NCBI GenBank assembly: GCA_009659925.1 | Contig: PUXW01000006.1 | Coordinates: 1-64,000 of the forward strand | From: Nitratiruptor sp. | GTDB taxonomy: Bacteria > Campylobacterota > Campylobacteria > Campylobacterales > Nitratiruptoraceae | Direction: 5' to 3' | Length of the DNA: 64,000 nucleotides | In this document: piece after piece, positions 1 to 64,000 of the stretch | How the letters are laid out: each line of letters begins with the position of its first letter | How positions within the stretch are numbered: position 1 is the stretch's first letter | Made by a program: the position numbers and the translations under genes | Notes under the pieces: model-generated | The model's database searches: none | Seen by the model: the letters and a program-made list of their open reading frames with translations, nothing else | What the model was told of the DNA's origin: nothing

Positions 1-60
1 GCTCCGCTTCGCTGATGATACTGCACCCTCCGGGTGTGGAACAGTAGGGCGGTGCCGGGC
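1..60 (+). rRNA. rrf: 5S ribosomal RNA, 3' part (cut by window start)
   Basis: The first 60 bases match the 3' half of bacterial 5S rRNA: a GCTCCGC...GATGATACTG stretch, a hairpin arm (ACTG 20-23 pairing with CAGT 42-45 around CACCC/GGGTG), the AGTAGGGCGGTGCC segment, and the closing GCCGGGC that would pair with the unseen 5' end. The exact 3' end is estimated. It implies that an rRNA operon ends immediately upstream. Positions 61-195 hold no gene I can support. Confidence 0.85.
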
Positions 61-195
61 CGAGCAATAACTCCTCTCAACTCCTTCCATTTATTTCTTC
101 TGAGAATCACAGCTATTCAAATTTCCTGAGTTATTTTTGATCGACTTCTTCCCCTTTTTTCCTTTATATATCTCCCCCAATTCCCTTTTTTTCGC

Positions 196-201
196 TACAA
201 T
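196..201 (+). promoter_or_regulatory. -10 box (TACAAT) of argH
   Basis: TACAAT preceded by GC, the same form of -10 seen before several genes here. The predicted transcript start (about 208) lies downstream of the ATG at 205, which argues against using that codon. A clear -35 is not obvious, as is usual in this phylum. Confidence 0.55.
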
Positions 202-225
202 GCCATGGCAAAAAGGGGGATGATT

Positions 226-1605
226 ATGGCCAAGATGTGGTCTGGACGCTTTAGCCAAGAAGTCTCTTCGCTCCTTGACGAGTTCAACGCCTCTCTTCCC
301 TTCGATAAGAAGCTCTATGCCCAAGACATTGCAGGTTCCATCGCCCATGCCAAAATGTTGGGAAAGCAGGGAATTTTGGATCAAAAAGAGGTAGAGGCCA
401 TCATCCAAGGGCTCCAGCAGATTCAAAGGGAGATCGAAGAAGGAAAGTTCTGCTGGGATATTGGCGATGAAGATATCCATATGGCTATCGAGAAGCGGCT
501 GACCCAACTCATTGGCGATGCTGGAAAGAAGCTCCATACCGCTCGAAGTCGCAACGACCAGGTGGCCCTCGACTTTCGTCTCTATGTTCAGGAACAGACC
601 AGGGAGTTGATTGCCCTGTTGAAAGAGCTCATCGAAACGATCCTCTCCATTGCCAAAGAGCATACCCAAACCATTATGCCAGGAATGACTCATCTCCAAC
701 ATGCCCAACCCATCTCTTTCGCTTACCACCTCCTTGCCTATGGAGCCATGTTCAAACGGGATGTGGAGCGTTTTGTGAGCTCTTATGAGCGCCATAACTA
801 CTCTCCTCTTGGCTGTGCCGCCCTGGCCGGTACTCCCCATCCCATCGACCGGGAGGAGACTGCAAGGGAGTTGGGGTTCCAAGGACCCACCCTCAACTGT
901 CTCGATAGTGTAAGTGATCGCGATTTTGCTCTAGAGCTCCTTTTCAATATCGCTACCATGATGATGCATATCTCTCGACTTGCAGAAGAACTCATTATCT
1001 GGAGCACCCAAGAGTTTGGCTTCATCACCATCAGTGACGCCTATGCTACAGGTAGCTCCATCATGCCTCAAAAGAAAAATCCCGACGTGCCCGAACTTTT
1101 GCGAGGCAAAACAGGGCGGGCCTATGGGAATCTCATGGCGCTGTTGACAGTGATGAAGGGGCTTCCTCTAGCCTACAACAAGGACATGCAAGAGGATAAA
1201 GAGGTTGTCTTCGATAGTGTCGCTACGGGAATGATCTCTTTGAAGATTCTTATTCCCCTCTTAAAGACGATGGAGGTTAACAGGGAGCGTATGGCCCAAG
1301 CGGTGGAGCAGGGACATTTGAGTGCTACTGATCTTGCCGACTATCTGGTGGAGCGGGGAGTCCCATTCCGGCAAGCCCACTTCATCACGGGTAAAGCGGT
1401 GGCTCTGGCAGAGAGTTTGGGGAAGGATTTGAGCCAATTGAGCCTAGAGGAGCTGCGCAGCGTTGACGAACGTATTGGGGCCGATGTCCAGGAGCGCTTG
1501 AACCTCTTTGCCTCGATGAATGCCCGTAAGACTCCTGGCGGAACGGCCCAAGAGGCGGTGGCCGACCAGATCGCTGCTTTGGAGAGGTGGTTGCAGGAGG
1601 TTTAG
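226..1605 (+). CDS. argH: Argininosuccinate lyase
   Basis: Last step of arginine synthesis: cleaves argininosuccinate to arginine and fumarate in the cytosol. The fumarase/aspartase superfamily signature [11 protein letters not shown] is present in the middle of the chain, with TARSRNDQ and the SRDFALE-type segments expected of ArgH. Length 459 residues fits the family. ATGs at 205, 220 and 226 are in frame. I chose 226 because the AAAAGGGGG ribosome site (211-219) is correctly spaced from it, because the -10 box lies too close to 205, and because family members begin MAKMW. The 3' end overlaps the convergent HIT gene by 4 nt. Function is very likely; only the start is debatable. Confidence 0.96.
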
Positions 1606-1961
1606 ATATTCCGCTTCGCCTCTTGCTCGATGGCTTGATAAGGCCAAGTTAGCTTGGCTCCCCCGAGCATGTGGAAGTGGAGATGCATGATCTCCTGTCC
1701 TCCATTTTTTCCATTATTGGTGATGAGGCGATATCCGGTCTTATCGAGTTCGAAGATCCGGGCCACTTCTTGGATGAAGGGAGTCATTCTCCCCATAACC
1801 TCCCCGGGGCAGCTTTGAAAGTTTTCAATATGCTCTTTGGGAATGATGAGAATATGGATAGGGGCTTTGGGACTGATGTCGTGGAAGGCGAGGAATTCTT
1901 GGTTTTCCAAGACTTTGTTGGCTGGAAGCTCCCCTTTGACGATCTTGCAAAAGATACACAT
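1602..1961 (-). CDS. HIT family hydrolase (HinT-like)
   Basis: A 119-residue single-domain histidine-triad protein, expected to hydrolyse purine nucleoside phosphoramidates or adenylylated molecules as a cytosolic dimer. The triad H93-L-H95-F-H97 near the C-terminus is intact. The N-terminus has Cys2 and Cys5 (MCIFC), which together with His44 and the triad region resemble the zinc-binding variant of this family. It is convergent with argH (4-nt overlap) and divergent from pheS. The family is clear; the physiological substrate is unknown. Confidence 0.92.
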
Positions 1962-1996
1962 CGGCTCTCCTTAGTGGGTGGGTGAACTTATCTTTT

Positions 1997-2019
1997 TATA
2001 ATGATTGATATACTATTAT
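1997..2019. promoter_or_regulatory. Divergent -10 boxes between HIT gene and pheS
   Basis: TATAAT on the plus strand at 1997-2002 can serve pheS (TTG at 2050). TATAAT on the minus strand at 2014-2019 can serve the HIT gene (start 1961). The two face away from each other with overlapping upstream regions, so simultaneous use may be limited. Confidence 0.6.
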
Positions 2020-2049
2020 ACACTAAAACGCTTCCAAGAGGGGTGATAC

Positions 2050-3042
2050 TTGAAGCAGTGGGCGAGTAAAATTGAGGATGCTAAAAGATTGGAGGAGCTG
2101 GAGGCTATCCGGATCGAACTTTTCGGGAAGAAGGGTTACTTCGCCCAGGAGTTCCAGCGGCTCAAGGAGCTTCCTGCCCACGAGAAGCCCCAAGTAGCCA
2201 AAGAGCTCAACAAAGCCAAAGAGGAGCTCTACCGGCTCATCCAGGCCAAAAAGGATCGCCTCTTGGCTCAAGCCATCGAGGAGCAGTTGCGTCAAGAGCG
2301 CATCGATCCCTCTTTGTATGATCCAACAGATTTCAAGGGGGCCCGCCATCCGGTCTCATGGACAATGGAGCGTATCGTCGAATACTTCCTCTCCCTCAAC
2401 TACGCCATCGAGACCGGCCCTCTGGTGGAGGAGGATTTTTACAACTTTGAGGCCCTCAACCTTCCCAAGCACCACCCAGCCAGGGCGATGCAAGATACCT
2501 TCTACTTTCGTGACGGGAAGCTCTTGCGCACCCACACCTCCCCTGTGCAGATCCGGACCATGGAGCGTCAAAAACCTCCGATCCGGATGATCAGTCCCGG
2601 GCCAGTCTTTCGCAGGGATTACGACTTGACCCATACCCCGATGTTCCATCAAGTGGAGGGACTCATGGTTGATGCCAAGGGGAAGGTCAATTTTGCCAAT
2701 TTGAAATGGATCCTCCACGACTTCCTCCACTTCATGTTCGGTGAGGTCGAGGTCCGCTTTCGCCCGAGCTTCTTCCCCTTTACCGAGCCAAGTGCCGAAG
2801 TCGACATTAGCTGTATCTTCTGCCAGGGTGAGGGGTGTCGGGTCTGCTCCCAGACCGGATGGCTCGAAGTTCTTGGGTGTGGCATGGTCGATCCCAATGT
2901 CTTTGAAGCGGTGGGGTACGAAGATGTCAGTGGTTTTGCCTTCGGTCTTGGGGTGGAGCGGTTTGCGATGCTCATCCACAAAATCCCAGATTTGCGGATC
3001 CTCTTTGAGGGAGACCTTCGACTATTGGAGCAGTTTCGATGA
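2050..3042 (+). CDS. pheS: Phenylalanine--tRNA ligase alpha subunit
   Basis: Catalytic subunit of the alpha2beta2 synthetase that charges tRNA-Phe. Class II motifs are visible: the [12 protein letters not shown] segment, the [18 protein letters not shown] motif 2 region and [10 protein letters not shown] (motif 3). The N-terminus is the helical tRNA-binding arm. It is 330 residues, typical. The start is an unusual TTG at 2050 preceded by AAGAGGGG (2036-2043); no in-frame ATG lies near. Its stop overlaps the pheT start by 4 nt (ATGA), so the two are translationally coupled. Confidence 0.97.
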
Positions 3043-5366
3043 TCGTTACACGGAGTTGGTTGCAAGAGTGGATCGATCTAAGCGACACCAGTACGAGTGA
3101 ATTGATCAAAACACTGAACCGGATCGGTCTGGAGGTCGCCCAGGTCTATCGGCTCTCTTTACCGGAGGGAGTTGTTGTCGGGCGGGTACTCTCATGCCAG
3201 CGCCATCCAAATGCTGATAAGTTGAGTCTCTGCGAAGTCGATATTGGCAAAGAACGGCTTCAAATCGTTTGTGGGGCGAAAAACGCCCAATATGCCCGCT
3301 ACGTAGCGGTGGCAACCGTTGGGACCAAGCTGCCAGGAGGAATAGAGATTGCCCCGGTGAAGCTGCGCGGAATCGAGAGCGCTGGGATGCTCTGCTCAGC
3401 CAAGGAGGTTGGGCTTCCTCCCATCGAAGATGGTATCATGCTCCTGGATGAATCCATTGGCACCCTCATCCCTGGCATGGAGCTTCGGGACTTGCCCCTC
3501 TTTCAAGATGAGGTGATCGACATAGAGCTTACCCCCAACCGGGGAGATTGTCTGAGTATCCTGGGTATTGCCCGGGAGTTGGCCTGTGCCCTGGGCAAGA
3601 AGCTCAAGACCATCGATCTGGAAGAGAGCAACGCCTTGCAAATTGGCATTGGCCGCCTTCTCAACCTCAATGTGGCTCGGGATGTGGAGGCAAACCTCAT
3701 CTACAAGGCCTTTTCAGCCAAGAATTTCACCAATCCTTTCCTCATCCGTTTCCGTCTGGCCCTGGTGGGAGAGCGTTTTTCCAACAGGGCCGATGAGTTT
3801 GCCTACTATATCACCCACTCCACTGGGGTCATTACCCGGATCTATGGATACGACTTCTTCGACGAAGGGGATGCTCCAGCCATCGTGGTTCAAAAGGATG
3901 AGCAGGCCTTCGATGCAGTCTATGGACGGGAAAAAGGGTCGATCATCGGGGTCATCCAGTATGAAGGCTCCAAGCCGAGTCGGGAGGAGGAGCGCTTCAT
4001 CATCGAAGCGAGTTACATCGATCCCGAGCGTATCTCGAAGCGTGTCTACGAGACCAAGATCCAGGGGGATTGGGAGTTCTATCGCAGTAGCAGGGGGAGC
4101 GAGCCCCGGCTCGAAATCGCCTTGCGCTACTTCAAGTACCTCCTGCGGCGCTACTACACCGAGTTCATGGTCTATGCTGGAACCCATGAAGCGGTGCGGG
4201 AGATCGAGCGAGAGGCGATCAAGATCGACTTTGAGACTTTAGATCATCTCATCGGTCAGCCTATCGAACGGAGTGCCATTGTCGAGATCCTCAAATCCTT
4301 GGAGTTTGAAATCTTGAGTGTGACCGAGGAGTCCATGGTCCTACGGCCCCCTCTCTTCCGCCACGACATTGCCAATGTGCAGGATGTGGCCGAGGAGATT
4401 GTCCGGATCTACGGAATTGATCGGATCGCCCCGAAGCCACTGTGCTTCCGTGAGGCCAATAGGCTCAACCGAAGTTACGAGACCTTCCAGAAGGAGCGGC
4501 TCCTTCGAACCCTAGCCACAGGCGCTGGCTACTTCGAGACCATCAGCTTTATCTTCACCTCCAAGGAGCGGTTGGAGCGCTACCAGATGCCCAGACTCAA
4601 GGAGGCCTACGAGCTGGTCAACCCCATCACCAAGGAACTCAATACCCTTAGAACCTCCCTCATTCCCAACCTCTTGGAGCAGGTAGAGCGCAATGTCAAG
4701 AATGGGAAGGATCGGGTCAAACTCTTTGAGGTGGGGACCGTCTTTACTCCTGAGCGCCAGGAGCGCAAGGTGGTGGGCTTCGCCTTCGCCGGCAAGCGGG
4801 AGCCGGAGGGGGTCTTCAACCAGGGAAAACCAGGTCCTGTCACCTTCGCCGACATGGTTCGAGATCTTGCCTCCATCCTGGGTCCCTTCGAGTTGCGCCG
4901 CAGTGATCCAATCAACGCCCTCATGCATCCCTATCAAAGTGCCCTCCTCATCCAGCGGGGAGAGCCCATCGGGTTGGTCTTCAAACTGACCCTGCCCATC
5001 CAAGAGGAGCTTGATTTGCCTCCTACCTACTTGGCCGAGCTGGATTTTGATCAGATCGATTTGAGCTACCCCAAAGCCCAACCCTTTTCCATCTACCAGC
5101 TCTCCTGGAAGGATTTGAGCATCTTGGTCGATCGGGAGTTGGACTTCGCCCAGATCAAAGAGGCCCTCTTCGATCTGCCGAAGGAGGTGAAGCGCTTCTA
5201 TCCCATCGATTTGTATAGCGATGAGCGCCTTGGTTCCCAGCGCAGTCTAACCATCCGTTTCGCTATCCAGTCCGATGAGAAGACCTTGACTGAGGAGGAG
5301 ATTGGAGGGATCATGGAGGAGATCTTGCACAAGTTGGAGACCCGGGTGGGGGCTCGATTGCGATGA
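3039..5366 (+). CDS. pheT: Phenylalanine--tRNA ligase beta subunit
   Basis: A 775-residue partner of PheS. Domain order: an N-terminal EMAP/tRNA-binding-like OB fold (about residues 40-150), the B3/B4 editing domain that removes mischarged Tyr (about 200-380), B5 (about 390-465), a catalytic-like core, and the C-terminal ferredoxin-fold anticodon-binding domain (about 680-775, starting near [13 protein letters not shown]). It overlaps pheS by 4 nt upstream and aroA by 4 nt downstream, so pheS-pheT-aroA-ispH is one operon. This grouping of tRNA synthetase with shikimate and isoprenoid genes is typical of Campylobacterota. Confidence 0.96.
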
Positions 5367-6667
5367 AGATTGTTCGTGTAGCTCCGGCTAAATCCTTCGA
5401 CTTGACCATTGCCAGCGTCGCTCCGGATAAATCGATCTCCCATCGAGCGGCCCTCTTTTCCCTCTTGAGCCACCGTCCTTCCACCATCGCCAACTACCTC
5501 CAAGGGGAGGATACCCTCAACACTTTGGCCATCGTTGAAGCCCTCGGGGCCAAGGTGGAACGGGATGGGGGGAATGTGCGGATTACTCCACCTGAAAAGA
5601 TCCAAGAACCCTCCGATATCCTCGATTGTGGCAACAGTGGAACCGGAATGCGCCTCTTTTGTGGCCTCCTCGCTGGCATTGAGGGCTTTTTCGTCCTCAC
5701 AGGGGATCGCTACTTGCGCCAGCGTCCAATGCGGCGGGTTACTGCCCCTTTGCGCTCCATCGGGGCGCAGATCGATGGGCGTATGGATGGGGAGCTGGCC
5801 CCACTGGCTATCCGAGGAAGGGCCAATTTAAAGCCCTTTGACTACGAGAGTCCCATCCCGTCGGCCCAGGTTAAAAGCGCGATGATCCTCGCTGGCCTTC
5901 GGGCTCAAGGAGCCAGTCTCTATCGTGAACCCGAACTGAGCCGGGACCATACTGAGCGGATGCTCCGGGGCATGGGGGCGCAAGTGAGCACCCGGGAGGA
6001 CTCCCGAGGGATTCAAATCGAAATCACCCCTTTATCCGGACCCCTCGCTCCTCTAGAGATCACGATCCCAGCCGATCCATCCAGCGCCTTCTTCTTCGCC
6101 GTAGCGGCGGCTATCGTTCCAGGGAGCCGGGTTCGGCTGCGCAACCTCACCCTCAATCCCACCCGGATCGAAGCCTATCGGGTCTTGGAGCGTATGGGGG
6201 CTCGGGTCCAGCTGGAGGAGCGTGAGAACCGCTACGAGCCCATTGGGGATATCGTGGTAGAGGCTGCTCCATTGCATGGAGTCGTAGTCGAAGAACACAT
6301 TGCCTGGCTCATCGACGAACTTCCGGCTCTAGCCATAGCCATGGCCGTAGCTCAGGGGGAGAGCTTGGTGCGCAACGCCAAGGAGCTGCGGGTCAAAGAG
6401 AGCGATCGGATCGCCTCGGTGGTCGAGAATTTACGCCGGTGCGGTGTGGTAGTGGAGGAGCTGGAGGATGGCTATAGAATTGTCGGGGGGAGACTCCAGC
6501 CAGCGGTGGTCGATAGTTTTGGAGACCATCGCATCGCCATGAGCTTCCTGATCGCGGGGCTGGTTGTTGGGATGGAGGTCCGCGATACCGAGTGTATTGC
6601 CACCTCCTTTCCCAACTTCCTCGAGATTCTTGCCCAAATCGCCAAGGTGGAGGAGTATGGAGATTAA
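5363..6667 (+). CDS. aroA: 3-phosphoshikimate 1-carboxyvinyltransferase (EPSP synthase)
   Basis: Sixth step of the shikimate pathway: joins phosphoenolpyruvate to shikimate 3-phosphate. Family hallmarks are present: [10 protein letters not shown] at the N-terminus, the [11 protein letters not shown] loop near residue 95, RQRPMRR, and a C-terminal KESDRI segment followed by FGDHRIAM. At 434 residues it is of normal length. It overlaps pheT by 4 nt and ispH by 11 nt. With aroK at 21125 it is the second shikimate gene in the window. Confidence 0.96.
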
Positions 6668-7493
6668 ACTGGCCAAGAGCTACGGATTCTGCTTCGGAGT
6701 CAAACGGGCCATCCGCATCGCCGAGGAGAATCCCCAAAGTGTCACCTTCGGTCCCCTCATCCACAATAAGAAGGAGATCGAGCGCCTCAAGGAGCGATTC
6801 CAAGTTGGCCTCGTGGAGCGGCTGGAGGATGTGGTCCCTGGAGAGCGGGTTGTCATTCGGACCCATGGAATCGCCAAGGACCAACTAGAACAGCTCCGTC
6901 AAAAGGGGGTGGAGCTCATCGATGCTACCTGTCCCTTCGTGACCAAGCCCCAGGAGATCGTTGCCCAAATGAGTCAAGAGGGCTATAGTATCGTCATCTT
7001 TGGAGATCGCAACCATCCCGAAATTAAGGGGGTGATGAGCTATGCCCAGGAGCCTCCCTTTGTCGTTTTAGGAATCGAGGAGCTGCGTCCCCATTTGCCA
7101 GCAATCCGGGAACGGGTGGCGATGGTGGCTCAGACTACGCGGAAGTTCGAAGAGTACAAGAGAATCGCCACCTTCCTCATGGAGCACAAGAAGGAGGTGC
7201 GGGTCTTCAATACCATCTGTAACGCCACCTTCGACAACCAGGATGCGGCCAGGGAGCTCTCCAAGGAGGCCGATATCATGATTGTCATTGGGGGGAAGAA
7301 CTCCTCCAACACCAAGCAGCTCTTTCATATCTGCAAGGAGTCATGTCCGGATAGTTATCTCATCGAGGATGGAGGGGAACTGGATCCCCAGTGGTTCCGG
7401 GGGAAGAAGCTGTGTGGAATCACTGCAGGGGCCTCGACTCCGGATTGGATAATCGAGGAAGTTATAGATAAAATAAAGAAAATTCAAGTATAA
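6657..7493 (+). CDS. ispH: 4-hydroxy-3-methylbut-2-enyl diphosphate reductase
   Basis: Final enzyme of the MEP pathway: a [4Fe-4S] reductase making IPP and DMAPP. The three cluster cysteines sit in [17 protein letters not shown] and TICNATF, and the substrate histidines in RTHG and GDRNHPE are present. The ATG at 6657 follows GGAGGAG within the end of aroA. An upstream extension in the same frame is not homologous and was discarded. 278 residues is normal for the family. It is the last gene of the pheS operon; the rpsA -10 box overlaps its stop codon. Confidence 0.96.
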
Positions 7494-7494
7494 T
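7489..7494 (+). promoter_or_regulatory. -10 box (TATAAT) of rpsA
   Basis: Perfect TATAAT that contains most of the ispH stop codon (TAA at 7491-7493). It would start a transcript around 7501, leaving a leader of about 25 nt with an AAGGGA ribosome site before the ATG at 7526. Confidence 0.65.
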
Positions 7495-7525
7495 AAGCCA
7501 AAATTTTCTTAAGGGATAGTTTCAC

Positions 7526-9208
7526 ATGGAAAAAGAGTTTCAGCACCAGGATGAGGTTGGCTACGAAGATTTCGCCAAGATGCTCGAAGAGCACGAGAAT
7601 CGCAAGAGCGAGTCGCGTATTATCGATGGGGTCATTGTCGAGATTCAAGATGGCGAGCGGGTTCTCGTCGATGTGGGAGAGAAGCAGGAGGGAATTCTCA
7701 ATATCAATGAGATCAAAGGAGCCGATGGTAAGCTTCTCTACCAGCCTGGGGATACGATTAAAGTTCTCGTCTCCGGTTTTCGGAACGAACGGCCCATCAT
7801 CTCCCACAAAAAGGCCCTCGTCAAGGAGAAAAACCGCGCCTTCATCGAGGCCCATGAGAACGACTTCGAGGATATGATCGTCGAAGGGGTGATCGTCGGG
7901 AGCAACAAAGGGGGTTATGTAGTGGAAAACGAGGAGGGGGTCCAGTTCTTCCTTCCAAGTTCTCAGGCCTTCTTCAAGAGCAAGCCCCAGCGGGGCAAAC
8001 GGGTGAGCGCAAAGGTGATCAAGCTCGACAAGGATCGGGATTCCATCGTCATCTCCCGCAAGAAGCTGATCCTTGAAAATGCCAAACGGCGTCAAGAGAC
8101 CATTGAGAAGCTCTTGAATGAGGGTACCATCGTCGAGGGGACCATCAAAAAGATCACCAATTACGGGATGTTCGTCGAGGTTGCCCCTGGAGTTGAGGGG
8201 TTGGTCTACTACGATGAGATCAGCTATAAGGGGCCCGTAAATCCGGCCAAATACTTCCAGGAGGGAGAGAAGGTCGAGGTCAAGGCAATCGACTACAACA
8301 AGGAGAAGAACCGCCTCGCCCTCTCCATCAAGGCGACCCAGCCCGATCCATGGCAAGAGATCGAGAAGGAACTTGAGCCAGGGGATGTGGTCGAGGTGAC
8401 GGTGAGCAACATCGAACCCTATGGGGCCTTCGTCGACCTTGGGAACGATATCGAGGGGCTCTTGCACATCTCGGAGATGAGCTGGGACAAACGGGGGAAG
8501 CGGCCTGAGGACTATGTCCAAATTGGCGATCGTCTCGAAGTGGAGATCCTTGAGATCGATACCCAAAACCGCAAGCTCCGGGTCTCCCGCAAGTCGCTGT
8601 TGCCCAAGCCCTTCGATGAGTTCATGAAGCGCTACAAAGAGGGGGATGTGGTCAAAGGGGAGGTGACCTCCCTCACCGATTTTGGAGCCTTCGTGCGCAT
8701 TGGCAATGTAGAGGGGCTCTTGCACAACCAGGATCTCACCTGGAAGAAGGGGGTGAAGGCCAAGGATGTCCTCCAGGTCGGGGATGAGGTGGAGGTGCGC
8801 ATCGCCAAGATCGATCCTGAGCGGGAGCGGATCTCTCTTGAGCGCAAATCTTTGGAAGAGTCGCCCCTGGAAATCTTTGCCAAAGAGCACAAAGTTGGCG
8901 ATGTGGTCAAAGGAAAGGTCAAGGATATCAAGGATTTTGGAGTCTTCGTCTCGTTGGATGAGAATGTGGATGCCTTGATTCGCAATGAGGATCTTGCTCC
9001 ATTGAAGAAGGAGGAGCTCCAGGTCGGAGACGAAGTGGAGGGAGTCATTTCCTATTGCGATCCCAAAAATAATCGGCTTCGCCTTTCTGTACGCCGCCTT
9101 GCCCGTCAGAAGGAGCGGGAAGCCCTCAAAGAGATTAACCAGGCTGACGATGGGAGCACCACTTTAGGCGAGATCATGCAAGAGAAGTTGGGGCGACGGG
9201 GAGAGTGA
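7526..9208 (+). CDS. rpsA: 30S ribosomal protein S1
   Basis: mRNA-binding ribosomal protein that helps load structured messages. The 560-residue chain carries about six S1 OB-fold repeats. Repeats 3-6 are easiest to see, each with a G-x-F/V-V-x-L-x-x-x-x-E-G-L type core (VEGLVYYDEIS, IEGLLHISEMSW, VEGLLHNQDLTW, VDALIRNEDLAP). The first two are the diverged ribosome-anchoring domains. It has its own promoter and is coupled to serA: the stop TGA shares a base with the serA ATG. Confidence 0.96.
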   Translation: MEKEFQHQDEVGYEDFAKMLEEHENRKSESRIIDGVIVEIQDGERVLVDVGEKQEGILNINEIKGADGKLLYQPGDTIKVLVSGFRNERPIISHKKALVKEKNRAFIEAHENDFEDMIVEGVIVGSNKGGYVVENEEGVQFFLPSSQAFFKSKPQRGKRVSAKVIKLDKDRDSIVISRKKLILENAKRRQETIEKLLNEGTIVEGTIKKITNYGMFVEVAPGVEGLVYYDEISYKGPVNPAKYFQEGEKVEVKAIDYNKEKNRLALSIKATQPDPWQEIEKELEPGDVVEVTVSNIEPYGAFVDLGNDIEGLLHISEMSWDKRGKRPEDYVQIGDRLEVEILEIDTQNRKLRVSRKSLLPKPFDEFMKRYKEGDVVKGEVTSLTDFGAFVRIGNVEGLLHNQDLTWKKGVKAKDVLQVGDEVEVRIAKIDPERERISLERKSLEESPLEIFAKEHKVGDVVKGKVKDIKDFGVFVSLDENVDALIRNEDLAPLKKEELQVGDEVEGVISYCDPKNNRLRLSVRRLARQKEREALKEINQADDGSTTLGEIMQEKLGRRGE

Positions 9209-10791
9209 TGAAGAAGATCGTCGTTTGCGACCATCTCCACCAACGGGCTCGTGAAATTCTCTCTAAAGAGCCCGACATCGACTATGTAGACGCCTCCACC
9301 CTCCCCAAGGGGGAGCCTTTGTACGAAGCCATTGCCGATGCCGATGTGATCATTACCCGCAGCTCCACCCCGGTGGATCGGGAGCTTCTCGATCACGCCA
9401 AGAAGCTTAAAGCTGTGGTTCGGGCCGGCGTTGGGGTAGACAATATCGACATCGAGGAGTGTAGTCGGCGGGGAATCATCGTCATGAATGTGCCCACCGC
9501 CAACACCATTGCCGCAGTTGAGCTGACCTTCGCCCATATGCTCGCGTGTATGCGGGCCTTCCCCTATGCCCACAACCAGTTGAAGCAGGAGCGGATTTGG
9601 CGGCGGGAGGATTGGATTGGCAATGAGCTCAAGGGGAAGAAGCTGGGGATCATCGGTTTTGGGAACATTGGGAGCCGGGTTGGCAAGCGAGCCTTGGCCT
9701 TCGAGATGGAGGTGATCACCTACGACCCCTATATCCCCCCTGAGAAGGCGACCAACATGGGGGTCAAATATACCACCAACTTCGACGATATCCTGGCGTG
9801 CGATATCATTACGATCCACACCCCGAAGAACAAAGAGACGATCAACATGATCGACCGGGAAGAGATCGCTAAGATGAAGGATGGGGTGGTCCTCATCAAC
9901 TGTGCCCGGGGAGGACTCTACAACGAAGATGCCCTCTACGAGGGGCTCAAGAGCGGGAAGATCAAGTTCGCTGGGCTCGATGTCTTCTCTAAAGAGCCAG
10001 CGACCGACAACAAGCTCCTAGAGCTGGACAATGTGACGGTAACCCCTCACTTGGGAGCCAATACCGAAGAGTCTCAGGAGAAAATTGCCGAGGGAGCGGC
10101 AACCCAGGCCCTGGAAGCGGCCCGGGGTATTAGCTATCCTAACGCCTTGAACCTCCCAATCCGGGAGAGCGAGATACCCCCCTTCGTCAAGCCCTACCTC
10201 GAACTGGTCCAGAAGATGGGTTTCTTGGCGGCCCAGGTCAACAAGGGGGTCTTTAAATCCATCAAGGTCGTGGCGGAGGGGGAAATTGGCGAATACCTCG
10301 ACTCCCTGATCACTTTCGCCACCGTTGGGGCTTTGAAAGAGTCCCTCGGAGAGTCGATCAACTATGTCAACGCCGAATTCGTCGCTAAAGAGCGGGGGAT
10401 CGAAGTCCTTGCTAGCCGCCAGCCTGAGGCCAGCGGCTACAAGAACAAGGTCACCGTCAAGCTCGTCACCGATCGGGACCTTATCGAAATCGGAGGGACC
10501 ATCTTCGACGAGAATGTCCAGCGGATCGTGGAGATCAACAACTTTGCCCTCGACGTGGAGCCCCGGGGCAAGATGATCCTCTTTAAAAATACCGATGTGC
10601 CCGGAGTAATCGGGGAGGTTGGGATGATCCTTGCCAAACACAACATCAATATCGCCGACTTCCGCCTCGGACGGGACGAGCATGGGTTGGCCCTCGCCGT
10701 TATCATTGTGGATGACGATGTCTCGAAAGAGGTTCTCCAAGAGCTTGCCGATTTGAAAGCCTGTCTCTCCGTCTCCTATGCCATCCTCTAA
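9208..10791 (+). CDS. serA: D-3-phosphoglycerate dehydrogenase
   Basis: First committed step of serine synthesis: oxidises 3-phosphoglycerate using NAD. The Rossmann motif GIIGFGNIGSRVG, the catalytic Arg in NCARGG, the Glu in LDVFSKEP and the HLGANTEES histidine are intact. Residues about 320-450 form the intervening domain and the last 70 or so an ACT domain (KNTDVPGVIGEVG), so it is the long form open to serine feedback. An in-frame GTG at 9205 precedes the ATG at 9208; I chose the ATG. Confidence 0.95.
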   Translation: MKKIVVCDHLHQRAREILSKEPDIDYVDASTLPKGEPLYEAIADADVIITRSSTPVDRELLDHAKKLKAVVRAGVGVDNIDIEECSRRGIIVMNVPTANTIAAVELTFAHMLACMRAFPYAHNQLKQERIWRREDWIGNELKGKKLGIIGFGNIGSRVGKRALAFEMEVITYDPYIPPEKATNMGVKYTTNFDDILACDIITIHTPKNKETINMIDREEIAKMKDGVVLINCARGGLYNEDALYEGLKSGKIKFAGLDVFSKEPATDNKLLELDNVTVTPHLGANTEESQEKIAEGAATQALEAARGISYPNALNLPIRESEIPPFVKPYLELVQKMGFLAAQVNKGVFKSIKVVAEGEIGEYLDSLITFATVGALKESLGESINYVNAEFVAKERGIEVLASRQPEASGYKNKVTVKLVTDRDLIEIGGTIFDENVQRIVEINNFALDVEPRGKMILFKNTDVPGVIGEVGMILAKHNINIADFRLGRDEHGLALAVIIVDDDVSKEVLQELADLKACLSVSYAIL

Positions 10792-10793
10792 GC

Positions 10794-10816
10794 GGGAGCT
10801 TGGTCCGCTCCCCTTT
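10794..10816 (+). terminator. Probable terminator after serA
   Basis: GGGAGC (10794-10799) pairs perfectly with GCTCCC (10807-10812) over a 7-nt loop, followed by CCTTT. The T-run is short, so termination may be partial. Confidence 0.5.
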
Positions 10817-10841
10817 CAATTGAACTTAATGTTATGTTAAG

Positions 10842-10847
10842 TATAAT
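10842..10847 (+). promoter_or_regulatory. -10 box (TATAAT) of the efflux operon
   Basis: Perfect TATAAT in an AT-rich patch, 33 nt before the ATG at 10881, with GGAGG just upstream of that start. No operator repeat for a local regulator was recognised, and no regulator gene lies nearby. Confidence 0.65.
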
Positions 10848-10880
10848 TTTGGTTAAACTTTACCATTAACGGAGGATCGA

Positions 10881-12302
10881 ATGCGCAAACTCCTACTCAT
10901 TGGCGCTACCCTGACCTTTGCCCTGGCCTCCTTGGATCAGTTGAGTTTGCAAGAGGCGATCGATCTGGTCAAATCGAAGAACCACCAGGTCAAGATCGCC
11001 AAGCTTCAAGAGCGGATAGCAGCCTTCAATACCAAGATCGCCAAGAGCTATGGCCAAGGGGCCCTCGATCTTACCTTCAACGCCTTGCGCAGTAACGATG
11101 CTGGAAATGCCTTTGGCTTCAAATTGCAAGCGAGGGAGGCGACCTTTCGCGACTTTGGCTTTAGCGACTTTCTCGGAGGGGTTGGGATGGCCCTCCAGTT
11201 TGCCAATGGGGATTTTGCCGCCTTCTCCCAGATGCTTGCCGATCCCAACATGCAAAACCGCCTCCTTGGAACCGCCCCCCACGACCTCAACTATCCCAAG
11301 GCCCGCAACCACTTCCAGACCAAACTCACCTACATGGTGCCCCTCTATACGGGGGAAAAGCTGACCATGTATCAACGTATCTCCAAGGCGATGGAGCGCA
11401 TGAGCCATCTCGATACCAAGAAGATCCTCAACGAGCAGATCTACCAGACCAAGAAGACCTTCTACGACATCGCCCTGGTGGAGGAGTATATCGCCAAGCT
11501 CCAGATCTTGAAGCGGAATATGGAGCGTCTGGAGGAGATTATCAAGAGTTTCAAGGAGGAAGGGTACGCCAAGGATACCGACATCCTGGAGGTACGGGCC
11601 AAGAAACTCGAAGTTATGAGCTACCTGAACCAAGCTAAACTCAACAGGAAGCTGGCCTACCAATACCTCTCTTTCCTGGTAGGAGATGAGGTACGCAGTA
11701 TCCAGCGTCCCCGTCAAGATCCTCCCTTCATCGATGAGCCTACCGAAGAGTTGGTGAAGCGGACTATCGATCTACAAAAGGTCGATTTGGCCCGGAAGAT
11801 TACCCGGATGAATGTGACCCTCCAGCGCAGCGGGTACAAACCGACCATCGGAGCTTTTGGGGAGTATGGGAGTGCCGACAATGTTCCTTTGAATGACTTC
11901 TTCGACAAGGACTTTTACACCGTCGGGGCCCAGCTCAAGTGGAACCTCTTTAGTGGAGGACGCACCGATGCCCAGGTGCAAAAGGCCAAGATCGAGCACC
12001 TCAAGGTCGGGGAGCAGTATGCCCTAGCCAAACGGGGACTAGCCCTCAAGATCCAGCAGCTCAAAAGTGCCATCAAAAGCAAAGAGTACGATATCAAGGC
12101 CCAAGAGGCCCAGTTCGAGCTGGCCCGTCGGGTCTATGAGATGTATGTGGAAAAGTACAAGGAGGGGCTGGAAAAGATCAGCAACGTTTTGATCAAACAT
12201 TCAGAAGAGATCGGCGTCTTGTTGAAGTTGCTACAGAGCAAGACCGAGCGGACCCAAAAGATCTTTGAACTCGAAAGCCTCATCGACAAGGAGCATGGAT
12301 GA
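10881..12302 (+). CDS. TolC-family outer membrane efflux channel protein
   Basis: Outer-membrane, periplasm-spanning channel of a tripartite pump. An N-terminal signal peptide (about 17 residues) is followed by LSLQEAIDLVKSKN, the usual start of an OEP repeat. The rest is rich in long Lys/Glu/Gln heptad-like helices, with a second OEP repeat from about residue 295 and the LKWNLFSGG strand motif near 355 that marks the second half. At 473 residues it fits the family. It overlaps the adaptor gene by 4 nt. The substrate cannot be read from the channel. Confidence 0.88.
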   Translation: MRKLLLIGATLTFALASLDQLSLQEAIDLVKSKNHQVKIAKLQERIAAFNTKIAKSYGQGALDLTFNALRSNDAGNAFGFKLQAREATFRDFGFSDFLGGVGMALQFANGDFAAFSQMLADPNMQNRLLGTAPHDLNYPKARNHFQTKLTYMVPLYTGEKLTMYQRISKAMERMSHLDTKKILNEQIYQTKKTFYDIALVEEYIAKLQILKRNMERLEEIIKSFKEEGYAKDTDILEVRAKKLEVMSYLNQAKLNRKLAYQYLSFLVGDEVRSIQRPRQDPPFIDEPTEELVKRTIDLQKVDLARKITRMNVTLQRSGYKPTIGAFGEYGSADNVPLNDFFDKDFYTVGAQLKWNLFSGGRTDAQVQKAKIEHLKVGEQYALAKRGLALKIQQLKSAIKSKEYDIKAQEAQFELARRVYEMYVEKYKEGLEKISNVLIKHSEEIGVLLKLLQSKTERTQKIFELESLIDKEHG

Positions 12303-13087
12303 TGAAACAGGCGATTTTTCTGGTTCTCTTGGCTGCGGCACTGGTTGGAGGTGGGCTGGAGCTCTCGGGTACGGTTATCTCCGATGATACGAAGATGCTA
12401 GGCACCCGCTACATGGGCTTTGTCAAGAAGGTCTATGTCGGGGAGGGAGATTGGGTGAAGAAGGGGCAAATCCTCTATGTGATCGACTCGAAGGAGATCG
12501 ATTTGGCCAAGTCCCAGGTGGAGCTTGCCATCTCCCAGGCCCGCCTTGCTGTTCAGATGAACGAGAACATGTACCAGAATGTCCACCTCAACTATGAGCG
12601 CTACAAGCGGCTCTACAAGAAGGGGATGGTCGCTAAATATGAGCTTGAGCGCATGGAGCTTATGGATAAGAATACCCGCAATATGGTGGAGATCGCCAAG
12701 AAGCAGCTCGCCCAGGCCAAAGCGAAGCTGGCTGAGGTTCTCCATCAGTATGAATATCTAAAGATCAAGGCCCCCAGTGATGGGGTGATCATTCAAAAGA
12801 TGGTCCAAGAGGGCCAGCTAACCATCCCTGGAATGCCCGGTATGGTGATCACCAGCCTCGAGAACCTCAAAGTCGTCGCCGAATTGAGTGAAAGCGAGCT
12901 TCAAAATGTCAAGATCGGTCAAAAAGTAGCGATCTATATCCCCTCCATCGGCTACGAGACCGAAGGGAAGGTGACCGCCATTATTCCAACCGCCAACCCG
13001 ATGACCCATAAGTTTAAGATCAAAGTGGCCTTCAAGAAGGGAGGTGCCCGTATCATTCCTGGCATGTATGCCAAACTCTCATTCTAG
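12299..13087 (+). CDS. RND efflux periplasmic adaptor (membrane fusion protein), short form
   Basis: Links the inner-membrane RND pump to the TolC-like channel. A signal peptide is followed by a biotinyl-lipoyl half-motif (GFVKKVYVGEGDWVKKGQ), a helical hairpin (about 65-150), the second lipoyl half (YLKIKAPSDGVI) and a beta-barrel domain ending in IIPGMYAKL. At 262 residues it is much shorter than the usual 370-400 and lacks the membrane-proximal domain. ATGs at 12299 and 12302 are both possible. It is coupled to the channel gene upstream and lies 9 nt before the pump. Confidence 0.88.
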   Translation: MMKQAIFLVLLAAALVGGGLELSGTVISDDTKMLGTRYMGFVKKVYVGEGDWVKKGQILYVIDSKEIDLAKSQVELAISQARLAVQMNENMYQNVHLNYERYKRLYKKGMVAKYELERMELMDKNTRNMVEIAKKQLAQAKAKLAEVLHQYEYLKIKAPSDGVIIQKMVQEGQLTIPGMPGMVITSLENLKVVAELSESELQNVKIGQKVAIYIPSIGYETEGKVTAIIPTANPMTHKFKIKVAFKKGGARIIPGMYAKLSF

Positions 13088-13096
13088 GGGTGTGCT

Positions 13097-14734
13097 ATGG
13101 CAGAGGTGAAGTGTTCTTATAAGCCCAAGGATATTGCCGGAAAACTGGCCCTCATCTTCTTGCACAACCCCCTGACCCCCCTGCTTGCCATCTTCATCTT
13201 GGCGGTGGGGTATCTGGCATTGGAGATCATGCCCCGGGAAGAGGATCCACAAATTGCCATCAGTGGGGGGAGCGTCATCGTCCCGATGCCTGGGGCTACC
13301 CCCAAAGAGATCGAGAATGTGATTGTCAAACCCCTCGAAGAGAAGATCCGGGAAATCAGCGGGGTGGAGTACATCTATGGAATGGCAATGCGCAATGTAG
13401 GGATCGTCAATGTCCAGTACTACATCGGACAAAATCGCGAAATCTCCAACCTCAAACTCTACGATAAAGTCATGCAGAATATGAACCTTCTTCCTAAACA
13501 TGCGATGCACCCCCTGGTCAAGCCCTTCGATATCGACATTGACATCCCGATTCTCACCTACGCCTTCTACAAACGGGATCCAAATCTGAGTGACGCCAAG
13601 CTCTACAAGATCGTCAAAGAGATCCAATACCAGGTGAACCGGGTTAAGAATGTCTCAAAAACCCAGCTCAAAGGGGCCCATAAACGCCAGTTCAACATTT
13701 TGGTGGACCTGAACAAACTGACTGCCTACCACCTCTCCATGGGGCAGATTATGAAGGCGGTCCAATCGGTTGCCCTGGAAGTTCCCGACATCAAGAACAA
13801 GACCAAGGATAATAAGCTGGTGGTCTTTGGGGTGCCCAACGCCATCGAGTCGGTAGAGGATGTGGAGAACATCATGGTCGCCAACTACATGGGCTCTCCC
13901 ATCTATGTCAAGGATATTGCCACTGTCGAGGATGGGATCGATATCCAGAACTTTAAAGAGGCCAAGATCTGGGCCAGAGAGCTGGAGGGGGATTTGCCCC
14001 AGTACACCCTGGAGATCTCCAAGCTCAAGGGGACCAACGCGGTCTTCGTCGCCAACGATGTCCAAGCCCTCATGGCTCAGCTCAAGCCGATGCTTCAAAA
14101 GGAGGGAATCGGTTTCGTCCTGACCCGGGACTATGGGAAGCGGGCCAACGATGCGGTCAACGAACTGGTTCGCCACCTCCTCATCACCATCGCCATCATC
14201 GCCATCATGCTGGTCTTCTTTTTGGGATGGAAGGAGGCGATCATCGTCACCTTCACGGTACCTGCCATCTTGGCTATTACCCTCTTCATCGCTTACATCA
14301 CGGGTCAGACCATCAACCGGATCACCCTCTTTGCCTTCTTGCTCTCTCTGGGGCTTCTGGTGGATGCGGCCATTATCGTCATCGAGAATATCCACCGCCA
14401 CCTTCACGAACATGACGCCCTCTACAAGGATATGGACACGATTCTCGTGGAGGCGACCGATGAGATTGGAGCTCCGACCAACGTGGCGACGGTGGCTATC
14501 ATCTTGACTATGGTTCCCATGGCCTTCGTCGGAGGAATGATGGGTGAGTTTATGAAGCCGATCCCCCTCAATGTTCCTGTCGCTTTGATCGCATCACTCC
14601 TTATCGCCTACATCTTCACCCCCTATCTCGCCAAGAAGATGCTCAAAAAGCCCAAGATGCACCACCACAAACACCACTTCCAAAAGCATGAAAAGCTCCC
14701 TGAAGGGTGTGAGATCGACGGAGGGAAATCGTGA
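13097..14734 (+). CDS. RND efflux pump, N-terminal half as a separate protein
   Basis: A 545-residue protein equal to the first half of an AcrB-type pump. It has TM1 (about 24-43), a periplasmic porter domain (about 45-350), then TM2-TM6 (about 357-510). TM4 carries LVDAAIIVIEN: Asp423 is kept but the second Asp of the AcrB pair is Ala. The cytoplasmic tail after TM6 has six His in ten residues (522-531). The gene ends cleanly and overlaps the second-half gene by 4 nt (ATGA). The two halves probably assemble into one pump; the substrate is unknown. A frameshift is unlikely because both ends look natural. Confidence 0.9.
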   Translation: MAEVKCSYKPKDIAGKLALIFLHNPLTPLLAIFILAVGYLALEIMPREEDPQIAISGGSVIVPMPGATPKEIENVIVKPLEEKIREISGVEYIYGMAMRNVGIVNVQYYIGQNREISNLKLYDKVMQNMNLLPKHAMHPLVKPFDIDIDIPILTYAFYKRDPNLSDAKLYKIVKEIQYQVNRVKNVSKTQLKGAHKRQFNILVDLNKLTAYHLSMGQIMKAVQSVALEVPDIKNKTKDNKLVVFGVPNAIESVEDVENIMVANYMGSPIYVKDIATVEDGIDIQNFKEAKIWARELEGDLPQYTLEISKLKGTNAVFVANDVQALMAQLKPMLQKEGIGFVLTRDYGKRANDAVNELVRHLLITIAIIAIMLVFFLGWKEAIIVTFTVPAILAITLFIAYITGQTINRITLFAFLLSLGLLVDAAIIVIENIHRHLHEHDALYKDMDTILVEATDEIGAPTNVATVAIILTMVPMAFVGGMMGEFMKPIPLNVPVALIASLLIAYIFTPYLAKKMLKKPKMHHHKHHFQKHEKLPEGCEIDGGKS

Positions 14735-16416
14735 AACAGTTTGAGCGATTCGTCTACAAGATCTTGTCCCACAAGAGTCTCAAATTCCTGGTCATCGTAG
14801 CCATTCTAGCCTCTCTTGGGGCCTCGGTCATGATGATCCCCACCAAGATCGTCTGGGTGAAGATGCTCCCGGGCAAGAGTGCCAATACCTTCAGCGTCTA
14901 TGTCGACCTGCCCACTGGGAGCTCCATCGAGCAGACCAAAATGGTCAGCCAGTGCGTGGTGGACATTTTGAAAAGGGAGAAAGAGGTCACCGATATCGAG
15001 CAGTTTCTGGGAATGGGGGCTCCCCTCGATTATGCCGGATTGGTGAAGGGGAGCGCTTTTAAAAACAGCGAGAATGTAGCTGAGATCGTGGTCAACCTCA
15101 CCGACAAACACGAACGGGAAGAGCGCAGCTACAACATGGTTCACCGCTTGCGCCCCATCATCAAGGAGCGGTGTGAACCTCTGGTAGATCAGACCGTCAT
15201 CAAGCTCATCGAACAGCCAGCAGGACCGCCAACCCTTGCCTCCATCGTCGCTGAGATCTATACCCCCAATGAGACGACTTTGCGCCGCTTCGCCCAGCGG
15301 GTGGCCGATGTCTTCCGGCGTACCCCGGGGCTGGTGGACATCGATATCATGCAAGATGAGATCTACAAGAAGTTCGAACTACGCCCCAACATCGACAAGA
15401 TCCAAAAGAGTGGCCTAGCTGTGGAACAGGTCCAGAAGATCCTCTATCTCGCCTTCGAGGGGATGGATATCGGGGTGAAGAACGAGGAGAACTATCCCAG
15501 CCAGATCCCGATCTTCCTTCGACTCAGCGACGAGACGAGGCGGCTTGAGGGCAAGAGTCTCGAAGAGGTGCGGCGTAAATTGGCAGCCTTCGAGCTGATG
15601 AACCAGAAGGGGATGATGGTCCCATTGACCGAGGTGGTCGATATCGTTGAGGTCGATAGCGAACCCTCCATCATGCACAAGAACCTGCGCCGCTATGTCA
15701 ACGTCATCGCCGAAACCGACTTGGTCTCCCAGGTCTATCCCCTCTTGGAGGCCCGGGAGACCATTATGAAAGAGTTTGCCAAGGATTATGAGATCGAGAC
15801 CACCGATTACCTCTTCAACCTCCGCTTTACGGACAAAAAGAGTGGGGAGGTGATCGACTTGAAGTGGGATGGGGAGATGAAGGTGACTCTCGATACCTTC
15901 CGCGATCTGGGGCTTGCCTTCATCGCCGCTTTGATCCTCATCTACCTGCTCATCGTGGTCTATTACAAGAGCTACTCCCTCTCCAACATCGTAATGGCCG
16001 GAAGCTTCCTCTCCATCATCGGGGTGATCGTGGGCCATTGGGTGGCGGACCTAGTGACCCGGGATACCTTCTTCCTGACAGCCACCTCCCTCATCGGATT
16101 CATCGCCCTCATGGGGATTAGCTCCCGGAACTCCATCCTCCTCATCGACTTCGCCAAGGCCCTCATGATCGAGAAGGGGATCGAAAAGCGTCGGGCCATC
16201 GCCATCGCAACGGCTACCCGGGCCCGCCCCATCATGCTCACGGCCATCGCCATCATTCTCGGTTCGGCCCTGCTAGCAAGCGATCCCATCTTCGGAGGCC
16301 TTGGGGTCGCCCTCATTGGAGGAACGGTGGCGGCAGTTATCGTCTCCCTCCTCTTCATCCCTGTCCTCATGGACAACGCCAAAGCGATGGACTTTACCAA
16401 GAAGCGGGAGGGGTAG
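14731..16416 (+). CDS. RND efflux pump, C-terminal half as a separate protein
   Basis: A 561-residue protein matching TM7-TM12 of an RND permease: TM7 (about 18-38), a second porter domain (about 45-380), then TM8-TM12 (about 388-550). The TM10 region reads IGFIALMGISSRNSILLIDF; Arg466 stands where AcrB has its proton-relay Lys940. The conserved ARPIMLTAIAIILG helix follows. The GTG start overlaps the stop of the first-half gene, which should give near-equal synthesis of both halves. With its partner it restores the 12-TM count and the roughly 1,100-residue size of one-piece RND pumps. Confidence 0.9.
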   Translation: MKQFERFVYKILSHKSLKFLVIVAILASLGASVMMIPTKIVWVKMLPGKSANTFSVYVDLPTGSSIEQTKMVSQCVVDILKREKEVTDIEQFLGMGAPLDYAGLVKGSAFKNSENVAEIVVNLTDKHEREERSYNMVHRLRPIIKERCEPLVDQTVIKLIEQPAGPPTLASIVAEIYTPNETTLRRFAQRVADVFRRTPGLVDIDIMQDEIYKKFELRPNIDKIQKSGLAVEQVQKILYLAFEGMDIGVKNEENYPSQIPIFLRLSDETRRLEGKSLEEVRRKLAAFELMNQKGMMVPLTEVVDIVEVDSEPSIMHKNLRRYVNVIAETDLVSQVYPLLEARETIMKEFAKDYEIETTDYLFNLRFTDKKSGEVIDLKWDGEMKVTLDTFRDLGLAFIAALILIYLLIVVYYKSYSLSNIVMAGSFLSIIGVIVGHWVADLVTRDTFFLTATSLIGFIALMGISSRNSILLIDFAKALMIEKGIEKRRAIAIATATRARPIMLTAIAIILGSALLASDPIFGGLGVALIGGTVAAVIVSLLFIPVLMDNAKAMDFTKKREG

Positions 16417-16417
16417 G

Positions 16418-16618
16418 GTGGAATTTGGTCGAATACTCATCTTCGCCGGGATCATCTTGATTCTGGCGGGCCTTTTCATCTCTATGGTAGGGCGCCTTCC
16501 AGGGGATATCGTCATCAAACGGGAAAATTTCGTCTTCTACTTTCCCATCACCTCCTCCATCCTTTTGAGCCTCCTCTTCTCCCTCCTCTTCTACCTCTTT
16601 CACCGCTTTTTTCGGTAA
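16418..16618 (+). CDS. DUF2905 family small membrane protein
   Basis: A 66-residue inner-membrane protein with two hydrophobic helices (about 5-24 and 44-63) flanking the conserved LPGDIVIKRENFVFYFPI segment that defines DUF2905. Function unknown. It starts with GTG one base after the pump stop codon, so it is co-transcribed with the efflux operon, though the family is usually found without pumps. The longer upstream reading frame lies inside the pump gene and was not used. Confidence 0.82.
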   Translation: MEFGRILIFAGIILILAGLFISMVGRLPGDIVIKRENFVFYFPITSSILLSLLFSLLFYLFHRFFR

Positions 16619-16621
16619 AAT
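16616..16621 (+). promoter_or_regulatory. Possible -10 box (TAAAAT) of efp
   Basis: TAAAAT overlapping the end of the DUF2905 gene, 25 nt before the efp ATG, which has AAGGAG upstream. One mismatch to consensus and no clear -35. Confidence 0.35.
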
Positions 16622-16645
16622 TGCAAAAATCCTCAAGGAGTATCC

Positions 16646-17212
16646 ATGGCCTATAGCATGAGCGATTTGAAGAAGGGGTTGCGTATCGAACTTGGCGGGA
16701 TCCCCTATCGCATCGTCGAATACCAACACGTCAAACCCGGCAAAGGAGCGGCCTATGTGCGCACCAAGATCAAGTCCCTCATCGACGGGCGGGTCTTGGA
16801 GAAGACCTTTCATGCCGGGGACAAGGCGGAAAAACCGGATCTAGAAGAGAGGGAGATGCAATACCTCTACGACGATGGAGAGAACATGCACTTCATGGAC
16901 ATGGCGACCTACGAACAGATCGCCTTGACCCACGACCAGGTGGGAGAGGAGAACATCAAGTACATGAAGGATGGGATGGAGGTGAAGATCCTCTTTCATA
17001 ATGGCAAGGCGATTTCGGTGGAGATCCCTCAAGTTGTGGAGCTTCAAGTAGCCGAGACTGCTCCCGCCTTCAAGGGGGATACCGCTACTGGCGGGCGCAA
17101 ACCGGCTACCCTGGAGACCGGGGCCGTGGTCCAGGTTCCCTTTCATATCCTCACAGGCGATGTGATCCGGGTCGATACGATCGAGGGGAAATACCTCGAA
17201 AAAGTAAAATAA
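16646..17212 (+). CDS. efp: Elongation factor P
   Basis: Rescues ribosomes stalled on polyproline. Three OB-like domains in 188 residues. The acceptor loop PGKGAA places the modifiable lysine at K33, the position of the beta-lysylated K34 of E. coli. The signature near the C-terminus ([17 protein letters not shown]...GDVIRVDT) is complete. No epmA/epmB-like modification gene lies in this window. The DJ-1 gene follows 10 nt downstream with a strong AAGGAGG site. Confidence 0.96.
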
Positions 17213-17222
17213 GGAGGTTGTC

Positions 17223-17780
17223 ATGGCAAACGTTCTGGTTCCACTGGCGGATGGGTTCGAAGAGATTGAAGCGATGGCTATTATCGATGTTCTGGCTCGG
17301 GCCGGAAACAATGTGGTGGTGGCAGGCCTCTTCGACAACGAGGTGGAGGGGGCCAACACGGGACTGAAAGTCTTGGTTCACGACCTGCTCAAAGATGTCA
17401 ATCCGGACGATTTCGATCTCATGGTGCTGCCTGGGGGACTTCCTGGAGCCGAGCATCTGGCCAAGAGCGAACTGGTTCAAGAGTATATTCGCCGCATGAA
17501 CGAGAAGGGAAAGCTCGTCGGGGCTATCTGTGCTGCTCCCTGGGCCCTCAAGGAGGCGGGTGTGCTCGATGGCAAGAAGCATACCAACTACCCCGGATTC
17601 GAGGAGAAGACGGGAAAAGAGGGGTATGTTCCAGACCAAAAGGTTGTCATCGATGGTAATGTCGTCACCTCCCGGGGACCTGGGACGGCGATCTGTTTCG
17701 CCCTCGAACTGGTGCGGTTGCTCAACGGAGAAGAGACCTACCGCCAGCTCAAAGCCGGTCTTCTGGCCGATTACTGCTAA
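17223..17780 (+). CDS. DJ-1/PfpI family protein
   Basis: A 185-residue cytosolic protein of the DJ-1/ThiJ/YajL type, possibly a glyoxal/methylglyoxal-handling or redox-protective enzyme. The nucleophile-elbow cysteine is C103 in GAICAAP, the acidic partner lies in DGFEEIEA (Glu14-16 region), and the VLPGG turn is intact. Length matches DJ-1 itself. It sits in tandem behind efp and converges on the glycosyltransferase gene with a 32-nt coding overlap at the 3' ends. The biochemical role is inferred from family only. Confidence 0.9.
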   Translation: MANVLVPLADGFEEIEAMAIIDVLARAGNNVVVAGLFDNEVEGANTGLKVLVHDLLKDVNPDDFDLMVLPGGLPGAEHLAKSELVQEYIRRMNEKGKLVGAICAAPWALKEAGVLDGKKHTNYPGFEEKTGKEGYVPDQKVVIDGNVVTSRGPGTAICFALELVRLLNGEETYRQLKAGLLADYC

Positions 17781-18585
17781 GGAAGCGGTAGATCGGCTCA
17801 AACTCCTGGATGATCTCCTGGTTGCGGTGCTTGTAGGCCCCTGCCAGGAGGATCTCACACTTGCGTAGGGCCTCTTGGCGGGCGGCCGGATGGTCGAGAT
17901 GGCGTAAGAGGGCGCGTACCCGCCAGCGGTCCATACCGAAGTGGCGGCGGGAGAGCTGATCCGGATGGCCTCCATGTTTGATGACCCCGATTTGAGGAGA
18001 GAGGCCAACCGGATAGGCTCGGGTAATTCGCAACCACAATTCGTAATCCTCACACACCTCAAAGGACTCATCAAAGAGTCCGACCCGATGGAAGAGCTCC
18101 CGTTTGATGGCTACGGCACTTGGGCTGATGAGGCAGCGTTTACACGAATCCTCGAAGATCCACCCTCCCTTCTTGCGGTGCGTTGGGGGCTTCTTGCGCT
18201 TTTTCCCCTTGTAGAGCCATACCTCCTCACATTGGTGGATGAGGAATTGGGGGTGGCGTTGGAAGAAGGTGTAATCGATCCAGAGCTTTTCGGGCATCCA
18301 GAGATCGTCGCTATCGAGTAGGGCGATAATAGAGCCCCGAGCTTCCTGGATCCCACGGTTGCGGGCTGCAGCAACTCCGAGATTGGTTGGATTGCGCAGG
18401 AGGCGCACCGGATAGGAAGCGGCGATTCGGGCCGAAGCGTCCTGGGAGCCATCATCTACGACGATGATCTCGAAGTTGCGAAAGGTTTGAACTAGGACCG
18501 ACTCGATGGCCCGGGCGATGAAGGCCTCCCGATTGTAGACTGGGATGATGACGCTAAAGAGTGGCGAGGTAGTGGGCGATGGCAT
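17749..18585 (-). CDS. Family 2 glycosyltransferase
   Basis: A GT-A fold sugar transferase acting on the cytosolic face, likely in cell-surface glycan assembly. The N-terminal domain has FSVIIPVYNRE, then VVDDGSQD (nucleotide binding) and LLDSDDLW (the DXD-type metal site), and a C-terminal CEDYELWLR motif that supplies the catalytic base in many GT2 enzymes. No membrane segment. The start overlaps the upstream HAD gene by 32 nt, so the two are co-expressed. Donor and acceptor are unknown. Confidence 0.9.
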   Translation of the reverse strand: MPSPTTSPLFSVIIPVYNREAFIARAIESVLVQTFRNFEIIVVDDGSQDASARIAASYPVRLLRNPTNLGVAAARNRGIQEARGSIIALLDSDDLWMPEKLWIDYTFFQRHPQFLIHQCEEVWLYKGKKRKKPPTHRKKGGWIFEDSCKRCLISPSAVAIKRELFHRVGLFDESFEVCEDYELWLRITRAYPVGLSPQIGVIKHGGHPDQLSRRHFGMDRWRVRALLRHLDHPAARQEALRKCEILLAGAYKHRNQEIIQEFEPIYRFLSSNRPEDRL

Positions 18586-19351
18586 CTTGGTCGTTGGTCC
18601 TGGGAAGGACGATGTTGGCGGCAGCCTTTACCTCGGGTAGGGCGTTGGCGACGGCAATGGCTTGACCGCTCTTCTGGAACATCCCCAGATCGTTGTGGCT
18701 ATCCCCAAAGACGGTAGTTCGCTGGATTGGAATATCCGTGAGTTCTTGGAGGATCTCTAATCCATAGGCCTTGTCCGCTTTGGGATGGAGGATGGTCAAG
18801 AACCAGCTGGGCTGGTAGGGGTCTTGGCTGAGTTTGGTTTCAACTGGAAACTTTTGGCGGATGAAGGTTTCGAGGGAGCGCATTGGAGCTTCGTCGCCAA
18901 GGTAGACGATCTTGAGGTTGTGGGGGAGGGGGGTGAGCCTCTTGAGGCCGAGGAGGCGGCTGTCGTTGCGGTATTTTGCAAGGAGCATCCGCTGGTGGTG
19001 GTTGAGCCGCTCGGGGTAGAGGAAGCGCTCTTGGCCTCCTTGCAAGCCGACGATAAGGGGGAGGGTTTCCCAGGTCCGATCGACCTCCTCGATAATGGTC
19101 TGGGCCAGCTCTGGGTCGATCCCTTGAATCTGGATGATCTCTTCTCGCGTAGCAACCATCGCTCCATCCAAGAGAATCATGGGCCAGTCGAGCCGGAGCC
19201 CTTGGAGGAGTTGGAGGGAGCCTTTGAGGCTCCGGGCCGTGGCGATGGAGAGGGGGAGTTTGAAGCTATTCCACACCTTTCTGGTAAACTGGCTCACGGT
19301 CAAATCGCTGCGCAAGAGGGTCTTGTCCAAGTCGGTGATGAAGAGATCCAA
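18554..19351 (-). CDS. HAD-superfamily phosphatase (Cof/IIB type)
   Basis: A 265-residue Mg-dependent phosphatase. Motif I DLDKT (Asp7 nucleophile region), motif II near SIATAR, and motif IV GDSHNDLGM are present with the C2B cap between, as in Cof, sucrose-phosphate or mannosyl-phosphoglycerate phosphatases. The start codon is TTG at 19351, preceded by AGGAG. The close coupling to a glycosyltransferase suggests a sugar-phosphate substrate, which is inference. It is driven from a palindromic -10 shared with the divergent methyltransferase gene. Confidence 0.85.
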   Translation of the reverse strand: MDLFITDLDKTLLRSDLTVSQFTRKVWNSFKLPLSIATARSLKGSLQLLQGLRLDWPMILLDGAMVATREEIIQIQGIDPELAQTIIEEVDRTWETLPLIVGLQGGQERFLYPERLNHHQRMLLAKYRNDSRLLGLKRLTPLPHNLKIVYLGDEAPMRSLETFIRQKFPVETKLSQDPYQPSWFLTILHPKADKAYGLEILQELTDIPIQRTTVFGDSHNDLGMFQKSGQAIAVANALPEVKAAANIVLPRTNDQDAIAHYLATL

Positions 19352-19374
19352 ACCCTACTCCTGGGAGAAGATGT

Positions 19375-19388
19375 GCTACAATTGTAGC
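19375..19388. promoter_or_regulatory. Palindromic shared -10 element
   Basis: GCTACAATTGTAGC is a perfect 14-nt inverted repeat that reads TACAAT on both strands (19377-19382 plus, 19381-19386 minus). It lies between the HAD gene (start 19351) and the methyltransferase gene (start 19402) at suitable distance for both. It could be two overlapping promoters or a repressor site on top of them. Confidence 0.6.
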
Positions 19389-19401
19389 AAAAAGGGAGGC
19401 G

Positions 19402-20298
19402 ATGGAGGAACTCTTTCAAGAGCGTATCAAGCGCATCGATCCCCGGATCTTGCCAGCGTTGCAAGAGCGCTCTACCTTTAGTTTTCGTATCAATCACCAC
19501 CGCTTCACGACTCCAGAGGCCCTTGCCCTCCTCCAGGCCCAAGGTTTCCAGCCCCAACCGGTCCCCTGGGCCCAAGATGTCTTCACCCTACCGATCCATG
19601 AGCGCAAGCGGATCGTTCATGCTCAAGCCTACACCCAAAAGGCCATCTACATCCAAAACCTCTCTTCGATCTTTGCTGCCTACTCCCTTCCCATTGGACC
19701 GGAGGACTGGGTCCTCGATCTGGCGGCGGCTCCTGGAGGAAAGAGCCTCATCTTTTCGGAGCGAGCGGCCAAGGTGAGTGCCGTGGAGCCGGATCGCAAG
19801 CGCTTCTTTCGGATGCGGCGCAACTTCAAGGAGCACGGGGCCAAGAATATCCAGACCTACAACAAGGATGGCCGCTTCGTCTACAGGAGCTGTCCCCAAT
19901 GGTTTGACAAGGTATTCCTCGATGCCCCATGTAGCAGCGAGGCCCACATCGACGGGGAGGTGACCTGGTGGAGCTTGCGCCGGGTCCACCGCTTCGCCAA
20001 GTTGCAAAAGGAGCTTATCGTCAGTGCCTATGAATCTTTAAAACCTGGGGGGGTGATGATCTACGCTACATGTACCTTCGCCCCCGAAGAGAATGAAGGG
20101 GTCATCGATTTCCTCCTCAAGCGCTATCCCACCAGCGATTTGGAGCCGATTGAACCCCCTTTCGATAACTGGATGGAGCCTCTTTTGGAGTGGGAGGGAA
20201 AGAGGTTCGATGAGCGGGTACTCCGTGGGGTACGGATCTTGCCGAAGGGGGGATTTAGTGGTTTCTTTTTGGCCAAGATAAGAAAAGGCCTGGTATAA
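19402..20298 (+). CDS. RsmB/NOP-family RNA cytosine-C5 methyltransferase
   Basis: SAM-dependent enzyme that makes m5C in rRNA or tRNA. It shows the SAM-binding loop LDLAAAPGGKS (about 110-120), motif IV DAPCSSE with Cys177, and motif VI ATCTFAPEEN with Cys224, the two-cysteine arrangement of this class. At 298 residues it lacks the N-terminal NusB-like domain of E. coli RsmB and any added RNA-binding domain such as PUA. The ATG follows AAAGGGAGG. The exact target base cannot be inferred. Confidence 0.92.
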   Translation: MEELFQERIKRIDPRILPALQERSTFSFRINHHRFTTPEALALLQAQGFQPQPVPWAQDVFTLPIHERKRIVHAQAYTQKAIYIQNLSSIFAAYSLPIGPEDWVLDLAAAPGGKSLIFSERAAKVSAVEPDRKRFFRMRRNFKEHGAKNIQTYNKDGRFVYRSCPQWFDKVFLDAPCSSEAHIDGEVTWWSLRRVHRFAKLQKELIVSAYESLKPGGVMIYATCTFAPEENEGVIDFLLKRYPTSDLEPIEPPFDNWMEPLLEWEGKRFDERVLRGVRILPKGGFSGFFLAKIRKGLV

Positions 20299-20299
20299 T
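20294..20299 (+). promoter_or_regulatory. -10 box (TATAAT) of the lipoprotein gene
   Basis: Perfect TATAAT overlapping the stop codon of the methyltransferase gene, 33 nt before the ATG at 20333, which has a TAAGGAG ribosome site. Confidence 0.65.
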
Positions 20300-20332
20300 A
20301 ATATCTCTCATTCCACCTCTTAAGGAGAAGCG

Positions 20333-21124
20333 ATGAAGCTTTTGGTACGATTGGCCTTGATTGGAAGTGTGAGCGCCTCTTTGCTTTTGGGAGCTTGTCT
20401 GCCTGGGGCATCGTGTGAGGAGGAGGCGAGCTCTTCCACTCCTTCCCAATGTCTGCCCGGTACCGCTTGTGGTGACGAGGCTGGTGATTCCTCCCAGTGT
20501 TTGCCAGGAATAAAATGTGAAGAGGATGCAACTCCTGTTTGCCCTACTGGAAGTGTTGAAACCTATTTCCAGCTCTTTGAGTGTCTTCCCGGGGAGACGA
20601 CAGGGAACTGCCAGGAGGCCAACTCCATCTACTTCGATAAGGTTACCGTCGATGCCATTATAGAGCAGGTGCTCCAAGAGGTCAAGGAGCGCTTTGGAGG
20701 TGTGGAGGACTACTTTGAAAAACGGGATGAGAAAGAGTATTTTACCCGGGAGGTCGTAGATCAGATCGTCGAAAAGACCATCGCCCAATGTCGTCAAGAT
20801 CCCAAGCAGTGTGGCATTGAAGCCCTCCCCATCCAAAAGGTCTCGACTCCAGTGGATGTCGTCGTCGAGGCCCTGGCTGGCAAAGAGGTACCAATCAATG
20901 GCTACTACCTCCACTATGGACCTAGAGCCTTCGACTGGGTCTATGTCTCCAAGCGGAGCAAGGCGGTGATGAAGCTGGAAAAAGGGATTGGAGAGGACTA
21001 TGTCCTCCAGTGGACGCCGATCCATACCCCCACACAGCCAATGTTTAGCGATGTGATTATCGGGGAGGATACCATCTATTTCGGACCAAAAGTCGATATC
21101 GATTTGCCAGGAATGGCCCGATAA
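20333..21124 (+). CDS. Putative lipoprotein with repeated Cys-Leu-Pro-Gly motif
   Basis: A 263-residue protein I do not recognise. A signal peptide ends in LLLGAC, a good lipobox with Cys22 as the lipidated residue. CLPG recurs at residues 22, 40, 56 and 84, and the first three are each followed by a second Cys six residues later (28, 46, 62); Cys70 and Cys93 are extra. The linkers are Ser/Glu/Asp-rich. Residues about 95-165 are charged helix, then a compact beta-rich tail (YYLHYGPRAFDWVYVSKRSK). Two more Cys lie near 150. It has its own promoter and abuts convergent aroK. It may be surface or periplasmic, with disulfides or metal sites; this is inference. Confidence 0.75.
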   Translation: MKLLVRLALIGSVSASLLLGACLPGASCEEEASSSTPSQCLPGTACGDEAGDSSQCLPGIKCEEDATPVCPTGSVETYFQLFECLPGETTGNCQEANSIYFDKVTVDAIIEQVLQEVKERFGGVEDYFEKRDEKEYFTREVVDQIVEKTIAQCRQDPKQCGIEALPIQKVSTPVDVVVEALAGKEVPINGYYLHYGPRAFDWVYVSKRSKAVMKLEKGIGEDYVLQWTPIHTPTQPMFSDVIIGEDTIYFGPKVDIDLPGMAR

Positions 21125-21634
21125 TCATTGGGGGAGATGGGGCATCAGGGCTTGGATCAGCTGATCTAGCCCTTTGCCCTCTACATCGAGGGTGATGTCT
21201 GCTACCTTGCGGTATTCTGGAAGCCGCTGCTTGTAGAGCTCCTTCGCCCGTTTGTAGTTTTGAAAGAGGGGGCGTTTTTTCAATTTCTTCTTGGCATTTT
21301 TGCTCTTGAGGATCCGATCGTAGATCCAATCGAAATCGGCGTGCAGATAGACGATGATGCCAATCTCCTTGAGATTGTCCACTTTGTAGAACCCTCCCCC
21401 CGTGGAGACAATACTCTTGTGGACATTGTCCACCAGCCACTGGGCGGTACGCCGCTCCAGGGCGCGGAAGTACTCCTCCCCATACTTTTCAAAGATCTTG
21501 CGGATCTTCATGTTGGTAAGGCTCTCGATGAGGTCGTCGGTATCGACGGCATAAAGGCCGCTCTCTTGGGCGAGGGCCCGTGCTAGGGTTCCCTTCCCAA
21601 CCCCCATGAATCCAATGAGGACGATATTCTCCAC
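21125..21634 (-). CDS. aroK: Shikimate kinase
   Basis: Phosphorylates shikimate to shikimate 3-phosphate, two steps before AroA in time order. P-loop GFMGVGKGT (residues 8-16, Lys14), the shikimate-binding DTDDLIE segment, the Arg in FRALE and the GGG loop (STGGGF) are all visible, and the lid with RPLF is present. 169 residues, normal. It ends one base after the convergent lipoprotein gene and is divergent from dnaE. Confidence 0.95.
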   Translation of the reverse strand: MENIVLIGFMGVGKGTLARALAQESGLYAVDTDDLIESLTNMKIRKIFEKYGEEYFRALERRTAQWLVDNVHKSIVSTGGGFYKVDNLKEIGIIVYLHADFDWIYDRILKSKNAKKKLKKRPLFQNYKRAKELYKQRLPEYRKVADITLDVEGKGLDQLIQALMPHLPQ

Positions 21635-21659
21635 AAGCTCCCCTTTAGAGAAACTTTTC

Positions 21660-21665
21660 TATAAT
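21660..21665 (+). promoter_or_regulatory. -10 box (TATAAT) of dnaE
   Basis: TATAAT that overlaps an in-frame ATG (21664); the transcript would begin near 21672, so translation must start further down, at 21694. Confidence 0.6.
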
Positions 21666-21693
21666 GGTAGCAAAAAGGAGAGAGAGGAGGGAG

Positions 21694-24600
21694 ATGAAAG
21701 TGCCCTTTACCCATTTGCACCTGCACACCGAATACTCCCTGCTAGATGGAGCCAACAAGATCAAGGCTTTGGCCAAACGGGCCAAGGAGCTGGGGATGGA
21801 GGCGATCGCCATGAGCGATCATGGCAACCTCTTTGGAGCCATCGACTTTTACAAGACCATGAAGGCCGAGGGGATTAAACCCATCATCGGTATGGAGGCT
21901 TACCTCCACAACAGTGACGACCTTGGGGATCGCTCTACCCGGCAGCGCTTCCATTTGTGCCTTTTCGCCAAGAATGAGAGAGGGTATAAAAACTTGATGT
22001 ACCTCAGCTCCATGAGCTATATCGAAGGATTCTACTACTATCCCCGCATCAACAAGAAGCTCCTTGCCCAGCACGCCGAGGGGCTCATTTGTACCAGTGC
22101 CTGTTTGCAAGGGGAGATCAACTGGCATCTCAACCCGAGCGAGCGCAATTTAAAGTTGGGAGCCAAGGGGTATGAGGAGGCGAAGCGCATGGCCCTCTGG
22201 TACAAGGAGATCTTTGGAGAGGACTTCTATCTCGAACTCATGCGCCATGGGATCCCCGACCAGCAGGCTATAGATGAGTTGATCATCCGCCTCTCCCTCG
22301 AAACTGGCATCAAGATCGTCGCCACCAACGATACCCACTACCTCAAACGGGAGGATGCCCAGGCTCACGAAGCCTTCATGTGTATCGCTACCAACAAGCT
22401 CTATGACGATCCCAAGCGGTTGCGCCACTCGGTCCATGAGTTCTACCTCAAATCTCCCGAAGAGATGGCGGCGATCTACGCCGATATTCCCGAAGCCCTG
22501 GAAAATACCCAGGAGATCGTGGACAAGTGCAATCTGGAGCTCAACCTCGGCAACCCGACCCCTCCGAACTTCAAGTTCACCCTGGAATATGCCAAGGAGC
22601 GGGGGATCGAGCTGGTGGAGCAGGAGCGCTATAGCTTCGCCAACGATGCCATCTTATTCGAGGCCATCTGTCGGGAAGGGCTCGAAGAGCGTTTAGCCTA
22701 CATTCCAGCCCACGAACATGAGCGCTACTGGAAGCGGCTCGAACACGAGATGGAGATCATCAAGAGGATGAAGTTCCCAGGCTACATGATTATCGTTTGG
22801 GACTTCGTCCGGGAAGCCAAGCGGCGGGGGATTCCGGTTGGTCCTGGTCGAGGGAGTGCGGCTGGGAGCCTGGTGGCCTATGCCATGGGGATCACCGATA
22901 TCGATCCCCTCAAGTACAATCTCCTCTTCGAGCGCTTCCTCAATCCCGAGCGGGTCAGTATGCCCGACATCGATATGGACTTTTGCCAGGAGCGCCGGGG
23001 GGAGATTATCGACTATGTGGTCCAGAAGTATGGGCGCTACAATGTGGCCCAGGTCATCACCTTCGGTACCCTTTTGGCCAAGGGGGTGATCCGAGACGTG
23101 GCCAGGGTCTTGGGGCTGAGCTATGCCGAGGGGGATCGGATGGCCAAGCTGATTCCAGAGAAGTTGGGCATCACCCTCAAAGAGGCCTACGAGATGGAGC
23201 CCAAGATCGCCGAACTCATCGAGTCCGATCCCAAGTACCGGCGGGTTTGGGAGTTTGCCCTCGCCCTGGAGGGGCTCAAGCGCAACGCCGGAATGCATGC
23301 GGCTGGAGTGGTGATTAGCAACGAAGAGCTCTGGCACAAGACCCCCCTCTACAAGCCCAGCGGCGAGGAGACCCTGGTCACCCAGTACTCCCTCAACTTC
23401 CTGGAGGATGTCGACCTCATCAAGTTTGACTTTCTGGGTCTCAAGACCCTCACCCTCATCGAGAATGCCCTCAAGCTCATTGAAGAGCGCTCCGGCCAGC
23501 GGATTGACTGGAACCGGATCGATCTCAACGATCCCAAGGTCTACCAGCTCATCCAAAGTGGCCATACCTTGGGGCTCTTTCAGATCGAATCGGAAGGGAT
23601 GCAGCGGCTCAATGCCCGCCTCAAGCCCACCACCTTCGAGGATATCATCGCCGTTTTGGCCCTCTATCGCCCGGGACCGATGGAGTCGGGCATGCTCGAC
23701 GATTTCATCGAGCGCAAACATGGGCGCAAAAGGGTCTATTACCCCTTCGAGGAGGTTAGCTTCGACGAACTCAAGGAGACCTTGGAACCAACTTACGGGG
23801 TAATCGTCTACCAGGAACAGGTGATGCAGATCGTCCAGATCGTCGGGGGTTTCACTCTGGGAGAGGCCGATATCATCCGGCGAGCCATGGGGAAGAAGAA
23901 ACGGGAGCTCATGGAGGAGTACAAACGGGAGTTTGTCAAACGGGCCAAGGAGCGGGGATTCGATCCTCAACGCTCCGAGCTCCTCTTCGAGCTCATCGAA
24001 AAATTTGCAGGCTATGGCTTCAACAAATCCCACTCGGCGGCCTATGCCATGATCACCTTCCAAACCGCCTACCTCAAGGCCCACTACCCCCAGGAGTTCA
24101 TGGCGGCCCTTTTGACCAGCGAACAGGACAATACCGACAAGATCGTCAAATATGTGGACGAGGTCAAACGGTTGGGGATCACCCTCTTGCCTCCTGATGT
24201 GAACCGCTCCGCTTTGGAGTTTAGTGCCATGGATATCGAGGGAGAGTCGGTAATCCTCTTTGGCCTTGGTGGGATCAAGGGAATCGGCAAGAGTGCTGCC
24301 TTGTCGATCCTTGAAGCTAGGGGGGATCGTCCTTTCGAGAGCCTCGACGACTTCCTCCAGCGGATCGATCCCAACAAGGTGAACAAGAAGGTGCTCGAAG
24401 CCCTGATCAAATCGGGGGCGATGGACGGCTTTGGCTATACCCGGCGGGCCCTGCTGGAGCAGATCGAGCAGTTGGCCCAAACCTCCCACGAGATCGCTAG
24501 AGCCAAGAGGATGGCCCAAAACTCCCTCTTTGGGGTCAGTAGCGATCTCCTGGATATTCGCCTCTCTCTCGACCATCTCCCCGAGTATGACCTCAAGGAG

Positions 24601-25218
24601 CTCCTGGAAATGGAGAAGGAGACTCTGGGATTCTACCTCTCGGGCCACCCCCTCGATGCCTATCGGGAGGAGTTGGCCCAGCTGGATTACATCCTCTCCA
24701 GCGATCTGGACACCCTGGCCGACCAATCGGAGGCCCTCCTCGTTGGGAAGGTGGAGGAGATCAAGAGCAAGATTGGACGCAACGGAAAGCGCTTTGGCAT
24801 TGTCACTATCCTCGATCTCCATGGAACTGTGGAGATGATGCTCTTTAGCGAACAGCTGGAAGAGCTGGAAAGGGTAGATCCAGAGCGTCCTGTCGCTTTC
24901 AAGGTCCAAGTGAGCAAGGATGGGGAGTTTGTGCGGTTGCGGTGTGAGAAGATCTTGGAACTTGAGGAGGCGAAAAGGGAGGCTATTCAGGTACGCCGTC
25001 AGGAAGTCTATGGGGAGCCCTTGGTGGTCCAGCTTCCCATGGGGCTAGATCTAGCAAGGCTGGAGGAGCTCTACCAGCTTGCCCTCAAATATCCTGGCCC
25101 CAGGCCATTGAAGCTCCTCATCACCTCCAAGCTCCAGGATGTAGAGATCGAATCGAGTTTGTGTGTGAGTGAGGAGTTTGGCAAGGAGGTTGGAGCCTTT
25201 GGTCTCCAGGTTGCCTAG
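21694..25218 (+). CDS. dnaE: DNA polymerase III subunit alpha
   Basis: Replicative polymerase, 1,174 residues. The PHP domain opens with FTHLHLHTEYS. The catalytic core has GPGRGSAAGSL and PDIDMDF with the metal-binding aspartates. The fingers follow, then tandem helix-hairpin-helix (about 830-900), and an OB domain (about 990-1070) where family members bind single strands. It is a DnaE1-type enzyme without an inserted exonuclease. The ATG at 21694 has GAGGAGGGA upstream and lies below the -10 box, so the frame's earlier ATG at 21664 was rejected. It converges with the DUF234 gene (4-nt overlap). Confidence 0.96.
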   Translation: MKVPFTHLHLHTEYSLLDGANKIKALAKRAKELGMEAIAMSDHGNLFGAIDFYKTMKAEGIKPIIGMEAYLHNSDDLGDRSTRQRFHLCLFAKNERGYKNLMYLSSMSYIEGFYYYPRINKKLLAQHAEGLICTSACLQGEINWHLNPSERNLKLGAKGYEEAKRMALWYKEIFGEDFYLELMRHGIPDQQAIDELIIRLSLETGIKIVATNDTHYLKREDAQAHEAFMCIATNKLYDDPKRLRHSVHEFYLKSPEEMAAIYADIPEALENTQEIVDKCNLELNLGNPTPPNFKFTLEYAKERGIELVEQERYSFANDAILFEAICREGLEERLAYIPAHEHERYWKRLEHEMEIIKRMKFPGYMIIVWDFVREAKRRGIPVGPGRGSAAGSLVAYAMGITDIDPLKYNLLFERFLNPERVSMPDIDMDFCQERRGEIIDYVVQKYGRYNVAQVITFGTLLAKGVIRDVARVLGLSYAEGDRMAKLIPEKLGITLKEAYEMEPKIAELIESDPKYRRVWEFALALEGLKRNAGMHAAGVVISNEELWHKTPLYKPSGEETLVTQYSLNFLEDVDLIKFDFLGLKTLTLIENALKLIEERSGQRIDWNRIDLNDPKVYQLIQSGHTLGLFQIESEGMQRLNARLKPTTFEDIIAVLALYRPGPMESGMLDDFIERKHGRKRVYYPFEEVSFDELKETLEPTYGVIVYQEQVMQIVQIVGGFTLGEADIIRRAMGKKKRELMEEYKREFVKRAKERGFDPQRSELLFELIEKFAGYGFNKSHSAAYAMITFQTAYLKAHYPQEFMAALLTSEQDNTDKIVKYVDEVKRLGITLLPPDVNRSALEFSAMDIEGESVILFGLGGIKGIGKSAALSILEARGDRPFESLDDFLQRIDPNKVNKKVLEALIKSGAMDGFGYTRRALLEQIEQLAQTSHEIARAKRMAQNSLFGVSSDLLDIRLSLDHLPEYDLKELLEMEKETLGFYLSGHPLDAYREELAQLDYILSSDLDTLADQSEALLVGKVEEIKSKIGRNGKRFGIVTILDLHGTVEMMLFSEQLEELERVDPERPVAFKVQVSKDGEFVRLRCEKILELEEAKREAIQVRRQEVYGEPLVVQLPMGLDLARLEELYQLALKYPGPRPLKLLITSKLQDVEIESSLCVSEEFGKEVGAFGLQVA

Positions 25219-26141
25219 AATTCGAAGGAGTAGGGCCGCTTCTCCCGTTTGCGGTGGACTTCCTGGTCGCTCCACTCCTTGAAATCTTCTAAGTCGAAGA
25301 GGAGGAGTTGGGGACATTGGCTGTTGAGGAGTTCATTGGAAAAGCCGCTTTTGGAAAAAAGGGCGTAGAAGGTGGGCTCAATTCCAGCAATGGCGGCCCG
25401 CTTTTTCAAGGAGTTGAGGGTCTGCTTGCAAACCTTCGAGTTCTTCCATTTGCACTCCCCGACCACCGCTCCCCCGTCGGCTAATTCCAAATAGAGATCG
25501 AGCTCCACCTGCCGATCCCAATAGCTCCCACTGGAGCGGTGGTTTTGAAAGCGCTCCTTGAGGAGTTCGTTACTGAGCTCTTCGAAGAAGAGGCTGACGA
25601 AATGCTCCAGATCGTCGAGAATGAGGCTCACAAGGCGATCTCCTTCTCCTGAGAGAATCAGAGCTTCGTTGGGGTAGATGTAGCGGTACCAAAAACGGTA
25701 AAATGGACGGGAAAAGGCGATCTTGTGTTGGATCCGATAGCGGCGCTCCCTCCGTTTGCGTTTGCGTCCTTTGGAACGGGGGGGATAGTGCTCTCTGCTT
25801 GGGATCTTGTGAAGAAGGTCGGCCTCGATCAGCTCCTGGAGGGCTTGGTGGGCGAGGGTCGAGGAGGCAAAGCTCTTTTTTAAGGTGTTTTCGATTTTGC
25901 GATCTCCAGTGGCGAAGGCCCAGAGGAGATGTTCGTTGTGGGGGGCTAGCTGGCCCTTGATAGTGGGGTAGGCGTCGAGCAGGAGGGAGATGTTGTCGAT
26001 GAGGTCCTTGGACAGGTCTGGAGTGAAGAGGGGTTGGCTGAGTCCGAAGCAGGCAAAAAGTTCAATGGCCCGCTCGATCTCTTGGCGGGGAAAGTTGCGG
26101 TAGAACTTCTGGAAGGCTCCCTTGATCCTTGTCTCTTCCAT
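25215..26141 (-). CDS. DUF234-type protein with PD-(D/E)XK nuclease-like fold, no ATPase
   Basis: A 308-residue protein resembling the C-terminal part of archaeal-type ATPases that carry DUF234. Residues about 1-120 look like winged-helix DNA-binding segments. A very basic patch follows (about 123-137). Then come FYRFWYRYIYPN (about 146-158) and a restriction-endonuclease-like signature: Asp215, Glu229, Lys231 (ELDL ... GECKW). The P-loop ATPase half normally fused upstream is absent. It may bind or cut DNA, but activity is unproven. The -10 box lies 6 nt before the ATG, so the mRNA is probably leaderless. Confidence 0.75.
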   Translation of the reverse strand: MEETRIKGAFQKFYRNFPRQEIERAIELFACFGLSQPLFTPDLSKDLIDNISLLLDAYPTIKGQLAPHNEHLLWAFATGDRKIENTLKKSFASSTLAHQALQELIEADLLHKIPSREHYPPRSKGRKRKRRERRYRIQHKIAFSRPFYRFWYRYIYPNEALILSGEGDRLVSLILDDLEHFVSLFFEELSNELLKERFQNHRSSGSYWDRQVELDLYLELADGGAVVGECKWKNSKVCKQTLNSLKKRAAIAGIEPTFYALFSKSGFSNELLNSQCPQLLLFDLEDFKEWSDQEVHRKREKRPYSFEF

Positions 26142-26147
26142 TCGACT

Positions 26148-26153
26148 ATTATA
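26148..26153 (-). promoter_or_regulatory. -10 box (TATAAT) directly upstream of the DUF234 gene
   Basis: Minus-strand TATAAT followed by six bases (AGTCGA) and the ATG at 26141. The expected transcription start coincides with the A of the start codon, and there is no room for a ribosome site. Confidence 0.65.
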
Positions 26154-26169
26154 ACTTAAAAGGGCATCG

Positions 26170-26784
26170 ATGGGAAAAGTACTCCTACTGGTGGGGTTCT
26201 TGTGGATAGTCTGGGGAGGGGAGGTGGGGGGCCTCGTGGCCCAAGGGACCGGGGCTATCCAGAATTTTGTAGAGTTGCCAATCCCTCAGGAGCTCCTTCA
26301 GGAGACGAGGGCCCTTGCCATCATCCCCAATCTCTCCCCTTCAAGCTCCACCTCTCCAGGACTCCTCTTCTTCAAGAGTCCCTATGGGGGGTGGTCCAAC
26401 CCCCTCATCCTTCGCTTCCACCTCCCTTCTTTCCAGTGGCATGTCGATGTGGCTCCCGTCGATCTGCTCCTTCTCTTCCCCCAACCAGGACTCCTCCAAC
26501 GTCTCATGGAAGGCAAGCTCCTTTTTGGAATCGACATCCCCCTCTTTGCCGGTCCCCTCTTGCGCCTTCACTCCGTTTCCCATGGGGTCTACTCCTATGC
26601 CACGGGGAGAGGGGTGCTGGTCCCTCTCATCCTGGCTGGGGGTAGTTTGGAGCTCGATCAGGAGCAAAACGAGCTCCTCTACCATGGTTCCATCGAGCCC
26701 TTCGACCTCTTCGAGCGCCAGCTCCACCTTCCCCACCTTCAAGAGTTGCGCTCCTGGCTGGATCGGTTGGACTCCAAGAACTAG
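26170..26784 (+). CDS. Secreted SYLF-domain (Ysc84-type) protein
   Basis: A signal peptide (about 1-17) precedes a lipid-binding SYLF-type domain. The order of features matches that family: IPQELLQETRALAIIP, a gap, GGWSNPLILRF, VDLLLLF, the LLFGIDIPLFAGPL core, then a YSYATGRGVL segment, and a final Leu/Asp/Glu-rich helix. At 204 residues it is typical of bacterial members. Members bind phosphoinositides in eukaryotes; the bacterial role is unknown. Its ATG at 26170 follows AAAAGGGCATCG. It is divergent from the DUF234 gene and overlaps the 62-residue ORF by 4 nt, convergently. Confidence 0.72.
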   Translation: MGKVLLLVGFLWIVWGGEVGGLVAQGTGAIQNFVELPIPQELLQETRALAIIPNLSPSSSTSPGLLFFKSPYGGWSNPLILRFHLPSFQWHVDVAPVDLLLLFPQPGLLQRLMEGKLLFGIDIPLFAGPLLRLHSVSHGVYSYATGRGVLVPLILAGGSLELDQEQNELLYHGSIEPFDLFERQLHLPHLQELRSWLDRLDSKN

Positions 26785-26969
26785 CCCTTCTTTTTCCCAC
26801 CCTTTTGCAATTTCAAGTTGGCGAGGATGGTCTCAAGGGTTGGAATGTCCTTCTTGACCAGTTCGCTGATGGTATATCGGGGGGTTTGTTGGACGATGGC
26901 GAAGATGAGCTCCCGCTTGTGTTCCCGATCCTCATGGTGGAAAAGGAGTTTGAGTAGCTTGTCGACCAT
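26781..26969 (-). CDS. Small conserved-looking protein, 62 residues
   Basis: Not recognised. A short, charged, helical protein (MVDKLLKLLFHHEDREHKRE...) ending in a Lys/Gly tail (GGKKKG). A GAGGAG ribosome site precedes the ATG. It lies 85 bases downstream of the tRNA-Met gene on the same strand, so it may be expressed by read-through from the tRNA promoter. Part of its ribosome site is in a small hairpin (26977-26994). Coding status is likely but not certain. Confidence 0.55.
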   Translation of the reverse strand: MVDKLLKLLFHHEDREHKRELIFAIVQQTPRYTISELVKKDIPTLETILANLKLQKGGKKKG

Positions 26970-26976
26970 ACACGCT

Positions 26977-26994
26977 CCTCGTAATTCTTCGAGG
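26977..26994 (-). promoter_or_regulatory. Hairpin overlapping the ribosome site of the 62-residue ORF
   Basis: CCTCG (26977-26981) pairs with CGAGG (26990-26994) over an 8-nt loop. On the minus-strand RNA the downstream arm includes CGAGG of the CGAGGAG ribosome site. It could dampen translation or act as a weak tRNA-operon 3' structure; no T-run follows. Confidence 0.35.
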
Positions 26995-27054
26995 AACCAT
27001 TATCGGATCGGTTTGGGTTCAATGTAGTGGATTGGCAAGTGAGGAGAGGATGAT

Positions 27055-27131
<77 letters not shown>

Positions 27132-27148
27132 ATATGAGGATTTGGAAG

Positions 27149-27223
27149 TGGCTGGGGTGGGAGGATTCGAACCCCCGAATGGCGGGACCAAAACCCGCTG
27201 CCTTACCGCTTGGCGACACCCCA
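27149..27223 (-). tRNA. tRNA-Gln (anticodon TTG)
   Basis: 75 nt with encoded CCA (27149-27151). The anticodon stem GCGGG/CCCGC holds loop TTTTGGT, giving anticodon TTG (27189-27191). The acceptor stem TGGGGTG pairs with CACCCCA and the T-loop is GTTCGAAT. It lies 17 nt upstream of tRNA-Met in one transcript. In most Campylobacterota this tRNA is charged indirectly through Glu-tRNA-Gln; nothing here tests that. Confidence 0.95.
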
Positions 27224-27255
27224 ATCGGAGAGGTCCTTTGCTGTATGCGAGTGAA

Positions 27256-27284
27256 ATTATAGACCATTTCGGCCGATTTGTCAA
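27256..27284 (-). promoter_or_regulatory. Consensus sigma-70 promoter of the tRNA operon
   Basis: On the minus strand: -35 TTGACA (27279-27284), exactly 17 bp spacer, -10 TATAAT (27256-27261), 33 bp before the tRNA-Gln 5' end. All twelve consensus bases match, as expected for a strong stable-RNA promoter. No other promoter in the window is this complete. Confidence 0.88.
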
Positions 27285-27297
27285 GGGGGGAACATGG

Positions 27298-27303
27298 TAT
27301 AAT
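27298..27303 (+). promoter_or_regulatory. -10 box (TATAAT) of ribBA
   Basis: Perfect TATAAT on the plus strand, 28 nt before the ATG at 27331. Its upstream polymerase-binding region overlaps the -35 of the divergent tRNA promoter. Confidence 0.65.
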
Positions 27304-27330
27304 GTCAAAAATTTCCATCCTGGAGCTACT

Positions 27331-28350
27331 ATGCCAATTGAACGGGTCAAAGCGGCCATCGAAGAGATCAAACGGGGCAACATGGTCGTCCTCATCGATG
27401 ATGAAGATAGGGAGAACGAAGGGGATTTGGTCTATGCTGCCACCTTCAGCACCCCGGAGAAGGTCAATTTTATGGCCTCCCAGGCCCGGGGGCTCATCTG
27501 TGTCGCCTTGACCAAAGAGATCGCCCAGCGTCTCGATCTTGCCCCGATGGTGGTGGATAACGATTCGGCCCACCATACCGCTTTTACCGTGAGTGTCGAC
27601 GCCAGGGCAGCCAAGACGGGTATTAGCGCCTATGAGCGGGATTTAACCATCCGCCTCCTAGCCGATCCCCTCTCAACCCCAAAGGATTTCGTCAAACCAG
27701 GTCACATCTTCCCCCTCGTCGCCCGGGAAGGGGGGGTACTGGTGCGCACAGGTCACACGGAGGGGAGTGTCGATTTGTGTAAGTTGGCTGGAGTCCACCC
27801 GGTTGCGGTCATTTGCGAGATCATGAATCCGGATGGAACGATGGCCCGGCGGGAGAGCCTCGAAGCCTTTGCTCACAAGCATGGCCTCAAAATCCTCTAC
27901 ATCTCCGATCTGGTGGAGTATCGCCTTCAAAACGAGATGCTTGTGGAAGAGATAGGGCGGGAAGAGATCGAATTTTTCGGGGTCAAGGTCCAAAAGGTCG
28001 ATTTTCGCGACCATTTGGGCAATGTCCATAGCGCCATCCTCTTCTATTCGGCAAGGGAGCGGGCCAATGTGAAGTTTCACAATATCGGTAAGGATCGGGA
28101 TCTCCTCTTGAACCAGGGAAGGTTCCAGCAACTCTTGCGCTCCATCGAGTATCTCAAGCGCAACAGTGGCGTTTTGATCTTTTTAGAGAGTGAGCGGGTC
28201 GGGGATGCTACCAAGGAGTTTGGCATTGGAGCCCAGATCCTCAAATCCCTTGGAATTACCAAGATCAACCTCCTGAGCTCCCACAAGGGCCAAGCCTTCG
28301 TAGGTCTTGGCGGCTTCGGCCTGGATATCATCGAGGAGATCGAGATCTAA
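27331..28350 (+). CDS. ribBA: 3,4-dihydroxy-2-butanone-4-phosphate synthase with degenerate GTP cyclohydrolase II-like domain
   Basis: Riboflavin synthesis. The N-terminal domain (about 1-200) is a complete RibB: DDEDRENEGDL near residues 23-33, HTGHTEGSVDLCKLAG and the ARRESLEAFA segment. The C-terminal 130 residues resemble RibA but lack the zinc-binding Cys triad and the GSxRCDCG loop; there is no Cys at all in that part. GTP cyclohydrolase II activity is therefore unlikely, as described for the Helicobacter protein. 339 residues from the ATG at 27331; the longer frame runs back through the tRNA genes. It overlaps the thioesterase start by one base (TAATG). Confidence 0.92.
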   Translation: MPIERVKAAIEEIKRGNMVVLIDDEDRENEGDLVYAATFSTPEKVNFMASQARGLICVALTKEIAQRLDLAPMVVDNDSAHHTAFTVSVDARAAKTGISAYERDLTIRLLADPLSTPKDFVKPGHIFPLVAREGGVLVRTGHTEGSVDLCKLAGVHPVAVICEIMNPDGTMARRESLEAFAHKHGLKILYISDLVEYRLQNEMLVEEIGREEIEFFGVKVQKVDFRDHLGNVHSAILFYSARERANVKFHNIGKDRDLLLNQGRFQQLLRSIEYLKRNSGVLIFLESERVGDATKEFGIGAQILKSLGITKINLLSSHKGQAFVGLGGFGLDIIEEIEI

Positions 28351-28730
28351 TGGAGCTGCGGGTCTATTACGAGGATACCGATTTGAGCGGTTTCGTCTAC
28401 CATGCCCGCTACTTGCACTTTTGTGAGCGGGCTCGCAGCGAGCTCTTCTTTGCCCATGGTCTTCAGCCCGTGTGGGAAGGGTACCACTTCGTTGTCCACA
28501 AACTCCAAGCCCGTTACCTCCATCCAGCCCGACTGGGAGATCTTTTGCGGGTGAAAACCTATTTGGCAAGCCTCAAGCGTAGCCAAGTGGGGCTCTACCA
28601 ACAGATCGTAGGAGAAGCGGGTCGCCTCCTCTTCGAAATGGAGATCGACCTGGTCTGCCTCAAAGGGAGTCGCCCCGCCAGGATTCCTCCTCCCTTCCTC
28701 GATCTATTGGCCAAAATCCCCCCTCGCTAG
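28350..28730 (+). CDS. ybgC: Acyl-CoA thioesterase, YbgC/4-hydroxybenzoyl-CoA family
   Basis: A 126-residue hot-dog-fold enzyme that hydrolyses acyl-CoA or acyl-ACP. RVYYEDTDLSGFVYHARYLHFCERAR is the family signature region with the catalytic Asp17-type residue (YEDTDLSG). It is coupled to ribBA by TAATG. The 3' end runs 71 nt into the convergent periplasmic-protein gene, an unusually long antisense coding overlap. In E. coli YbgC goes with the Tol-Pal system; no tol genes are near here. Confidence 0.9.
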   Translation: MELRVYYEDTDLSGFVYHARYLHFCERARSELFFAHGLQPVWEGYHFVVHKLQARYLHPARLGDLLRVKTYLASLKRSQVGLYQQIVGEAGRLLFEMEIDLVCLKGSRPARIPPPFLDLLAKIPPR

Positions 28731-29844
28731 CTTCGAGGAGTTCAATCTCGTAGTAGAGCTGCCCATCGACGAAGGCGCTCTTGCCCCCGCCAAGGAGGAG
28801 CTCTTCGATCGCTCCAACCAGCCCGTAGGTCAGCCAATCGTAGTCGAGATCGATCCCATAGGGGGCAAGGAGGGCGGTGGTCGTGGGGGTGGGGTTTGTG
28901 ATGGAGTTGGCGACGATGAGATCCTTGCGGTCGGCTGGTTGGGTCATCTCGAAGAGTTTGGGATTGAAGTTGATCTGGGTCGAGAGTTTGAGGGGAGGAT
29001 GGTAGTCGTAGAGGGTGAGTTGGGAGAGGATGAGGGAGGTGGTGACAATGGGGGTGTTGAGCAGAAGGTCGCTCTGGTTGAGTTGGGGGGTGAGGGCTCC
29101 TTTGAGGTTGGTCCCCCGCCCTTTGATGTCGATGAGGAGGGTTTGGGGCCGTTTCTGGGCGGCGTATTGGCTCAAACGGAGGGAGAGGGGGGAGCGCTCC
29201 ATGAAGAAGATGGCCAAGGGACGGGTGGTAGAGGCGTACTCCAAGAGCTTGTCGATTTGGGCAAGGTAGTCCACCCCTCCATAGTAGAAGGTGGAGGGAG
29301 GATCTTCCAGGAGCCGCTTGTTGAGGGTTGGAATGAGGAGGGGAGCGGGAGGGGGAGGGAGGCTGTGGAGGAGATCGCTCTTGGTATAGGGGAGGAAGAG
29401 GACGATGAGGTCTTGGTCCTCCAGGGAGGGGAGGTACTCTTCAATCCCCTCGATGGAGCGGGTCGTAATGGTGAAGGGATACTCATTGGCCAGGAGGAGG
29501 GCTCCAACCGCCTTGGCGCTCTTGGCCATGAGGGGGCCAAAGAGCTGAAGATCTCCGATGAAGGTAATGGCGAAGCGATCCTTCGTCGTGATGGGGATGC
29601 GAAAGAGGAGGGCAAGCTGTTGGAGCTCCTCTTTAAAGTAGGGAAGCTCCTCTTTGGTGTGGGTGATCTTGGCGAGGAAAGAGAAGACCTCTCCCCGCTG
29701 GAGGTGCTCTTGGAGGCAGTAACGATCACACGGATAGACACTCAAATCGATGAAATAGGTCTGGGGGAGGGGGATTGGGGCGAATTCTCGTGCCTTGGCG
29801 AACAGCAAAATCGAGGCGAAAAGGAGAATTATGAAACTTCGCAT
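28660..29844 (-). CDS. Periplasmic protein of unknown function
   Basis: A 394-residue protein with a clear signal peptide (about 1-18) and a Cys pair soon after (YPCDRYC, about residues 38-42). The body alternates short helices and strands (LIVLFLPYTKSDLL, TFYYGGVDYLAQIDKLLEY, TLLIDIKG, IVTTSLILSQLT), in the style of periplasmic binding folds, and ends with a Glu/Arg-rich tail. I do not know the family, though proteins of this look occur in Campylobacterota. It follows the uracil-DNA glycosylase gene with a 16-nt overlap. Confidence 0.75.
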   Translation of the reverse strand: MRSFIILLFASILLFAKAREFAPIPLPQTYFIDLSVYPCDRYCLQEHLQRGEVFSFLAKITHTKEELPYFKEELQQLALLFRIPITTKDRFAITFIGDLQLFGPLMAKSAKAVGALLLANEYPFTITTRSIEGIEEYLPSLEDQDLIVLFLPYTKSDLLHSLPPPPAPLLIPTLNKRLLEDPPSTFYYGGVDYLAQIDKLLEYASTTRPLAIFFMERSPLSLRLSQYAAQKRPQTLLIDIKGRGTNLKGALTPQLNQSDLLLNTPIVTTSLILSQLTLYDYHPPLKLSTQINFNPKLFEMTQPADRKDLIVANSITNPTPTTTALLAPYGIDLDYDWLTYGLVGAIEELLLGGGKSAFVDGQLYYEIELLEASEGGFWPIDRGREEESWRGDSL

Positions 29845-30485
29845 AGGAGCTCTTTGATCAAAAGGAGATCTTGGTAGGCCTCCCGCTTCTTGGATGGGTT
29901 GCGCAGGAGGTAGCTGGGATGGAAGGTGGGTACCAGGATCCGGTTGCCGAAGGTGAGTTTGTGGCCCCGGATCTTGCTAATTGGCGTCTTGTCCCCGGTG
30001 AGCCAGCGGTAACTGGTGGCTCCAAGGGCAACGAGAATCTTGGGGTCGACCAGCTCGATCTGTTTGAGTAGATAGGGCAGACAGGTTTGAGCCTCTTGGG
30101 GGGTGGGGACCCGGTTATTGGGGGGGCGACACTTGACGATATTGGCGATATAGACCTGCTCCCGCGGAATCTGGAGGACATTTTCGATCATCCGGGTCAA
30201 GAGCTGGCCCGCTCGACCGACAAAGGGTCTCCCAGTGGCATCCTCACTGGCTCCAGGGCCTTCCCCGATGAACATGAGTTGGGCCTTGGGGTTGCCTTCT
30301 CCAAAGACCACCCGATTGCGGGTTTTGGCCAAGTCGCACAGATGGCACTGGGAGACTATCTGCCGGAGAGCTTCCAAATCGTTGGGCAGATCGGCCTGAG
30401 GGCTCTTTTCAAGGGGAAGGGGATCCATATATTCGTATCCTAGCCATTGGAGTAGGTGAAGCTGCCCGATGAGCTCTTTGTGCAT
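29829..30485 (-). CDS. Type 4 uracil-DNA glycosylase (iron-sulfur)
   Basis: Removes uracil from DNA. Four cluster cysteines are seen: Cys47 and Cys50 in CHLC, one in VKCRPP and one in QTCLPY. Catalytic motif GEGPGASED, the GRPFVGRAG loop and the C-terminal HPSYLLRNP motif are intact. At 218 residues it matches thermophile-type Udg4. Its -10 box is 6 nt from the ATG with no ribosome site, so it is a probable leaderless gene. Confidence 0.93.
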
Positions 30486-30491
30486 AGGATA

Positions 30492-30497
30492 ATTATA
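30492..30497 (-). promoter_or_regulatory. -10 box (TATAAT) directly upstream of the uracil-DNA glycosylase gene
   Basis: Minus-strand TATAAT, then TATCCT, then the ATG at 30485. Predicted transcription start equals the translation start. Confidence 0.65.
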
Positions 30498-30552
30498 ATC
30501 TAGCGGGAGTTAAAAGAAGCTAAAGGGAGGGAGCAAGCTCCCCCCGTTCAAT

Positions 30553-30936
30553 TTATTCGGTAACCTCCACCTCAACAGGGGTGCTCTCCCAGAGCCCATG
30601 TTTCGTACAATAGCTCATGGCGGTCAGTTTGAGGTTCTTGGTTGGGATGATATAGAAGTCCACTTCGGCTTGGCTCTTCTCGTTGCCCAGGGTTCCCGGG
30701 GTGAAGGTAGTTTGAGCGAGGAGACGCTCCCCATCCCAGAGCTGGATGTAGGCGATGTAGTGGTCGAAATCATCCGGATGGGCATACTCGTTCCCGACTC
30801 GGACCTTGACCTTGAACTTTTCTCCCTTCTTGGCTTTCGGTTCACAGATGACGAAGGGGGAGTGGCGGTCGATGTAGTCCTTCTTGGACTCTCGTTCAAT
30901 TTCGCTGATATCGACATAGCGGTTGACCGTTGGCAT
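30553..30936 (-). CDS. Superoxide reductase (class II, neelaredoxin-type)
   Basis: Reduces superoxide to peroxide without making oxygen, typical of anaerobes and microaerophiles. The mononuclear Fe ligands are all found: His25 (RHSPF), His53 and His59 (AHPDDFDH), Cys110 and His113 (YCTKHG). The Lys-rich loop between is present. The extra N-terminal rubredoxin-like desulforedoxin domain is absent, so it is the 1Fe form (127 residues). It has a regular promoter (30970-30975) and an AAAGGAGG ribosome site. Confidence 0.93.
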   Translation of the reverse strand: MPTVNRYVDISEIERESKKDYIDRHSPFVICEPKAKKGEKFKVKVRVGNEYAHPDDFDHYIAYIQLWDGERLLAQTTFTPGTLGNEKSQAEVDFYIIPTKNLKLTAMSYCTKHGLWESTPVEVEVTE

Positions 30937-30969
30937 GGTTCCTCCTTTTGCTTTCTAGATTGGTGCCCT

Positions 30970-30975
30970 ATTATA
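30970..30975 (-). promoter_or_regulatory. -10 box (TATAAT) of the superoxide reductase gene
   Basis: Minus-strand TATAAT 33 nt upstream of the ATG at 30936. No operator was recognised. Confidence 0.6.
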
Positions 30976-31030
30976 ACGGCTCCAACTTTAAATTAGGATA
31001 AACTTACTCCGATTTTCCCTGGAGCTTTGG

Positions 31031-31036
31031 TATAAT
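31031..31036 (+). promoter_or_regulatory. -10 box (TATAAT) directly upstream of the 92-residue gene
   Basis: TATAAT followed by TTAGCTC and the ATG at 31044. The message should begin at or one base before the start codon. Confidence 0.65.
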
Positions 31037-31043
31037 TTAGCTC

Positions 31044-31322
31044 ATGAAGATGGCACGGCGATTTCTCAAGAAGAGTTATATCACCACCTTACGGGAGATT
31101 CGAGAGACCAAGGAGATGATTCGTATCTACTGGCGCAAGGAGCGCACCCTCTACCCTGAGGCCAACAAACAGCTCGTCGACCTTTTCAAGATCTTGCTCC
31201 TCTTTCCCCTCCTCCTCTTGCCAGGAAGTGCCATCATCCTGACAATTCTCGAGATTGTAGCGCGGTTCTTCAAGACCTCCATCTTCCCCTCGAAACAACA
31301 TCTAAGAGGACGAACCTCTTAG
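31044..31322 (+). CDS. Small membrane protein, LETM1-like hydrophobic segment
   Basis: 92 residues: a basic, amphipathic N-terminus (about 1-42), one hydrophobic stretch rich in Leu/Pro (FKILLLFPLLLLPGSA, about 48-65), another helix, and a short basic tail. The FPLLLLPG element with KQ/PS nearby recalls the membrane part of LETM1-type proteins, but the match is brief. Likely leaderless: TATAAT ends 7 nt before the ATG and no ribosome site is seen. A second in-frame ATG lies two codons on. It overlaps convergent sdhE by 4 nt. Confidence 0.6.
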   Translation: MKMARRFLKKSYITTLREIRETKEMIRIYWRKERTLYPEANKQLVDLFKILLLFPLLLLPGSAIILTILEIVARFFKTSIFPSKQHLRGRTS

Positions 31323-32203
31323 ATGAAGGGGACCTCGACCACATTGTGTTGGAGTCCAAGCTCTTCTGGGGTGCAACCTAGGGCAAGACCGATGAGTTGA
31401 GGAAGGTGGAGGATAGGGAGTTTGGCCTCCCGATTGATGGTCTTCAAGGCAGCCTTCTGTTTCACGTCGAGGTTGAGGTGGCACAAGGGGCAAGGGGTGA
31501 CCATGAGATCGGCATCGTTGTCGAAGGCGTCGATGATGGCATTTCCAGTGAGGATGTTGGAGGTGCGGGGGGCTTGGAGATCGACGTGAAAGCCGCAGCA
31601 CTTATTTTTATGGTCGTAATCGACACTTTTGCCCTCTAGGGCTTCGATGAGCTGGTCGAGGCTGGTTGGCACATAGGGGGACTCGTGGGTTTGGTTCATC
31701 TTGTGGTGGAGCTGGCTTGGGCGAATGTTGTGGCAGCCGTAGAAAGGGGCGATATTGAGTTGGCTCAACGGGCGTACTACATGCTCTTTGAGACGATCAA
31801 GGCCATAGTCTTCGATCAGGGCGTAGAGGAAGTGGCGTACCGAAACACTCCCTTTATAGGTGAGTCCCACCTCTGAGAGGGCCTCGTTGACCCGGGCCCG
31901 AAGGGCGGGGTCACTATCGAGGCGCTCCTTGGTCATGGCCGTATTGAGCTGGCAGGTGTTGCAGATGGTTACCATGGGAAGTTCTAATTGCTCGGCGTAA
32001 CAGATGTTCCGGGCATTAAGAACGAGGCTGAGGAAGTCGTCGAAGTCTTGGAGATGGCTGGCTCCACAACAGCTCGCCTCATCTAGAAGGACCAGCTCGA
32101 TGCCGAGTTTCTTCGCTACCGCGAGGGTCGACTTGAGGAGCTCTGGCGTCGATTCTCTGGCGGTACAACCAGTATAGAGGGCATATTTGAGGGCTTGACT
32201 CAT
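31319..32203 (-). CDS. sdhE: Succinate dehydrogenase/fumarate reductase subunit E (CCG, HdrB-like)
   Basis: Third subunit of a type-E complex II; it attaches the complex to the membrane and is thought to pass electrons to quinone, replacing the usual heme-bearing anchors. Two CCG cysteine-rich domains are visible: first with Cys13, Cys45-Cys46-Gly47 and CNTC; second with YGCH, KCCGFH and TPCPLCH. The C-terminus LPILHLPQLIGLALG is the standard HdrB ending. 294 residues, no predicted transmembrane helix. Last gene of sdhABE; 10 nt from sdhB. Confidence 0.93.
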   Translation of the reverse strand: MSQALKYALYTGCTARESTPELLKSTLAVAKKLGIELVLLDEASCCGASHLQDFDDFLSLVLNARNICYAEQLELPMVTICNTCQLNTAMTKERLDSDPALRARVNEALSEVGLTYKGSVSVRHFLYALIEDYGLDRLKEHVVRPLSQLNIAPFYGCHNIRPSQLHHKMNQTHESPYVPTSLDQLIEALEGKSVDYDHKNKCCGFHVDLQAPRTSNILTGNAIIDAFDNDADLMVTPCPLCHLNLDVKQKAALKTINREAKLPILHLPQLIGLALGCTPEELGLQHNVVEVPFI

Positions 32204-32213
32204 GGGCGATCCT

Positions 32214-33176
32214 TTAAAACTTCACGCTGGAAGCGATTTTGACGAGCTTGCGGATCTCGTCGAGCTTTTTGGATTTGGGCATCTGCCATGGCATTACGAT
32301 CTTTCCCCGTTTCCACATCTCGAAGGCTTCTGGAAGGTGTTTGAAGACCCCAAAGCCCTCGCTGTAGGCGACGAGATGGCCCTCGTCGAGGATTCCATGT
32401 TTTTCGATGGAGTGTTTAAAGCCGACGGCGTGGCGGGTTGCTACATTGGACTTGGCCACCCCTTCCTGGAAGATCTCGTTATGGAGTTTGGTGATCTTGC
32501 CGATAGGATCGATGTGTTTGGGGCAGGCCTCGGCGCATTCGAAACACTTGACACAATCCCAAACCCCCTGGCCAAGGCGATCGACAATTTCGAGCCGCTC
32601 CCGTTTGGCTTTGTCCCGTACGTCGGCAACGAAGCGGAAGGCCTTCTCGAAGGCGGCAGGTCCCAAATACTCCTCGTTGACTTCCACCACGGGGCAGGCG
32701 TAGTAGCAGCAACCGCACTGGATACAATAGTCCGACTCTTCCAATTTCTCCGCCTCTTCGGGAGGGATGATGTGCTCCATCTTGGGATGCTCGTCGATGG
32801 GGGCCTCAAGCCAAGGCTTGACTTGGGCATACTTTGCCCAAAAGTCGCCTTTGTCCACCACCATATCCTTGATCGCCCGCTTCTTACTGACCGGCTCGAA
32901 GGTAAGCTCCCTTCCAAAAAGGGCGATCATATCCTCCATACGTTCCTTGCAGGCCAGAGTGGTCCGGCCATTGACCTTGATGGCGCAGCTTCCACAAATT
33001 CCATGGCGGCAGCTCCGCCGATAGGTGAAGCTCCCATCGTGCTCCCACTTAATCCGATTGAGGACATCCAGGACCACATCCTTGCGCTCGTCGATCTCCA
33101 TCTCGATGGTGTCGTAGTGGGGGAGGTAGTCGGTTTGAGCATTGAATCGGAAGAGTTTGATGGTGATCTTTGTCAT
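32214..33176 (-). CDS. sdhB: Succinate dehydrogenase/fumarate reductase iron-sulfur subunit
   Basis: Carries electrons between the flavin subunit and SdhE. The N-terminal ferredoxin domain has the [2Fe-2S] cysteines 56, 61, 64 and 76. The second half has CIQCGCC...CP and CVKCFECAEACP for the [4Fe-4S] and third cluster. At 320 residues it is longer than E. coli SdhB (about 240) owing to the C-terminal extension common in type-E enzymes. It lies 9 nt after sdhA. Confidence 0.95.
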   Translation of the reverse strand: MTKITIKLFRFNAQTDYLPHYDTIEMEIDERKDVVLDVLNRIKWEHDGSFTYRRSCRHGICGSCAIKVNGRTTLACKERMEDMIALFGRELTFEPVSKKRAIKDMVVDKGDFWAKYAQVKPWLEAPIDEHPKMEHIIPPEEAEKLEESDYCIQCGCCYYACPVVEVNEEYLGPAAFEKAFRFVADVRDKAKRERLEIVDRLGQGVWDCVKCFECAEACPKHIDPIGKITKLHNEIFQEGVAKSNVATRHAVGFKHSIEKHGILDEGHLVAYSEGFGVFKHLPEAFEMWKRGKIVMPWQMPKSKKLDEIRKLVKIASSVKF

Positions 33177-33185
33177 TGGGCTTCC

Positions 33186-34901
33186 TTAATACTTTCTCTC
33201 TTGGGGTTGGAACTTGCCAAGGACCACATCCCCATACTCGATGGAGATGTTCCCCTCTGGATCCATGTAGGCGTAAGTGTGTTTGAGAAAGTTCTCATCG
33301 TCTCGCTCGGGGTAGTCCTCCCGATAGTGGGCGCCCCGGGACTCTTTACGGGCGATGGCTCCCTCGACGATGAAGGCGGCGTAATCGAGCATGTGGCCAA
33401 GTTCGATGGCCTCCTGGAGGTCGGTGTTGAAGGTCTTGGATTTGTCGTCGATGCGAATCTGTTTGAAACGCTCCCGGAGCTGGGCAAGGATTTCTCGCTG
33501 TTTGAGGAGGGAGGCTTCGGTTCGGAAGACCCCGCAATTTTCGAACATGCTGTCTTGGAGCTCCTGGCGCAAGGTGGCGGTCCGCTCGGTCCCGTTATTG
33601 TGCATGATGAAGTCGATCTCCTCCAACATGCCCTTCCCGTCGGCGGCCTCGGCCTTGCGCAGCTCGATCCCCTTGTCCAGGTCGTCGGCGATGGTGTTGC
33701 CTATATGGCGTCCGAAGAAGAGGGCATCCAAAAGGGAGTTGGCCCCCAACCGGTTGGCGCCGTGGACACTCACGCAAGCACACTCTCCGGCTGCGTAAAG
33801 TCCCTGGGTAATGGTGGTGGGGGAGCGCTTCACATGGCCATCGATATCTACGGGAATTCCCCCCATCGAGTAGTGGGCGGTAACGGTGATCATGATGGGC
33901 TCTTTGACCATGTCTTGGCCCAAGAAGGTGATGGCGAGATCCCGGAGCTCGGGGAGGCGCTCCATGATCTTCTCCTCACCTAGGTGGGTGAGGTCGAGAT
34001 AGACAGCCATCTTGTCTGGTCCCACCCCGCGTCCCTCGCGAATCTCGTTCATAATGGCCCGGGCCACCACATCCCGGGGTGCAAGCTCCATCTTCTCCGG
34101 AGCGTAACGCTCCATGAAACGCTCTCCCTGGGCGTTGTAGAGCTTTCCTCCCTCTCCCCTAGCCGCTTCGGAGATGAGAATACCGCTTCCCGCTAGTCCC
34201 GAAGGGTGGAACTGAACGAACTCCATATCCTCCAAGGGAAGACCGTGGCGGGCGAAGATGGAGAGTCCATCGCCGGTGTTGGCGTGGGCGTTGGAGTTGA
34301 TCTTGAAGGCTCGGGCGTAGCCGCCAGTGGCAAACATCACCGCCTTGGCGTTGAAGATGGTGGGTTGAAGGTCGCGAAGGTTGTAGGCGACGACCCCATA
34401 GGCCTTCCCATCCTCGTAGAGTAGGTCAGCTACATACCACTCATCCCAGAACTCCACCCCGACCCGCTGGGCCTGCTCGAAGATGGTCTGCAATAGGGTC
34501 AATCCAGTTCGATCCTTGGCGAAACAGGCCCGGGGACGGCTCTGGCCCCCAAAGGGCCTTTGGGCGATTCGCCCATCCTCCCTCCTGGAGAAGGCTGCCC
34601 CCATATGTTCGATCCAGCGGATCGTCTCTGGGGCTTTGGAACACATGAGCTCCACCGCATCCTGATCGGCGAGGTAGTCGCTCCCCTTGATGGTGTCGAA
34701 CATATGTAACTCGACGCTGTCATCCTCGCTTAAAGCGGCGTTGACCCCTCCTTGGGCTGCTCCCGAGTGGCTGCGGAGGGGGTGGAGCTTGGTGAGGACG
34801 ATAACCCGCTTCCCCCTCCGTTTGAGCTCTCTCGCCGCCGCGCACCCGGCCAGTCCCGATCCGACGATAACAACATCCGAGGTTACGATAGGCAGATCCA
34901 T
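33186..34901 (-). CDS. sdhA: Succinate dehydrogenase/fumarate reductase flavoprotein subunit
   Basis: Catalytic subunit interconverting succinate and fumarate. FAD-binding [10 protein letters not shown] at the N-terminus, His45 in [10 protein letters not shown] for covalent FAD, the substrate-site HYSMGG segment and GLYAAGECA are present. At 571 residues it starts straight at the FAD domain: there is no twin-arginine signal, unlike the periplasmic methylmenaquinol:fumarate reductase MfrA of Wolinella and Campylobacter. The complex is therefore expected on the cytosolic side. Confidence 0.95.
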
Positions 34902-34930
34902 CGGTGTCCTTTGTGGTGGAAGTTTCCTCG

Positions 34931-34936
34931 ATTATA
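34931..34936 (-). promoter_or_regulatory. -10 box (TATAAT) of sdhABE
   Basis: Minus-strand TGCTATAAT, an extended -10, about 30 nt upstream of the sdhA ATG at 34901. Confidence 0.6.
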
Positions 34937-35000
34937 GCATTACCTTGCCATCACTCAGATTAAAAGGCTTTGGGAGAGGGGAATTTGAGGGGAGGTTTGT

Positions 35001-35006
35001 TACAAT
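35001..35006 (+). promoter_or_regulatory. -10 box (TACAAT) of the thiL operon
   Basis: TACAAT 22 nt before the thiL ATG, followed by an AAAGGAG ribosome site. Divergent from the sdhA promoter 65 bp away. Confidence 0.6.
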
Positions 35007-35027
35007 ATTTATCAAAGGAGATTTGCC

Positions 35028-35846
35028 ATGGAAAAAGAGCGCTTTTTCATAAGCAACTTTAATAACAAGGCGATTGGAGACGACGGGGCCTATATCGATG
35101 GAACCCTCTATAGCAGCGACACTTTTTGCGAGGAGGTCCACTTCAAACGTTCGTGGCTCTCCCTCGAACAAATTGCCAAGAAGGCCCTTTTGGTCAATAT
35201 CTCCGATGCCATCGCCATGAATGGAACCCCCCGCTATGGTCTGGTCGATGTGGCCCTGCCCAAAGAGCTCACCGCCAAAGAGTTAGCCACTATTGCCCAA
35301 GCCCTCCAAGATGAGGCGAAGCGGTGGGGGATCGAGATCATTGGAGGGGATACGGTGGCCGCCTCCAAACTCCACTTTGCCATCACCCTCATCTCTACGA
35401 CGAAACGGCCCCTCTTCCGCCGCCCTGTGCGTCCGGGCTATCTCCTCGGGCATACAGGTACCCTGGGTAAGGTGGGGTGGGAGTTACGCCGGCTCTTGAG
35501 GGGGGGGCGGATACACAAGAGGAGCAAGTTCGCCACTCCCCGGTTACGCCACGGCTTCATGGGGCGGTGTGCCCGTTTGCTTAAAGCGGCAATGGATATC
35601 AGCGATGGCCTCTTCGACGATCTGGCCAAATTGGGCCGGCTCAATAGGATCGGCTTTCGCCTCCTCCTTCCAATCCCCAAGGCCCAAGGGTGTAGCGGGG
35701 AGGAGTATGAGCTCCTTTTCGCCATCGATCCTAGGGATCGCATCGCTTTGGAGCGCTGTGCAGCCAAGAGCCGTACCCCCATCCGCTTCGTTGCCCGGGC
35801 CCTCCGGGGCCGTTTCCTCAACCGATGTAAACCACACCACTTCTAA
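35028..35846 (+). CDS. thiL: Thiamine-monophosphate kinase
   Basis: Makes thiamine diphosphate from the monophosphate. IGDDGAYI (metal-binding Asp pair), NISDAIAMNGTPRY, GGDTV and a later MDISDGL are the ThiL signature blocks. At 272 residues it is somewhat shorter than the E. coli enzyme (325), with gaps in the linker region, and has an unusually Arg-rich middle (about 150-190). First gene of thiL-truD-DUF5644-75 aa. Confidence 0.92.
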   Translation: MEKERFFISNFNNKAIGDDGAYIDGTLYSSDTFCEEVHFKRSWLSLEQIAKKALLVNISDAIAMNGTPRYGLVDVALPKELTAKELATIAQALQDEAKRWGIEIIGGDTVAASKLHFAITLISTTKRPLFRRPVRPGYLLGHTGTLGKVGWELRRLLRGGRIHKRSKFATPRLRHGFMGRCARLLKAAMDISDGLFDDLAKLGRLNRIGFRLLLPIPKAQGCSGEEYELLFAIDPRDRIALERCAAKSRTPIRFVARALRGRFLNRCKPHHF

Positions 35847-35854
35847 GGAGTACC

Positions 35855-36940
35855 ATGGATCGGCTCTTCTACCTCGATCACGCCCCCATCCCCTTCCACT
35901 TCCGTCCTACTCCCGAAACCTTCGTAGTGGAGGAGGTACCTCTTTATCCCTTCAAGGGGGAGGGGGAGCACCTCATCGTCAAGGTGCGCAAGAAGGGGCT
36001 TACCACCTGGCAGATGCTCCAGATCTTGAGTGAGCACTTGGGAGTGAAGATCCGGGATATCGGCTATGCCGGGCTTAAAGACAAAAATGCCCTCACCTAC
36101 CAGTACATCTCCCTCCCCCGCTCCTTCCAAGAGAGGCTCCAGCGCTTCTCGCATCCTCAAATCAAGATTATCGAGACCACCTACCATACCAACAAGCTCC
36201 GTTTGGGCCATCTCAAGGGAAACCGCTTCTTTATCCGGCTCAAGAAGGTCTCTCCAGTTGATGGGAGACGGATCGATTCGGTATTGAAACAGATCGACGC
36301 TATGGGCTTACCCAACTTCTTTGGATACCAGCGCTTCGGGGTCGATGGAGAGAACTACAAGATCGGGGAGGCCCTGGTCAGGGGGGAGAGGAAGGTCTCC
36401 AAGGCGAGGATGCGCCGCTTCTACATCAATGCCTACCAGAGCCATCTGTTCAACCTCTGGCTCTCTAAACGGATCGAATATTCCAAGCTCATCAACGCCT
36501 TCTCCCTCAAGGAGCTTGAGCAGATCTTTGACCTTCCCCAAGGGATTCTCAAGGAGCTCAAGGAACAGCCCCACTTCTTCAAACTCTATCCTGGAGATGT
36601 GATGGAGCACTATCCTTCAGGGAGGTTCTTTTTGGCCGATAATGTGGTGGCTGAGGGCGAACGCTTCTTTGCCCGCCAGATCGCTCCTACAGGATTGCTC
36701 CCTGGAATCCGGACCAAACGGGCCGATGGGCTGGCCCGGGAGATCGAACGGGATTTTGACGATGAGGCCATCACAGAGTTTGGGGCCAGACGCTTTGCCT
36801 GGATCTTCGTCGAAGATCTCGTGGGAGAGTACCAGCAGGAGCGGGGATGGTACCACTTAAACTTCTTTTTACCAAAAGGAAGTTATGCTACGGTACTACT
36901 CGAAGAGATCGCCCATAGAAAATTGAAGGAGTGCCAATGA
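35855..36940 (+). CDS. truD: tRNA pseudouridine-13 synthase
   Basis: Isomerises U13 in tRNA-Glu. The catalytic Asp76 is in GYAGLKDKNA, and the NFFGYQRFG motif (about 153-160) and the inserted TRUD domain with FYINAYQSHLFN are visible. 361 residues, normal. The start has TAAGGAG upstream. It is coupled by a 4-nt overlap (ATGA) to the next gene. Confidence 0.95.
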   Translation: MDRLFYLDHAPIPFHFRPTPETFVVEEVPLYPFKGEGEHLIVKVRKKGLTTWQMLQILSEHLGVKIRDIGYAGLKDKNALTYQYISLPRSFQERLQRFSHPQIKIIETTYHTNKLRLGHLKGNRFFIRLKKVSPVDGRRIDSVLKQIDAMGLPNFFGYQRFGVDGENYKIGEALVRGERKVSKARMRRFYINAYQSHLFNLWLSKRIEYSKLINAFSLKELEQIFDLPQGILKELKEQPHFFKLYPGDVMEHYPSGRFFLADNVVAEGERFFARQIAPTGLLPGIRTKRADGLAREIERDFDDEAITEFGARRFAWIFVEDLVGEYQQERGWYHLNFFLPKGSYATVLLEEIAHRKLKECQ

Positions 36941-37950
36941 AGTTGGAGATCAAAGCGATGTTTTTCGACGCTGCAAGGGACTATCTCCCCCACTATCGCT
37001 CGTTCTGGTTTGAGGTGGATGAAAGGAGGTCGATAGGCCATCTCCTCGAGCGCATCGCCCAAACCGACGAAGAGTTTGACTACGATCCCAACTACCCCCT
37101 CTTGCGGATCAACTCCATCGTCGTCCCCTACACCAAGAGAATCGATGAGGTTGCAAAGGAGTTTGGTCGGGAGTGGGTTATCGATCCCATCAGCAAGTAT
37201 CGCTCCACCAACGATTTACTCATCGATCAAAGCGATATGGATCGGGCCTTCGCCCTCATCGAACCCTATGCAAGTGGGGAGGATCGCCTCTTCTTTTACT
37301 CCAACAAGGAGCTCCACTACGCTTCAGCAACCTTGGAGTTTGATAAGGAGTACATTGGCGATGCGATCCTGGTCACCGCATACCGGATGATCAAGCGGGG
37401 CAATCCCCATAAAGAGGAGATCCTCCAGGCCATCAGCGAGGGTGTCAGCGGGTTGTGGAGCTGTGAGTTTGAAAACCTCATCTACCAGGGGCGCGACTAT
37501 GGTCCCTGGATCGAGGAGCTCAAATCGTGGGTTCAACCTCCCAAGCTCGACCTCTTCTGGCGACTTTGCTCCCGCTTAACCCGCAAGAAGCAACCCCCCA
37601 TTATCGAAGGACTCGAAGGGGTACCAACGGCCCTCTACCATCCAACCCCTCAGGCCCGTCAGTGGCTCTTGGACAAAGGCGCCCTCCTCGTTCCCTTCCC
37701 TCGAGAGTGGCGTAAGGGAGGTGAGAGCCTTATCGATGTCAATCCAGAGTTGGCCTATCGTAAAGGGGCTGCCATCTTACTCGATGCCATGGACAATGGG
37801 GCCGAGCTCTTCGTAACCTCCTCCAAGGAGCAAGCTGAGTACTTCCGCTCCAATTTTGGCCATTTCGAGCGCAGCGCTGGACGGGAGATCTATCTCGACA
37901 TCATCGCCTTGGAAGAGCTAGAGGAGATTGGCTTGCGGGAGGAGGTCTAA
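36937..37950 (+). CDS. DUF5644-like protein: cysteine-less relative of SdhB, with a CCG-like C-terminus
   Basis: A 337-residue protein that aligns by eye with this window's SdhB. DYLPHY (residues 15-20) and VDER recur at the same distance from the N-terminus, FGREWVIDPISKYR matches FGRELTFEPVSKKR, and EYIG matches EYLG before a similar helix. Yet every iron-sulfur cysteine is gone. The last 110 residues (ALYHPTPQAR ... ILLDAMDNGAELFVTS) recall the CCG domain of SdhE (ALYTGCTARE ... IIDAFDNDADLMVTP), again without cysteines. Probably a structural or regulatory derivative; function unknown. ATG at 36937 (AAGGAG upstream) is preferred over GTG at 36931. Confidence 0.75.
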   Translation: MKLEIKAMFFDAARDYLPHYRSFWFEVDERRSIGHLLERIAQTDEEFDYDPNYPLLRINSIVVPYTKRIDEVAKEFGREWVIDPISKYRSTNDLLIDQSDMDRAFALIEPYASGEDRLFFYSNKELHYASATLEFDKEYIGDAILVTAYRMIKRGNPHKEEILQAISEGVSGLWSCEFENLIYQGRDYGPWIEELKSWVQPPKLDLFWRLCSRLTRKKQPPIIEGLEGVPTALYHPTPQARQWLLDKGALLVPFPREWRKGGESLIDVNPELAYRKGAAILLDAMDNGAELFVTSSKEQAEYFRSNFGHFERSAGREIYLDIIALEELEEIGLREEV

Positions 37951-38177
37951 TGCGGGCTGAGTACAAGGAGGATTGTAAGTATGGCGATGAGATCCGCGCC
38001 GATACCAGAGAGGTCTTCGAGAAGTGGCTGCGCCGGTATGGATGGGATATCCCCGAACTCGATGACCAAATTGCGGCGGAGTTGATCTTGACCGAGATGC
38101 GCAAAGAGCTAGAGCGGCTTCAGGGCCAATATTGTGGTGGGGTATGTGACCTGGAACCCCCCCAGTGTCCGCAATAG
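37950..38177 (+). CDS. Small hypothetical protein, 75 residues
   Basis: Not recognised. Charged helix (about 10-60) followed by a Cys/Pro/Gln tail, YCGGVCDLEPPQCPQ, plus one Cys near residue 9. It starts on the last base of the previous stop codon (TAATG), so it is co-translated with the DUF5644-like protein and may act with it. The four Cys could bind a metal; that is inference. Confidence 0.65.
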   Translation: MRAEYKEDCKYGDEIRADTREVFEKWLRRYGWDIPELDDQIAAELILTEMRKELERLQGQYCGGVCDLEPPQCPQ

Positions 38178-38199
38178 GGCCGTCGAAGGGAAATTATGC

Positions 38200-38205
38200 T
38201 AGAAT
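38200..38205 (+). promoter_or_regulatory. Extended -10 (TGC-TAGAAT) of the bactofilin operon
   Basis: TGCTAGAAT, one mismatch in the -10 but with an extended TG. About 50 nt before the bactofilin ATG, which has AAAGGAG upstream. Confidence 0.45.
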
Positions 38206-38254
38206 TAATCCAAAAGGTTAAAGTTTCTTTATAGAAGGGGTCAAAGGAGCGCGG

Positions 38255-39004
38255 ATGAAACTAAAAAAGAAACGGTGGTTCATGCAGATCTTCGGCGTTG
38301 GCGGGGGGGAGAGCGAGTTTGAAGCCAGCGAAGGGGAGCAGCCGGGGAGTGCCTCGATCGTAACCGAGGGGACGACGGTTATTGGAAAGATTGTCGGGAA
38401 CGATAGCGTCCACGTGGATGGGGTTGTTCGGGGCGATATCAAGGTCAACAATATCGTTATTATCGGCAAAAACGGGAAAGTCTACGGGGATTTGCGGGCC
38501 AAGCAGGTCATTTGCAACGGAGAGTGCCAGGGCAATATTATCGCCGATAGCGTTGAGGTCCTCGAACATGGACTCTGCGAAGGGGAGGTTCGGGTCAACA
38601 AGATCCTGGTCAAGGGGAGATTTCACGGGAATCTCATTTGTGGTGGTCTCTTCGTCGACCATGGAGGGGAAGTCCAAGTGGTGGGCCAGGTGAAGAAGGT
38701 GGTCGTCGCCGGTCTGGTCGATGGACAGCTGGCTTGCAAGGAGTTGCGTACCCTCCCGACCAGTATCCTCAGAGGACGGATCTTCGCCGAAGAGATCCAA
38801 AACGAAGGGGGACGAATCGAGTGTTCTATCGGCCGCTTCTCCGATCTGGCCAAAGAGAATGAACAGGCCCGCTACTACCTTGGCAAGTTCAACGCCATCG
38901 AAGGCTACATCCTTCTGGAGGACAAGGAGTTTTATACCGACGTCGAGGCGGAGCAAAAGGGTGAGGATACTATCGAAGTCGAGGTTGAAGAAAGGAGAGG
39001 GTAG
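38255..39004 (+). CDS. Bactofilin (polymer-forming cytoskeletal protein)
   Basis: Self-assembling beta-helix filament protein; the Helicobacter homologue CcmA sets cell curvature with Csd peptidases. After a basic, partly hydrophobic N-terminus, residues about 35-135 show the short repeated VxGxIxxxxxVxVxGxxxGdI pattern of the DUF583 helix (VIGKIVGNDSVHVDGVVRGD). The tail from about 180 is longer than in most bactofilins and acidic at the end. The next gene starts within its stop codon. A membrane-anchored M23 peptidase lies at the far end of this operon, which fits a cell-shape role. Confidence 0.9.
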   Translation: MKLKKKRWFMQIFGVGGGESEFEASEGEQPGSASIVTEGTTVIGKIVGNDSVHVDGVVRGDIKVNNIVIIGKNGKVYGDLRAKQVICNGECQGNIIADSVEVLEHGLCEGEVRVNKILVKGRFHGNLICGGLFVDHGGEVQVVGQVKKVVVAGLVDGQLACKELRTLPTSILRGRIFAEEIQNEGGRIECSIGRFSDLAKENEQARYYLGKFNAIEGYILLEDKEFYTDVEAEQKGEDTIEVEVEERRG

Positions 39005-39621
39005 TGGGTAGGATTTGGATCGTTGCCCTCATGGCGGTGCTGGCTCTAGGAGGCGAGGATTTGAAGGTGAAGATCACCGAGGATCTGCCCTATGTGGATG
39101 TGGAGGTCAACGGGAAGATCGTACGCATCCAACGTATCCAGGATACCAACCACAAGCTGCGCAACAGTTACATTCGCACCTCCCGTCCGGCTCCCCCCTT
39201 TTATGTTCAACGGTTTCAACCGGTCGAGGGGGTGGAGACCATTGGAGAGCTGGAACTTCTGGACTTCTTGCAGAAGAAGGTCAATCTGGACGAGGGGCTC
39301 CTCATCGACGCTCGCATGCCCCAGTGGTTCAAGCAGGGGACGATTCCAGGGGCCGTCAACATTCCCTTCTCCCTCTTTTACAGCAACCGCTACACTGATA
39401 GGATCTTGAGCCATCTCGGAGTCAAGATCGAGAATGGGAAGCGGGACTTTTCCAACGCCACCGAACTGGTGATCTTTGACAACGGCCCCTGGTGCCAGCA
39501 GGCGGTTCGGGAGATTAAGAACCTCGTCCAGCTTGGCTATCCCAAAGAGAAGATCCACTACTATCGAGGTGGTATGCAGTATTGGCAGATCTTGGGTCTG
39601 ACCACTCTCAAACCGGAGTAG
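39004..39621 (+). CDS. Secreted rhodanese-like protein 1
   Basis: 205 residues; the GTG start shares a base with the bactofilin stop. A signal peptide (about 1-17) sends it to the periplasm. A family-specific N-terminal part (about 20-85, with KIVRIQRIQD and TSRPAPPFY) precedes a single rhodanese domain: LLIDARMPQWFKQGTIPGAVNIPF, then Cys164 in DNGPWC followed by QQAVRE, the sulfur-carrying loop. It probably moves sulfane sulfur or is a redox protein. A paralogue lies two genes on, at 41301. Confidence 0.85.
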   Translation: MGRIWIVALMAVLALGGEDLKVKITEDLPYVDVEVNGKIVRIQRIQDTNHKLRNSYIRTSRPAPPFYVQRFQPVEGVETIGELELLDFLQKKVNLDEGLLIDARMPQWFKQGTIPGAVNIPFSLFYSNRYTDRILSHLGVKIENGKRDFSNATELVIFDNGPWCQQAVREIKNLVQLGYPKEKIHYYRGGMQYWQILGLTTLKPE

Positions 39622-39625
39622 CGCT

Positions 39626-41287
39626 ATGAGAAAGATCGTTGTGGCACTGATCATGGGGGGCCTTCTGGCCTGGGGAATGAGTGACAAGGAGCTTGCGATC
39701 AACATCAACCTCGCTGGAAAGCAGCGGATGCTCACCCAGCGAATGGCCAAGGATCTCCTCATGGTGGTGGCCGGCATTAAAAGCCAAGAGGCCAAAGAGG
39801 ATCTGCGCTCGAGTATGGAGCTTTTTGATCGAACGATCAAGGGGCTCATGCAAGGGGACAAGGGCCTGGGACTGGTCGCCTCTAAGGAGCAAAATGTCCA
39901 GGAGCAACTCAAGAAGGTCTACTCCCTCTGGCTCCCCTTCAAGGAGCGGGTGGAGCGGATCCTCTCTGGCAACTACTCTAAGGAGGATGTGGCCTATATC
40001 AAGGAGCACGATCTAAAACTCTTGGAGGAGATGAACCGGGCGGTAGGCTTTTTGGTAGAAAGTGGCAAGGCCAGTAAGGCCCAAAAGGCCCAGGCCATCA
40101 ACCTGGCTGGCAAGGAGCGGATGCTCACCCAGCGCATAGCCAAGGATTTGCTCTTGCTCCACCTCGATCCAAACTCCAAGGAGGCCAAAGCCGATTTACA
40201 AGAGAGCATGGCCCTCTTTGAGCGGATTCTCAAGGGGCTCCAGCATGGAGATAAGGAGCTTGGGCTGGCTCCAACCCAGGCTCCATGGATTGTGGCCGAG
40301 CTCCAGCGGGCCCAGGAGATGTGGGAGGAGTTTAAAGCCAGAGTTCAAAAGGCCAAGAGTAAGGAGGATTTAGCCAAGCTCATGGAGATGAGTGATGCCC
40401 TCTTGGCCCAGATGAACAAGATCACCAAGATGTACGAGGCCATCTACAATCGGCGCAAGAAGATTGCCTCCATCAACTCCATCGTCAACGAGTTCGTCGA
40501 GGAGAAGGAGGGGCAAAAGCATGTGATCAACCTGGCGGGCAAACAGCGGATGCTGACTCAAAAAATGAGCAAGGAGGCACTGCTTGCTGCTTTGAACCAG
40601 GGGAGTCAGCAGAACTTGGGCCAGTTGCGATCCGACATGGAGCTTTACGATCGGACCCTCCAAGGGTTCAAGAAGGGAGATGCCGAGCTTGGTTTGAGTG
40701 CCACCACCAACCCCGAGGTGCTTGCTGCCATCCAACAGGTAGAACAGCTTTGGAATCCCTTCAAAGAGCATGTAGAGCGCTTCCTAGCCCAGGGGAGCGT
40801 GAAGGATCTGGGCTATATCGTCGCAAAGAATGAGGAGCTCCTCAAGCGCTCCAACGATCTGGTCCAAACCTTCAAGAGGGCCTATCCCACCGAGGGTCTG
40901 ATGGATGAGTCGCGCAGGGAGATCGTCGATATTGCCGGACGCCAGCGGATGTTGACCCAGAAGATGACCAAGGAAAAGTTGCTGGTTATGCTTGGAGTCA
41001 ATCCCGAGGAGAACAAGCGTAAGCTCCAAGAGACCATTGCCCTCTTCGACCGCTCCCTTCACGATCTTATCCATGGCAACCAGGAACGCCTCCTGGCTAA
41101 GCCAAGTAACAAGGCCATTATCCAACAGTTTCGAAAGGTAGAGACCCTCTGGAAGCAGCTGAAGCCACTGTACGAGAAGGATCAACTCAGCGACGCGGAA
41201 AAAGAGTTGCTCATGAAGGGGAATGTCCTTTTGCTCAAAGAGATGGATAAAGCGGTAGTCTTGTGTGAAAGTGCGACGGAATATTGA
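39626..41287 (+). CDS. Secreted protein with four PilJ/NarX-type sensor domains
   Basis: 553 residues: signal peptide (about 1-17), then four copies of the alpha-helical PilJ-type N-terminal domain known from NarX, NarQ and PilJ receptors. Each starts with an [IV]-[ND]-[LI]-A-G-[KR]-x-R-M-L-T-Q box, at residues 27, 158, 301 and 434, and continues to an ELFDRT...GD.ELGL helix. No membrane segment, kinase, HAMP or MCP part is present, so it is not a receptor itself. It could be a soluble ligand binder in the periplasm. It lies between two secreted rhodaneses and is 4 nt from the first. Confidence 0.85.
   Translation: MRKIVVALIMGGLLAWGMSDKELAININLAGKQRMLTQRMAKDLLMVVAGIKSQEAKEDLRSSMELFDRTIKGLMQGDKGLGLVASKEQNVQEQLKKVYSLWLPFKERVERILSGNYSKEDVAYIKEHDLKLLEEMNRAVGFLVESGKASKAQKAQAINLAGKERMLTQRIAKDLLLLHLDPNSKEAKADLQESMALFERILKGLQHGDKELGLAPTQAPWIVAELQRAQEMWEEFKARVQKAKSKEDLAKLMEMSDALLAQMNKITKMYEAIYNRRKKIASINSIVNEFVEEKEGQKHVINLAGKQRMLTQKMSKEALLAALNQGSQQNLGQLRSDMELYDRTLQGFKKGDAELGLSATTNPEVLAAIQQVEQLWNPFKEHVERFLAQGSVKDLGYIVAKNEELLKRSNDLVQTFKRAYPTEGLMDESRREIVDIAGRQRMLTQKMTKEKLLVMLGVNPEENKRKLQETIALFDRSLHDLIHGNQERLLAKPSNKAIIQQFRKVETLWKQLKPLYEKDQLSDAEKELLMKGNVLLLKEMDKAVVLCESATEY
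39704..41080 (+). repeat. Four-fold internal domain repeat
   Basis: The repeat unit is about 131-143 codons long. Boxes with the GKQRMLTQ-like core begin near 39704, 40097, 40526 and 40925. The copies differ at many positions, so this is an old duplication rather than recent slippage. Copy 4 is the most diverged (IAGRQRMLTQKM). Confidence 0.8.
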
Positions 41288-41300
41288 GGAAAGGATTGGA

Positions 41301-41957
41301 ATGAAAAGGATCTTGGCGGCCTGCTGGATCGTAGTAGCCCTCTTTGGTGCTACCAAAGAGGAAGATGAGATGGTGCTGGTGCGAATCACCAAAGATATTC
41401 CCTACATTTATGTCGATCACAAGGGGACCAAAATCAAGGTCATGCGCATTCAAGATCCCGGCCACCTTCTCCTGGATGACTATTCCAAGACTTCACGCCC
41501 CTGCCCTCCCTTTTGCATCCATCCCATTTCGGTGGACAAGCGGATTAAGACCATTGCTACGGTGGAGATGATCGAATTCATGCGGGATAAGGTCAATAGC
41601 GGCAAAGGATTCGTCATCGACGCCCGCCTCCCCCACTGGTATGAGCTGGAGACCATTCCCTCGGCCATCAACCTTCCCTTCACCCTCTTGGAAAAGGGGG
41701 ACAAGGAGGTGGCCAAGAAGCTCTTCAAACTCTTTGGGATGGAGGTGAAGGCAGATGGAAGTTGGGACTTCTCCAAGGCCAAGGAGTTGGCGATCTTTTG
41801 CAATGGAGTCTGGTGTGACCAATCCCCAAGGCTCATACGCCAGCTCCTCAAATATGGCTATCCAGCCGACAAAATCCTCTACTATCGCAACGGGATGCAG
41901 GGGTGGAAGCTCCTGGGATTGACCACCGTTGTGGAAAAGGGGAAGGTCAAGAAATAA
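41301..41957 (+). CDS. Secreted rhodanese-like protein 2
   Basis: 218 residues from the ATG at 41301 (AGGAAAGGA upstream); the longer frame overlaps the previous gene and was not used. Signal peptide about 1-17. It is paralogous to the protein at 39004: VRITKDIPYIYVD, RIQDPGH, KTSRPCPPF and VIDARLPHWYELETIPSAINLPF line up. The active-loop Cys172 is in CNGVWC. Unlike its paralogue it has an added Cys68-x3-Cys72 pair in the N-terminal part, possibly redox-active or metal-binding. Confidence 0.85.
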   Translation: MKRILAACWIVVALFGATKEEDEMVLVRITKDIPYIYVDHKGTKIKVMRIQDPGHLLLDDYSKTSRPCPPFCIHPISVDKRIKTIATVEMIEFMRDKVNSGKGFVIDARLPHWYELETIPSAINLPFTLLEKGDKEVAKKLFKLFGMEVKADGSWDFSKAKELAIFCNGVWCDQSPRLIRQLLKYGYPADKILYYRNGMQGWKLLGLTTVVEKGKVKK

Positions 41958-41977
41958 CCTCGCGTAAAGGATGAACC

Positions 41978-43141
41978 ATGAGAAAGATCAATAACACCAT
42001 CGAAGAGGAGTTCAAGAAGTATGGAGCCGATGAGGACTTCTTCCAGGAGGAGGAGCATCGGCTCAAAGGGCATAAGGAGCAGAAGAAGGGGAGTCTCTTC
42101 TCCAAGTTGATATCCTTCCTCATCGCTTTGATCCTGCTCATCGTCTTCTTGATCTTGCTCAAGGTGGGCTATATGTTCTTTGTCAATCCCACCGCCTTCA
42201 ACCAGCTTTTGGGCAAGGGAAATGGAAGCTCACTGGCCGCCACAGAGTCCTCTTCCTCCAGCGTTCTTGCAGAAGCGGCCAAGAGCATGAAGCAGGAAGA
42301 AAGGAGCTCGACGACTTCTACCATCGCTGCTACGAGTACCTCCTCCTCAAGTTCTTCAGCCTCTAGCCTGGCTCAAAACCAGAATCGAGAGACCTCTTCT
42401 CAATCCCAAGCCCAAAGCCAGCAAGAGAGCCAGCAACAGCCAGCAACTCAATCCCAACAGCTAGCCCAAACAGCAAACCAGAGCCAGGGCAAGGAGGGGG
42501 GAAAGGTAGCCCAAGATATCGGGGCCCAGCTGGCTCAAGTTATCTCCGAGGCCCAAAAGAGCCAATCCCAGCAAAAGAGTAGCGTTGTGCAAAGTAGTTC
42601 AGTGGCTACCACTGCTCCCTTGGCTTCCGAGAAGCTCCAGGAGATGAGTGATGAAGAGTTGGTGAAACTCCTTTTGACCCTCAAGCCGGACCAGTTGGAA
42701 AAGCTCGATGTCAAGGCCTTGTTGCTGCGAAAAAAAAAGGAGAGCGCTACCGCCAATCAAAACAGCAACTTAGCCAAGACCAAATACCTCAACAACCAGG
42801 CTATCATCACCAAGGAGCAAAAGGCCAAAGAGAGTGGAAACCTGGCCCAGGTCTCCAAAGAGCTCACCTCCCTCATCGCTCAGGTTGAGCAGCAAAAGCC
42901 CAAGCAGACCCAGAGCAAGAAGGAGAAGCAGTACTTCAAGAGCATCCAAAAGGAGCTGAGAACCCGGGAAAAGTCGATGCGATTTTACATCGTCAAGAAG
43001 GGGGATAGCCTCTCCAAGATTGCCAAGATGGTCTATGGTCGAGCGAGCGATTACATCAAGATCTACGAAGCCAATCAGGACATCATCTCCGATCCCAGAC
43101 TGATCTATCCTGGCCAGAGACTGCGTATCCCAGAACTATAA
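41978..43141 (+). CDS. LysM-domain membrane protein with Ser/Gln-rich linker
   Basis: 387 residues. A charged cytosolic N-terminus (about 1-42), one TM helix (about 43-66), a low-complexity Ser/Thr/Gln/Ala linker (about 80-210), a charged helical part, and a C-terminal LysM domain (about 335-385: [19 protein letters not shown] ... YPGQRLRIP) that binds peptidoglycan. This layout can span from the inner membrane to the wall. It precedes the M23 peptidase by 9 nt and probably helps place it or the PilJ protein at the wall. Confidence 0.85.
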
Positions 43142-43150
43142 GCAGGATCG

Positions 43151-44194
43151 TTGCGAAACAAGTTCATCATTACGATCACCGACATCCATGGCTCCCGGCA
43201 ATACACCCTCAGCAAACTGGTCAAGCGGCTCCTCCTCTGGCTCATCGCCCTGGTAGCCCTGACCATCTGGGGCAGCTACTCGTTGAGTCAGTATTTGAGT
43301 GAACGGCTCAAGGAGATGGAGCGCCGGGAGGGGGCCTTGCTCCAAAAACAGCTCGCCCTAGTCCAAGAAAATAGCGACCTCATCGCGGAAAAGCGTCGTC
43401 TCGAAGAGCTCAACCGCCGCCTTCTCCAGCGCCAACAAGAGCTCATCCAACAAAATGAGGCCCTCCAGCGCTCTATCCAGGAACAGCACGAGGCCCTTGC
43501 CTCCTTGAATCAGCAGCTCCAGGAGGTGGAGCGCATCCTTGGGATTGAAGGGGGAGAGGGGGAGCTCAACAGCTCCCAGACCTCTTCGATGGCGGCTCTC
43601 CTCCAGAGCAAGATGCAAAAGATCAAGCGGCGCAGCCACGAAAATCTCCAGACGGTCACCTCCTTGACAAAACGGGAGCGCAAGCTTCTAGAGCGGAGCA
43701 TTCCCACAGGCCGCCCCGTCAACTATCGGCGGGTTTCAGCTCGATTTGGCTATCGGAACCACCCCATCTACGGGAGGAAGATGTTTCACTTTGGCATCGA
43801 TCTCGTCGCTCCCAGAGGGACTCCTATCTTCGCCCCTGCCGATGGAGTGGTCTTCTTCCGGGGAGTCAAGAAGGGCTATGGCAAGTTTCTCCTCCTTATG
43901 CACCCCTTCGGTTTTTCCACCGCCTATGGCCACTTGAGCAAGATCGTCGTCAAACAGGGGGAATTTGTCCATAAAGGGGAGCTCATCGCCTATGTGGGCA
44001 ATACTGGGCGCAGTACTGGCCCCCACCTCCACTACGAAGTCCGCTACCTCTCCTACTGGCTCGATCCGGCCAAGTTCATCCACTGGCGCAAGGAGCCCTT
44101 TGCTAACTTCAAACGGATCGATAAGGTCGATTGGCAGGGACTCTTGCGCCTCTTGCGCAAACGCTACTACCTTTCGGAGCGCGTCGGCGGCTAG
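43151..44194 (+). CDS. Membrane-anchored M23 peptidase (Csd1/2-like)
   Basis: 347-residue peptidoglycan endopeptidase. A TM helix (about 27-47) is followed by a coiled coil (about 55-140) and a LytM/M23 domain with zinc ligands His213 and Asp217 (HFGID) and His294 in H292-L-H294; so the site is complete. It starts with TTG at 43151, with no nearby ATG in frame. In Helicobacter, proteins of this layout work with bactofilin CcmA to shape the cell; the operon here has a bactofilin at its head. Confidence 0.9.
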   Translation: MRNKFIITITDIHGSRQYTLSKLVKRLLLWLIALVALTIWGSYSLSQYLSERLKEMERREGALLQKQLALVQENSDLIAEKRRLEELNRRLLQRQQELIQQNEALQRSIQEQHEALASLNQQLQEVERILGIEGGEGELNSSQTSSMAALLQSKMQKIKRRSHENLQTVTSLTKRERKLLERSIPTGRPVNYRRVSARFGYRNHPIYGRKMFHFGIDLVAPRGTPIFAPADGVVFFRGVKKGYGKFLLLMHPFGFSTAYGHLSKIVVKQGEFVHKGELIAYVGNTGRSTGPHLHYEVRYLSYWLDPAKFIHWRKEPFANFKRIDKVDWQGLLRLLRKRYYLSERVGG

Positions 44195-44875
44195 CTACTT
44201 GAAGAAGAGGCTTCCGATTCGGACCATGTTGGAGCCACACCGGATGGCAAGCTCGAAGTCGTTGCTCATGCCCATGGAGCAGAGGGTAGCGCCGTGGGGT
44301 TTGAGGGCCTCGTAGATCTTGTAGGTGGTCTGGAAGCTCTCTTCGATGCGCTTCGTATCCTCGGTATGGGCTCCGATGGACATGACCCCCTGCAAGTCGA
44401 TATGGGCCGTCTCCTCAATGATGCGCAAGTAGGTATCATAGGCCTCTTCGGGACTCACCCCGGCTTTGGTTGGCTCCCGAGCGCTGTTGATTTGGAGGAG
44501 GGCCGATACCTTCTTCCCCTTGGCCGCGAGCCGTTTGTCCAGCTCCTTGGCCAGTTCCAGGGAGTCGAGGGAGTGGATGAGCCATGGATCTAGGTCGATG
44601 AGTCGGTTGATCTTGTTCTTTTGCAATCGCCCGACAAAGTGCCATTCGATGGGAAGCTCCTCTAGGGCTTCGACCTTGTGGTGGAGCTCTTGGACTCGAT
44701 TCTCTCCAAAGGCCCGCTGTCCCAACTCGTAGAGGAGGGCTACTTCGGCTGGGGTCACATACTTGCTGATGGTAACGATGTGGACGATATGGTGTTCACT
44801 CCGCTCAATCCGCGCCTTTTCCACCCGCCAGACGATCTCGTCGAAGTTGGCTCGCAAACGGTACTTATCCACCAT
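44195..44875 (-). CDS. PLP homeostasis protein (YggS family)
   Basis: 226-residue TIM-barrel protein binding pyridoxal phosphate at Lys38 (VTISKYV), with GENRVQE, WHFVGRLQKNK and the C-terminal SMGMSNDFELAI phosphate-binding block. It regulates vitamin B6 and amino-acid pools; no catalytic activity is established for the family. It is the last gene of the pyrD operon, its start lying 11 nt inside rseP. Its stop abuts the convergent M23 gene. Confidence 0.93.
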   Translation of the reverse strand: MVDKYRLRANFDEIVWRVEKARIERSEHHIVHIVTISKYVTPAEVALLYELGQRAFGENRVQELHHKVEALEELPIEWHFVGRLQKNKINRLIDLDPWLIHSLDSLELAKELDKRLAAKGKKVSALLQINSAREPTKAGVSPEEAYDTYLRIIEETAHIDLQGVMSIGAHTEDTKRIEESFQTTYKIYEALKPHGATLCSMGMSNDFELAIRCGSNMVRIGSLFFK

Positions 44876-45932
44876 AGGCTCCTATCAATCGGTTGATGTC
44901 GTTGTAGAGTCCCAGCCCCATAAGGGCGATGAGGAAGATCCAACCAGCTAGGGTGAGGCGATAGAGGACCTCTTGATTGGGGGGCCGTCGGGCAATCCAC
45001 TCGTAGAGGTTGAAGAGAATATGCCCCCCATCGAGAGCTGGAATTGGGAGGAGGTTGAGAATGGCGAGGTTGACCGAGATAAGGGCGGTCAGGCTCAAGA
45101 GGGCCACCAGACCGACCTGGGAGGCTTTGGCGGTCACATCCATAATGGTGATGACCCCGCCAAGCTCTTTGGCTGGGATGGCCCCTTCCACCATCTTCTC
45201 AATCCCTTTGACGATGAAGAGGCTGGCATCGATGGTCTTTTGCCATCCGATTCGAAGGGCTTCGAGTAGAGAATAGCGGATGGTGGTGGTCTCTCCCCCA
45301 GGAGAGATACCCAACATGGGTCGCTGAACTTCCTCCCCAAAGATGTTACGGCTTTTCATCCTCTTTGGGGTGATTGTAAGCTGGACCATCTCCCCTTGGC
45401 GCTCAATGAGTAGGCGTAACGGAGTGCCTTGGCTCTTGGCGATGGTGTGGCTGAGTTGGCTCCAGGTTTGGATGGGCTTCCCATTGATGGCGACGATCCG
45501 GTCGCCCGGCCGTAGGCCTGCCTCTTGGGCTGGAGAGTTGGGGAGGATCTCGCCGATCCTGGGAGTGAGCTCCTCAAGGCCGATGAGGGCGATGGCGGTG
45601 TAGAGGAGGAAGGCGAGGAAGAAGTTGGCAAAGGGGCCAGCAAGCAAGATGATGATCCGCTGCCATGGGGGTTTGGCATTGTAGCTGTCTGGATCGTCAC
45701 TCCGTTTAAGGGGATCCAGGTCGTCTTGCCCCTTCATCTTCACATAGCCTCCAAGGGGGAAGGCACTCAGGGCCCACTGGGTACCGCAGCACTCCTTGCT
45801 GGCCAGGATGGGGCCAAAGCCGATGCTAAAGCGCTCCACCTTGACCCCAAAGGCCCTGGCGGCTGTAAAGTGGCCTAGTTCGTGGATGAAGATCAAGAGG
45901 GAGAGAACCAGGAGAGCGGTGAGGATTCCCAT
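44865..45932 (-). CDS. rseP: Site-2 protease RseP
   Basis: Intramembrane zinc protease, 355 residues. H17-E18-L19-G20-H21 lies in TM1, a single PDZ domain (about 120-200, with GLRPGDRIVAINGKP) follows, and NLLPIPALDGGH near residue 300 gives the third metal ligand. E. coli RseP has two PDZ domains; one is usual in this phylum. No anti-sigma factor gene is nearby. Confidence 0.95.
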   Translation of the reverse strand: MGILTALLVLSLLIFIHELGHFTAARAFGVKVERFSIGFGPILASKECCGTQWALSAFPLGGYVKMKGQDDLDPLKRSDDPDSYNAKPPWQRIIILLAGPFANFFLAFLLYTAIALIGLEELTPRIGEILPNSPAQEAGLRPGDRIVAINGKPIQTWSQLSHTIAKSQGTPLRLLIERQGEMVQLTITPKRMKSRNIFGEEVQRPMLGISPGGETTTIRYSLLEALRIGWQKTIDASLFIVKGIEKMVEGAIPAKELGGVITIMDVTAKASQVGLVALLSLTALISVNLAILNLLPIPALDGGHILFNLYEWIARRPPNQEVLYRLTLAGWIFLIALMGLGLYNDINRLIGAYGG

Positions 45933-45935
45933 GGA

Positions 45936-46472
45936 TTACACCTTCAAATAGGCCCGGATATATTCGTACCCGCTATAAAGGGTCAAAACCACGGCAAGCC
46001 AGAGGAGCCAGGTGCCTCCAGGCCAATTCATGATCAAGAAGCCGATGGCTACCATCTGGACGATCGTTTTGATCTTCCCTGTCATGGAGGCAGCTACCTC
46101 CAGTCCCTTAGAGGCCGCCGAAACCCGGAGCCCCGTGATGAAGAACTCCCGGGTTAGGATGAGATAGACCGCCCAGGGATCGGCTCTGCCAAGCATCATC
46201 AATCCCAAGAAAGCCGCAAGGGTGAGCATCTTGTCGGCTAGCGGATCGAGGATCTCCCCCAAGGTCGTCACCTGGTTGAGCTCCCTGGCGATGAAGCCGT
46301 CGAAAAAGTCGGTAATGGAGGCAAGTACGAACAAGAAGGCGGCCCAATAGTCGAGCCAGGTGGGATGGACTCCTGGGAAGAGATCCCGATTGACCAGGAG
46401 CAAGAACATGAGGGGAGCGATAAGAAGCCGAACGAGGGCGAGGAGGTTGGGGATGTTGAGATTAGCACCCAT
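45936..46472 (-). CDS. pgsA: CDP-diacylglycerol--glycerol-3-phosphate 3-phosphatidyltransferase
   Basis: Makes phosphatidylglycerol phosphate in the inner membrane. The CDP-alcohol phosphotransferase motif D-x2-D-G-x2-A-R-x8-G-x3-D-x3-D is complete (DFFDGFIAR...GEILDPLAD). 178 residues with about five TM helices. The start shares one base with the stop of fabL upstream. Confidence 0.94.
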   Translation of the reverse strand: MGANLNIPNLLALVRLLIAPLMFLLLVNRDLFPGVHPTWLDYWAAFLFVLASITDFFDGFIARELNQVTTLGEILDPLADKMLTLAAFLGLMMLGRADPWAVYLILTREFFITGLRVSAASKGLEVAASMTGKIKTIVQMVAIGFLIMNWPGGTWLLWLAVVLTLYSGYEYIRAYLKV

Positions 46473-47236
46473 TAGCTAAAGCTTGTCCCCCCATCGACGA
46501 CGAGGGTTTGTCCCGTGATCCATTGGGCATCGTCGCTGCAGAGAAACCAGCAGGCTCCGGCGAGATCTTCCGGAGTGCCCATCCGTCCTAGGGGGCTGCG
46601 TTCGATGGTGGCCTGGCGCACCTCTTCGTAGTTGGGGAAGGCCCGGAGGGCGTCGGTATCGATAGGACCTCCACTCACGGCGTTGACCCGGATCCCCTTG
46701 GGGCCAAGCTCCTTGGCAGCATATTTGACCATGGTCTCCACCGCCGCTTTGGAGCTACCATGGCCAGCGTAGTTGGGGGTGTAGATGAGATTTCCCGTGG
46801 AGCTCATGGTAAGGATCACTCCTCCACCCCGCTGCTCCATCCGTTTGGCCGCCTCTTGGGCCCCGACGACGAAGGCCAGGACCGTAGCGGTGTAGATGTT
46901 GGTAAGTCCCTTGGGGCGAAGACGCATGAAGGGGGCAAATCCCCCGACCACAGGGCGTCCGGAGATAATGGCGTTGGAGATGAAAAAGTCCACCCCTCCA
47001 AAGTCCTGGTCGATCTGGCGAAAGAGCTCTTTATAGCCCTCGGGCTGGAGGATATCGAGCTGGTAGGCCTTGGCTTTGACTTTGTAGCGGGTGTGGAGCT
47101 CCTGGGCGATCTCTTGGGCCAGGGCTTGGTTGGAGTTGTAGGTGAAGGCTACATGGACCCCCTCTTTAGCGAAGCGCTCCACGATGGCGCGACCGATCCC
47201 CCGGGTCCCTCCGCTGAGTACGAGTACCTTTTCCAT
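46472..47236 (-). CDS. fabL: Short-chain dehydrogenase, FabL-type enoyl-ACP reductase
   Basis: 254 residues. NADPH motif GGTRGIGRA at the N-terminus, catalytic Y-x6-K in YAGHGSSK, and the VNAVSGGPIDTDALRAFPN block that closely resembles Bacillus FabL. It probably reduces enoyl-ACP in fatty-acid elongation, by analogy to FabL; other SDR activity is possible. It lies between dapA and pgsA with one-base contacts on both sides. Confidence 0.78.
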   Translation of the reverse strand: MEKVLVLSGGTRGIGRAIVERFAKEGVHVAFTYNSNQALAQEIAQELHTRYKVKAKAYQLDILQPEGYKELFRQIDQDFGGVDFFISNAIISGRPVVGGFAPFMRLRPKGLTNIYTATVLAFVVGAQEAAKRMEQRGGGVILTMSSTGNLIYTPNYAGHGSSKAAVETMVKYAAKELGPKGIRVNAVSGGPIDTDALRAFPNYEEVRQATIERSPLGRMGTPEDLAGACWFLCSDDAQWITGQTLVVDGGTSFS

Positions 47237-48123
47237 CAGAGCCGCACCTCGTATTTTTGGACGACCTCTTCGATCTTGGCCATATGGTCTCGGCTTGGGG
47301 GGGTCAGGGGGAGTCGATATTCCAGGGTCTCAAGGAGTCCGGCAATATACATAGCCGCCTTGATGGGGATCGGATTGCTCTCGATGAAGAGAACCTTGTT
47401 GAGGTCGAAGAGCTGATCGTTGATCGCCTTGGCTGTATCGAATTGACCTGCAAGGCCAGCGTGGATGAGCATACTGATGCGATCTGGGAGCAAGTTGGCG
47501 CTCACGCTGATGGCCCCCATCCCTCCATTGGCGATGATGGGGTAGTTGATGGCGTCGTCCCCGCTGATGACATAAAGTTCCGGCTCCTTGGCCAAAAGCT
47601 CCACGGTCCGCTCAATGGAACCGGTCGCCTCCTTGATCCCATAGATGTGGGGGAACTCTCGAAAGAGGCGAAAGACGGTTTGGGGGGTAATGTCGACGCC
47701 TGTGCGGCTTGGGACATTGTAGAGTAGGATCGGGATCTCGACGGCCTGGGCAATCGCCTTGTAGTGCTGGTAGAGGCCCTCTTGAGTCGGTTTGTTGTAG
47801 TAGGGGGCAACGGAGAGGATGGCGTGGGCTCCGGCCCTTTGGGCGAAGGTAGCCAGCTCGATAGCTTCGGCTGTGGAGTTGCTCCCCGCCCCGGCCATAA
47901 CCTTGGTCTCGCTCCCTTTGCAAACCTCGATGGCGATCTCAATACAGCGTTTGTGTTCGTCGTGGGAGAGGGTAGCGCTTTCTCCAGTCGTACCCACCGG
48001 GACCACCACATCGATTCCCTGGTCGATTTGGCGTTGGATGAGCTGGGCGTACTTGGCTTCGTCGATCTTGCCGTTGCGAAAGGGAGTAATGAGGGCGGTC
48101 ATTGCCCCTTTGAGTCTATTCAT
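47236..48123 (-). CDS. dapA: 4-hydroxy-tetrahydrodipicolinate synthase
   Basis: First enzyme of the diaminopimelate/lysine branch. The Schiff-base Lys is in GIKEATG, the tyrosine in YNVPSRTG, and GTTGESATL is the substrate loop. A GTG at 48126 and an ATG at 48123 are both possible; the ATG fits the family start [15 protein letters not shown]. The start lies within the end of the M16 peptidase gene. Diaminopimelate feeds peptidoglycan. Confidence 0.95.
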
Positions 48124-49423
48124 CACGATCCTTTCTCAAGATCACGGTGGTGGCATTGTCCAGGGTGAAGTAGCGCCGGGCTACCTCCTGGAGATCTTTT
48201 ACCGTTAGTTTATCAATATTTTCCTCATAAGTTAAGAGGGGCTTGAGGTCCCCTTTGGCCAGATAGGCGCCAAAGAGATTGGCCACATCGCTGGAGTTTT
48301 CGAGGGAGAAGATAAAATCGGCCTTGGTATTGACCTTGATCTTCTCCAGCTCGGCTTTGTCGATCTTTCCGGCTCGAAGGCGTTCGATGAGCTTCCAGAG
48401 CTCCTCCTCCACCTCTTCAGCCCGCACTCCTGGGTTGGCTACGGCCAGGAAGATGAAAAGGCCCGGATCTTTGAGGTCCATGCTATAGGCATAGACCTGG
48501 TTGACCAGTTTGCGCCGATCCACCAGCTCCTTGTAGAGCCATCCGCTCTTACCCCCGCTTAAAAGTTCGCTAATGGCTCCAAGGGCGACCTGGTCTGGGC
48601 TCTGAAAGTTGGGGGTGTGGAAGGCGATGGCTACCATCTCGACCTCGCTCTCCCGTTTGAGTTCGATCCGCTTGGGCCCATCCTGTTTGGGTTCGACCTG
48701 GTGGGGTTGGGGGATGGGGCAGCAGTTTGGAATCTGGCCAAAGTGCTCTTCTACCCGCTGGAAAACCTCCTGGGGTTCTACATCTCCAACCACGAGGACA
48801 ATGGCATTTTGGGGTTGGTAGTAGGTCTTGTGGAAGGAGCGGATATCTTCGATCTTCCAGTGGAGAATATCCCCCATGAACCCGATGGGGGTCCAGTGGT
48901 AGGGGTGGTAGATGAAGGCGTTATTGAAGAGGCGAAAGTAGAGGTAGCCCATTGGATTGTTGTCCACCCGCCAGCGCCGCTCCTCGGCTACTACCTCGCG
49001 CTCGGTGCGAAACTCCTCTTCGTCGAGTTTGAGGTTGGCCATAAGTTCGGCAAAAAGCCAGAGGGAGCGATCCAAGTTGCGCTTGGCGCTCTTGATGAAG
49101 TAGTGGGTATAGTCGAATCCCGTCGAGGCGTTGTCGACCCCGCCAAAACTCTTGACGATCCGGTCGAACTCTCCGGCTTTGAGGTTCTTCGTCGATTTGA
49201 AGTTGAGGTGTTCGAGCATGTGGGCGATCCCCGTCTTGCCCAGGACCTCGTTGCGGCTTCCTACCTTGTAGATGATGTCGGTGGTGATCACCTGGCTCCC
49301 ACGGTTCATCGGAATGACAACTACCTGCAATCCGTTAGCCAGACGTTTTTCATAGTAGCGTGGTAGACTCGTTCCCATAAGCACTCCCCCTACGAGTAAA
49401 AGTGTGAGCAGGTATCGGATCAT
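48116..49423 (-). CDS. M16 family zinc metallopeptidase, secreted
   Basis: 435 residues with a signal peptide (about 1-17). The inverted zinc motif His68-x2-Glu71-His72 (HMLEH) and the downstream glutamate in [12 protein letters not shown] are intact, so it is the active-type subunit; the C-terminal half is the inactive lobe. In many bacteria it pairs with an inactive partner gene, but none is adjacent here. Likely periplasmic; substrate unknown. Confidence 0.92.
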
Positions 49424-50472
49424 CGCTTAGCTCCTATGGCATCTTGGATGGTGGCATATCCGTCTTGACGCAAGAGGGCGGCGAGTTCCTGGTTCATGGT
49501 GCGTACAAGGGGCGGTCCTCCATAGATGAAGGGGGTCAGGAGTTGGACGAGGCTTGCTCCAGCCAGGATGCGCCGGTAGACCTCCTGGGCACTCTCGATC
49601 CCCCCCACACTCACGAGGATCCCCTTACCGAAGAGCTCCTTGGCGATGGCCTCGAAGATCTGGAAACTCCGCTCCCGGATAGGGGCTCCGCTAATCCCCC
49701 CGAAGCTTCGTGCCCCTGGCAGAAGGGAGTAGTCGGTGGAGGTATTGGTGGCGATGATCCCCGCTCCTCCCGATTCGATGGCCAGGGCACACAAGTCCAC
49801 GGCCTGCTGGGGGGAGAGATCCGGAGCGATCTTGAGGAGAATGGGGGTATCGGTCAAGTCGCTGGCCATAGTGAAGAGCTCGCGGATGAAACGCTCATTT
49901 TGAAGGTCCCGCAGCCCTGGAGTATTGGGGCTGGAGAGATTGACTACGAGGTAGTCGGCTAGAGGGGCGAAGAGCTGGATGAGGAGGCGATAGTCGTGAA
50001 GAGTTTGATCGGGTGGGGTCTCTTTGTTCTTGCCGATATTGACCCCAAGGGGGAAGGAGCGGGACCGAAGCCGCCTCAAGCGGGCGGCGATTACATCGGC
50101 CCCATCGTTGTTGAACCCCATGGCGTTCTGGAGGGCCCGGTATCGGGGGTAGCGAAAGAGTCTGGGACGGGGGTTGCCGATTTGAGGGCGCGGGGTGATA
50201 GTCCCCACCTCAACGAAACCGAATCCTAGGGCGTGGAGGCTCGGGGCCATGGTCCCATTCTTGTCGAAACCGGCCGCAAGGCCAATTGGATTGGGGAAGG
50301 TGCGCCCGAAGAGCTCTTGGGAAAGGATCTCCTCCTGGACGAGGAACCGCTTTTCCAGGAGGTGGAGTAGGGGTGGGAGGAAGGTTGCCAGCTCCAGGAG
50401 AAGTTCCACGGCGTGGTGGGCCGTTTCGGGATCGAGACGAAAGAGGAGGTTGCGAATTCGTTGGTACTCCAT
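49420..50472 (-). CDS. pyrD: Dihydroorotate dehydrogenase (quinone), class 2
   Basis: Fourth step of pyrimidine synthesis, FMN enzyme on the inner membrane. AAGFDKNGT, NIGKNKETP, VNLSSPNTPGLR (catalytic Ser region), KIAPDLS and GGISGAPIRERS are the family blocks, and the N-terminal helix has the membrane-docking character of class 2. ATG at 50472 follows AAAAGGAGCG; an upstream in-frame start (50502) lies before the -10 box and was rejected. First gene of the operon. Confidence 0.95.
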   Translation of the reverse strand: MEYQRIRNLLFRLDPETAHHAVELLLELATFLPPLLHLLEKRFLVQEEILSQELFGRTFPNPIGLAAGFDKNGTMAPSLHALGFGFVEVGTITPRPQIGNPRPRLFRYPRYRALQNAMGFNNDGADVIAARLRRLRSRSFPLGVNIGKNKETPPDQTLHDYRLLIQLFAPLADYLVVNLSSPNTPGLRDLQNERFIRELFTMASDLTDTPILLKIAPDLSPQQAVDLCALAIESGGAGIIATNTSTDYSLLPGARSFGGISGAPIRERSFQIFEAIAKELFGKGILVSVGGIESAQEVYRRILAGASLVQLLTPFIYGGPPLVRTMNQELAALLRQDGYATIQDAIGAKR

Positions 50473-50492
50473 AGCGCTCCTTTTGGGCCACA

Positions 50493-50498
50493 ATTGTA
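50493..50498 (-). promoter_or_regulatory. -10 box (TACAAT) of the pyrD operon
   Basis: Minus-strand TACAAT, 20 nt before the ATG at 50472 and just after the stop of the 770-residue gene. It would drive seven genes through yggS. Confidence 0.6.
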
Positions 50499-50508
50499 CC
50501 ATTTTTCC

Positions 50509-52821
50509 CTAACAAAGCCTCCGGTCGATCTTGGTCTGGTAGTCGGTGATGTAGCCCATGAGCTCCTTGTAGCAGTGGAAGAGGGCCTCCAGGGAGGGGA
50601 GTTGCCGCCAGTAGATAACCAGATCCATCACCCCAGTGGTTTCGTGGAGCTCTCCATACTCGGCGATGGTCTGGAAGATCTGCTCCTGGTTGACCCGGCT
50701 CTTCTTGGCTAGGCGTAGGTAGGAGCGCAGGGTAATTCCCTCCTCTTGCTCCAGACTTCCCCCCATGGTGGAGGTGGTAAAGATACTAAAGGTCCTGTTG
50801 ACCTGGGGGGCCTTTTCCAGAATGGTGTCGATGATCTGGTAGAAGTCGCTGACCCTACTCCCCTCGATGACGATGGTCAAATCTTTGGGTCCGAGGGACT
50901 TGTAGATCGTTGCCCGGTGGAACTTGGGGGAGTGGGAGTGTAAAATGGCGGCAATCTCCTGGATCGCTCCTGGGAGATCTTTGTACCCACTCATGAGGGA
51001 GCGTGGAGAGACTCCTGAGATGTAGTGGCTCTTTTCCAGCTCTACATTGGCGATGAGGTTGAAGGGACCATCCCCGCTGCCGACAATGGGGGGTGCAATC
51101 TCCATGAGGACGATTTTGCTATCGAAGTAGAAGAGCCGTTTCTCTTGGGCCTTAGCTACCTGGGCAAACTCCTCTTGGAGGTCGATGTTGTTGGCCCTGG
51201 GATGGAGATAGGCGAAGTCGTAGATTCCGTAGGCCACCCAGCTGGTCGGGGCTCCGGAGAGGAAGTGCTCTTGCAGGGTGGCAAGGAAATCGTGGCAGAT
51301 AGCGGTGTGGGAGGGGAGCTTGTTGCAGTAGTCCTTGCGGACCTTGCGTAGGATGAGGACTTGGGTTTTTGGGGGGTTGGATTGGAGGTAGTCGATTTTA
51401 GAGACGTATCGATGGATGAGGCGGCGAAACTCTCCTTTGTGGGGGACCATATCGTGGTGGGGGTGGCGCTCGAAGAGGTGGAAACGCTGATCCCAGAGCC
51501 GGTTGAAGATGGCCAGAATGGTCTCGTCGTAGTCGAGGTCGATATGGTTGGGGATATCGCTGGTTATGATGGTCTCATAGAGTTGGGAGAGGTAGTTTTG
51601 GACGACGCTGTAGGTGGAGTAGTAGTTGGGGAAATTGGTGCGAAAGAGCTCTTCGAAGCCCCCAGGGGGGGAGTGGTCGCTGGCTAAGGGCATGATCAAG
51701 TCGACGGCCCTTTGCATTTGGGCGTGGAGTTCTCGTTCCTGGGGGGTTTGGAGCTTCTCTTCGTGGAGGGAGAGGAGGAGCTGGATACGCAAGAGGTTGT
51801 GTTCCCGCTTGGAGGAGAAGAACCAGTCGTTGGGGCGCAGAGAGTAGCTTTGGATCTTATGGGCCCCCATCCCCTCCCGGGGGGCCTCCCGCTCATAGAT
51901 GATCTCTAGGAAATCCCTGGCCGTTCCCTCTCCCAAGAGGTTGTGGAAGAGGGTGTAGAGGTAGGATGGTCCATGGAGGCGATAGGCGGCCATATCGGCG
52001 AAGATGTCGGTGGAGAGCTCATTGATAATCCACTCGTAACCAAGGATATCCCCGATCTCCTGGACGAGATAGTTGGAATGGTCCTCGAAGAAGGTGCGCA
52101 AGAGGGCTCGAAACTCCTCATAGGCATCTTTGTAGCGGTAGTAGGAGCGGCGCTTCTTGATGGGGAGGGAGATGAGCTCATGGGTGATGGCTGGGATGAG
52201 GAGAGGGAGTTCGTAGTACCAGTAGGGAAGCTCGATGTAGTCGCTCAAGTTGGTATAGGTGTAGTTGGTCCGTTTGATCTCCCGATTGCGCAAGATCTTG
52301 TAGCGGAATTCGCTGTTATAACTCCACCCCAGGACGATCCGGTTGGAATCGGAGCCCTTCTGGTAAATTTGGAAGTTGATATCTTGAAAGAGGTTGTCCA
52401 GGAAGATCATGAGCTCGTTACTCGAGTAGCGCCGCCCAAAGAAGGTGGGGTAGGGGAGGTATTGGTTGAGCATCTCCCCGAAGAGCTGGTTCATCTTGGT
52501 GTAGAGGGCCTCGATGGTGGAGAGCATCTCCTCGATCTCGATCCGAATGTAGTCGTAGATGAGGATAAACTCCAGATCGACCCTGCTCTTGGCGGTGTGG
52601 TAGCTACTCAGTTGTCGGAGATTCTCGATCCGCCCATAGAGGACATCGATATCGTAACGGAGCTTTTGGATATTCTTCTTGCTTGGATTCTCTCGCTCCT
52701 GTTCGTAGCCATAGAAGTAGTCCAGGATGTTCCCGATAAACTCCAGCTCTTTCGTGATGATGAGGAGTTCCTCTTGCTGGAGGAGTCGCAAACTCTTCTT
52801 GATGGTCTCTTCTCCCCTCAT
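50509..52821 (-). CDS. Unknown 770-residue protein with a zincin-like segment
   Basis: No family recognised. Residues about 200-290 resemble a metallopeptidase core: PAITHELISL (His214, Glu215), then E268-LSTDIFAD-MAAYRLHGPSYL about 53 residues on, the spacing of an HExxH...ExxAD protein. But the second His is replaced (HELIS), so catalysis is doubtful. N-terminal helices (about 1-110) and a C-terminal part with regular alpha/beta (about 560-760) lie on either side. No signal peptide or TM segment. Third gene of a three-gene operon, overlapping the membrane-protein gene by 4 nt. Confidence 0.72.
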   Translation of the reverse strand: MRGEETIKKSLRLLQQEELLIITKELEFIGNILDYFYGYEQERENPSKKNIQKLRYDIDVLYGRIENLRQLSSYHTAKSRVDLEFILIYDYIRIEIEEMLSTIEALYTKMNQLFGEMLNQYLPYPTFFGRRYSSNELMIFLDNLFQDINFQIYQKGSDSNRIVLGWSYNSEFRYKILRNREIKRTNYTYTNLSDYIELPYWYYELPLLIPAITHELISLPIKKRRSYYRYKDAYEEFRALLRTFFEDHSNYLVQEIGDILGYEWIINELSTDIFADMAAYRLHGPSYLYTLFHNLLGEGTARDFLEIIYEREAPREGMGAHKIQSYSLRPNDWFFSSKREHNLLRIQLLLSLHEEKLQTPQERELHAQMQRAVDLIMPLASDHSPPGGFEELFRTNFPNYYSTYSVVQNYLSQLYETIITSDIPNHIDLDYDETILAIFNRLWDQRFHLFERHPHHDMVPHKGEFRRLIHRYVSKIDYLQSNPPKTQVLILRKVRKDYCNKLPSHTAICHDFLATLQEHFLSGAPTSWVAYGIYDFAYLHPRANNIDLQEEFAQVAKAQEKRLFYFDSKIVLMEIAPPIVGSGDGPFNLIANVELEKSHYISGVSPRSLMSGYKDLPGAIQEIAAILHSHSPKFHRATIYKSLGPKDLTIVIEGSRVSDFYQIIDTILEKAPQVNRTFSIFTTSTMGGSLEQEEGITLRSYLRLAKKSRVNQEQIFQTIAEYGELHETTGVMDLVIYWRQLPSLEALFHCYKELMGYITDYQTKIDRRLC

Positions 52822-54026
52822 TGCCCAATACCCTTTTCGAGAAGATGGATGACCCCTTGCTCTTGGAGCCTTTCGATGAGGCGATCGACCGGGGATTTTT
52901 GCAAGATGATGCTAAAAATTGTCAAGTAGAGGACCATGAAGAGGGAGACAAAGATATTGACCACATTGTTCCGCCCAGCCCGGTCCAACTTGCCAAAGAG
53001 GATGAAACGCTCGAAGGCTCGGGAGCTGTTGAGGGTGAGGAAGCTTTCCGATTTGGTGTCGTAGATCTCGATGAGGAAGTTCTTGTCCAGGAAGAGGAGG
53101 ACCTTTTGGCGCTGGTTGGGGCCTTTGAACTTGATGGAGAGGCGGCGGAAGAGGCGGTCGATCTGCCAGAGGTAGTATTTAGGGTTGAGGAGGGTGTTGA
53201 TATGGTAGAGCATGGAGATGTAGAGGATGGTGAGGAAGATGGTGGCCAGGATCATCTTGGTGACATTCTCGTAGTAGGGAAACTCCATGGAGTCGAGGAT
53301 GAAGAGGGTGATGGCAAAGGCAATGGCACTGAGCACTATGGCGAAAAGGGGGAGGGTGGCCCAGAGTTGGACCTTCTCGAACTCGTGGGCGTACCAGAAG
53401 TGGATGAGCCGGATGAAGGCCCGTTTGATCTGGATGAAGCCCTCTTCCTCTTGGCTTTTGGGGGCGATGAGGGGAGTGATGAGGAAGAAGATCTGGCCCT
53501 GGAGCTTGGGAACCCTCTTTTGAAGGAGGAGGAAGCGGTCTGTGCGGTTGGTATAGAGGTCGTGGTTGAGGAGGGTGTAGGTTTGGAATTTGAAGATCTT
53601 GGTGAAGAAGCGATCGAGATGGTTGTAGGCAAAGACCAAGAGGAGGTAGGGGATGGCGACGAGGATGAGGAGGTAGGAGAGCAGGAGGAGGGTGTTGGGC
53701 TCTTGGGAGGGGTCGAGGGCGGGGTAGAGGAAGGCGTCGATGAGGATGGTGGCGGCTAGAGCTAGGGAGAAAAGCCATAAGCGTCCCCGGATACCGATGA
53801 GATTGGCGGTACGTAAAATCGAGTCGAGGCTGAAGAAGATGAGCAAGATGGCAAGGGATTTGACGACGAGCCAGAAGGTAATGGCCCGGTGGAAGAGGTC
53901 GATCAGGATGGCAAATTCGATGAGGAAGTAGAAGAGGCCAAAGAGGAGAGGGGCAGGGCGGAGGATTCTCCCTGGATCTTTCTGGGATTCTGGAACCAGT
54001 TGGACGAGCCGTTTGCCCGCAATCAT
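52818..54026 (-). CDS. Unknown multi-pass membrane protein, 402 residues
   Basis: No family recognised. About seven TM helices: four in the N-terminal third (about 27-47, 50-68, 83-101, 112-133), a soluble region (about 135-230), two more (about 232-256, 266-285), a cytosolic segment with charged patches (about 290-360), and one near the C-terminus (about 362-385). Coupled by 4-nt overlaps to both neighbours. It is probably the membrane anchor for the 770-residue protein; this is inference from gene order. Confidence 0.72.
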   Translation of the reverse strand: MIAGKRLVQLVPESQKDPGRILRPAPLLFGLFYFLIEFAILIDLFHRAITFWLVVKSLAILLIFFSLDSILRTANLIGIRGRLWLFSLALAATILIDAFLYPALDPSQEPNTLLLLSYLLILVAIPYLLLVFAYNHLDRFFTKIFKFQTYTLLNHDLYTNRTDRFLLLQKRVPKLQGQIFFLITPLIAPKSQEEEGFIQIKRAFIRLIHFWYAHEFEKVQLWATLPLFAIVLSAIAFAITLFILDSMEFPYYENVTKMILATIFLTILYISMLYHINTLLNPKYYLWQIDRLFRRLSIKFKGPNQRQKVLLFLDKNFLIEIYDTKSESFLTLNSSRAFERFILFGKLDRAGRNNVVNIFVSLFMVLYLTIFSIILQKSPVDRLIERLQEQGVIHLLEKGIGQ

Positions 54027-54208
54027 CGGGGCATCTTGTAGTCGTTGATCTCAAAGATGTTGACGATGCGCTCCGAACCTCCATCCAGCTGGTTCTGGAG
54101 CAACCCCTTGAGGGGTTTGCGAAACCCCCGCAAATAGCCGTAACGCCGCTTGTGGGCAAGGAGAAGCTCATTCCCTTTGCGTTTGAGATAGATCCTGCGC
54201 TTGGACAC
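54023..54208 (-). CDS. Unknown small basic protein, 61 residues
   Basis: Strongly basic N-terminus (MSKRRIYLKRKGNELLLAHK) and an ordinary C-terminus. It starts with GTG after AGGAGGATCAG, and its stop overlaps the membrane-protein start (ATGA). Its first 41 nt overlap the end of the ABC-exporter gene. It may bind nucleic acid or acidic protein surfaces. First gene of the three-gene operon. Confidence 0.6.
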   Translation of the reverse strand: MSKRRIYLKRKGNELLLAHKRRYGYLRGFRKPLKGLLQNQLDGGSERIVNIFEINDYKMPR

Positions 54209-55946
54209 CTGATCCTCCTGTGGATCGATTATTTTCTATTATACCAAGTCTCCTTTGGCGCAGGAGTTGGAGGTAGAGGGGGCAATTGGCTGCAAGCTCC
54301 TTGGGGCTCCCGTGGCAGCGGATGCGCCCTTGCTCCAGGACGAAGATCTCGTCGACGAAGGTGATGGCGGGGAGGTTGTGGGAGATGATGATGAGGATCC
54401 GATCTTTGGCCACTTGTCGGAGGGTTTGAAGGATCGCCTCCTCACTGGGGCGGTCCAGGGCACTGGTGGCCTCGTCGAAGATGATGATCTGGGAGTCCTT
54501 GTAGAGGGCTCTGGCGATAGCGATGCGTTGGCGCTGTCCTCCACTCAAGTTGGCTCCCCCTTCTTGAATCGGCGTTTCGATTCCCTGGGGAAGCTTCTGG
54601 ACAAACTCCCAGGCCCGGGCCCCTTTCAAGGCGGCGATAACCCGCTGGGGATCGTATACGTGAGAACCGGCCACATTGGAGGCGATAGTTCCCTGGAAGA
54701 GGTAGATGCGCTGGGTTACAAGGGCGATCTTACGCCGCAAATCGCGGATATCGTAGGTGCGAAGATCGGCGCCATTGAGGAGGATTCGCCCCTTCGTAGG
54801 GTCGTAGAAGCGCAGCAAGAGGGCGACGATAGAGCTCTTGCCACTCCCACTGGGGCCGACGAGGGCGTAGCTTTTGCCCCGATGGAGCTCCAGGTCGATA
54901 TCGGTGAGGGCTTGATCCTCTCCATACTGGAGGGTTACCCCTTGGAACTGGATGGTGGTCACCTCCTCGATCTTCTTGGTTCCATTGGCCATGGGGGAGC
55001 GCAACTGGATGATGGCGAAGATCCGCTCGGCAGCTGCTAGAGCGTCTTGGAGCTGGTTGTGGATGGAGGCAACCCGTTTGATGGGGGAGTAGAGCATGAA
55101 GAGGGCGGTCATGAAGGAGAAGAATGCCCCCGTGCTCATATGGCCAGCGAGGACCTCACTCCCTCCCACATAGATGACGATAGCTACGACGATGGCTCCC
55201 AGAACCTCCATGAAGGGGCTTACGAAGTTGTTGATGCGGATCTGCTTCATTGTGAGGTGGAAGAACTCCCGATTGTGGTGCTGGAAGCGTTCCAGTTCAG
55301 CCTCTTCCCTAGCTTCGGCCTTGACGAGTTCAATGTTGTTGAAGAGCTCGGTCAAATGGGTGGTCAGATCGGAGATCTTCTCTTGGGAGCGGTGGGAGGC
55401 TCGCCGCATCCCCTTGGCCAGACGGGAGAGGGGGTAGAGGGCGAGGGGCATGATGAAGAGGAAGTAGAGGCTGAGCTTAGGGCTTTGGTAGATGGTCACC
55501 CCCACTAAAGCGACGATGGTCAAGGATTCTCGCAAGAGATCGGGGAGGAGGTTGGCCACCACATTCTTGATCCGGTTGATGTCGTTGGTGAGTCGGCTGA
55601 TGAGCTGGCCCGAGGGTTGTTGGACAAAGTAGCCATAGGGCATGGCCAAAATGGCCTGGAGCATCTCTTCCCGAAGGCGGCGGATGATATCGTGGCCAAT
55701 GTACTCGGTGTAGTAGACCTGGACATATTTGCCAAAGCCCTTGAGGAAGTAGAGGAGGATCACCAGGGGCGGGAGGATCCGGAGCATCGTTTCGTCTTGC
55801 TCGATGAAGATCTCGTCCAGGATCGGCTTGACGAGGTAGGCGGAGGCTCCGGTGCCAATGGCTGCAGCGATCATTCCTCCAATGGCTAGGGCGAACTTCC
55901 CCTTGTACTCCAGGAGGTAGGGGAAGAATCGGGCGATGAGGTTCAA
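54168..55946 (-). CDS. ABC exporter, MsbA-like (fused membrane and ATPase domains)
   Basis: 592-residue half-transporter forming homodimers. The N-terminal TM domain (about 15-310, six helices) is followed by an ATPase with Walker A GPSGSGKS, signature LSGGQRQR, Walker B IIIFDEATSALD and the H-loop ISHN. Closest in style to MsbA lipid-A flippases; murJ upstream in the operon fits a cell-envelope role, but other lipids or peptides are possible. Its 3' end contains the promoter of the following unknown operon. Confidence 0.88.
   Translation of the reverse strand: MNLIARFFPYLLEYKGKFALAIGGMIAAAIGTGASAYLVKPILDEIFIEQDETMLRILPPLVILLYFLKGFGKYVQVYYTEYIGHDIIRRLREEMLQAILAMPYGYFVQQPSGQLISRLTNDINRIKNVVANLLPDLLRESLTIVALVGVTIYQSPKLSLYFLFIMPLALYPLSRLAKGMRRASHRSQEKISDLTTHLTELFNNIELVKAEAREEAELERFQHHNREFFHLTMKQIRINNFVSPFMEVLGAIVVAIVIYVGGSEVLAGHMSTGAFFSFMTALFMLYSPIKRVASIHNQLQDALAAAERIFAIIQLRSPMANGTKKIEEVTTIQFQGVTLQYGEDQALTDIDLELHRGKSYALVGPSGSGKSSIVALLLRFYDPTKGRILLNGADLRTYDIRDLRRKIALVTQRIYLFQGTIASNVAGSHVYDPQRVIAALKGARAWEFVQKLPQGIETPIQEGGANLSGGQRQRIAIARALYKDSQIIIFDEATSALDRPSEEAILQTLRQVAKDRILIIISHNLPAITFVDEIFVLEQGRIRCHGSPKELAANCPLYLQLLRQRRLGIIENNRSTGGSGVQAQDLSQTQRE
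54238..54243 (-). promoter_or_regulatory. -10 box (TATAAT) inside the ABC-exporter gene
   Basis: Minus-strand TATAAT about 30 nt upstream of the GTG at 54208, within the last codons of the exporter gene. It would let the three unknown genes be expressed apart from the exporter. Confidence 0.55.
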
Positions 55947-57340
55947 ATCCGCTCCCAGAAGGTTCCTTGGGGGGTGTCCATCAGCGCGATTCCCATCTTG
56001 GCCAGGTGGTCCCGGATCGCATCGGCTCGTTGGAAGTCTTTGGCCTGCTTGGCTTGGTGGCGCTCTTCAATGAGGGCTTCCACCTTGGCCCGGGTCTCCT
56101 CATCGACGCCAAGTTGGAAGTAGTGGAAGGGATCCTTCGTCCCGATGCCAAGGAGCTCTCCTAAAAAGGCGATGTTGGCGGCAAATTTCCTCTTCATCCC
56201 CCGATCCTTAGGATTCTGGTCGAGGCGTTCATTAGCCTCCTTGATGAAGCCATCCATCACGGCGAGGGCCTTGGAGATGTTCAAATCGTCTCCTAGAGCG
56301 TGGAGCATCGCCTCCTTAAAGGAGGGCTCCACTTGAGTCGGCTTGATCCCATAGAGCCGCTTCTTCAGCCGGTAGAGCCGATCGAGGCGTCGCTTGGTGG
56401 CAAGGAGATCCTCCTCGTTGAAATTGAGATCCAGCCGGTAGTGGGTGGAGAGGAGATAAAAGCGCAAGATCTCCCCGTCATAGATCTGAAGGGCATCTTT
56501 GACGAAGAAACTGTTTCCCAGACTCTTGCTCATCTTCTCCCCGCTGATGGTGACGAATCCATTGTGAAGCCAGTAGCGCGCCAACTTCTGGCCGCAGGCA
56601 CAGCGGGTCTGGGCCGATTCATTCTCGTGATGGGGGAAGAGGAGGTCGGCTCCCCCTCCGTGGATGTCGATCTGGTAGGGGGATTCGTGGTAGGCCAGAT
56701 ACTTGTCGATCATGGCGCTGCACTCGATATGCCATCCTGGCCGTCCAGGTCCAAAGGGGGAGTCGAAGCAGATATCCTCTGCCCCCTTGCAAGCCTTCCA
56801 CAAGGCGAAATCGGCTGGATTGCGCTTGTGGGGGTCTGGCTCGATCCGGTGAAGCCGCTCCTCGTCGCAGCGGTGGGAGAGGGTGCAGTAGTCTCGATCT
56901 TTGGAGGTGTCGAAGTAGATATCCCCTTGAGGGGTGCGGTAGGCGATTCCTCGATCCAGGAGGGCTTGGATGAGTTGGAAGATCGCATCGAGACTCTCGG
57001 TTGCCCGGGGCTCCAGGTCGGCAGGCAAGACGCCAAGGGCCGCCATGTCCTCCTTGTAGCGTTGGATGTAGTCCTGGGTCAGCTCTTGGAGGCTGCGACC
57101 ACTCTCTTGGACCTTCTTGATGATCTTGTCGTCGATGTCGGTAAAGTTCTTGACAAAGGTGACCCGATAGCCCATAGCGGTGAGGGTTCTCCTGAGCAGA
57201 TCGAAGACGATGGCGCTCCTGGCATGGCCCAAGTGGGCATCGTCGTAGACGGTGGGGCCGCAGACATAGATACGCACCTGGCCCGGTTGGATCGGTTGGA
57301 ACGGGAGTAGAGCCTTTTGGGAGCTATCGAAGAGTTGCAT
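55943..57340 (-). CDS. cysS: Cysteine--tRNA ligase
   Basis: Class I synthetase. The HIGH-type motif appears as DDAHLGHARS, KMSKS as EKMSKSLGN, and the zinc cysteines include YVCGPTVYD, FGPGRPGWHIECSAM and the HHENE segment. 465 residues, normal. It overlaps murJ upstream by 17 nt and the exporter gene downstream by 4. Confidence 0.96.
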   Translation of the reverse strand: MQLFDSSQKALLPFQPIQPGQVRIYVCGPTVYDDAHLGHARSAIVFDLLRRTLTAMGYRVTFVKNFTDIDDKIIKKVQESGRSLQELTQDYIQRYKEDMAALGVLPADLEPRATESLDAIFQLIQALLDRGIAYRTPQGDIYFDTSKDRDYCTLSHRCDEERLHRIEPDPHKRNPADFALWKACKGAEDICFDSPFGPGRPGWHIECSAMIDKYLAYHESPYQIDIHGGGADLLFPHHENESAQTRCACGQKLARYWLHNGFVTISGEKMSKSLGNSFFVKDALQIYDGEILRFYLLSTHYRLDLNFNEEDLLATKRRLDRLYRLKKRLYGIKPTQVEPSFKEAMLHALGDDLNISKALAVMDGFIKEANERLDQNPKDRGMKRKFAANIAFLGELLGIGTKDPFHYFQLGVDEETRAKVEALIEERHQAKQAKDFQRADAIRDHLAKMGIALMDTPQGTFWERI

Positions 57341-58730
57341 CGATCAGCCTTTGTACGAGGGTGAGGATTCCAGCCTCGAGGGCTAGGGCGATGAGTAGAT
57401 ATATAGCAAATCTATCTTTTAAAAGAGCTAAAAAGCGGTGCCACCCAAAAGCGCGTACCAGGAGGAGGAATTGGACGGCTCCGCTCAAAGAGGAGGCCAG
57501 GGCCAGACCGGCCCCTTGGAGGGGGGTGATGAGGATGAGGGAGAGGAGGAGGTTGGCTCCAAGGGAGATGGTGGCGATTTTGGCGGCCTCCTTCTGACGG
57601 CCATGGGCATAGATCCAAAGGGCAAAGAGTTTCCCCAGGCCGAAAAAGAGGAGCCCTACCAGGTACATCTGGAGGATCTGGGCGGTGGCTATGGTGTCGG
57701 CCCGGGTGAAGTTACCCCGCTCGAAGAGGAGGGCGACGATTTGAGGGGCAAGCAGAATACCTCCCAGGGCCGAAAGGGCAAGCAGACTCGTGAGGAGCCA
57801 AAAGGTGCGCTGGATCGCCTGGAAGGCCCGTTCCTCGGCTCCCTGGGCAATGGCTTTGGAGATGGAAGGGAAGAGGGCGGTTGCCGTGGCGATGGCGAAA
57901 AGGGCCAAGGGGAGCTGGAAGATCCTGTTGGCGTAGTAGAGGTAACTGATGGTTCCAGCTGCTAGGAAGCTGGCAAGCCATGTATCGAGGAAGGCCCCAA
58001 GCTGGGCGGTGGAGTTCCCCCAGATGGCTGGGAGGAAGTTGGCGAAGAATGTGGCAAGATCCCTCCAGGGCCATGGCCCGGTGATCAGTTTGCCCAAGGC
58101 TTTGAGGAAGGGGGCAAGAAGGCGGTAACGGGCCAGGGCGATGAGGTGCAGGAGCAGTTGCAATCCCCCTCCCACTAGAACCGCTAAGCTCAAGGCCAAG
58201 AGGATCCTCTCTTTGGGAGCCTCCCTCCAGAGGAGGAGGGCCGTGATGAGGGCGAGGTTGAGGAGGGCAGTGGCGAAAGCCGTGGTGGCGAAGTGCTCCT
58301 TGTAGTGGAGCAGGGCCGAAAGGAAGGTTGTGGCGAAGATGAGGGGAAGGTAGTAAAAAGTAATGGCCACGTAGGGGGCGGCTTGGCGGATAAGCTCTTC
58401 GTCGAATCCGGAGGCGATCAACCTGGTGCAAAAGGGGGCGAAGAGGGTGACCAGAAGGGAGAGGAGGAGGGTGGTGGCCAGGAGAATGGTGAAGATGGCC
58501 GCAGCAAAAAGGAGGCGCCTCCTGGTCCTGGAGAAGGCGGGTAGGAAGGTTTGGGCGAAGGCTCCCTCCGCGAAGATGCGGCGGAAGAGGTTGGGAAACT
58601 TGAAGGCGACGAAGAAGATGTCGCTATAGATGTTGGCCCCGAGGATCTGGGCGGTGAGGAGGTCCCGGATGAGGCCGAGGATCCGGGAGGTGAGGATTCC
58701 AAAGGTGTTGGTAAAGATCTTTGCCACCAT
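57324..58730 (-). CDS. murJ: Lipid II flippase MurJ
   Basis: MATE-like transporter that flips peptidoglycan precursor. It begins NTFGILTSRILGLIRD, the usual MurJ start with the conserved Arg pair, and has about 13-14 hydrophobic helices (468 residues). FFVAFKFPNLFRRIFAEGAFAQTFLPAFS is the signature region. It starts one base after the MFS stop codon. Confidence 0.93.
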   Translation of the reverse strand: MVAKIFTNTFGILTSRILGLIRDLLTAQILGANIYSDIFFVAFKFPNLFRRIFAEGAFAQTFLPAFSRTRRRLLFAAAIFTILLATTLLLSLLVTLFAPFCTRLIASGFDEELIRQAAPYVAITFYYLPLIFATTFLSALLHYKEHFATTAFATALLNLALITALLLWREAPKERILLALSLAVLVGGGLQLLLHLIALARYRLLAPFLKALGKLITGPWPWRDLATFFANFLPAIWGNSTAQLGAFLDTWLASFLAAGTISYLYYANRIFQLPLALFAIATATALFPSISKAIAQGAEERAFQAIQRTFWLLTSLLALSALGGILLAPQIVALLFERGNFTRADTIATAQILQMYLVGLLFFGLGKLFALWIYAHGRQKEAAKIATISLGANLLLSLILITPLQGAGLALASSLSGAVQFLLLVRAFGWHRFLALLKDRFAIYLLIALALEAGILTLVQRLIDATLR

Positions 58731-58731
58731 G

Positions 58732-59934
58732 CTAGAGCCTTGGGGGGTGGATGAAAATACTCAAGCCAAGAGCCCCAGCAAGGAGGCAAATAGCTCCGAG
58801 GTAGAGGCCTTCATAGCCGATGTGGGGCAAGAGCCATCCCCCTAGGGGAGCCAAGAGGAGGGTCACGGTGGCGCTGGTGCTTTGAAGGGCGATGTAGATG
58901 GGGCGTTTGGCTGGAGGGGCCATGGCCAATAGGAGGTTGGTCGCACCGATTCGAAAGCCATCGATTCCCATCCCCACAAGTGCAAAGGCCAAGGTGAAGC
59001 TCCACCATGTCTGGTTGGTCAGGGGGATAGAGAAGGCGGCGATGAGGAGCAGGAGGGCCAGACGCAAGATGGTCCCATAGGCCGGGGCCAGCCGTTTGTA
59101 GAAGAGGTTGGCCACCAGAGCCCCGCCCATTTGTACCGTGGTCAATCCCCCCACCATCCATCCACTCAGCTGGAAGGTCTCTTGGGCGTGGAGGATCGTG
59201 AAGTTGAGGGGAAGGAGGAAGCCGTAACCCAGGGTGATGGTAGCCAGATGGAGGCGTAAAGTGCGCTCTTGGGCGACGAGGGTGGCGAGATGAGCGAGGA
59301 ATTGGGCAAGGGAGGACTCTTTGGGATTGATCTCCCTTTTGGGGGGTTCGTGAATGGTGGCAAAGGCCAGGAAGCCGATGGCCATGAGGAGGGCGCTGGT
59401 GGTAAAGAGGAGGCCGTAGTTGGTAGGTGGGGGGAGGAGGGAGAGAAGGAGACCGGTGAGCAGACCGCTGAGCATCGATCCCAGGGCGCTAAAGAGCTGG
59501 CGGTTGGCCATGGTGCGTCCCCGCTGGGTTGGGTCGAAGAGCTTGGCCAGGAGCTCTTGGAAGTAGACCATTCCAAAGCCGGCCGAGAGGCTAAAAAGGG
59601 CTAGCGCTGCCCCCATGATCACCAGGACCACGGTGGGATCCGGGATGGTGAGGATGGCTATCCCTATGACCAGCCAACTAGCAAATCGGATGAGGAAGAC
59701 CCGGCGCAATCCCGGAAGGACAAGGGGGCGCTCCTGGGTCCAGAAGGCTGCAAATATTGGAACCAGCAAGGCACCACTGCGCAAAATCCCTCCAAAGAGG
59801 CCCACTAACGTGGGGCTCCCACCGAAGTGTTGGACGATGAGGGGAAGGGTTGTGGCTGGCTCGGCGATGGCCATAGCCATGGAGAGGAAGAAGCCGTGGA
59901 GTACATTCTTGCGGTTGTTGGTGGGATAATCCAT
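58732..59934 (-). CDS. Major facilitator superfamily transporter
   Basis: 400 residues with about 11-12 TM helices in two halves and a charged central loop (about 200-225). No diagnostic substrate motif was found; FGMVYFQELLAKLFDPTQRGRTMANRQ is a typical TM4-5 loop. The start at 59934 follows TATAAT by 6 nt with no ribosome site, so the message is probably leaderless. First gene of MFS-murJ-cysS-exporter. Confidence 0.82.
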   Translation of the reverse strand: MDYPTNNRKNVLHGFFLSMAMAIAEPATTLPLIVQHFGGSPTLVGLFGGILRSGALLVPIFAAFWTQERPLVLPGLRRVFLIRFASWLVIGIAILTIPDPTVVLVIMGAALALFSLSAGFGMVYFQELLAKLFDPTQRGRTMANRQLFSALGSMLSGLLTGLLLSLLPPPTNYGLLFTTSALLMAIGFLAFATIHEPPKREINPKESSLAQFLAHLATLVAQERTLRLHLATITLGYGFLLPLNFTILHAQETFQLSGWMVGGLTTVQMGGALVANLFYKRLAPAYGTILRLALLLLIAAFSIPLTNQTWWSFTLAFALVGMGIDGFRIGATNLLLAMAPPAKRPIYIALQSTSATVTLLLAPLGGWLLPHIGYEGLYLGAICLLAGALGLSIFIHPPRL

Positions 59935-59940
59935 GGGGCA

Positions 59941-59955
59941 ATTATATGGTAAAAT
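59941..59955. promoter_or_regulatory. Divergent -10 boxes between the MFS gene and ruvA
   Basis: TATAAT on the minus strand (59941-59946) serves the MFS gene 6 nt away. TAAAAT on the plus strand (59950-59955) can serve ruvA (start 59983, GAAGGGAG upstream). The two boxes are only 3 bp apart. Confidence 0.55.
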
Positions 59956-59982
59956 TTGGCCGATTGAAAGGGAAGGGAGCCC

Positions 59983-60537
59983 ATGATCGTCGGATTGCGG
60001 GGAATTGTGGTCTATAAGGATGCGACCCTGGTCCACCTCGATGTTGGGGGTGTAATCTACGGGGTTCATGTGACGCCAACTACGAGTAGCCAACTCCCTT
60101 TGAATCGAGAAGCTTTCCTCCATGTGGTCCATCTCCATCGGGAGGATATGGAGGCTCTTTACGGCTTTTTAGACCCCGGAGAGCGGGAGCTCTTCCAACA
60201 CCTCATCGGCGTTGCCGGGATAGGACCCAAAGTAGCCATGGCGATCTGCTCCACCTATGATCCGGCCCAGTTCCTCCAGATTCTCCAGCGTCAAGATCTC
60301 AAGGCCCTCACCAAAGTCCCAGGAGTCGGTCCCAAGAGTGGGAAACGGATCCTCATGGAGCTTGGGGAGTTGGAGCTTGACCACCACCACGAGGAGGACC
60401 ACTACAAGAAGGCCCGCTTGGCCTTGGAGCATCTTGGTTTCCATCCCCACGAAGTCCAAGAGGTGCTCAAGGAGTGTCGGGGCGAAGATACCCCTTCCCT
60501 CGTCAAAGAGGCTCTGCGGCGATTGCAGCGAATTTAG
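59983..60537 (+). CDS. ruvA: Holliday junction helicase subunit RuvA
   Basis: Junction-binding tetramer that targets RuvB. OB domain (about 1-64), then two helix-hairpin-helix motifs (GVAGIGPKVAMAI and VPGVGPKSGKRIL), and a C-terminal RuvB-contact domain (about 140-184). The linker is His/Glu-rich (LDHHHEEDHY). 184 residues. Genes ruvB and ruvC are not in the window. Confidence 0.95.
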   Translation: MIVGLRGIVVYKDATLVHLDVGGVIYGVHVTPTTSSQLPLNREAFLHVVHLHREDMEALYGFLDPGERELFQHLIGVAGIGPKVAMAICSTYDPAQFLQILQRQDLKALTKVPGVGPKSGKRILMELGELELDHHHEEDHYKKARLALEHLGFHPHEVQEVLKECRGEDTPSLVKEALRRLQRI

Positions 60538-60551
60538 ATTCAGGAGTACAG

Positions 60552-61574
60552 ATGCGATATGGAGTGATCTTTGGCGGAAGCAGCTATGAGCACGAGATCA
60601 GCATTGTGAGTGCCATCGCCTTGAAGGAGATCCTGCCTGGTGCCATCTTCATCTTCCTCGACGGGGATCGGGAGTTCTACCTGGTTCCTCCCGAGGAGTT
60701 ACGCTCTCAAACCTTTAGCAAGGGAAGCTACCAGAAGTTGGATAGGGTGGAGTTGCGGCGGGGAGGATTCTTCCAAAAGGGACTCTTCAAAGAGCGGCGT
60801 ATCGAAATGGATGTGGCCATCAATCTAGTCCACGGGCGGGATGGAGAGGATGGGAAGCTCCCAGCCCTATTGGAGTTCTACTCCATCCCCTTCATCGGTC
60901 CCCGGATCGAGGGGAGTGTCCTCAGCTACAACAAGCTCTTGACCAAGCTCTTCGTCCGGGAACTAGGGTGCGACGTCCTCGATTACCAGCTCCTCAAGCG
61001 GGATCGGATTGAGCCCATCCGCTTCCAATACCCCATCATCATCAAGCCCTTACATCTGGGAAGTAGTATCGGGGTGAGCGTGGTCCAGCGGGAGAGTGAG
61101 CTTAGTTATGCCCTGGATGTGGCTTTTGAGTTTGACGACGCGGTCCTCGTAGAACCCTTCATCGATGGGATCGAGGAGTACAATCTAGCCGGGTGCAAGG
61201 GGAGTGGCTTTCTCTTTTCCAAGATCGAGCGGGTGGAGAAGCGCTCCTATCTCGATTTCGATAAGAAGTACAAGGACTTCCGCCAGAAGCAGGTGGAGGA
61301 GGCCGATTTACCGGCAGCTTTGCGGGAGCGGATTCGGGAGTGTTTCGTGCGCATCTACGATCCCCTCTTCTTGGGGGCCATTATCCGGATCGACTTTTTC
61401 GTCCACAAGGATCGGGTCTATGTGAACGAGATCAATCCCGTTCCCGGTTCCCTGGCCAACTACCTCTTCGACCACTTCCCTTCGGTACTCAACGAACTGG
61501 CCCGAAATCTCCCCCAAGAGCCTCCGATCTCCATTGACTACCGCTACCTGACCTCCATCTCGGCCAAAAAGTAG
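60552..61574 (+). CDS. ddl: D-alanine--D-alanine ligase
   Basis: ATP-grasp enzyme making the D-Ala-D-Ala end of the wall stem peptide. GGSSYEHEISI, the VHGRDGEDG (Ddl HGxxGE) motif, GSSIGVSVV and the C-terminal NEINPVPGSLANYLF block are present. ATG at 60552 follows AGGAG. 340 residues, typical. Its stop falls in a hairpin shared with the convergent OmpA gene. Confidence 0.95.
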   Translation: MRYGVIFGGSSYEHEISIVSAIALKEILPGAIFIFLDGDREFYLVPPEELRSQTFSKGSYQKLDRVELRRGGFFQKGLFKERRIEMDVAINLVHGRDGEDGKLPALLEFYSIPFIGPRIEGSVLSYNKLLTKLFVRELGCDVLDYQLLKRDRIEPIRFQYPIIIKPLHLGSSIGVSVVQRESELSYALDVAFEFDDAVLVEPFIDGIEEYNLAGCKGSGFLFSKIERVEKRSYLDFDKKYKDFRQKQVEEADLPAALRERIRECFVRIYDPLFLGAIIRIDFFVHKDRVYVNEINPVPGSLANYLFDHFPSVLNELARNLPQEPPISIDYRYLTSISAKK

Positions 61575-61598
61575 CCCGGGCCCTCGGCCCCAAGGCTA
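61572..61598. terminator. Hairpin between convergent ddl and OmpA genes
   Basis: TAGCC (61572-61576) pairs with GGCTA (61594-61598), and inside it GGGCC (61578-61582) with GGCCC (61586-61590) over a CTC loop. The outer arms contain both stop codons. No T-run follows on either strand, so efficiency is uncertain. Confidence 0.5.
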
Positions 61599-62822
61599 GT
61601 AGAGGATGTGGACCTCCACCCGGCGGTTTTTGGCCCGGCCTTCGGGGGTTGCATTGCTGGCGATGGGGCGCTCCTCCCCATACCCCACATAGGTGAGACG
61701 ACACGGATCGATCCCCATCTCCACCATCTTGTCGTAGACCGCTTTAGCCCGGCGCAAGGAGAGGCGCTTGTTGTACTGGGCTCCTCCGATGTTGTCAGTA
61801 TGGCCTTGGATTTCGGCATAGTATTCGGGGTGGGCCTTGAGGAACTCCACCACTTTGCGGATTTGGGGGATATACTGGGGTTTGATCCTCGCCGAATCGA
61901 AGTCGAAATGGATCCTGAGATTGATGACCATCGGGCAGCCATGTTCGTCGACGACCACCCCCTCTGGGGTATCGGGACAGCGATCGAGGCTGTCAACCAC
62001 TCCATCCCCATCACTATCGAGGGCCAACTGGCATCCATGGATGTCGACCTCGACTCCAGGAGGTGTGTTGGGACATCGATCCCGCTCGTCTGGAACCCCG
62101 TCTCCATCCCGGTCATTGCCATATTCCATGGTGCTGGTAGCCTCCCGCTCCCCTTCGACGATCACCTCCCGAATCCTTCGGCCCTGGGATGAGGTAGTGA
62201 GAGGTTGGGAAGGGGCTTCCTCGCGAAGAGTCGCGGGTGCCGGGGCGGGAAGGGGTTGGGGTGGAGGTGGTGCTTGGGTGGAAGCGGTTGGTTGGACCCC
62301 TCCCTCCATGGCTCCGAAGGGGAGGGAGAATCCAGCACTTATGGCAAAGTTGTCCAGTTCGTTCTTGAAGTCCCGCAGATAGCGGCCCTCGACGAAGAGG
62401 GCGAGATGTCTGGCAAGACGCCACTTCCAGCCAACACCAACTTGGCCGATGGTCCCATCCTCCAGGGCGCTACACTCATTCCCCACATCTTGATAGCCCA
62501 GTCCAGCGATGGCATAGGGGGTGGAAGTGCCCGGACGGGCCTCGTAGATCCCGTTGATGAAGGAGCGCTTCATGTCGGTTCGAATTCCAAGCCCCTTGAC
62601 GGGCCGTTTGTTGGATTGGTCGAACTCGAGCCCGATGAGGAGGTGGTCTAGGGCTCGCCAGTTGGCTCGGATCCCCCAGAGTCGGAGGTTATCTTTGAGA
62701 GCCGAATCCCTATCGAGGGTCTCGATACTGCCAAGCCCCTCGAGAGCAAACCTGTTGGTCTGGGCTTGGAGGAGTCCTCCAAGGGCGATGATAAGAGCGA
62801 GTGAGAGGAGATGCCTTTTCAT
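61596..62822 (-). CDS. OmpA-family outer membrane protein with thrombospondin-type 3 repeats
   Basis: 408 residues. Signal peptide (about 1-20); an eight-strand beta-barrel (about 22-175); a Pro/Ala-rich hinge (about 185-205); two TSP3 calcium-type repeats with DxDGDGV (DRDGDGVPDERDRCPNTP, DSDGDGVVDSLDRCPDTP); and an OmpA C-terminal domain that binds diaminopimelate (HFDFDSARIK, GHTDNIG, NxRRVEV). It tethers the outer membrane to the wall. ATG at 62822 chosen over TTG at 62828. Confidence 0.93.
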   Translation of the reverse strand: MKRHLLSLALIIALGGLLQAQTNRFALEGLGSIETLDRDSALKDNLRLWGIRANWRALDHLLIGLEFDQSNKRPVKGLGIRTDMKRSFINGIYEARPGTSTPYAIAGLGYQDVGNECSALEDGTIGQVGVGWKWRLARHLALFVEGRYLRDFKNELDNFAISAGFSLPFGAMEGGVQPTASTQAPPPPQPLPAPAPATLREEAPSQPLTTSSQGRRIREVIVEGEREATSTMEYGNDRDGDGVPDERDRCPNTPPGVEVDIHGCQLALDSDGDGVVDSLDRCPDTPEGVVVDEHGCPMVINLRIHFDFDSARIKPQYIPQIRKVVEFLKAHPEYYAEIQGHTDNIGGAQYNKRLSLRRAKAVYDKMVEMGIDPCRLTYVGYGEERPIASNATPEGRAKNRRVEVHILY

Positions 62823-62854
62823 TTGCAATCCTTTCCTTAGATTTCCTTGAGGAT

Positions 62855-62860
62855 AGTATA
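62855..62860 (-). promoter_or_regulatory. -10 box (TATACT) of the OmpA gene
   Basis: Minus-strand TATACT 33 nt before the ATG at 62822, one mismatch from consensus. Confidence 0.5.
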
Positions 62861-62912
62861 GTGGAAAAATTTTTAACCAAAGGTAAAAATTTGGCTCCCT
62901 TGTGGAAAATGT

Positions 62913-62918
62913 TACAAT
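62913..62918 (+). promoter_or_regulatory. -10 box (TACAAT) of the hydrolase gene
   Basis: TACAAT with TTGGCT 16 bp upstream as a partial -35. The gene starts at GTG 62954 behind AAAGGGGAAGG. Confidence 0.5.
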
Positions 62919-62953
62919 AGTAGGGCCAATTTTCCTATGGTAAAGGGGAAGGC

Positions 62954-63691
62954 GTGGCCCTTAGAGAAATTATCGTCGATGGGCGCCGTTTTTCAATAGC
63001 TTACAAGATTCTCAACCCCCAGGCAGAGCACGATCTCCTCTTCCTCCATGGTTGGGGGAGTAACAAGGAGGTGATGGAGCTGGCCTTTGGCCGGACCCTC
63101 CCGGAGTTTCGCCATATCTACCTGGATCTGCCAGGCTTTGGAAAGAGCCCTAACGAGGTGGTTCTAACGACCAGGGACTATGCCCGGATCGTCGAGGCCT
63201 TTCTCCAGGCCATTGGAGGGAGGAAGGATGTGGTGGTAGGCCATAGTTTCGGGGGCAAGGTGGCTACCCTCCTGGCTCCCAAGCTCCTGGTGTTGCTTGC
63301 AAGTGCCGGAATCCCTCGCCCCAAACCGTGGAGGGTCCAAGCCAAAATCGCCCTTTTCAAACTCCTCAAGCCTTTTGGAGGGGGGTGGTTGCGTCCCCTC
63401 TTCGTAGCCCAAGACGCGAAGGGGATGGATGAGGTCATGTATGCCACCTTCAAGGGGGTGGTGGACGAGGATTTTCGGTCCATTTTTGCCAGCTACCCAG
63501 GGGAAGCCCTCCTCGTGTGGGGGCGTGAGGATCGAGCAACACCTTTGAGCAGTGGGGAGGTAATAGCCAATCTCATGGCCAAGGCTCGACTCGTCGTGTT
63601 GGACGGGGATCACTACTTCTTCCTCAACCAAGGGGATCCAATTGCCCAACTCATCAAGGAGCGCTATGAAGAGCTGTCGATGCCGCGTTAG
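62954..63691 (+). CDS. Alpha/beta hydrolase
   Basis: 245 residues, GTG start. The oxyanion HGWG motif, nucleophile elbow GHSFGGK (Ser about 97), the acid in WGREDRATP and the base His in DGDHYFF complete a catalytic triad. It belongs to the general BioH/esterase type; substrate unknown. It lies between ddl and acylphosphatase on the same strand, overlapping the latter by 26 nt. Confidence 0.88.
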   Translation: MALREIIVDGRRFSIAYKILNPQAEHDLLFLHGWGSNKEVMELAFGRTLPEFRHIYLDLPGFGKSPNEVVLTTRDYARIVEAFLQAIGGRKDVVVGHSFGGKVATLLAPKLLVLLASAGIPRPKPWRVQAKIALFKLLKPFGGGWLRPLFVAQDAKGMDEVMYATFKGVVDEDFRSIFASYPGEALLVWGREDRATPLSSGEVIANLMAKARLVVLDGDHYFFLNQGDPIAQLIKERYEELSMPR

Positions 63692-63938
63692 AGGCCGGGT
63701 CCAAGGGGTCTGGTTTCGCAAGTTCACCCAGAAGGTCGCCGAAAAGCTTGGAGTCTATGGATGGGTACGCAACCTTCCCGATGGAAGTGTCGAGATCGAA
63801 GCTACTTTCCAAACCGGCGAGCAAGAGCGCGCCTTTCTCGAGGCTATCCGCCAAGGACCGCCTCTAGCTAGAGTCGATGGGCTGGAGATCCAGGAGATCG
63901 AGAACCACCATAGTGGTGATTTCAGGATTCTTCCATGA
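63666..63938 (+). CDS. acyP: Acylphosphatase
   Basis: 90-residue enzyme that hydrolyses carboxyl-phosphate bonds. RGRVQGVWFRKF gives the phosphate cradle and Arg, and GWVRNLPDGSVEIE the catalytic Asn. The ATG at 63666 lies inside the end of the hydrolase gene; the longer frame start at 63642 is not needed. It is coupled by a 4-nt overlap (ATGA) to the next gene. Confidence 0.92.
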   Translation: MKSCRCRVRGRVQGVWFRKFTQKVAEKLGVYGWVRNLPDGSVEIEATFQTGEQERAFLEAIRQGPPLARVDGLEIQEIENHHSGDFRILP

Positions 63939-64000
63939 TCTTCCTCCACCTTCTGGGCCACCTGGTGTTGGTCCTGCTCTTGGGCTATTACCTCATCCTC
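63935..64000 (+). CDS. Membrane protein, N-terminus only (runs off the window)
   Basis: Only 22 codons are visible, MIFLHLLGHLVLVLLLG and onward, all hydrophobic: a membrane helix or signal anchor. It overlaps acyP by 4 nt. In Campylobacterota a membrane-extended Mur ligase (MurF) often follows ddl, which is a guess from gene order and not from these residues. Confidence 0.55.
   Translation, partial: MIFLHLLGHLVLVLLLGYYLIL

Follow-up and report, generated by a model that had tools for sequence, protein, structure and literature searches.

A cluster-less paralogue of the SdhB–SdhE iron–sulfur arm of complex II is maintained by selection in Campylobacterota

The stretch of Nitratiruptor sp. 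DNA analyzed here (64,000 nucleotides, termed the window) contains a gene, next to sdhABE, whose product combines an SdhB-like protein with half of an SdhE/HdrB-like one. The fused protein belongs to an ancient family that arose in Campylobacterota by duplication of the SdhB–SdhE module, the iron–sulfur arm of complex II. The three clusters of SdhB and both CCG clusters of SdhE were lost once in this family, which has since been maintained by purifying selection, either as a fusion or as a pair of adjacent genes. We refer to the cysteine-less SdhB-like protein as pB and to the cysteine-less SdhE-like protein as pE; both names are coined here.

The fused gene starts 4 nt inside truD, its start codon and the truD stop codon sharing an ATGA overlap (Table 1). 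The thiL–truD–fused gene run is divergent from sdhA–sdhB–sdhE, all three of which are intact, with 126 bp separating sdhA from thiL. A promoter and terminator scan stayed at chance level, and no sigma-70-type match in the intergenic region exceeded chance. Downstream, the ATG of a 75-residue ORF (37950–38177, plus strand) overlaps the stop codon of the fused gene; its translation ends ...YCGGVCDLEPPQCPQ. Further along, the segment 39004–41957 (plus strand) holds a 553-residue protein that carries four copies of the PilJ domain (type IV pili methyl-accepting transducer N-terminal) and is flanked by two rhodanese-domain genes, the second of which overlaps the end of the PilJ gene.

Table 1. Positions in the window of the fused gene, its domains and the neighboring genes.
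Feature	Coordinates	Strand	Basis
Fused cluster-less SdhB–SdhE paralogue, HP0468/DUF5644 family, 337 aa	36937..37950	+	ORF/translation; profile, fold, tree
Residues 1–100: SdhB N-terminal (2Fe-2S ferredoxin-like) fold, cluster loop deleted	36937..37236	+	
Residues 98–200: helical domain, the SdhB 4Fe-4S domain without cysteines; Pfam DUF5644 in relatives	37228..37536	+	
Residues 229–330: second CCG (HdrB/SdhE-like) domain without cysteines	37621..37926	+	Pfam HdrB-like_C E 0.0025; hhalign 94.3%
Genuine sdhE, 12 Cys	31319..32203	-	
Genuine sdhB, 13 Cys including all 12 ligands	32214..33176	-	
sdhA, with motif bearing the covalent-FAD histidine	33186..34901	-	
Divergent intergenic region, 126 bp, between sdhABE and thiL–truD–fused gene	34902..35027		
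thiL, conserved neighbor	35028..35846	+	
truD	35855..36940	+	
Presumed superoxide-reductase-like gene (SOR); conserved neighbor of sdhABE and of the split pair	30553..30936	-	

A sequence-only reading of the window had noted a likeness between the N-terminal part of the protein and the SdhB encoded nearby, and this was borne out over the whole SdhB domain pair. When the protein was compared with its own genome, the window's SdhB was the sole other match (32% identity over residues 2–112, E 3.8e-11), and a family profile built from 13 relatives aligned with the SdhB profile over all ∼206 residues of the domain pair (hhalign probability 99.85%, E 1.3e-30). The same reading had likened the C-terminal part to one CCG domain of SdhE. 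It corresponds to the second such domain, residues 180–270 of SdhE (hhalign probability 94.3%, E 1e-7), with LLDAMDNGAELFVTS aligned to IIDAFDNDADLMVTP. Full-length pE aligns with SdhE from end to end (hhalign probability 99.83%). The window protein scores 12.7 bits against TIGR00384, below the cut-off of 88 bits, and Pfam alone gives a weak HdrB-like_C match and no DUF5644, so relatives are needed to make the connection.

Structure prediction agreed with the profiles for both folds. The AlphaFold model of the window protein (pLDDT 91) retrieved PDB entry 3KWL as its best Foldseek match (E 3.8e-16), followed by about two dozen complex II iron–sulfur subunits, and the two-domain SdhB fold is present (Foldseek to SdhB E 5.7e-10, 233 columns). 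The CCG fold is seen in the model of pE (pLDDT 89), which matches HdrB with a TM score of 0.87 (E 3.5e-18); for the C terminus of the window protein it is indicated by the profile match to SdhE. Compared with SdhB of the SdhABE-type (class E) succinate dehydrogenase/methylmenaquinol:fumarate reductase (MFR), the family has the fold and about 200 residues of sequence in common, but it lacks the ligand sets and the C-terminal tail, has the 2Fe-2S loop deleted and forms a separate clade. Compared with SdhE, the MFR anchor subunit, and other HdrB-type CCG proteins, pE can be aligned over its full length and shares the fold; the window form keeps one domain.

The 12 columns that hold the cluster ligands of SdhB were inspected in 108 pB proteins, and cysteine is absent from them save in four sequences at C208 and one at C218. 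The claim that all cluster cysteines had gone from the window protein holds for 11 of the 12 SdhB ligands; the exception is C176 (GLWSCEF), which sits in the C208 column. Because its partner ligands are missing, the protein can hold no cluster, and its description as a non-redox SdhB–SdhE paralogue is supported. In the pB family the [2Fe-2S] loop is mostly deleted rather than merely mutated. The CCG cysteines (CX31-39CCX35-36CXXC motifs) are likewise replaced in nearly all of 43 pE proteins. Where pE is encoded separately, the ligands have mostly become Asp/Glu and Ser in both domains: at both CCG sites (L009:2124-2966, L034:5119-6018 and others), the second cysteine of CC is often Asp, and in CxxC the first is often Asp/Glu and the second Ser. 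These substitutions could possibly form a metal or ligand site, but the fused forms do not retain them.

The family takes several forms. In the split form, pB (∼210–255 residues) is followed directly by pE (∼230–281 residues); this pair is carried by Sulfurospirillum, Campylobacter jejuni/volucris, Arcobacter-like and several Helicobacteraceae genomes. Pylori-like Helicobacter have a fusion of ∼500 residues in which neither CCG-like domain has been lost. In the window protein the pair is likewise fused, but the first CCG domain is missing. Across the family, pE has thus been whittled down, from both domains in Sulfurospirillum and Helicobacter to one in the window, and the pB part is the constant core. 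In Helicobacteraceae, a conserved 156-residue protein without a Pfam match lies between pepF and the pB–pE pair (L185:1958-2428, L038:6420-6890, L039:6198-6671); in L185 (genome G199) the split pair itself spans 2536-4076.

The proposed relation to DUF5644 was supported by homology to 3KWL and by membership of the same clade. DUF5644 (PF18712) corresponds to the helical domain of pB proteins and was matched in 18 of 21 family members; the match is weak in Sulfurovum homologues and missing from the window protein itself. The ∼500-residue fused member of H. pylori-like genomes matches DUF5644, and HP0468 is listed under this name. The window protein is homologous to 3KWL, described as an H. pylori hypothetical protein, in sequence over residues 1–176 (E 1.4e-12) and in fold. 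We infer from length, homology and the DUF5644 listing that 3KWL is HP0468. The H. pylori form differs in having both CCG-like domains, whereas the window form has only the second. HP0468 variants have been tied to gastric cancer in a GWAS (PMC6090961). The papers searched gave no function for HP0468, DUF5644, Cj1459 or Cj1460, and none of them links the family to SdhB or complex II. Databases already listed the family as DUF5644/HP0468, a crystal structure was available, and Pfam named its C terminus HdrB-like (HdrB-like_C, PF22196, covers the C-terminal domain). The new elements are the recognition of DUF5644 as the SdhB 4Fe-4S domain without its cluster, the occurrence of pB and pE as separate genes, their operon with sdhABE and the distribution of the family.

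Of 200 near-complete genomes of Campylobacterota, about 120 carry a relative. This figure is our own count from a class-wide match list; 20 of its candidates were retrieved, and each scored as pB and none as SdhB. A genome scan with a narrower pB alignment included some genuine SdhBs among its matches, and these were removed by profile score. The dN/dS ratio is about 0.15 (median) in pB and 0.14 in pE, as against 0.09 in SdhB. In the tree, pB forms one clade (SH-aLRT 100) that contains none of the SdhB and FrdB sequences included, and the groups within it largely follow taxonomy. The suggestion that the window protein is a fossil was not upheld, given the dN/dS, the spread and the two intact adjacent genes in many lineages, which make the fusion one of several forms.

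We then considered the surroundings of the gene in relatives. Among 49 fused-form loci, 28 lie directly upstream of sdhA and four directly downstream of sdhE, and 38 are within 7 kb of sdhA, which supports the link to sdhABE. Direct adjacency is seen in Sulfurovum, Arcobacter-like and other genomes (in L032 the fused gene overlaps sdhA by 4 nt), and every full-length SdhA adjacent to a fused gene has the covalent-FAD histidine motif. Many fused loci have thiL bordering the order fusion–sdhA–sdhB–sdhE–SOR. In Sulfurospirillum the same frame reads pB–pE–SOR beside thiL, sdhABE being absent there. This suggests an ancestral block of pB–pE–sdhABE–SOR beside thiL, from which sdhABE would later have been lost in some lineages. 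In the family of the window organism, the fusion follows truD and is still next to sdhABE. Across 17 loci, evolutionary-rate (distance) covariation gave a partial r of 0.54 with SdhE and −0.19 with SdhA, a result from non-independent data that is too weak to single out a partner. Many Sulfurospirillum genomes also encode, a few genes from the split pair, a further SdhA-like flavoprotein of ∼560 residues without the covalent-FAD motif (L034:306-1994 and similar).

A complex II flavoprotein is present in every pB-positive genome that was checked. The family does not track SdhABE, as six genomes have pB/pE without a genuine SdhE (Sulfurospirillum G040 and G056, C. volucris G049, Helicobacteraceae G034 and G051, and G023). 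Those pB-positive genomes without SdhE have enzymes of the FrdABC type only, and in two others (G035 and G052) the SdhABE type is the sole one, so that what they all share is the flavoprotein and not SdhABE. Nor do pB-negative genomes lack complex II: all 20 that were checked have FrdA/SdhA. Since every checked genome of the class has such a flavoprotein, the co-occurrence says little. SdhABE occurs without a pB family protein in several organisms closely related to that of the window, and genomes in several families have FrdA or SdhA without a detectable pB; the protein is thus accessory rather than universal and, in those genomes at least, dispensable. Searching the pB-negative genomes with a wider profile revealed no hidden pB apart from one decayed remnant with two in-frame stops (Helicobacteraceae, G123:C1:1319405-1319560, L196), which points to a recent loss in one genome.

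The sequence-only reading had raised an assembly factor or regulator of sdhABE as a possible role. The operons strongly support a connection of this kind, but strict specificity did not stand, because relatives persist in FrdABC-only genomes and some sister genomes have SdhABE without the fused protein. We favor, with some reserve and at rather less than even likelihood, the view that the protein is an accessory factor of complex II, cytoplasmic and without a redox role, that would stand in for the iron–sulfur arm during assembly. The retained SdhB fold would let the protein occupy the SdhA/FrdA surface later taken by the genuine iron–sulfur subunit. In that position it would maintain the flavoprotein in an open, stable state during FAD insertion and covalent flavinylation or, alternatively, would keep it inactive until SdhB/FrdB is loaded. 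The role would equal that of SdhE(YgfY)/SDHAF2 elsewhere. In E. coli, SdhE(YgfY) promotes flavinylation and contacts FrdA at the surface that FrdB occupies; loss of FrdB/SdhB lowers flavinylation as well (PMC5773532). SDHAF2/SdhE(YgfY) (PF03937) was detected in none of 15 Campylobacterota genomes tested, E. coli and Caulobacter being positive as controls, and PF03937 gave no Pfam match to the window protein. A cluster-less SdhB that keeps its fold, is encoded directly before sdhA and occurs where SDHAF2 is missing would be a natural substitute. The likeness to SDHAF2/Sdh5/SdhE(YgfY) would be one of analogy, both being non-redox proteins proposed to sit on the iron–sulfur-subunit surface of the flavoprotein; there is no homology, and fold and size differ. 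A constant pB with a shrinking pE is as expected if the flavoprotein-facing part matters, and we counted this in favor of an accessory factor. Against it, the pB–pE pair is not near frdCAB in lineages without SdhABE.

The strongest competing explanation, which we regard as somewhat improbable, is that the duplicated SdhB–SdhE pair was recruited to a job unrelated to complex II and that its neighborhood is only a relic of tandem duplication. The family is widespread in lineages without SdhABE, where its neighbors are thiL, truD, SOR or pepF; it is absent from some SdhABE genomes and variable in FrdA-only genomes. The gene order beside sdhABE may indeed be partly inherited from the original tandem duplication, but direct adjacency has been kept across several families and in two orders, upstream of sdhA and downstream of sdhE.

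Less probable, and in our view unlikely, is a role in regulating or inhibiting complex II. As a dominant-negative mimic, the protein would dock on the flavoprotein or the SdhB–SdhE site and, under certain conditions of oxygen or hydrogen supply, keep the flavoprotein away from the respiratory chain. A cluster-less mimic of electron-transfer subunits in an operon with sdhABE would suit such a role, the E. coli factor SdhE(YgfY), when bound, is itself an inhibitor of succinate/fumarate interconversion (PMC5773532), and HP0468 is reported as raised by H2 (PMC6090961). However, the same genomic evidence serves an assembly role equally. We give still less weight to a scaffold or chaperone for the SdhB–SdhE arm itself, acting on SdhB and SdhE or on cluster assembly and not on the flavoprotein. 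The protein mimics SdhB joined to SdhE, and distance covariation is highest with SdhE, but the protein is kept in genomes without SdhE (Sulfurospirillum, H. pylori-like, C. volucris), and the SdhE-like half is the part being lost in Sulfurovum and the window family. A decaying pseudogene or chance resemblance, to which the lost ligands and the remnant in G123 might point, is very improbable and is refuted for the family as a whole by selection (dN/dS 0.15), spread (about 120 of 200 genomes), a confident fold and a profile E value of 1e-30.

A wider and more doubtful proposition is that Campylobacterota evolved their own complex II maturation factor from a duplicated SdhB–SdhE arm stripped of its clusters, which would occupy SdhA/FrdA while flavinylation or assembly proceeds, in place of the missing SDHAF2/SdhE(YgfY). 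The family also makes it possible to test how bacteria that lack SDHAF2/SdhE(YgfY) deal with the covalent FAD of complex II. The family is a clear case of a redox relay, with five cluster sites in two adjacent proteins, that has lost all its cofactors and yet has been kept by selection. It also supplies an origin, descent from complex II subunits, for DUF5644 and for H. pylori HP0468, whose structure has been solved and which has hits in the gastric-cancer GWAS; this origin may be useful to the gastric-cancer field.

Follow-up and report, generated by a model that had tools for sequence, protein, structure and literature searches.

The window, a 64,000-nucleotide stretch of Nitratiruptor sp. 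DNA, contains a run of six genes in the order bactofilin, RhodA, PilJ4, RhodB, LysM and M23, in which neighbouring genes overlap or are separated by gaps of no more than 20 bp. The genes and their features are:

38255..39004, + strand: bactofilin (PF04519, E 2e-24), whose stop codon overlaps the RhodA start
39004..39621, + strand: RhodA, with leader, N-terminal extension, rhodanese domain and FDNGPWCQQAVR loop (PF00581, E 2.9e-13; ortholog alignment)
39493-39495, + strand: RhodA Cys164 codon (cysteine map)
39626..41287, + strand: PilJ4, with leader and four PilJ four-helix bundles (PF13675, E 5.4e-80)
39704..39739, + strand: PilJ4 N-box of domain 1, INLAGKQRMLTQ, with R34 (fits the PMC6381276 consensus; near-invariant in 18 orthologs)
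40097..40132, + strand: PilJ4 N-box of domain 2, INLAGKERMLTQ, with R165 (one departure from the consensus, Q to E)
40526..40561, + strand: PilJ4 N-box of domain 3, INLAGKQRMLTQ, with R308 (fits the consensus)
40925..40960, + strand: PilJ4 N-box of domain 4, VDIAGRQRMLTQ, with R441 (fits the consensus)
41301..41957, + strand: RhodB, with leader, N-terminal extension with CPPFC, rhodanese domain and FCNGVWCDQSPR loop (PF00581, E 2.2e-10)
41814-41816, + strand: RhodB Cys172 codon (cysteine map)
41978..43141, + strand: LysM protein, single-pass membrane (TM 45-63), with a long linker and, at the C terminus, a LysM domain (PF01476, E 3e-10)
43151..44194, + strand: M23 endopeptidase, with a short tail at the N terminus, a single TM (23-41) and an LmdC-like layout (PF01551, E 6.6e-32)

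A promoter and terminator scan of the gene run gave results near chance level. A preliminary description of this DNA had been confined to the RhodA-PilJ4-RhodB triplet; the run extends on both sides of it, with bactofilin (38255-39004) before and the LysM and M23 genes (41978-44194) after.

The triplet had been described as two secreted rhodaneses around a protein of four PilJ domains, and this arrangement is real: Pfam assigned PF00581, PF13675 and PF00581 to the three products in turn, and N-terminal hydrophobic leaders predict that all three are secreted. PilJ4 scored 265 bits against PF13675 (curated cut-off, 26.6), with four stretches over threshold, and in a profile search of its own genome, where it is the sole PilJ protein, each of the four repeats passed singly, with E values from 1e-18 to 6e-22. 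Chance repetition as the source of the four domains was ruled out by the E value of 5e-80. As had been claimed, the protein carries no membrane or signalling part: Pfam gave nothing but PilJ over the curated cut-off (no HAMP, kinase or MCP domain), no TM helix was found past the leader, and the NIT domain profile PF08376 gave no match up to an E value of 1. PilJ4 is not a broken receptor, since orthologs across families retain an identical soluble layout. A role in type IV pili, suggested by the family name alone, was rejected, there being no pil genes beside PilJ4.

The AlphaFold2 model of full-length PilJ4 had a pLDDT of 85.6 and a pTM of 0.50, so the placement of its halves is uncertain. 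McpN (6gcv) was the top PDB profile match, and single PilJ4 domains matched it with Foldseek TMt values of 0.83-0.85. In VIA-align, the D1+D2 model superimposed on NasR (4akk) with a Z of 21.2 (rmsd 5.2, 259 residues), a likeness at the level of fold; the scores with McpN, NarQ and NarX were 18.0, 14.7 and 12.0, respectively. PilJ4 shares with McpN the four-helix PilJ bundle and an N-box with G-x-x-R, but McpN sits in the membrane and has a single PilJ domain with MCP output, while PilJ4 is free and has four domains and no output domain. Like the NIT domain of NasR, D1+D2 comprises two helical bundles per chain; NasR, in contrast, is cytoplasmic and fused to RNA-binding ANTAR, and resembles PilJ4 by fold, without a PF08376 match.

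The nitrate-binding N-box has the consensus [IVL][ND]xAGxQRML[ST]Q with G-x-x-R (PMC6381276), and N-boxes of the G-x-x-R type bind nitrate in McpN, NarX and NarQ (PMC6381276, PMC8199190). The consensus is exact in D1, D3 and D4 of PilJ4, D2 has E for Q, and G-x-x-R is present in four of four domains. Conservation was followed in 18 orthologs, 12 obtained by a whole-genome search that was not pattern-based and 6 by a pattern scan; the patterns of this alignment scan include the N-box, so N-box frequency is biased in the loci it found. Of the 18 four-PilJ proteins, 17 have G-x-x-R in every domain. Across the orthologs 42 residues are invariant, 18 of them among the 60 residues of N-box segments and 24 among the other 493. 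The protein of locus L090 has lost boxes 3 and 4 jointly and retains boxes 1 and 2, as expected if N-boxes function in pairs.

The premise that PilJ domains normally occur once does not hold, because two are present in PilJ itself (PMC6381276) and soluble proteins with two PilJ domains are widespread in proteobacteria and Campylobacterota. These relatives have the same domain pair as PilJ4, carry N-boxes and look secreted, and the PilJ4 halves group with them: in a tree the N halves form one clade (98/95) and the C halves another, which includes a few two-PilJ forms. They differ from PilJ4 in being half its length and in being linked to MCP, kinase or nap genes rather than to rhodaneses. MCP or kinase genes adjoin 23 of 69 two-PilJ loci (MCP, 18; kinases, 5), the kinases in Sulfurovum being NIT-domain hybrids, and at some loci a two-PilJ gene and a Crp/Fnr-type gene lie upstream of napA. 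Two-PilJ loci were also seen in cultivable relatives, with genomes of the Shewanella and Glaciecola type. Our literature search returned no paper on tandem PilJ proteins of the soluble kind or on a rhodanese/PilJ4 gene set, and the two-PilJ family appears to be a new class of periplasmic co-receptors that would serve chemotaxis and the regulation of nitrate use. Thermus DrpA/DrpB offers a functional parallel, in which a periplasmic protein of a different family (DUF2249) is proposed as the nitrate sensor. Because of the N-boxes, the neighbours of its relatives and the superposition on NasR and McpN, PilJ4 is best read as a putative soluble receptor for nitrate-type oxyanions, which would have arisen by doubling of the widespread two-bundle unit.

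RhodA and RhodB are paralogues (41-43% identity over 199-212 residues) with a common N-terminal extension, in agreement with the preliminary description. Cys164 is the only cysteine of RhodA; RhodB has Cys8, within the leader, and cysteines 68, 72, 167 and 172, the first two of these in CPPFC and the last two in the FCNGVWCDQSPR loop. The AlphaFold2 model of RhodB (pLDDT 87.3) has a rhodanese fold by Foldseek, and structure searches on the rhodanese side returned the general rhodanese fold alone, with no match to the N-terminal extension. The classical rhodanese loop is CRxGx[RT], which the loops CQQAVR and CDQSPR of RhodA and RhodB do not fit. The catalytic cysteine at the active loop is present in both window proteins, as Cys164 and Cys172, but the expected conservation fails in part elsewhere: another residue stands in its place in both L084 rhodaneses and in the RhodA proteins of L055 and L051, and N-boxes persist in these loci. 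A sulfur relay therefore cannot be the universal function, given that both L084 rhodaneses have lost the residue. A link of this rhodanese family to sulfur is supported by a homologue (L079) in a different family of Campylobacterota, where it lies inside a sox cluster with SoxY and SoxB genes on either side; by gene position it is comparable with periplasmic sox-cluster rhodaneses such as SoxL of Allochromatium vinosum. The rhodanese genes studied here are, by contrast, on contig C17, away from the sox genes of their own genome on C4.

These data bear on the proposal, made in the preliminary description, that the PilJ domains bind a sulfur species and that the three proteins form a relay; sulfite, thiosulfate or polysulfide would be candidate ligands. 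Sulfite is set free when rhodanese acts on thiosulfate, and PMC6381276 cites binding of sulfite, in addition to nitrate and nitrite, by NarX/NarQ; the homologue in the sox cluster and the sox genes of the same genome fit as well. However, the N-boxes, the most conserved feature of the repeats, belong to the McpN type, which is specific for nitrate, relatives of PilJ4 lie by napA, NIT kinases and other signalling genes, and N-boxes outlast the catalytic cysteines. We consider this proposal improbable.

A contig search with PilJ4 as a single protein gave no matches, while the alignment scan of contigs did find loci. A rhodanese of this kind adjoins 13 of the 18 distinct Campylobacterota genes for four-PilJ proteins and none of the 69 two-PilJ loci. 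PilJ4 was present in 7 of 397 surveyed genomes, and all 7 also hold both rhodaneses, a full-length pair of which occurs in only 11 of the 397 (hypergeometric probability, 1e-12, a value inflated by relatedness). The triplet is kept across several families, with one rhodanese family and shuffled gene order, which agrees with its being a functional unit, as first suggested. Rhodanese pairs without PilJ4 also exist (L070-L075). Neighbours of these pairs at L070, L072 and L075 are mostly housekeeping genes (Rho, Asp/Glu racemase, UbiA, FKBP) and give no functional hint. The genome studied has NapA and a sox cluster. NapA was dropped as a discriminating partner: it is found in 24 of 26 genomes, which leaves nitrate respiration without discriminating value. 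SoxB was dropped as a strict partner, being absent from the nearly complete module genomes G004 (98%) and G064 (99%).

One alternative is that PilJ4 serves as a periplasmic nitrate co-receptor or buffer, signalling to an unlinked receptor or concentrating nitrate for NapA, with the rhodaneses as mere operon companions. This is suggested by the MCP, kinase and napA neighbours of the two-PilJ proteins and by PilJ4 genes that lack a linked rhodanese (L052, L054, L087). Yet the L052 and L054 genomes carry the rhodanese set elsewhere, and only the four-PilJ form shows the rhodanese link, which spans families despite the shuffled order, so that a chance neighbourhood is hard to invoke. We regard this alternative as possible though somewhat unlikely.

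The LysM gene is a recurrent fourth member of the rhodanese/PilJ set and the most constant of its additional partners, adjoining the rhodaneses also in L050, L055, L070, L075, L084 and L090. In genomes of the Nitratiruptor clade bactofilin precedes the triplet, in L084 and L085 it is divergent, and the M23 partner is limited to these same groups of loci. Bactofilin-M23 pairs function in morphogenesis (PMC10945521), and the BacA-LmdC operon likewise combines a bactofilin with a membrane-anchored M23 peptidase in a single run of genes, though here four genes (rhodaneses, PilJ4, LysM) separate the two. The run could thus be an envelope-shape module, in which bactofilin, M23 and LysM direct local wall remodelling and PilJ4 and the rhodaneses are periplasmic structural or regulatory subunits. 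The tight spacing of the six genes, the same flanks in distant L084 and L085, the constancy of LysM and the existence of rhodaneses without the cysteine would all suit such a role. Against it, at L050, L055 and L090 the set has no bactofilin or M23 next to it, with N-boxes retained in L050 and L055, and relatives without the module (L167, L168) retain the bactofilin-M23 pair, which therefore does not need the module. An envelope-shape function appears quite unlikely to us.

The explanation we tentatively favour, at somewhat short of even chances, is nitrate-gated control of periplasmic sulfur transfer. RhodA, PilJ4, RhodB and the membrane-tethered, peptidoglycan-binding LysM protein would form a periplasmic module. 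D1+D2 would probably make one site and D3+D4 another, with a single nitrate held in each between two G-x-x-R N-boxes, as it is between two subunits in McpN. Binding of nitrate would most likely alter the shape of PilJ4 and hence its hold on the rhodaneses, the LysM anchor or both, so that the passing of periplasmic sulfane sulfur by the rhodaneses would be gated by the presence of the electron acceptor nitrate. The PilJ4 locus has no kinase or MCP partner, which counts against this explanation. The more specific arrangement, a complex held at the wall by LysM in which PilJ4, with two built-in nitrate sites, acts as a direct switch on a pair of rhodaneses that carry sulfur, with no kinase or receptor involved, we judge rather unlikely; if it is true, electron donor and acceptor would be coupled outside the cytoplasm.

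Known nitrate receptors of the PilJ type form the outward-facing portion of kinases and chemoreceptors in the membrane. In PilJ4 this fold keeps its nitrate boxes and makes up a free, putatively secreted protein, doubled to four bundles and linked to two rhodanese-fold proteins, in a genome that has nitrate reductase as well as sox genes. The co-inherited set suggests an undescribed system that ties extracytoplasmic sulfur chemistry to nitrate. Should nitrate binding and the complex be confirmed, the set would connect the two ends of a chemolithotrophic respiration directly, at the level of proteins.

The preliminary description of this DNA named three adjacent proteins, a rhodanese, a four-PilJ protein and a second rhodanese. 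Family matches confirmed all three, and extended the observation to a plus-strand gene run in the order bactofilin, RhodA, PilJ4 (the four-PilJ protein), RhodB, a single-pass LysM protein and an M23 peptidase.

Genes of the run
38255-39004, plus strand: bactofilin; stop codon overlaps the RhodA start
39004-39621, plus strand: RhodA; rhodanese family match, E 2.9e-13
39626-41287, plus strand: PilJ4; PilJ match in four separate stretches, E 5.4e-80
41301-41957, plus strand: RhodB; rhodanese family match, E 2.2e-10
41978-43141, plus strand: LysM protein
43151-44194, plus strand: M23 peptidase

The run is tight (RhodA-PilJ4, 4 bp; PilJ4-RhodB, 13 bp; RhodB-LysM, 20 bp). All four PilJ domains (4/4) individually exceeded the profile threshold, and a second PilJ protein was not found in the 1.44 Mb, 99.97% complete genome. 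RhodA and RhodB are ca. 42% identical; Cys164 is the only cysteine of RhodA, and RhodB contains Cys68/Cys72 within a CPPFC motif and Cys167/Cys172 within FCNGVWCDQS. RhodA, PilJ4 and RhodB start with short hydrophobic leaders, as read from the sequence, and are predicted to be secreted. Upstream of the bactofilin, a 339-aa protein without a Pfam match (36931-37950) adjoins TruD, an arrangement kept in several relatives (L032, L033). Our literature searches found no paper on this gene set or protein.

Within the genus, which belongs to Campylobacterota, the RhodA-PilJ4-RhodB-LysM-M23 set was observed downstream of bactofilin in six genomes (L032-L036 and the window), and was absent from four others that are nearly complete in one or two contigs each (G001, G009, G010, G015). 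Genomes G010 and G017, without the four-PilJ set, contain adjacent gene pairs (L042:3564-6958 and L043:4792-8189; ca. 557 and 570 aa), one member of which has a single N-box-like PilJ domain. At least two further families carry the set, with gene order rearranged.

Gene orders beyond the genus (A, RhodA; B, RhodB)
A-PilJ4-LysM-B: L050, L089
A-PilJ4-B-LysM: L055, L084
A-PilJ4-B: L085
A-LysM-PilJ4: L090
A-LysM-B or A-B, without PilJ: L070-L075

A RhodA/B-family rhodanese was adjacent to, or separated only by LysM from, 13 of the 18 distinct four-PilJ genes of Campylobacterota; of the other five, one has a rhodanese 2 kb off, one is near a contig end, and three are without. No such rhodanese lies beside the two-PilJ loci from the contig scan (0/69), and the sole two-PilJ gene seen adjoining a rhodanese (L051/L088) itself lies near a four-PilJ gene. 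Among 397 genomes sampled across the class, both rhodaneses were present in 7/7 PilJ4 genomes and the full-length pair in only 11 genomes overall (hypergeometric 1e-12, overstated since the genomes are related). Wall remodelling is a serious rival reading, since in the genus the gene run includes bactofilin, LysM and M23, in L084 and L085 the set has bactofilin and M23 on its flanks, and bactofilin-M23 pairs work jointly elsewhere (PMC10945521); it is weakened by L050, L055 and L090, loci without bactofilin and M23.

We favor a receptor role for PilJ4. In the nitrate chemoreceptor McpN, the N-box [IVL][ND]xAGxQRML[ST]Q holds nitrate at the dimer axis, R61 being key (PMC6381276), and the same G-x-x-R is used by NarX and NarQ (PMC6381276; PMC8199190). 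The N-boxes of PilJ4 domains D1 to D4 are INLAGKQRMLTQ, INLAGKERMLTQ, INLAGKQRMLTQ and VDIAGRQRMLTQ. G-x-x-R is kept in D1-D4 of all 18 orthologs except L090, where it is lost jointly from domains 3 and 4, and 18 of the 42 invariant residues fall inside the N-box segments, which total 60 residues. McpN was the top profile match among solved structures. An AlphaFold2 model of PilJ4 contains four four-helix bundles (pLDDT 85.6, pTM 0.50), for which Foldseek ranked PilJ and McpN first. In VIA-align, NasR, a nitrate receptor with a NIT domain of eight helices, superposed on D1 and D2 (Z 21.2, rmsd 5.2, 259 residues), scoring well over the unrelated helical bundles listed, a likeness at the level of the overall fold; McpN (Z 18.0), NarQ (14.7) and NarX (12.0) also matched. 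The N-boxes may pair inside D1+D2 and D3+D4, and the ligand is probably nitrate or a like oxyanion. The interpretation in the preliminary description was half borne out: the unit is conserved, predicted to be periplasmic, and contains sulfur-type proteins, but binding of sulfur species by the PilJ domains is not supported, the receptor part pointing to nitrate instead.

In a tree of half-proteins, N-halves of Campylobacterota PilJ4 formed one clade (98/95), beside which other two-PilJ proteins branch, and C-halves a separate clade (95/86) that includes a few two-PilJ proteins. By this placement, PilJ4 is a two-PilJ unit fused or tandemly duplicated. Four-PilJ proteins of Shimia and Granulosicoccaceae have their own halves grouped together, and their form arose separately.

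The context of two-PilJ relatives points to nitrate and signalling. In several families (L037-L041, L065, L067, L068; e.g., L039:7617-12851), a two-PilJ protein of ca. 440-457 aa adjoins a Crp/Fnr-type regulator just upstream of napA; these proteins bear a C-terminal part beyond the PilJ domains, and each is possibly a nitrate-responsive partner of the regulator. In Sulfurovum-type genomes, arrays of three to five soluble tandem two-PilJ genes directly precede a NIT-domain hybrid histidine kinase (L062:5287-9298, L143, L144, L159, L060, L061), an arrangement that looks like several periplasmic co-receptors feeding one kinase. Within 300 bp of two-PilJ loci, an MCP gene was found in 18/69 (including three whose PilJ ORF itself bears the MCP domain) and a kinase gene in 5/69, with examples confirmed by Pfam. 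In many proteobacteria, soluble two-PilJ genes are immediately upstream of MCP chemoreceptor genes (L097, L112, L114, L125, L130, L131, L137 and others), which suggests that chemotaxis there uses a co-receptor that binds nitrate in the periplasm. At L109:4167-9175, L138:5148-8584 (four-PilJ, evolved independently) and L157:6953-9615 (two-PilJ), the neighbor is a fusion of a PBP-like protein with an OmpA peptidoglycan-binding domain, which parallels the LysM partner of PilJ4.

A sulfur role for RhodA and RhodB is plausible, because in L079, from another Campylobacterota family, a RhodA/B-family rhodanese, carrying the N-terminal extension that RhodA and RhodB share, sits between the SoxY and SoxB genes. 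A parallel would be the rhodanese SoxL of Allochromatium. SoxL is a Sox protein of that organism (PMC4213376). The Nitratiruptor genome also has NapA and sox genes, on a different contig from the rhodaneses. Near its sox cluster (L164:2602-3726, contig C4), a two-domain rhodanese adjoins a TAT-exported molybdopterin oxidoreductase, and therefore periplasmic sulfurtransferases besides RhodA and RhodB are probable. Two nearly complete genomes that carry the module lack SoxB.

In the model that we prefer, and hold tentatively, which builds on the observed architecture, conservation, fold and gene association, the paired bundles of PilJ4 would change and so report nitrate, and PilJ4, perhaps within a physical complex, would thereby control RhodA and RhodB and/or the wall-anchored LysM protein; that PilJ4 gates the rhodaneses in particular is less likely than not. 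RhodA of L055 and L051 has another residue in place of the catalytic cysteine, as do both rhodaneses of L084 (L084:6322-9322, Ser and Asp), while the N-boxes, all of them in L084, are kept. Constraint is thus stronger on the receptor part than on the sulfur chemistry, and L084 provides a natural test of the need for sulfur transfer.
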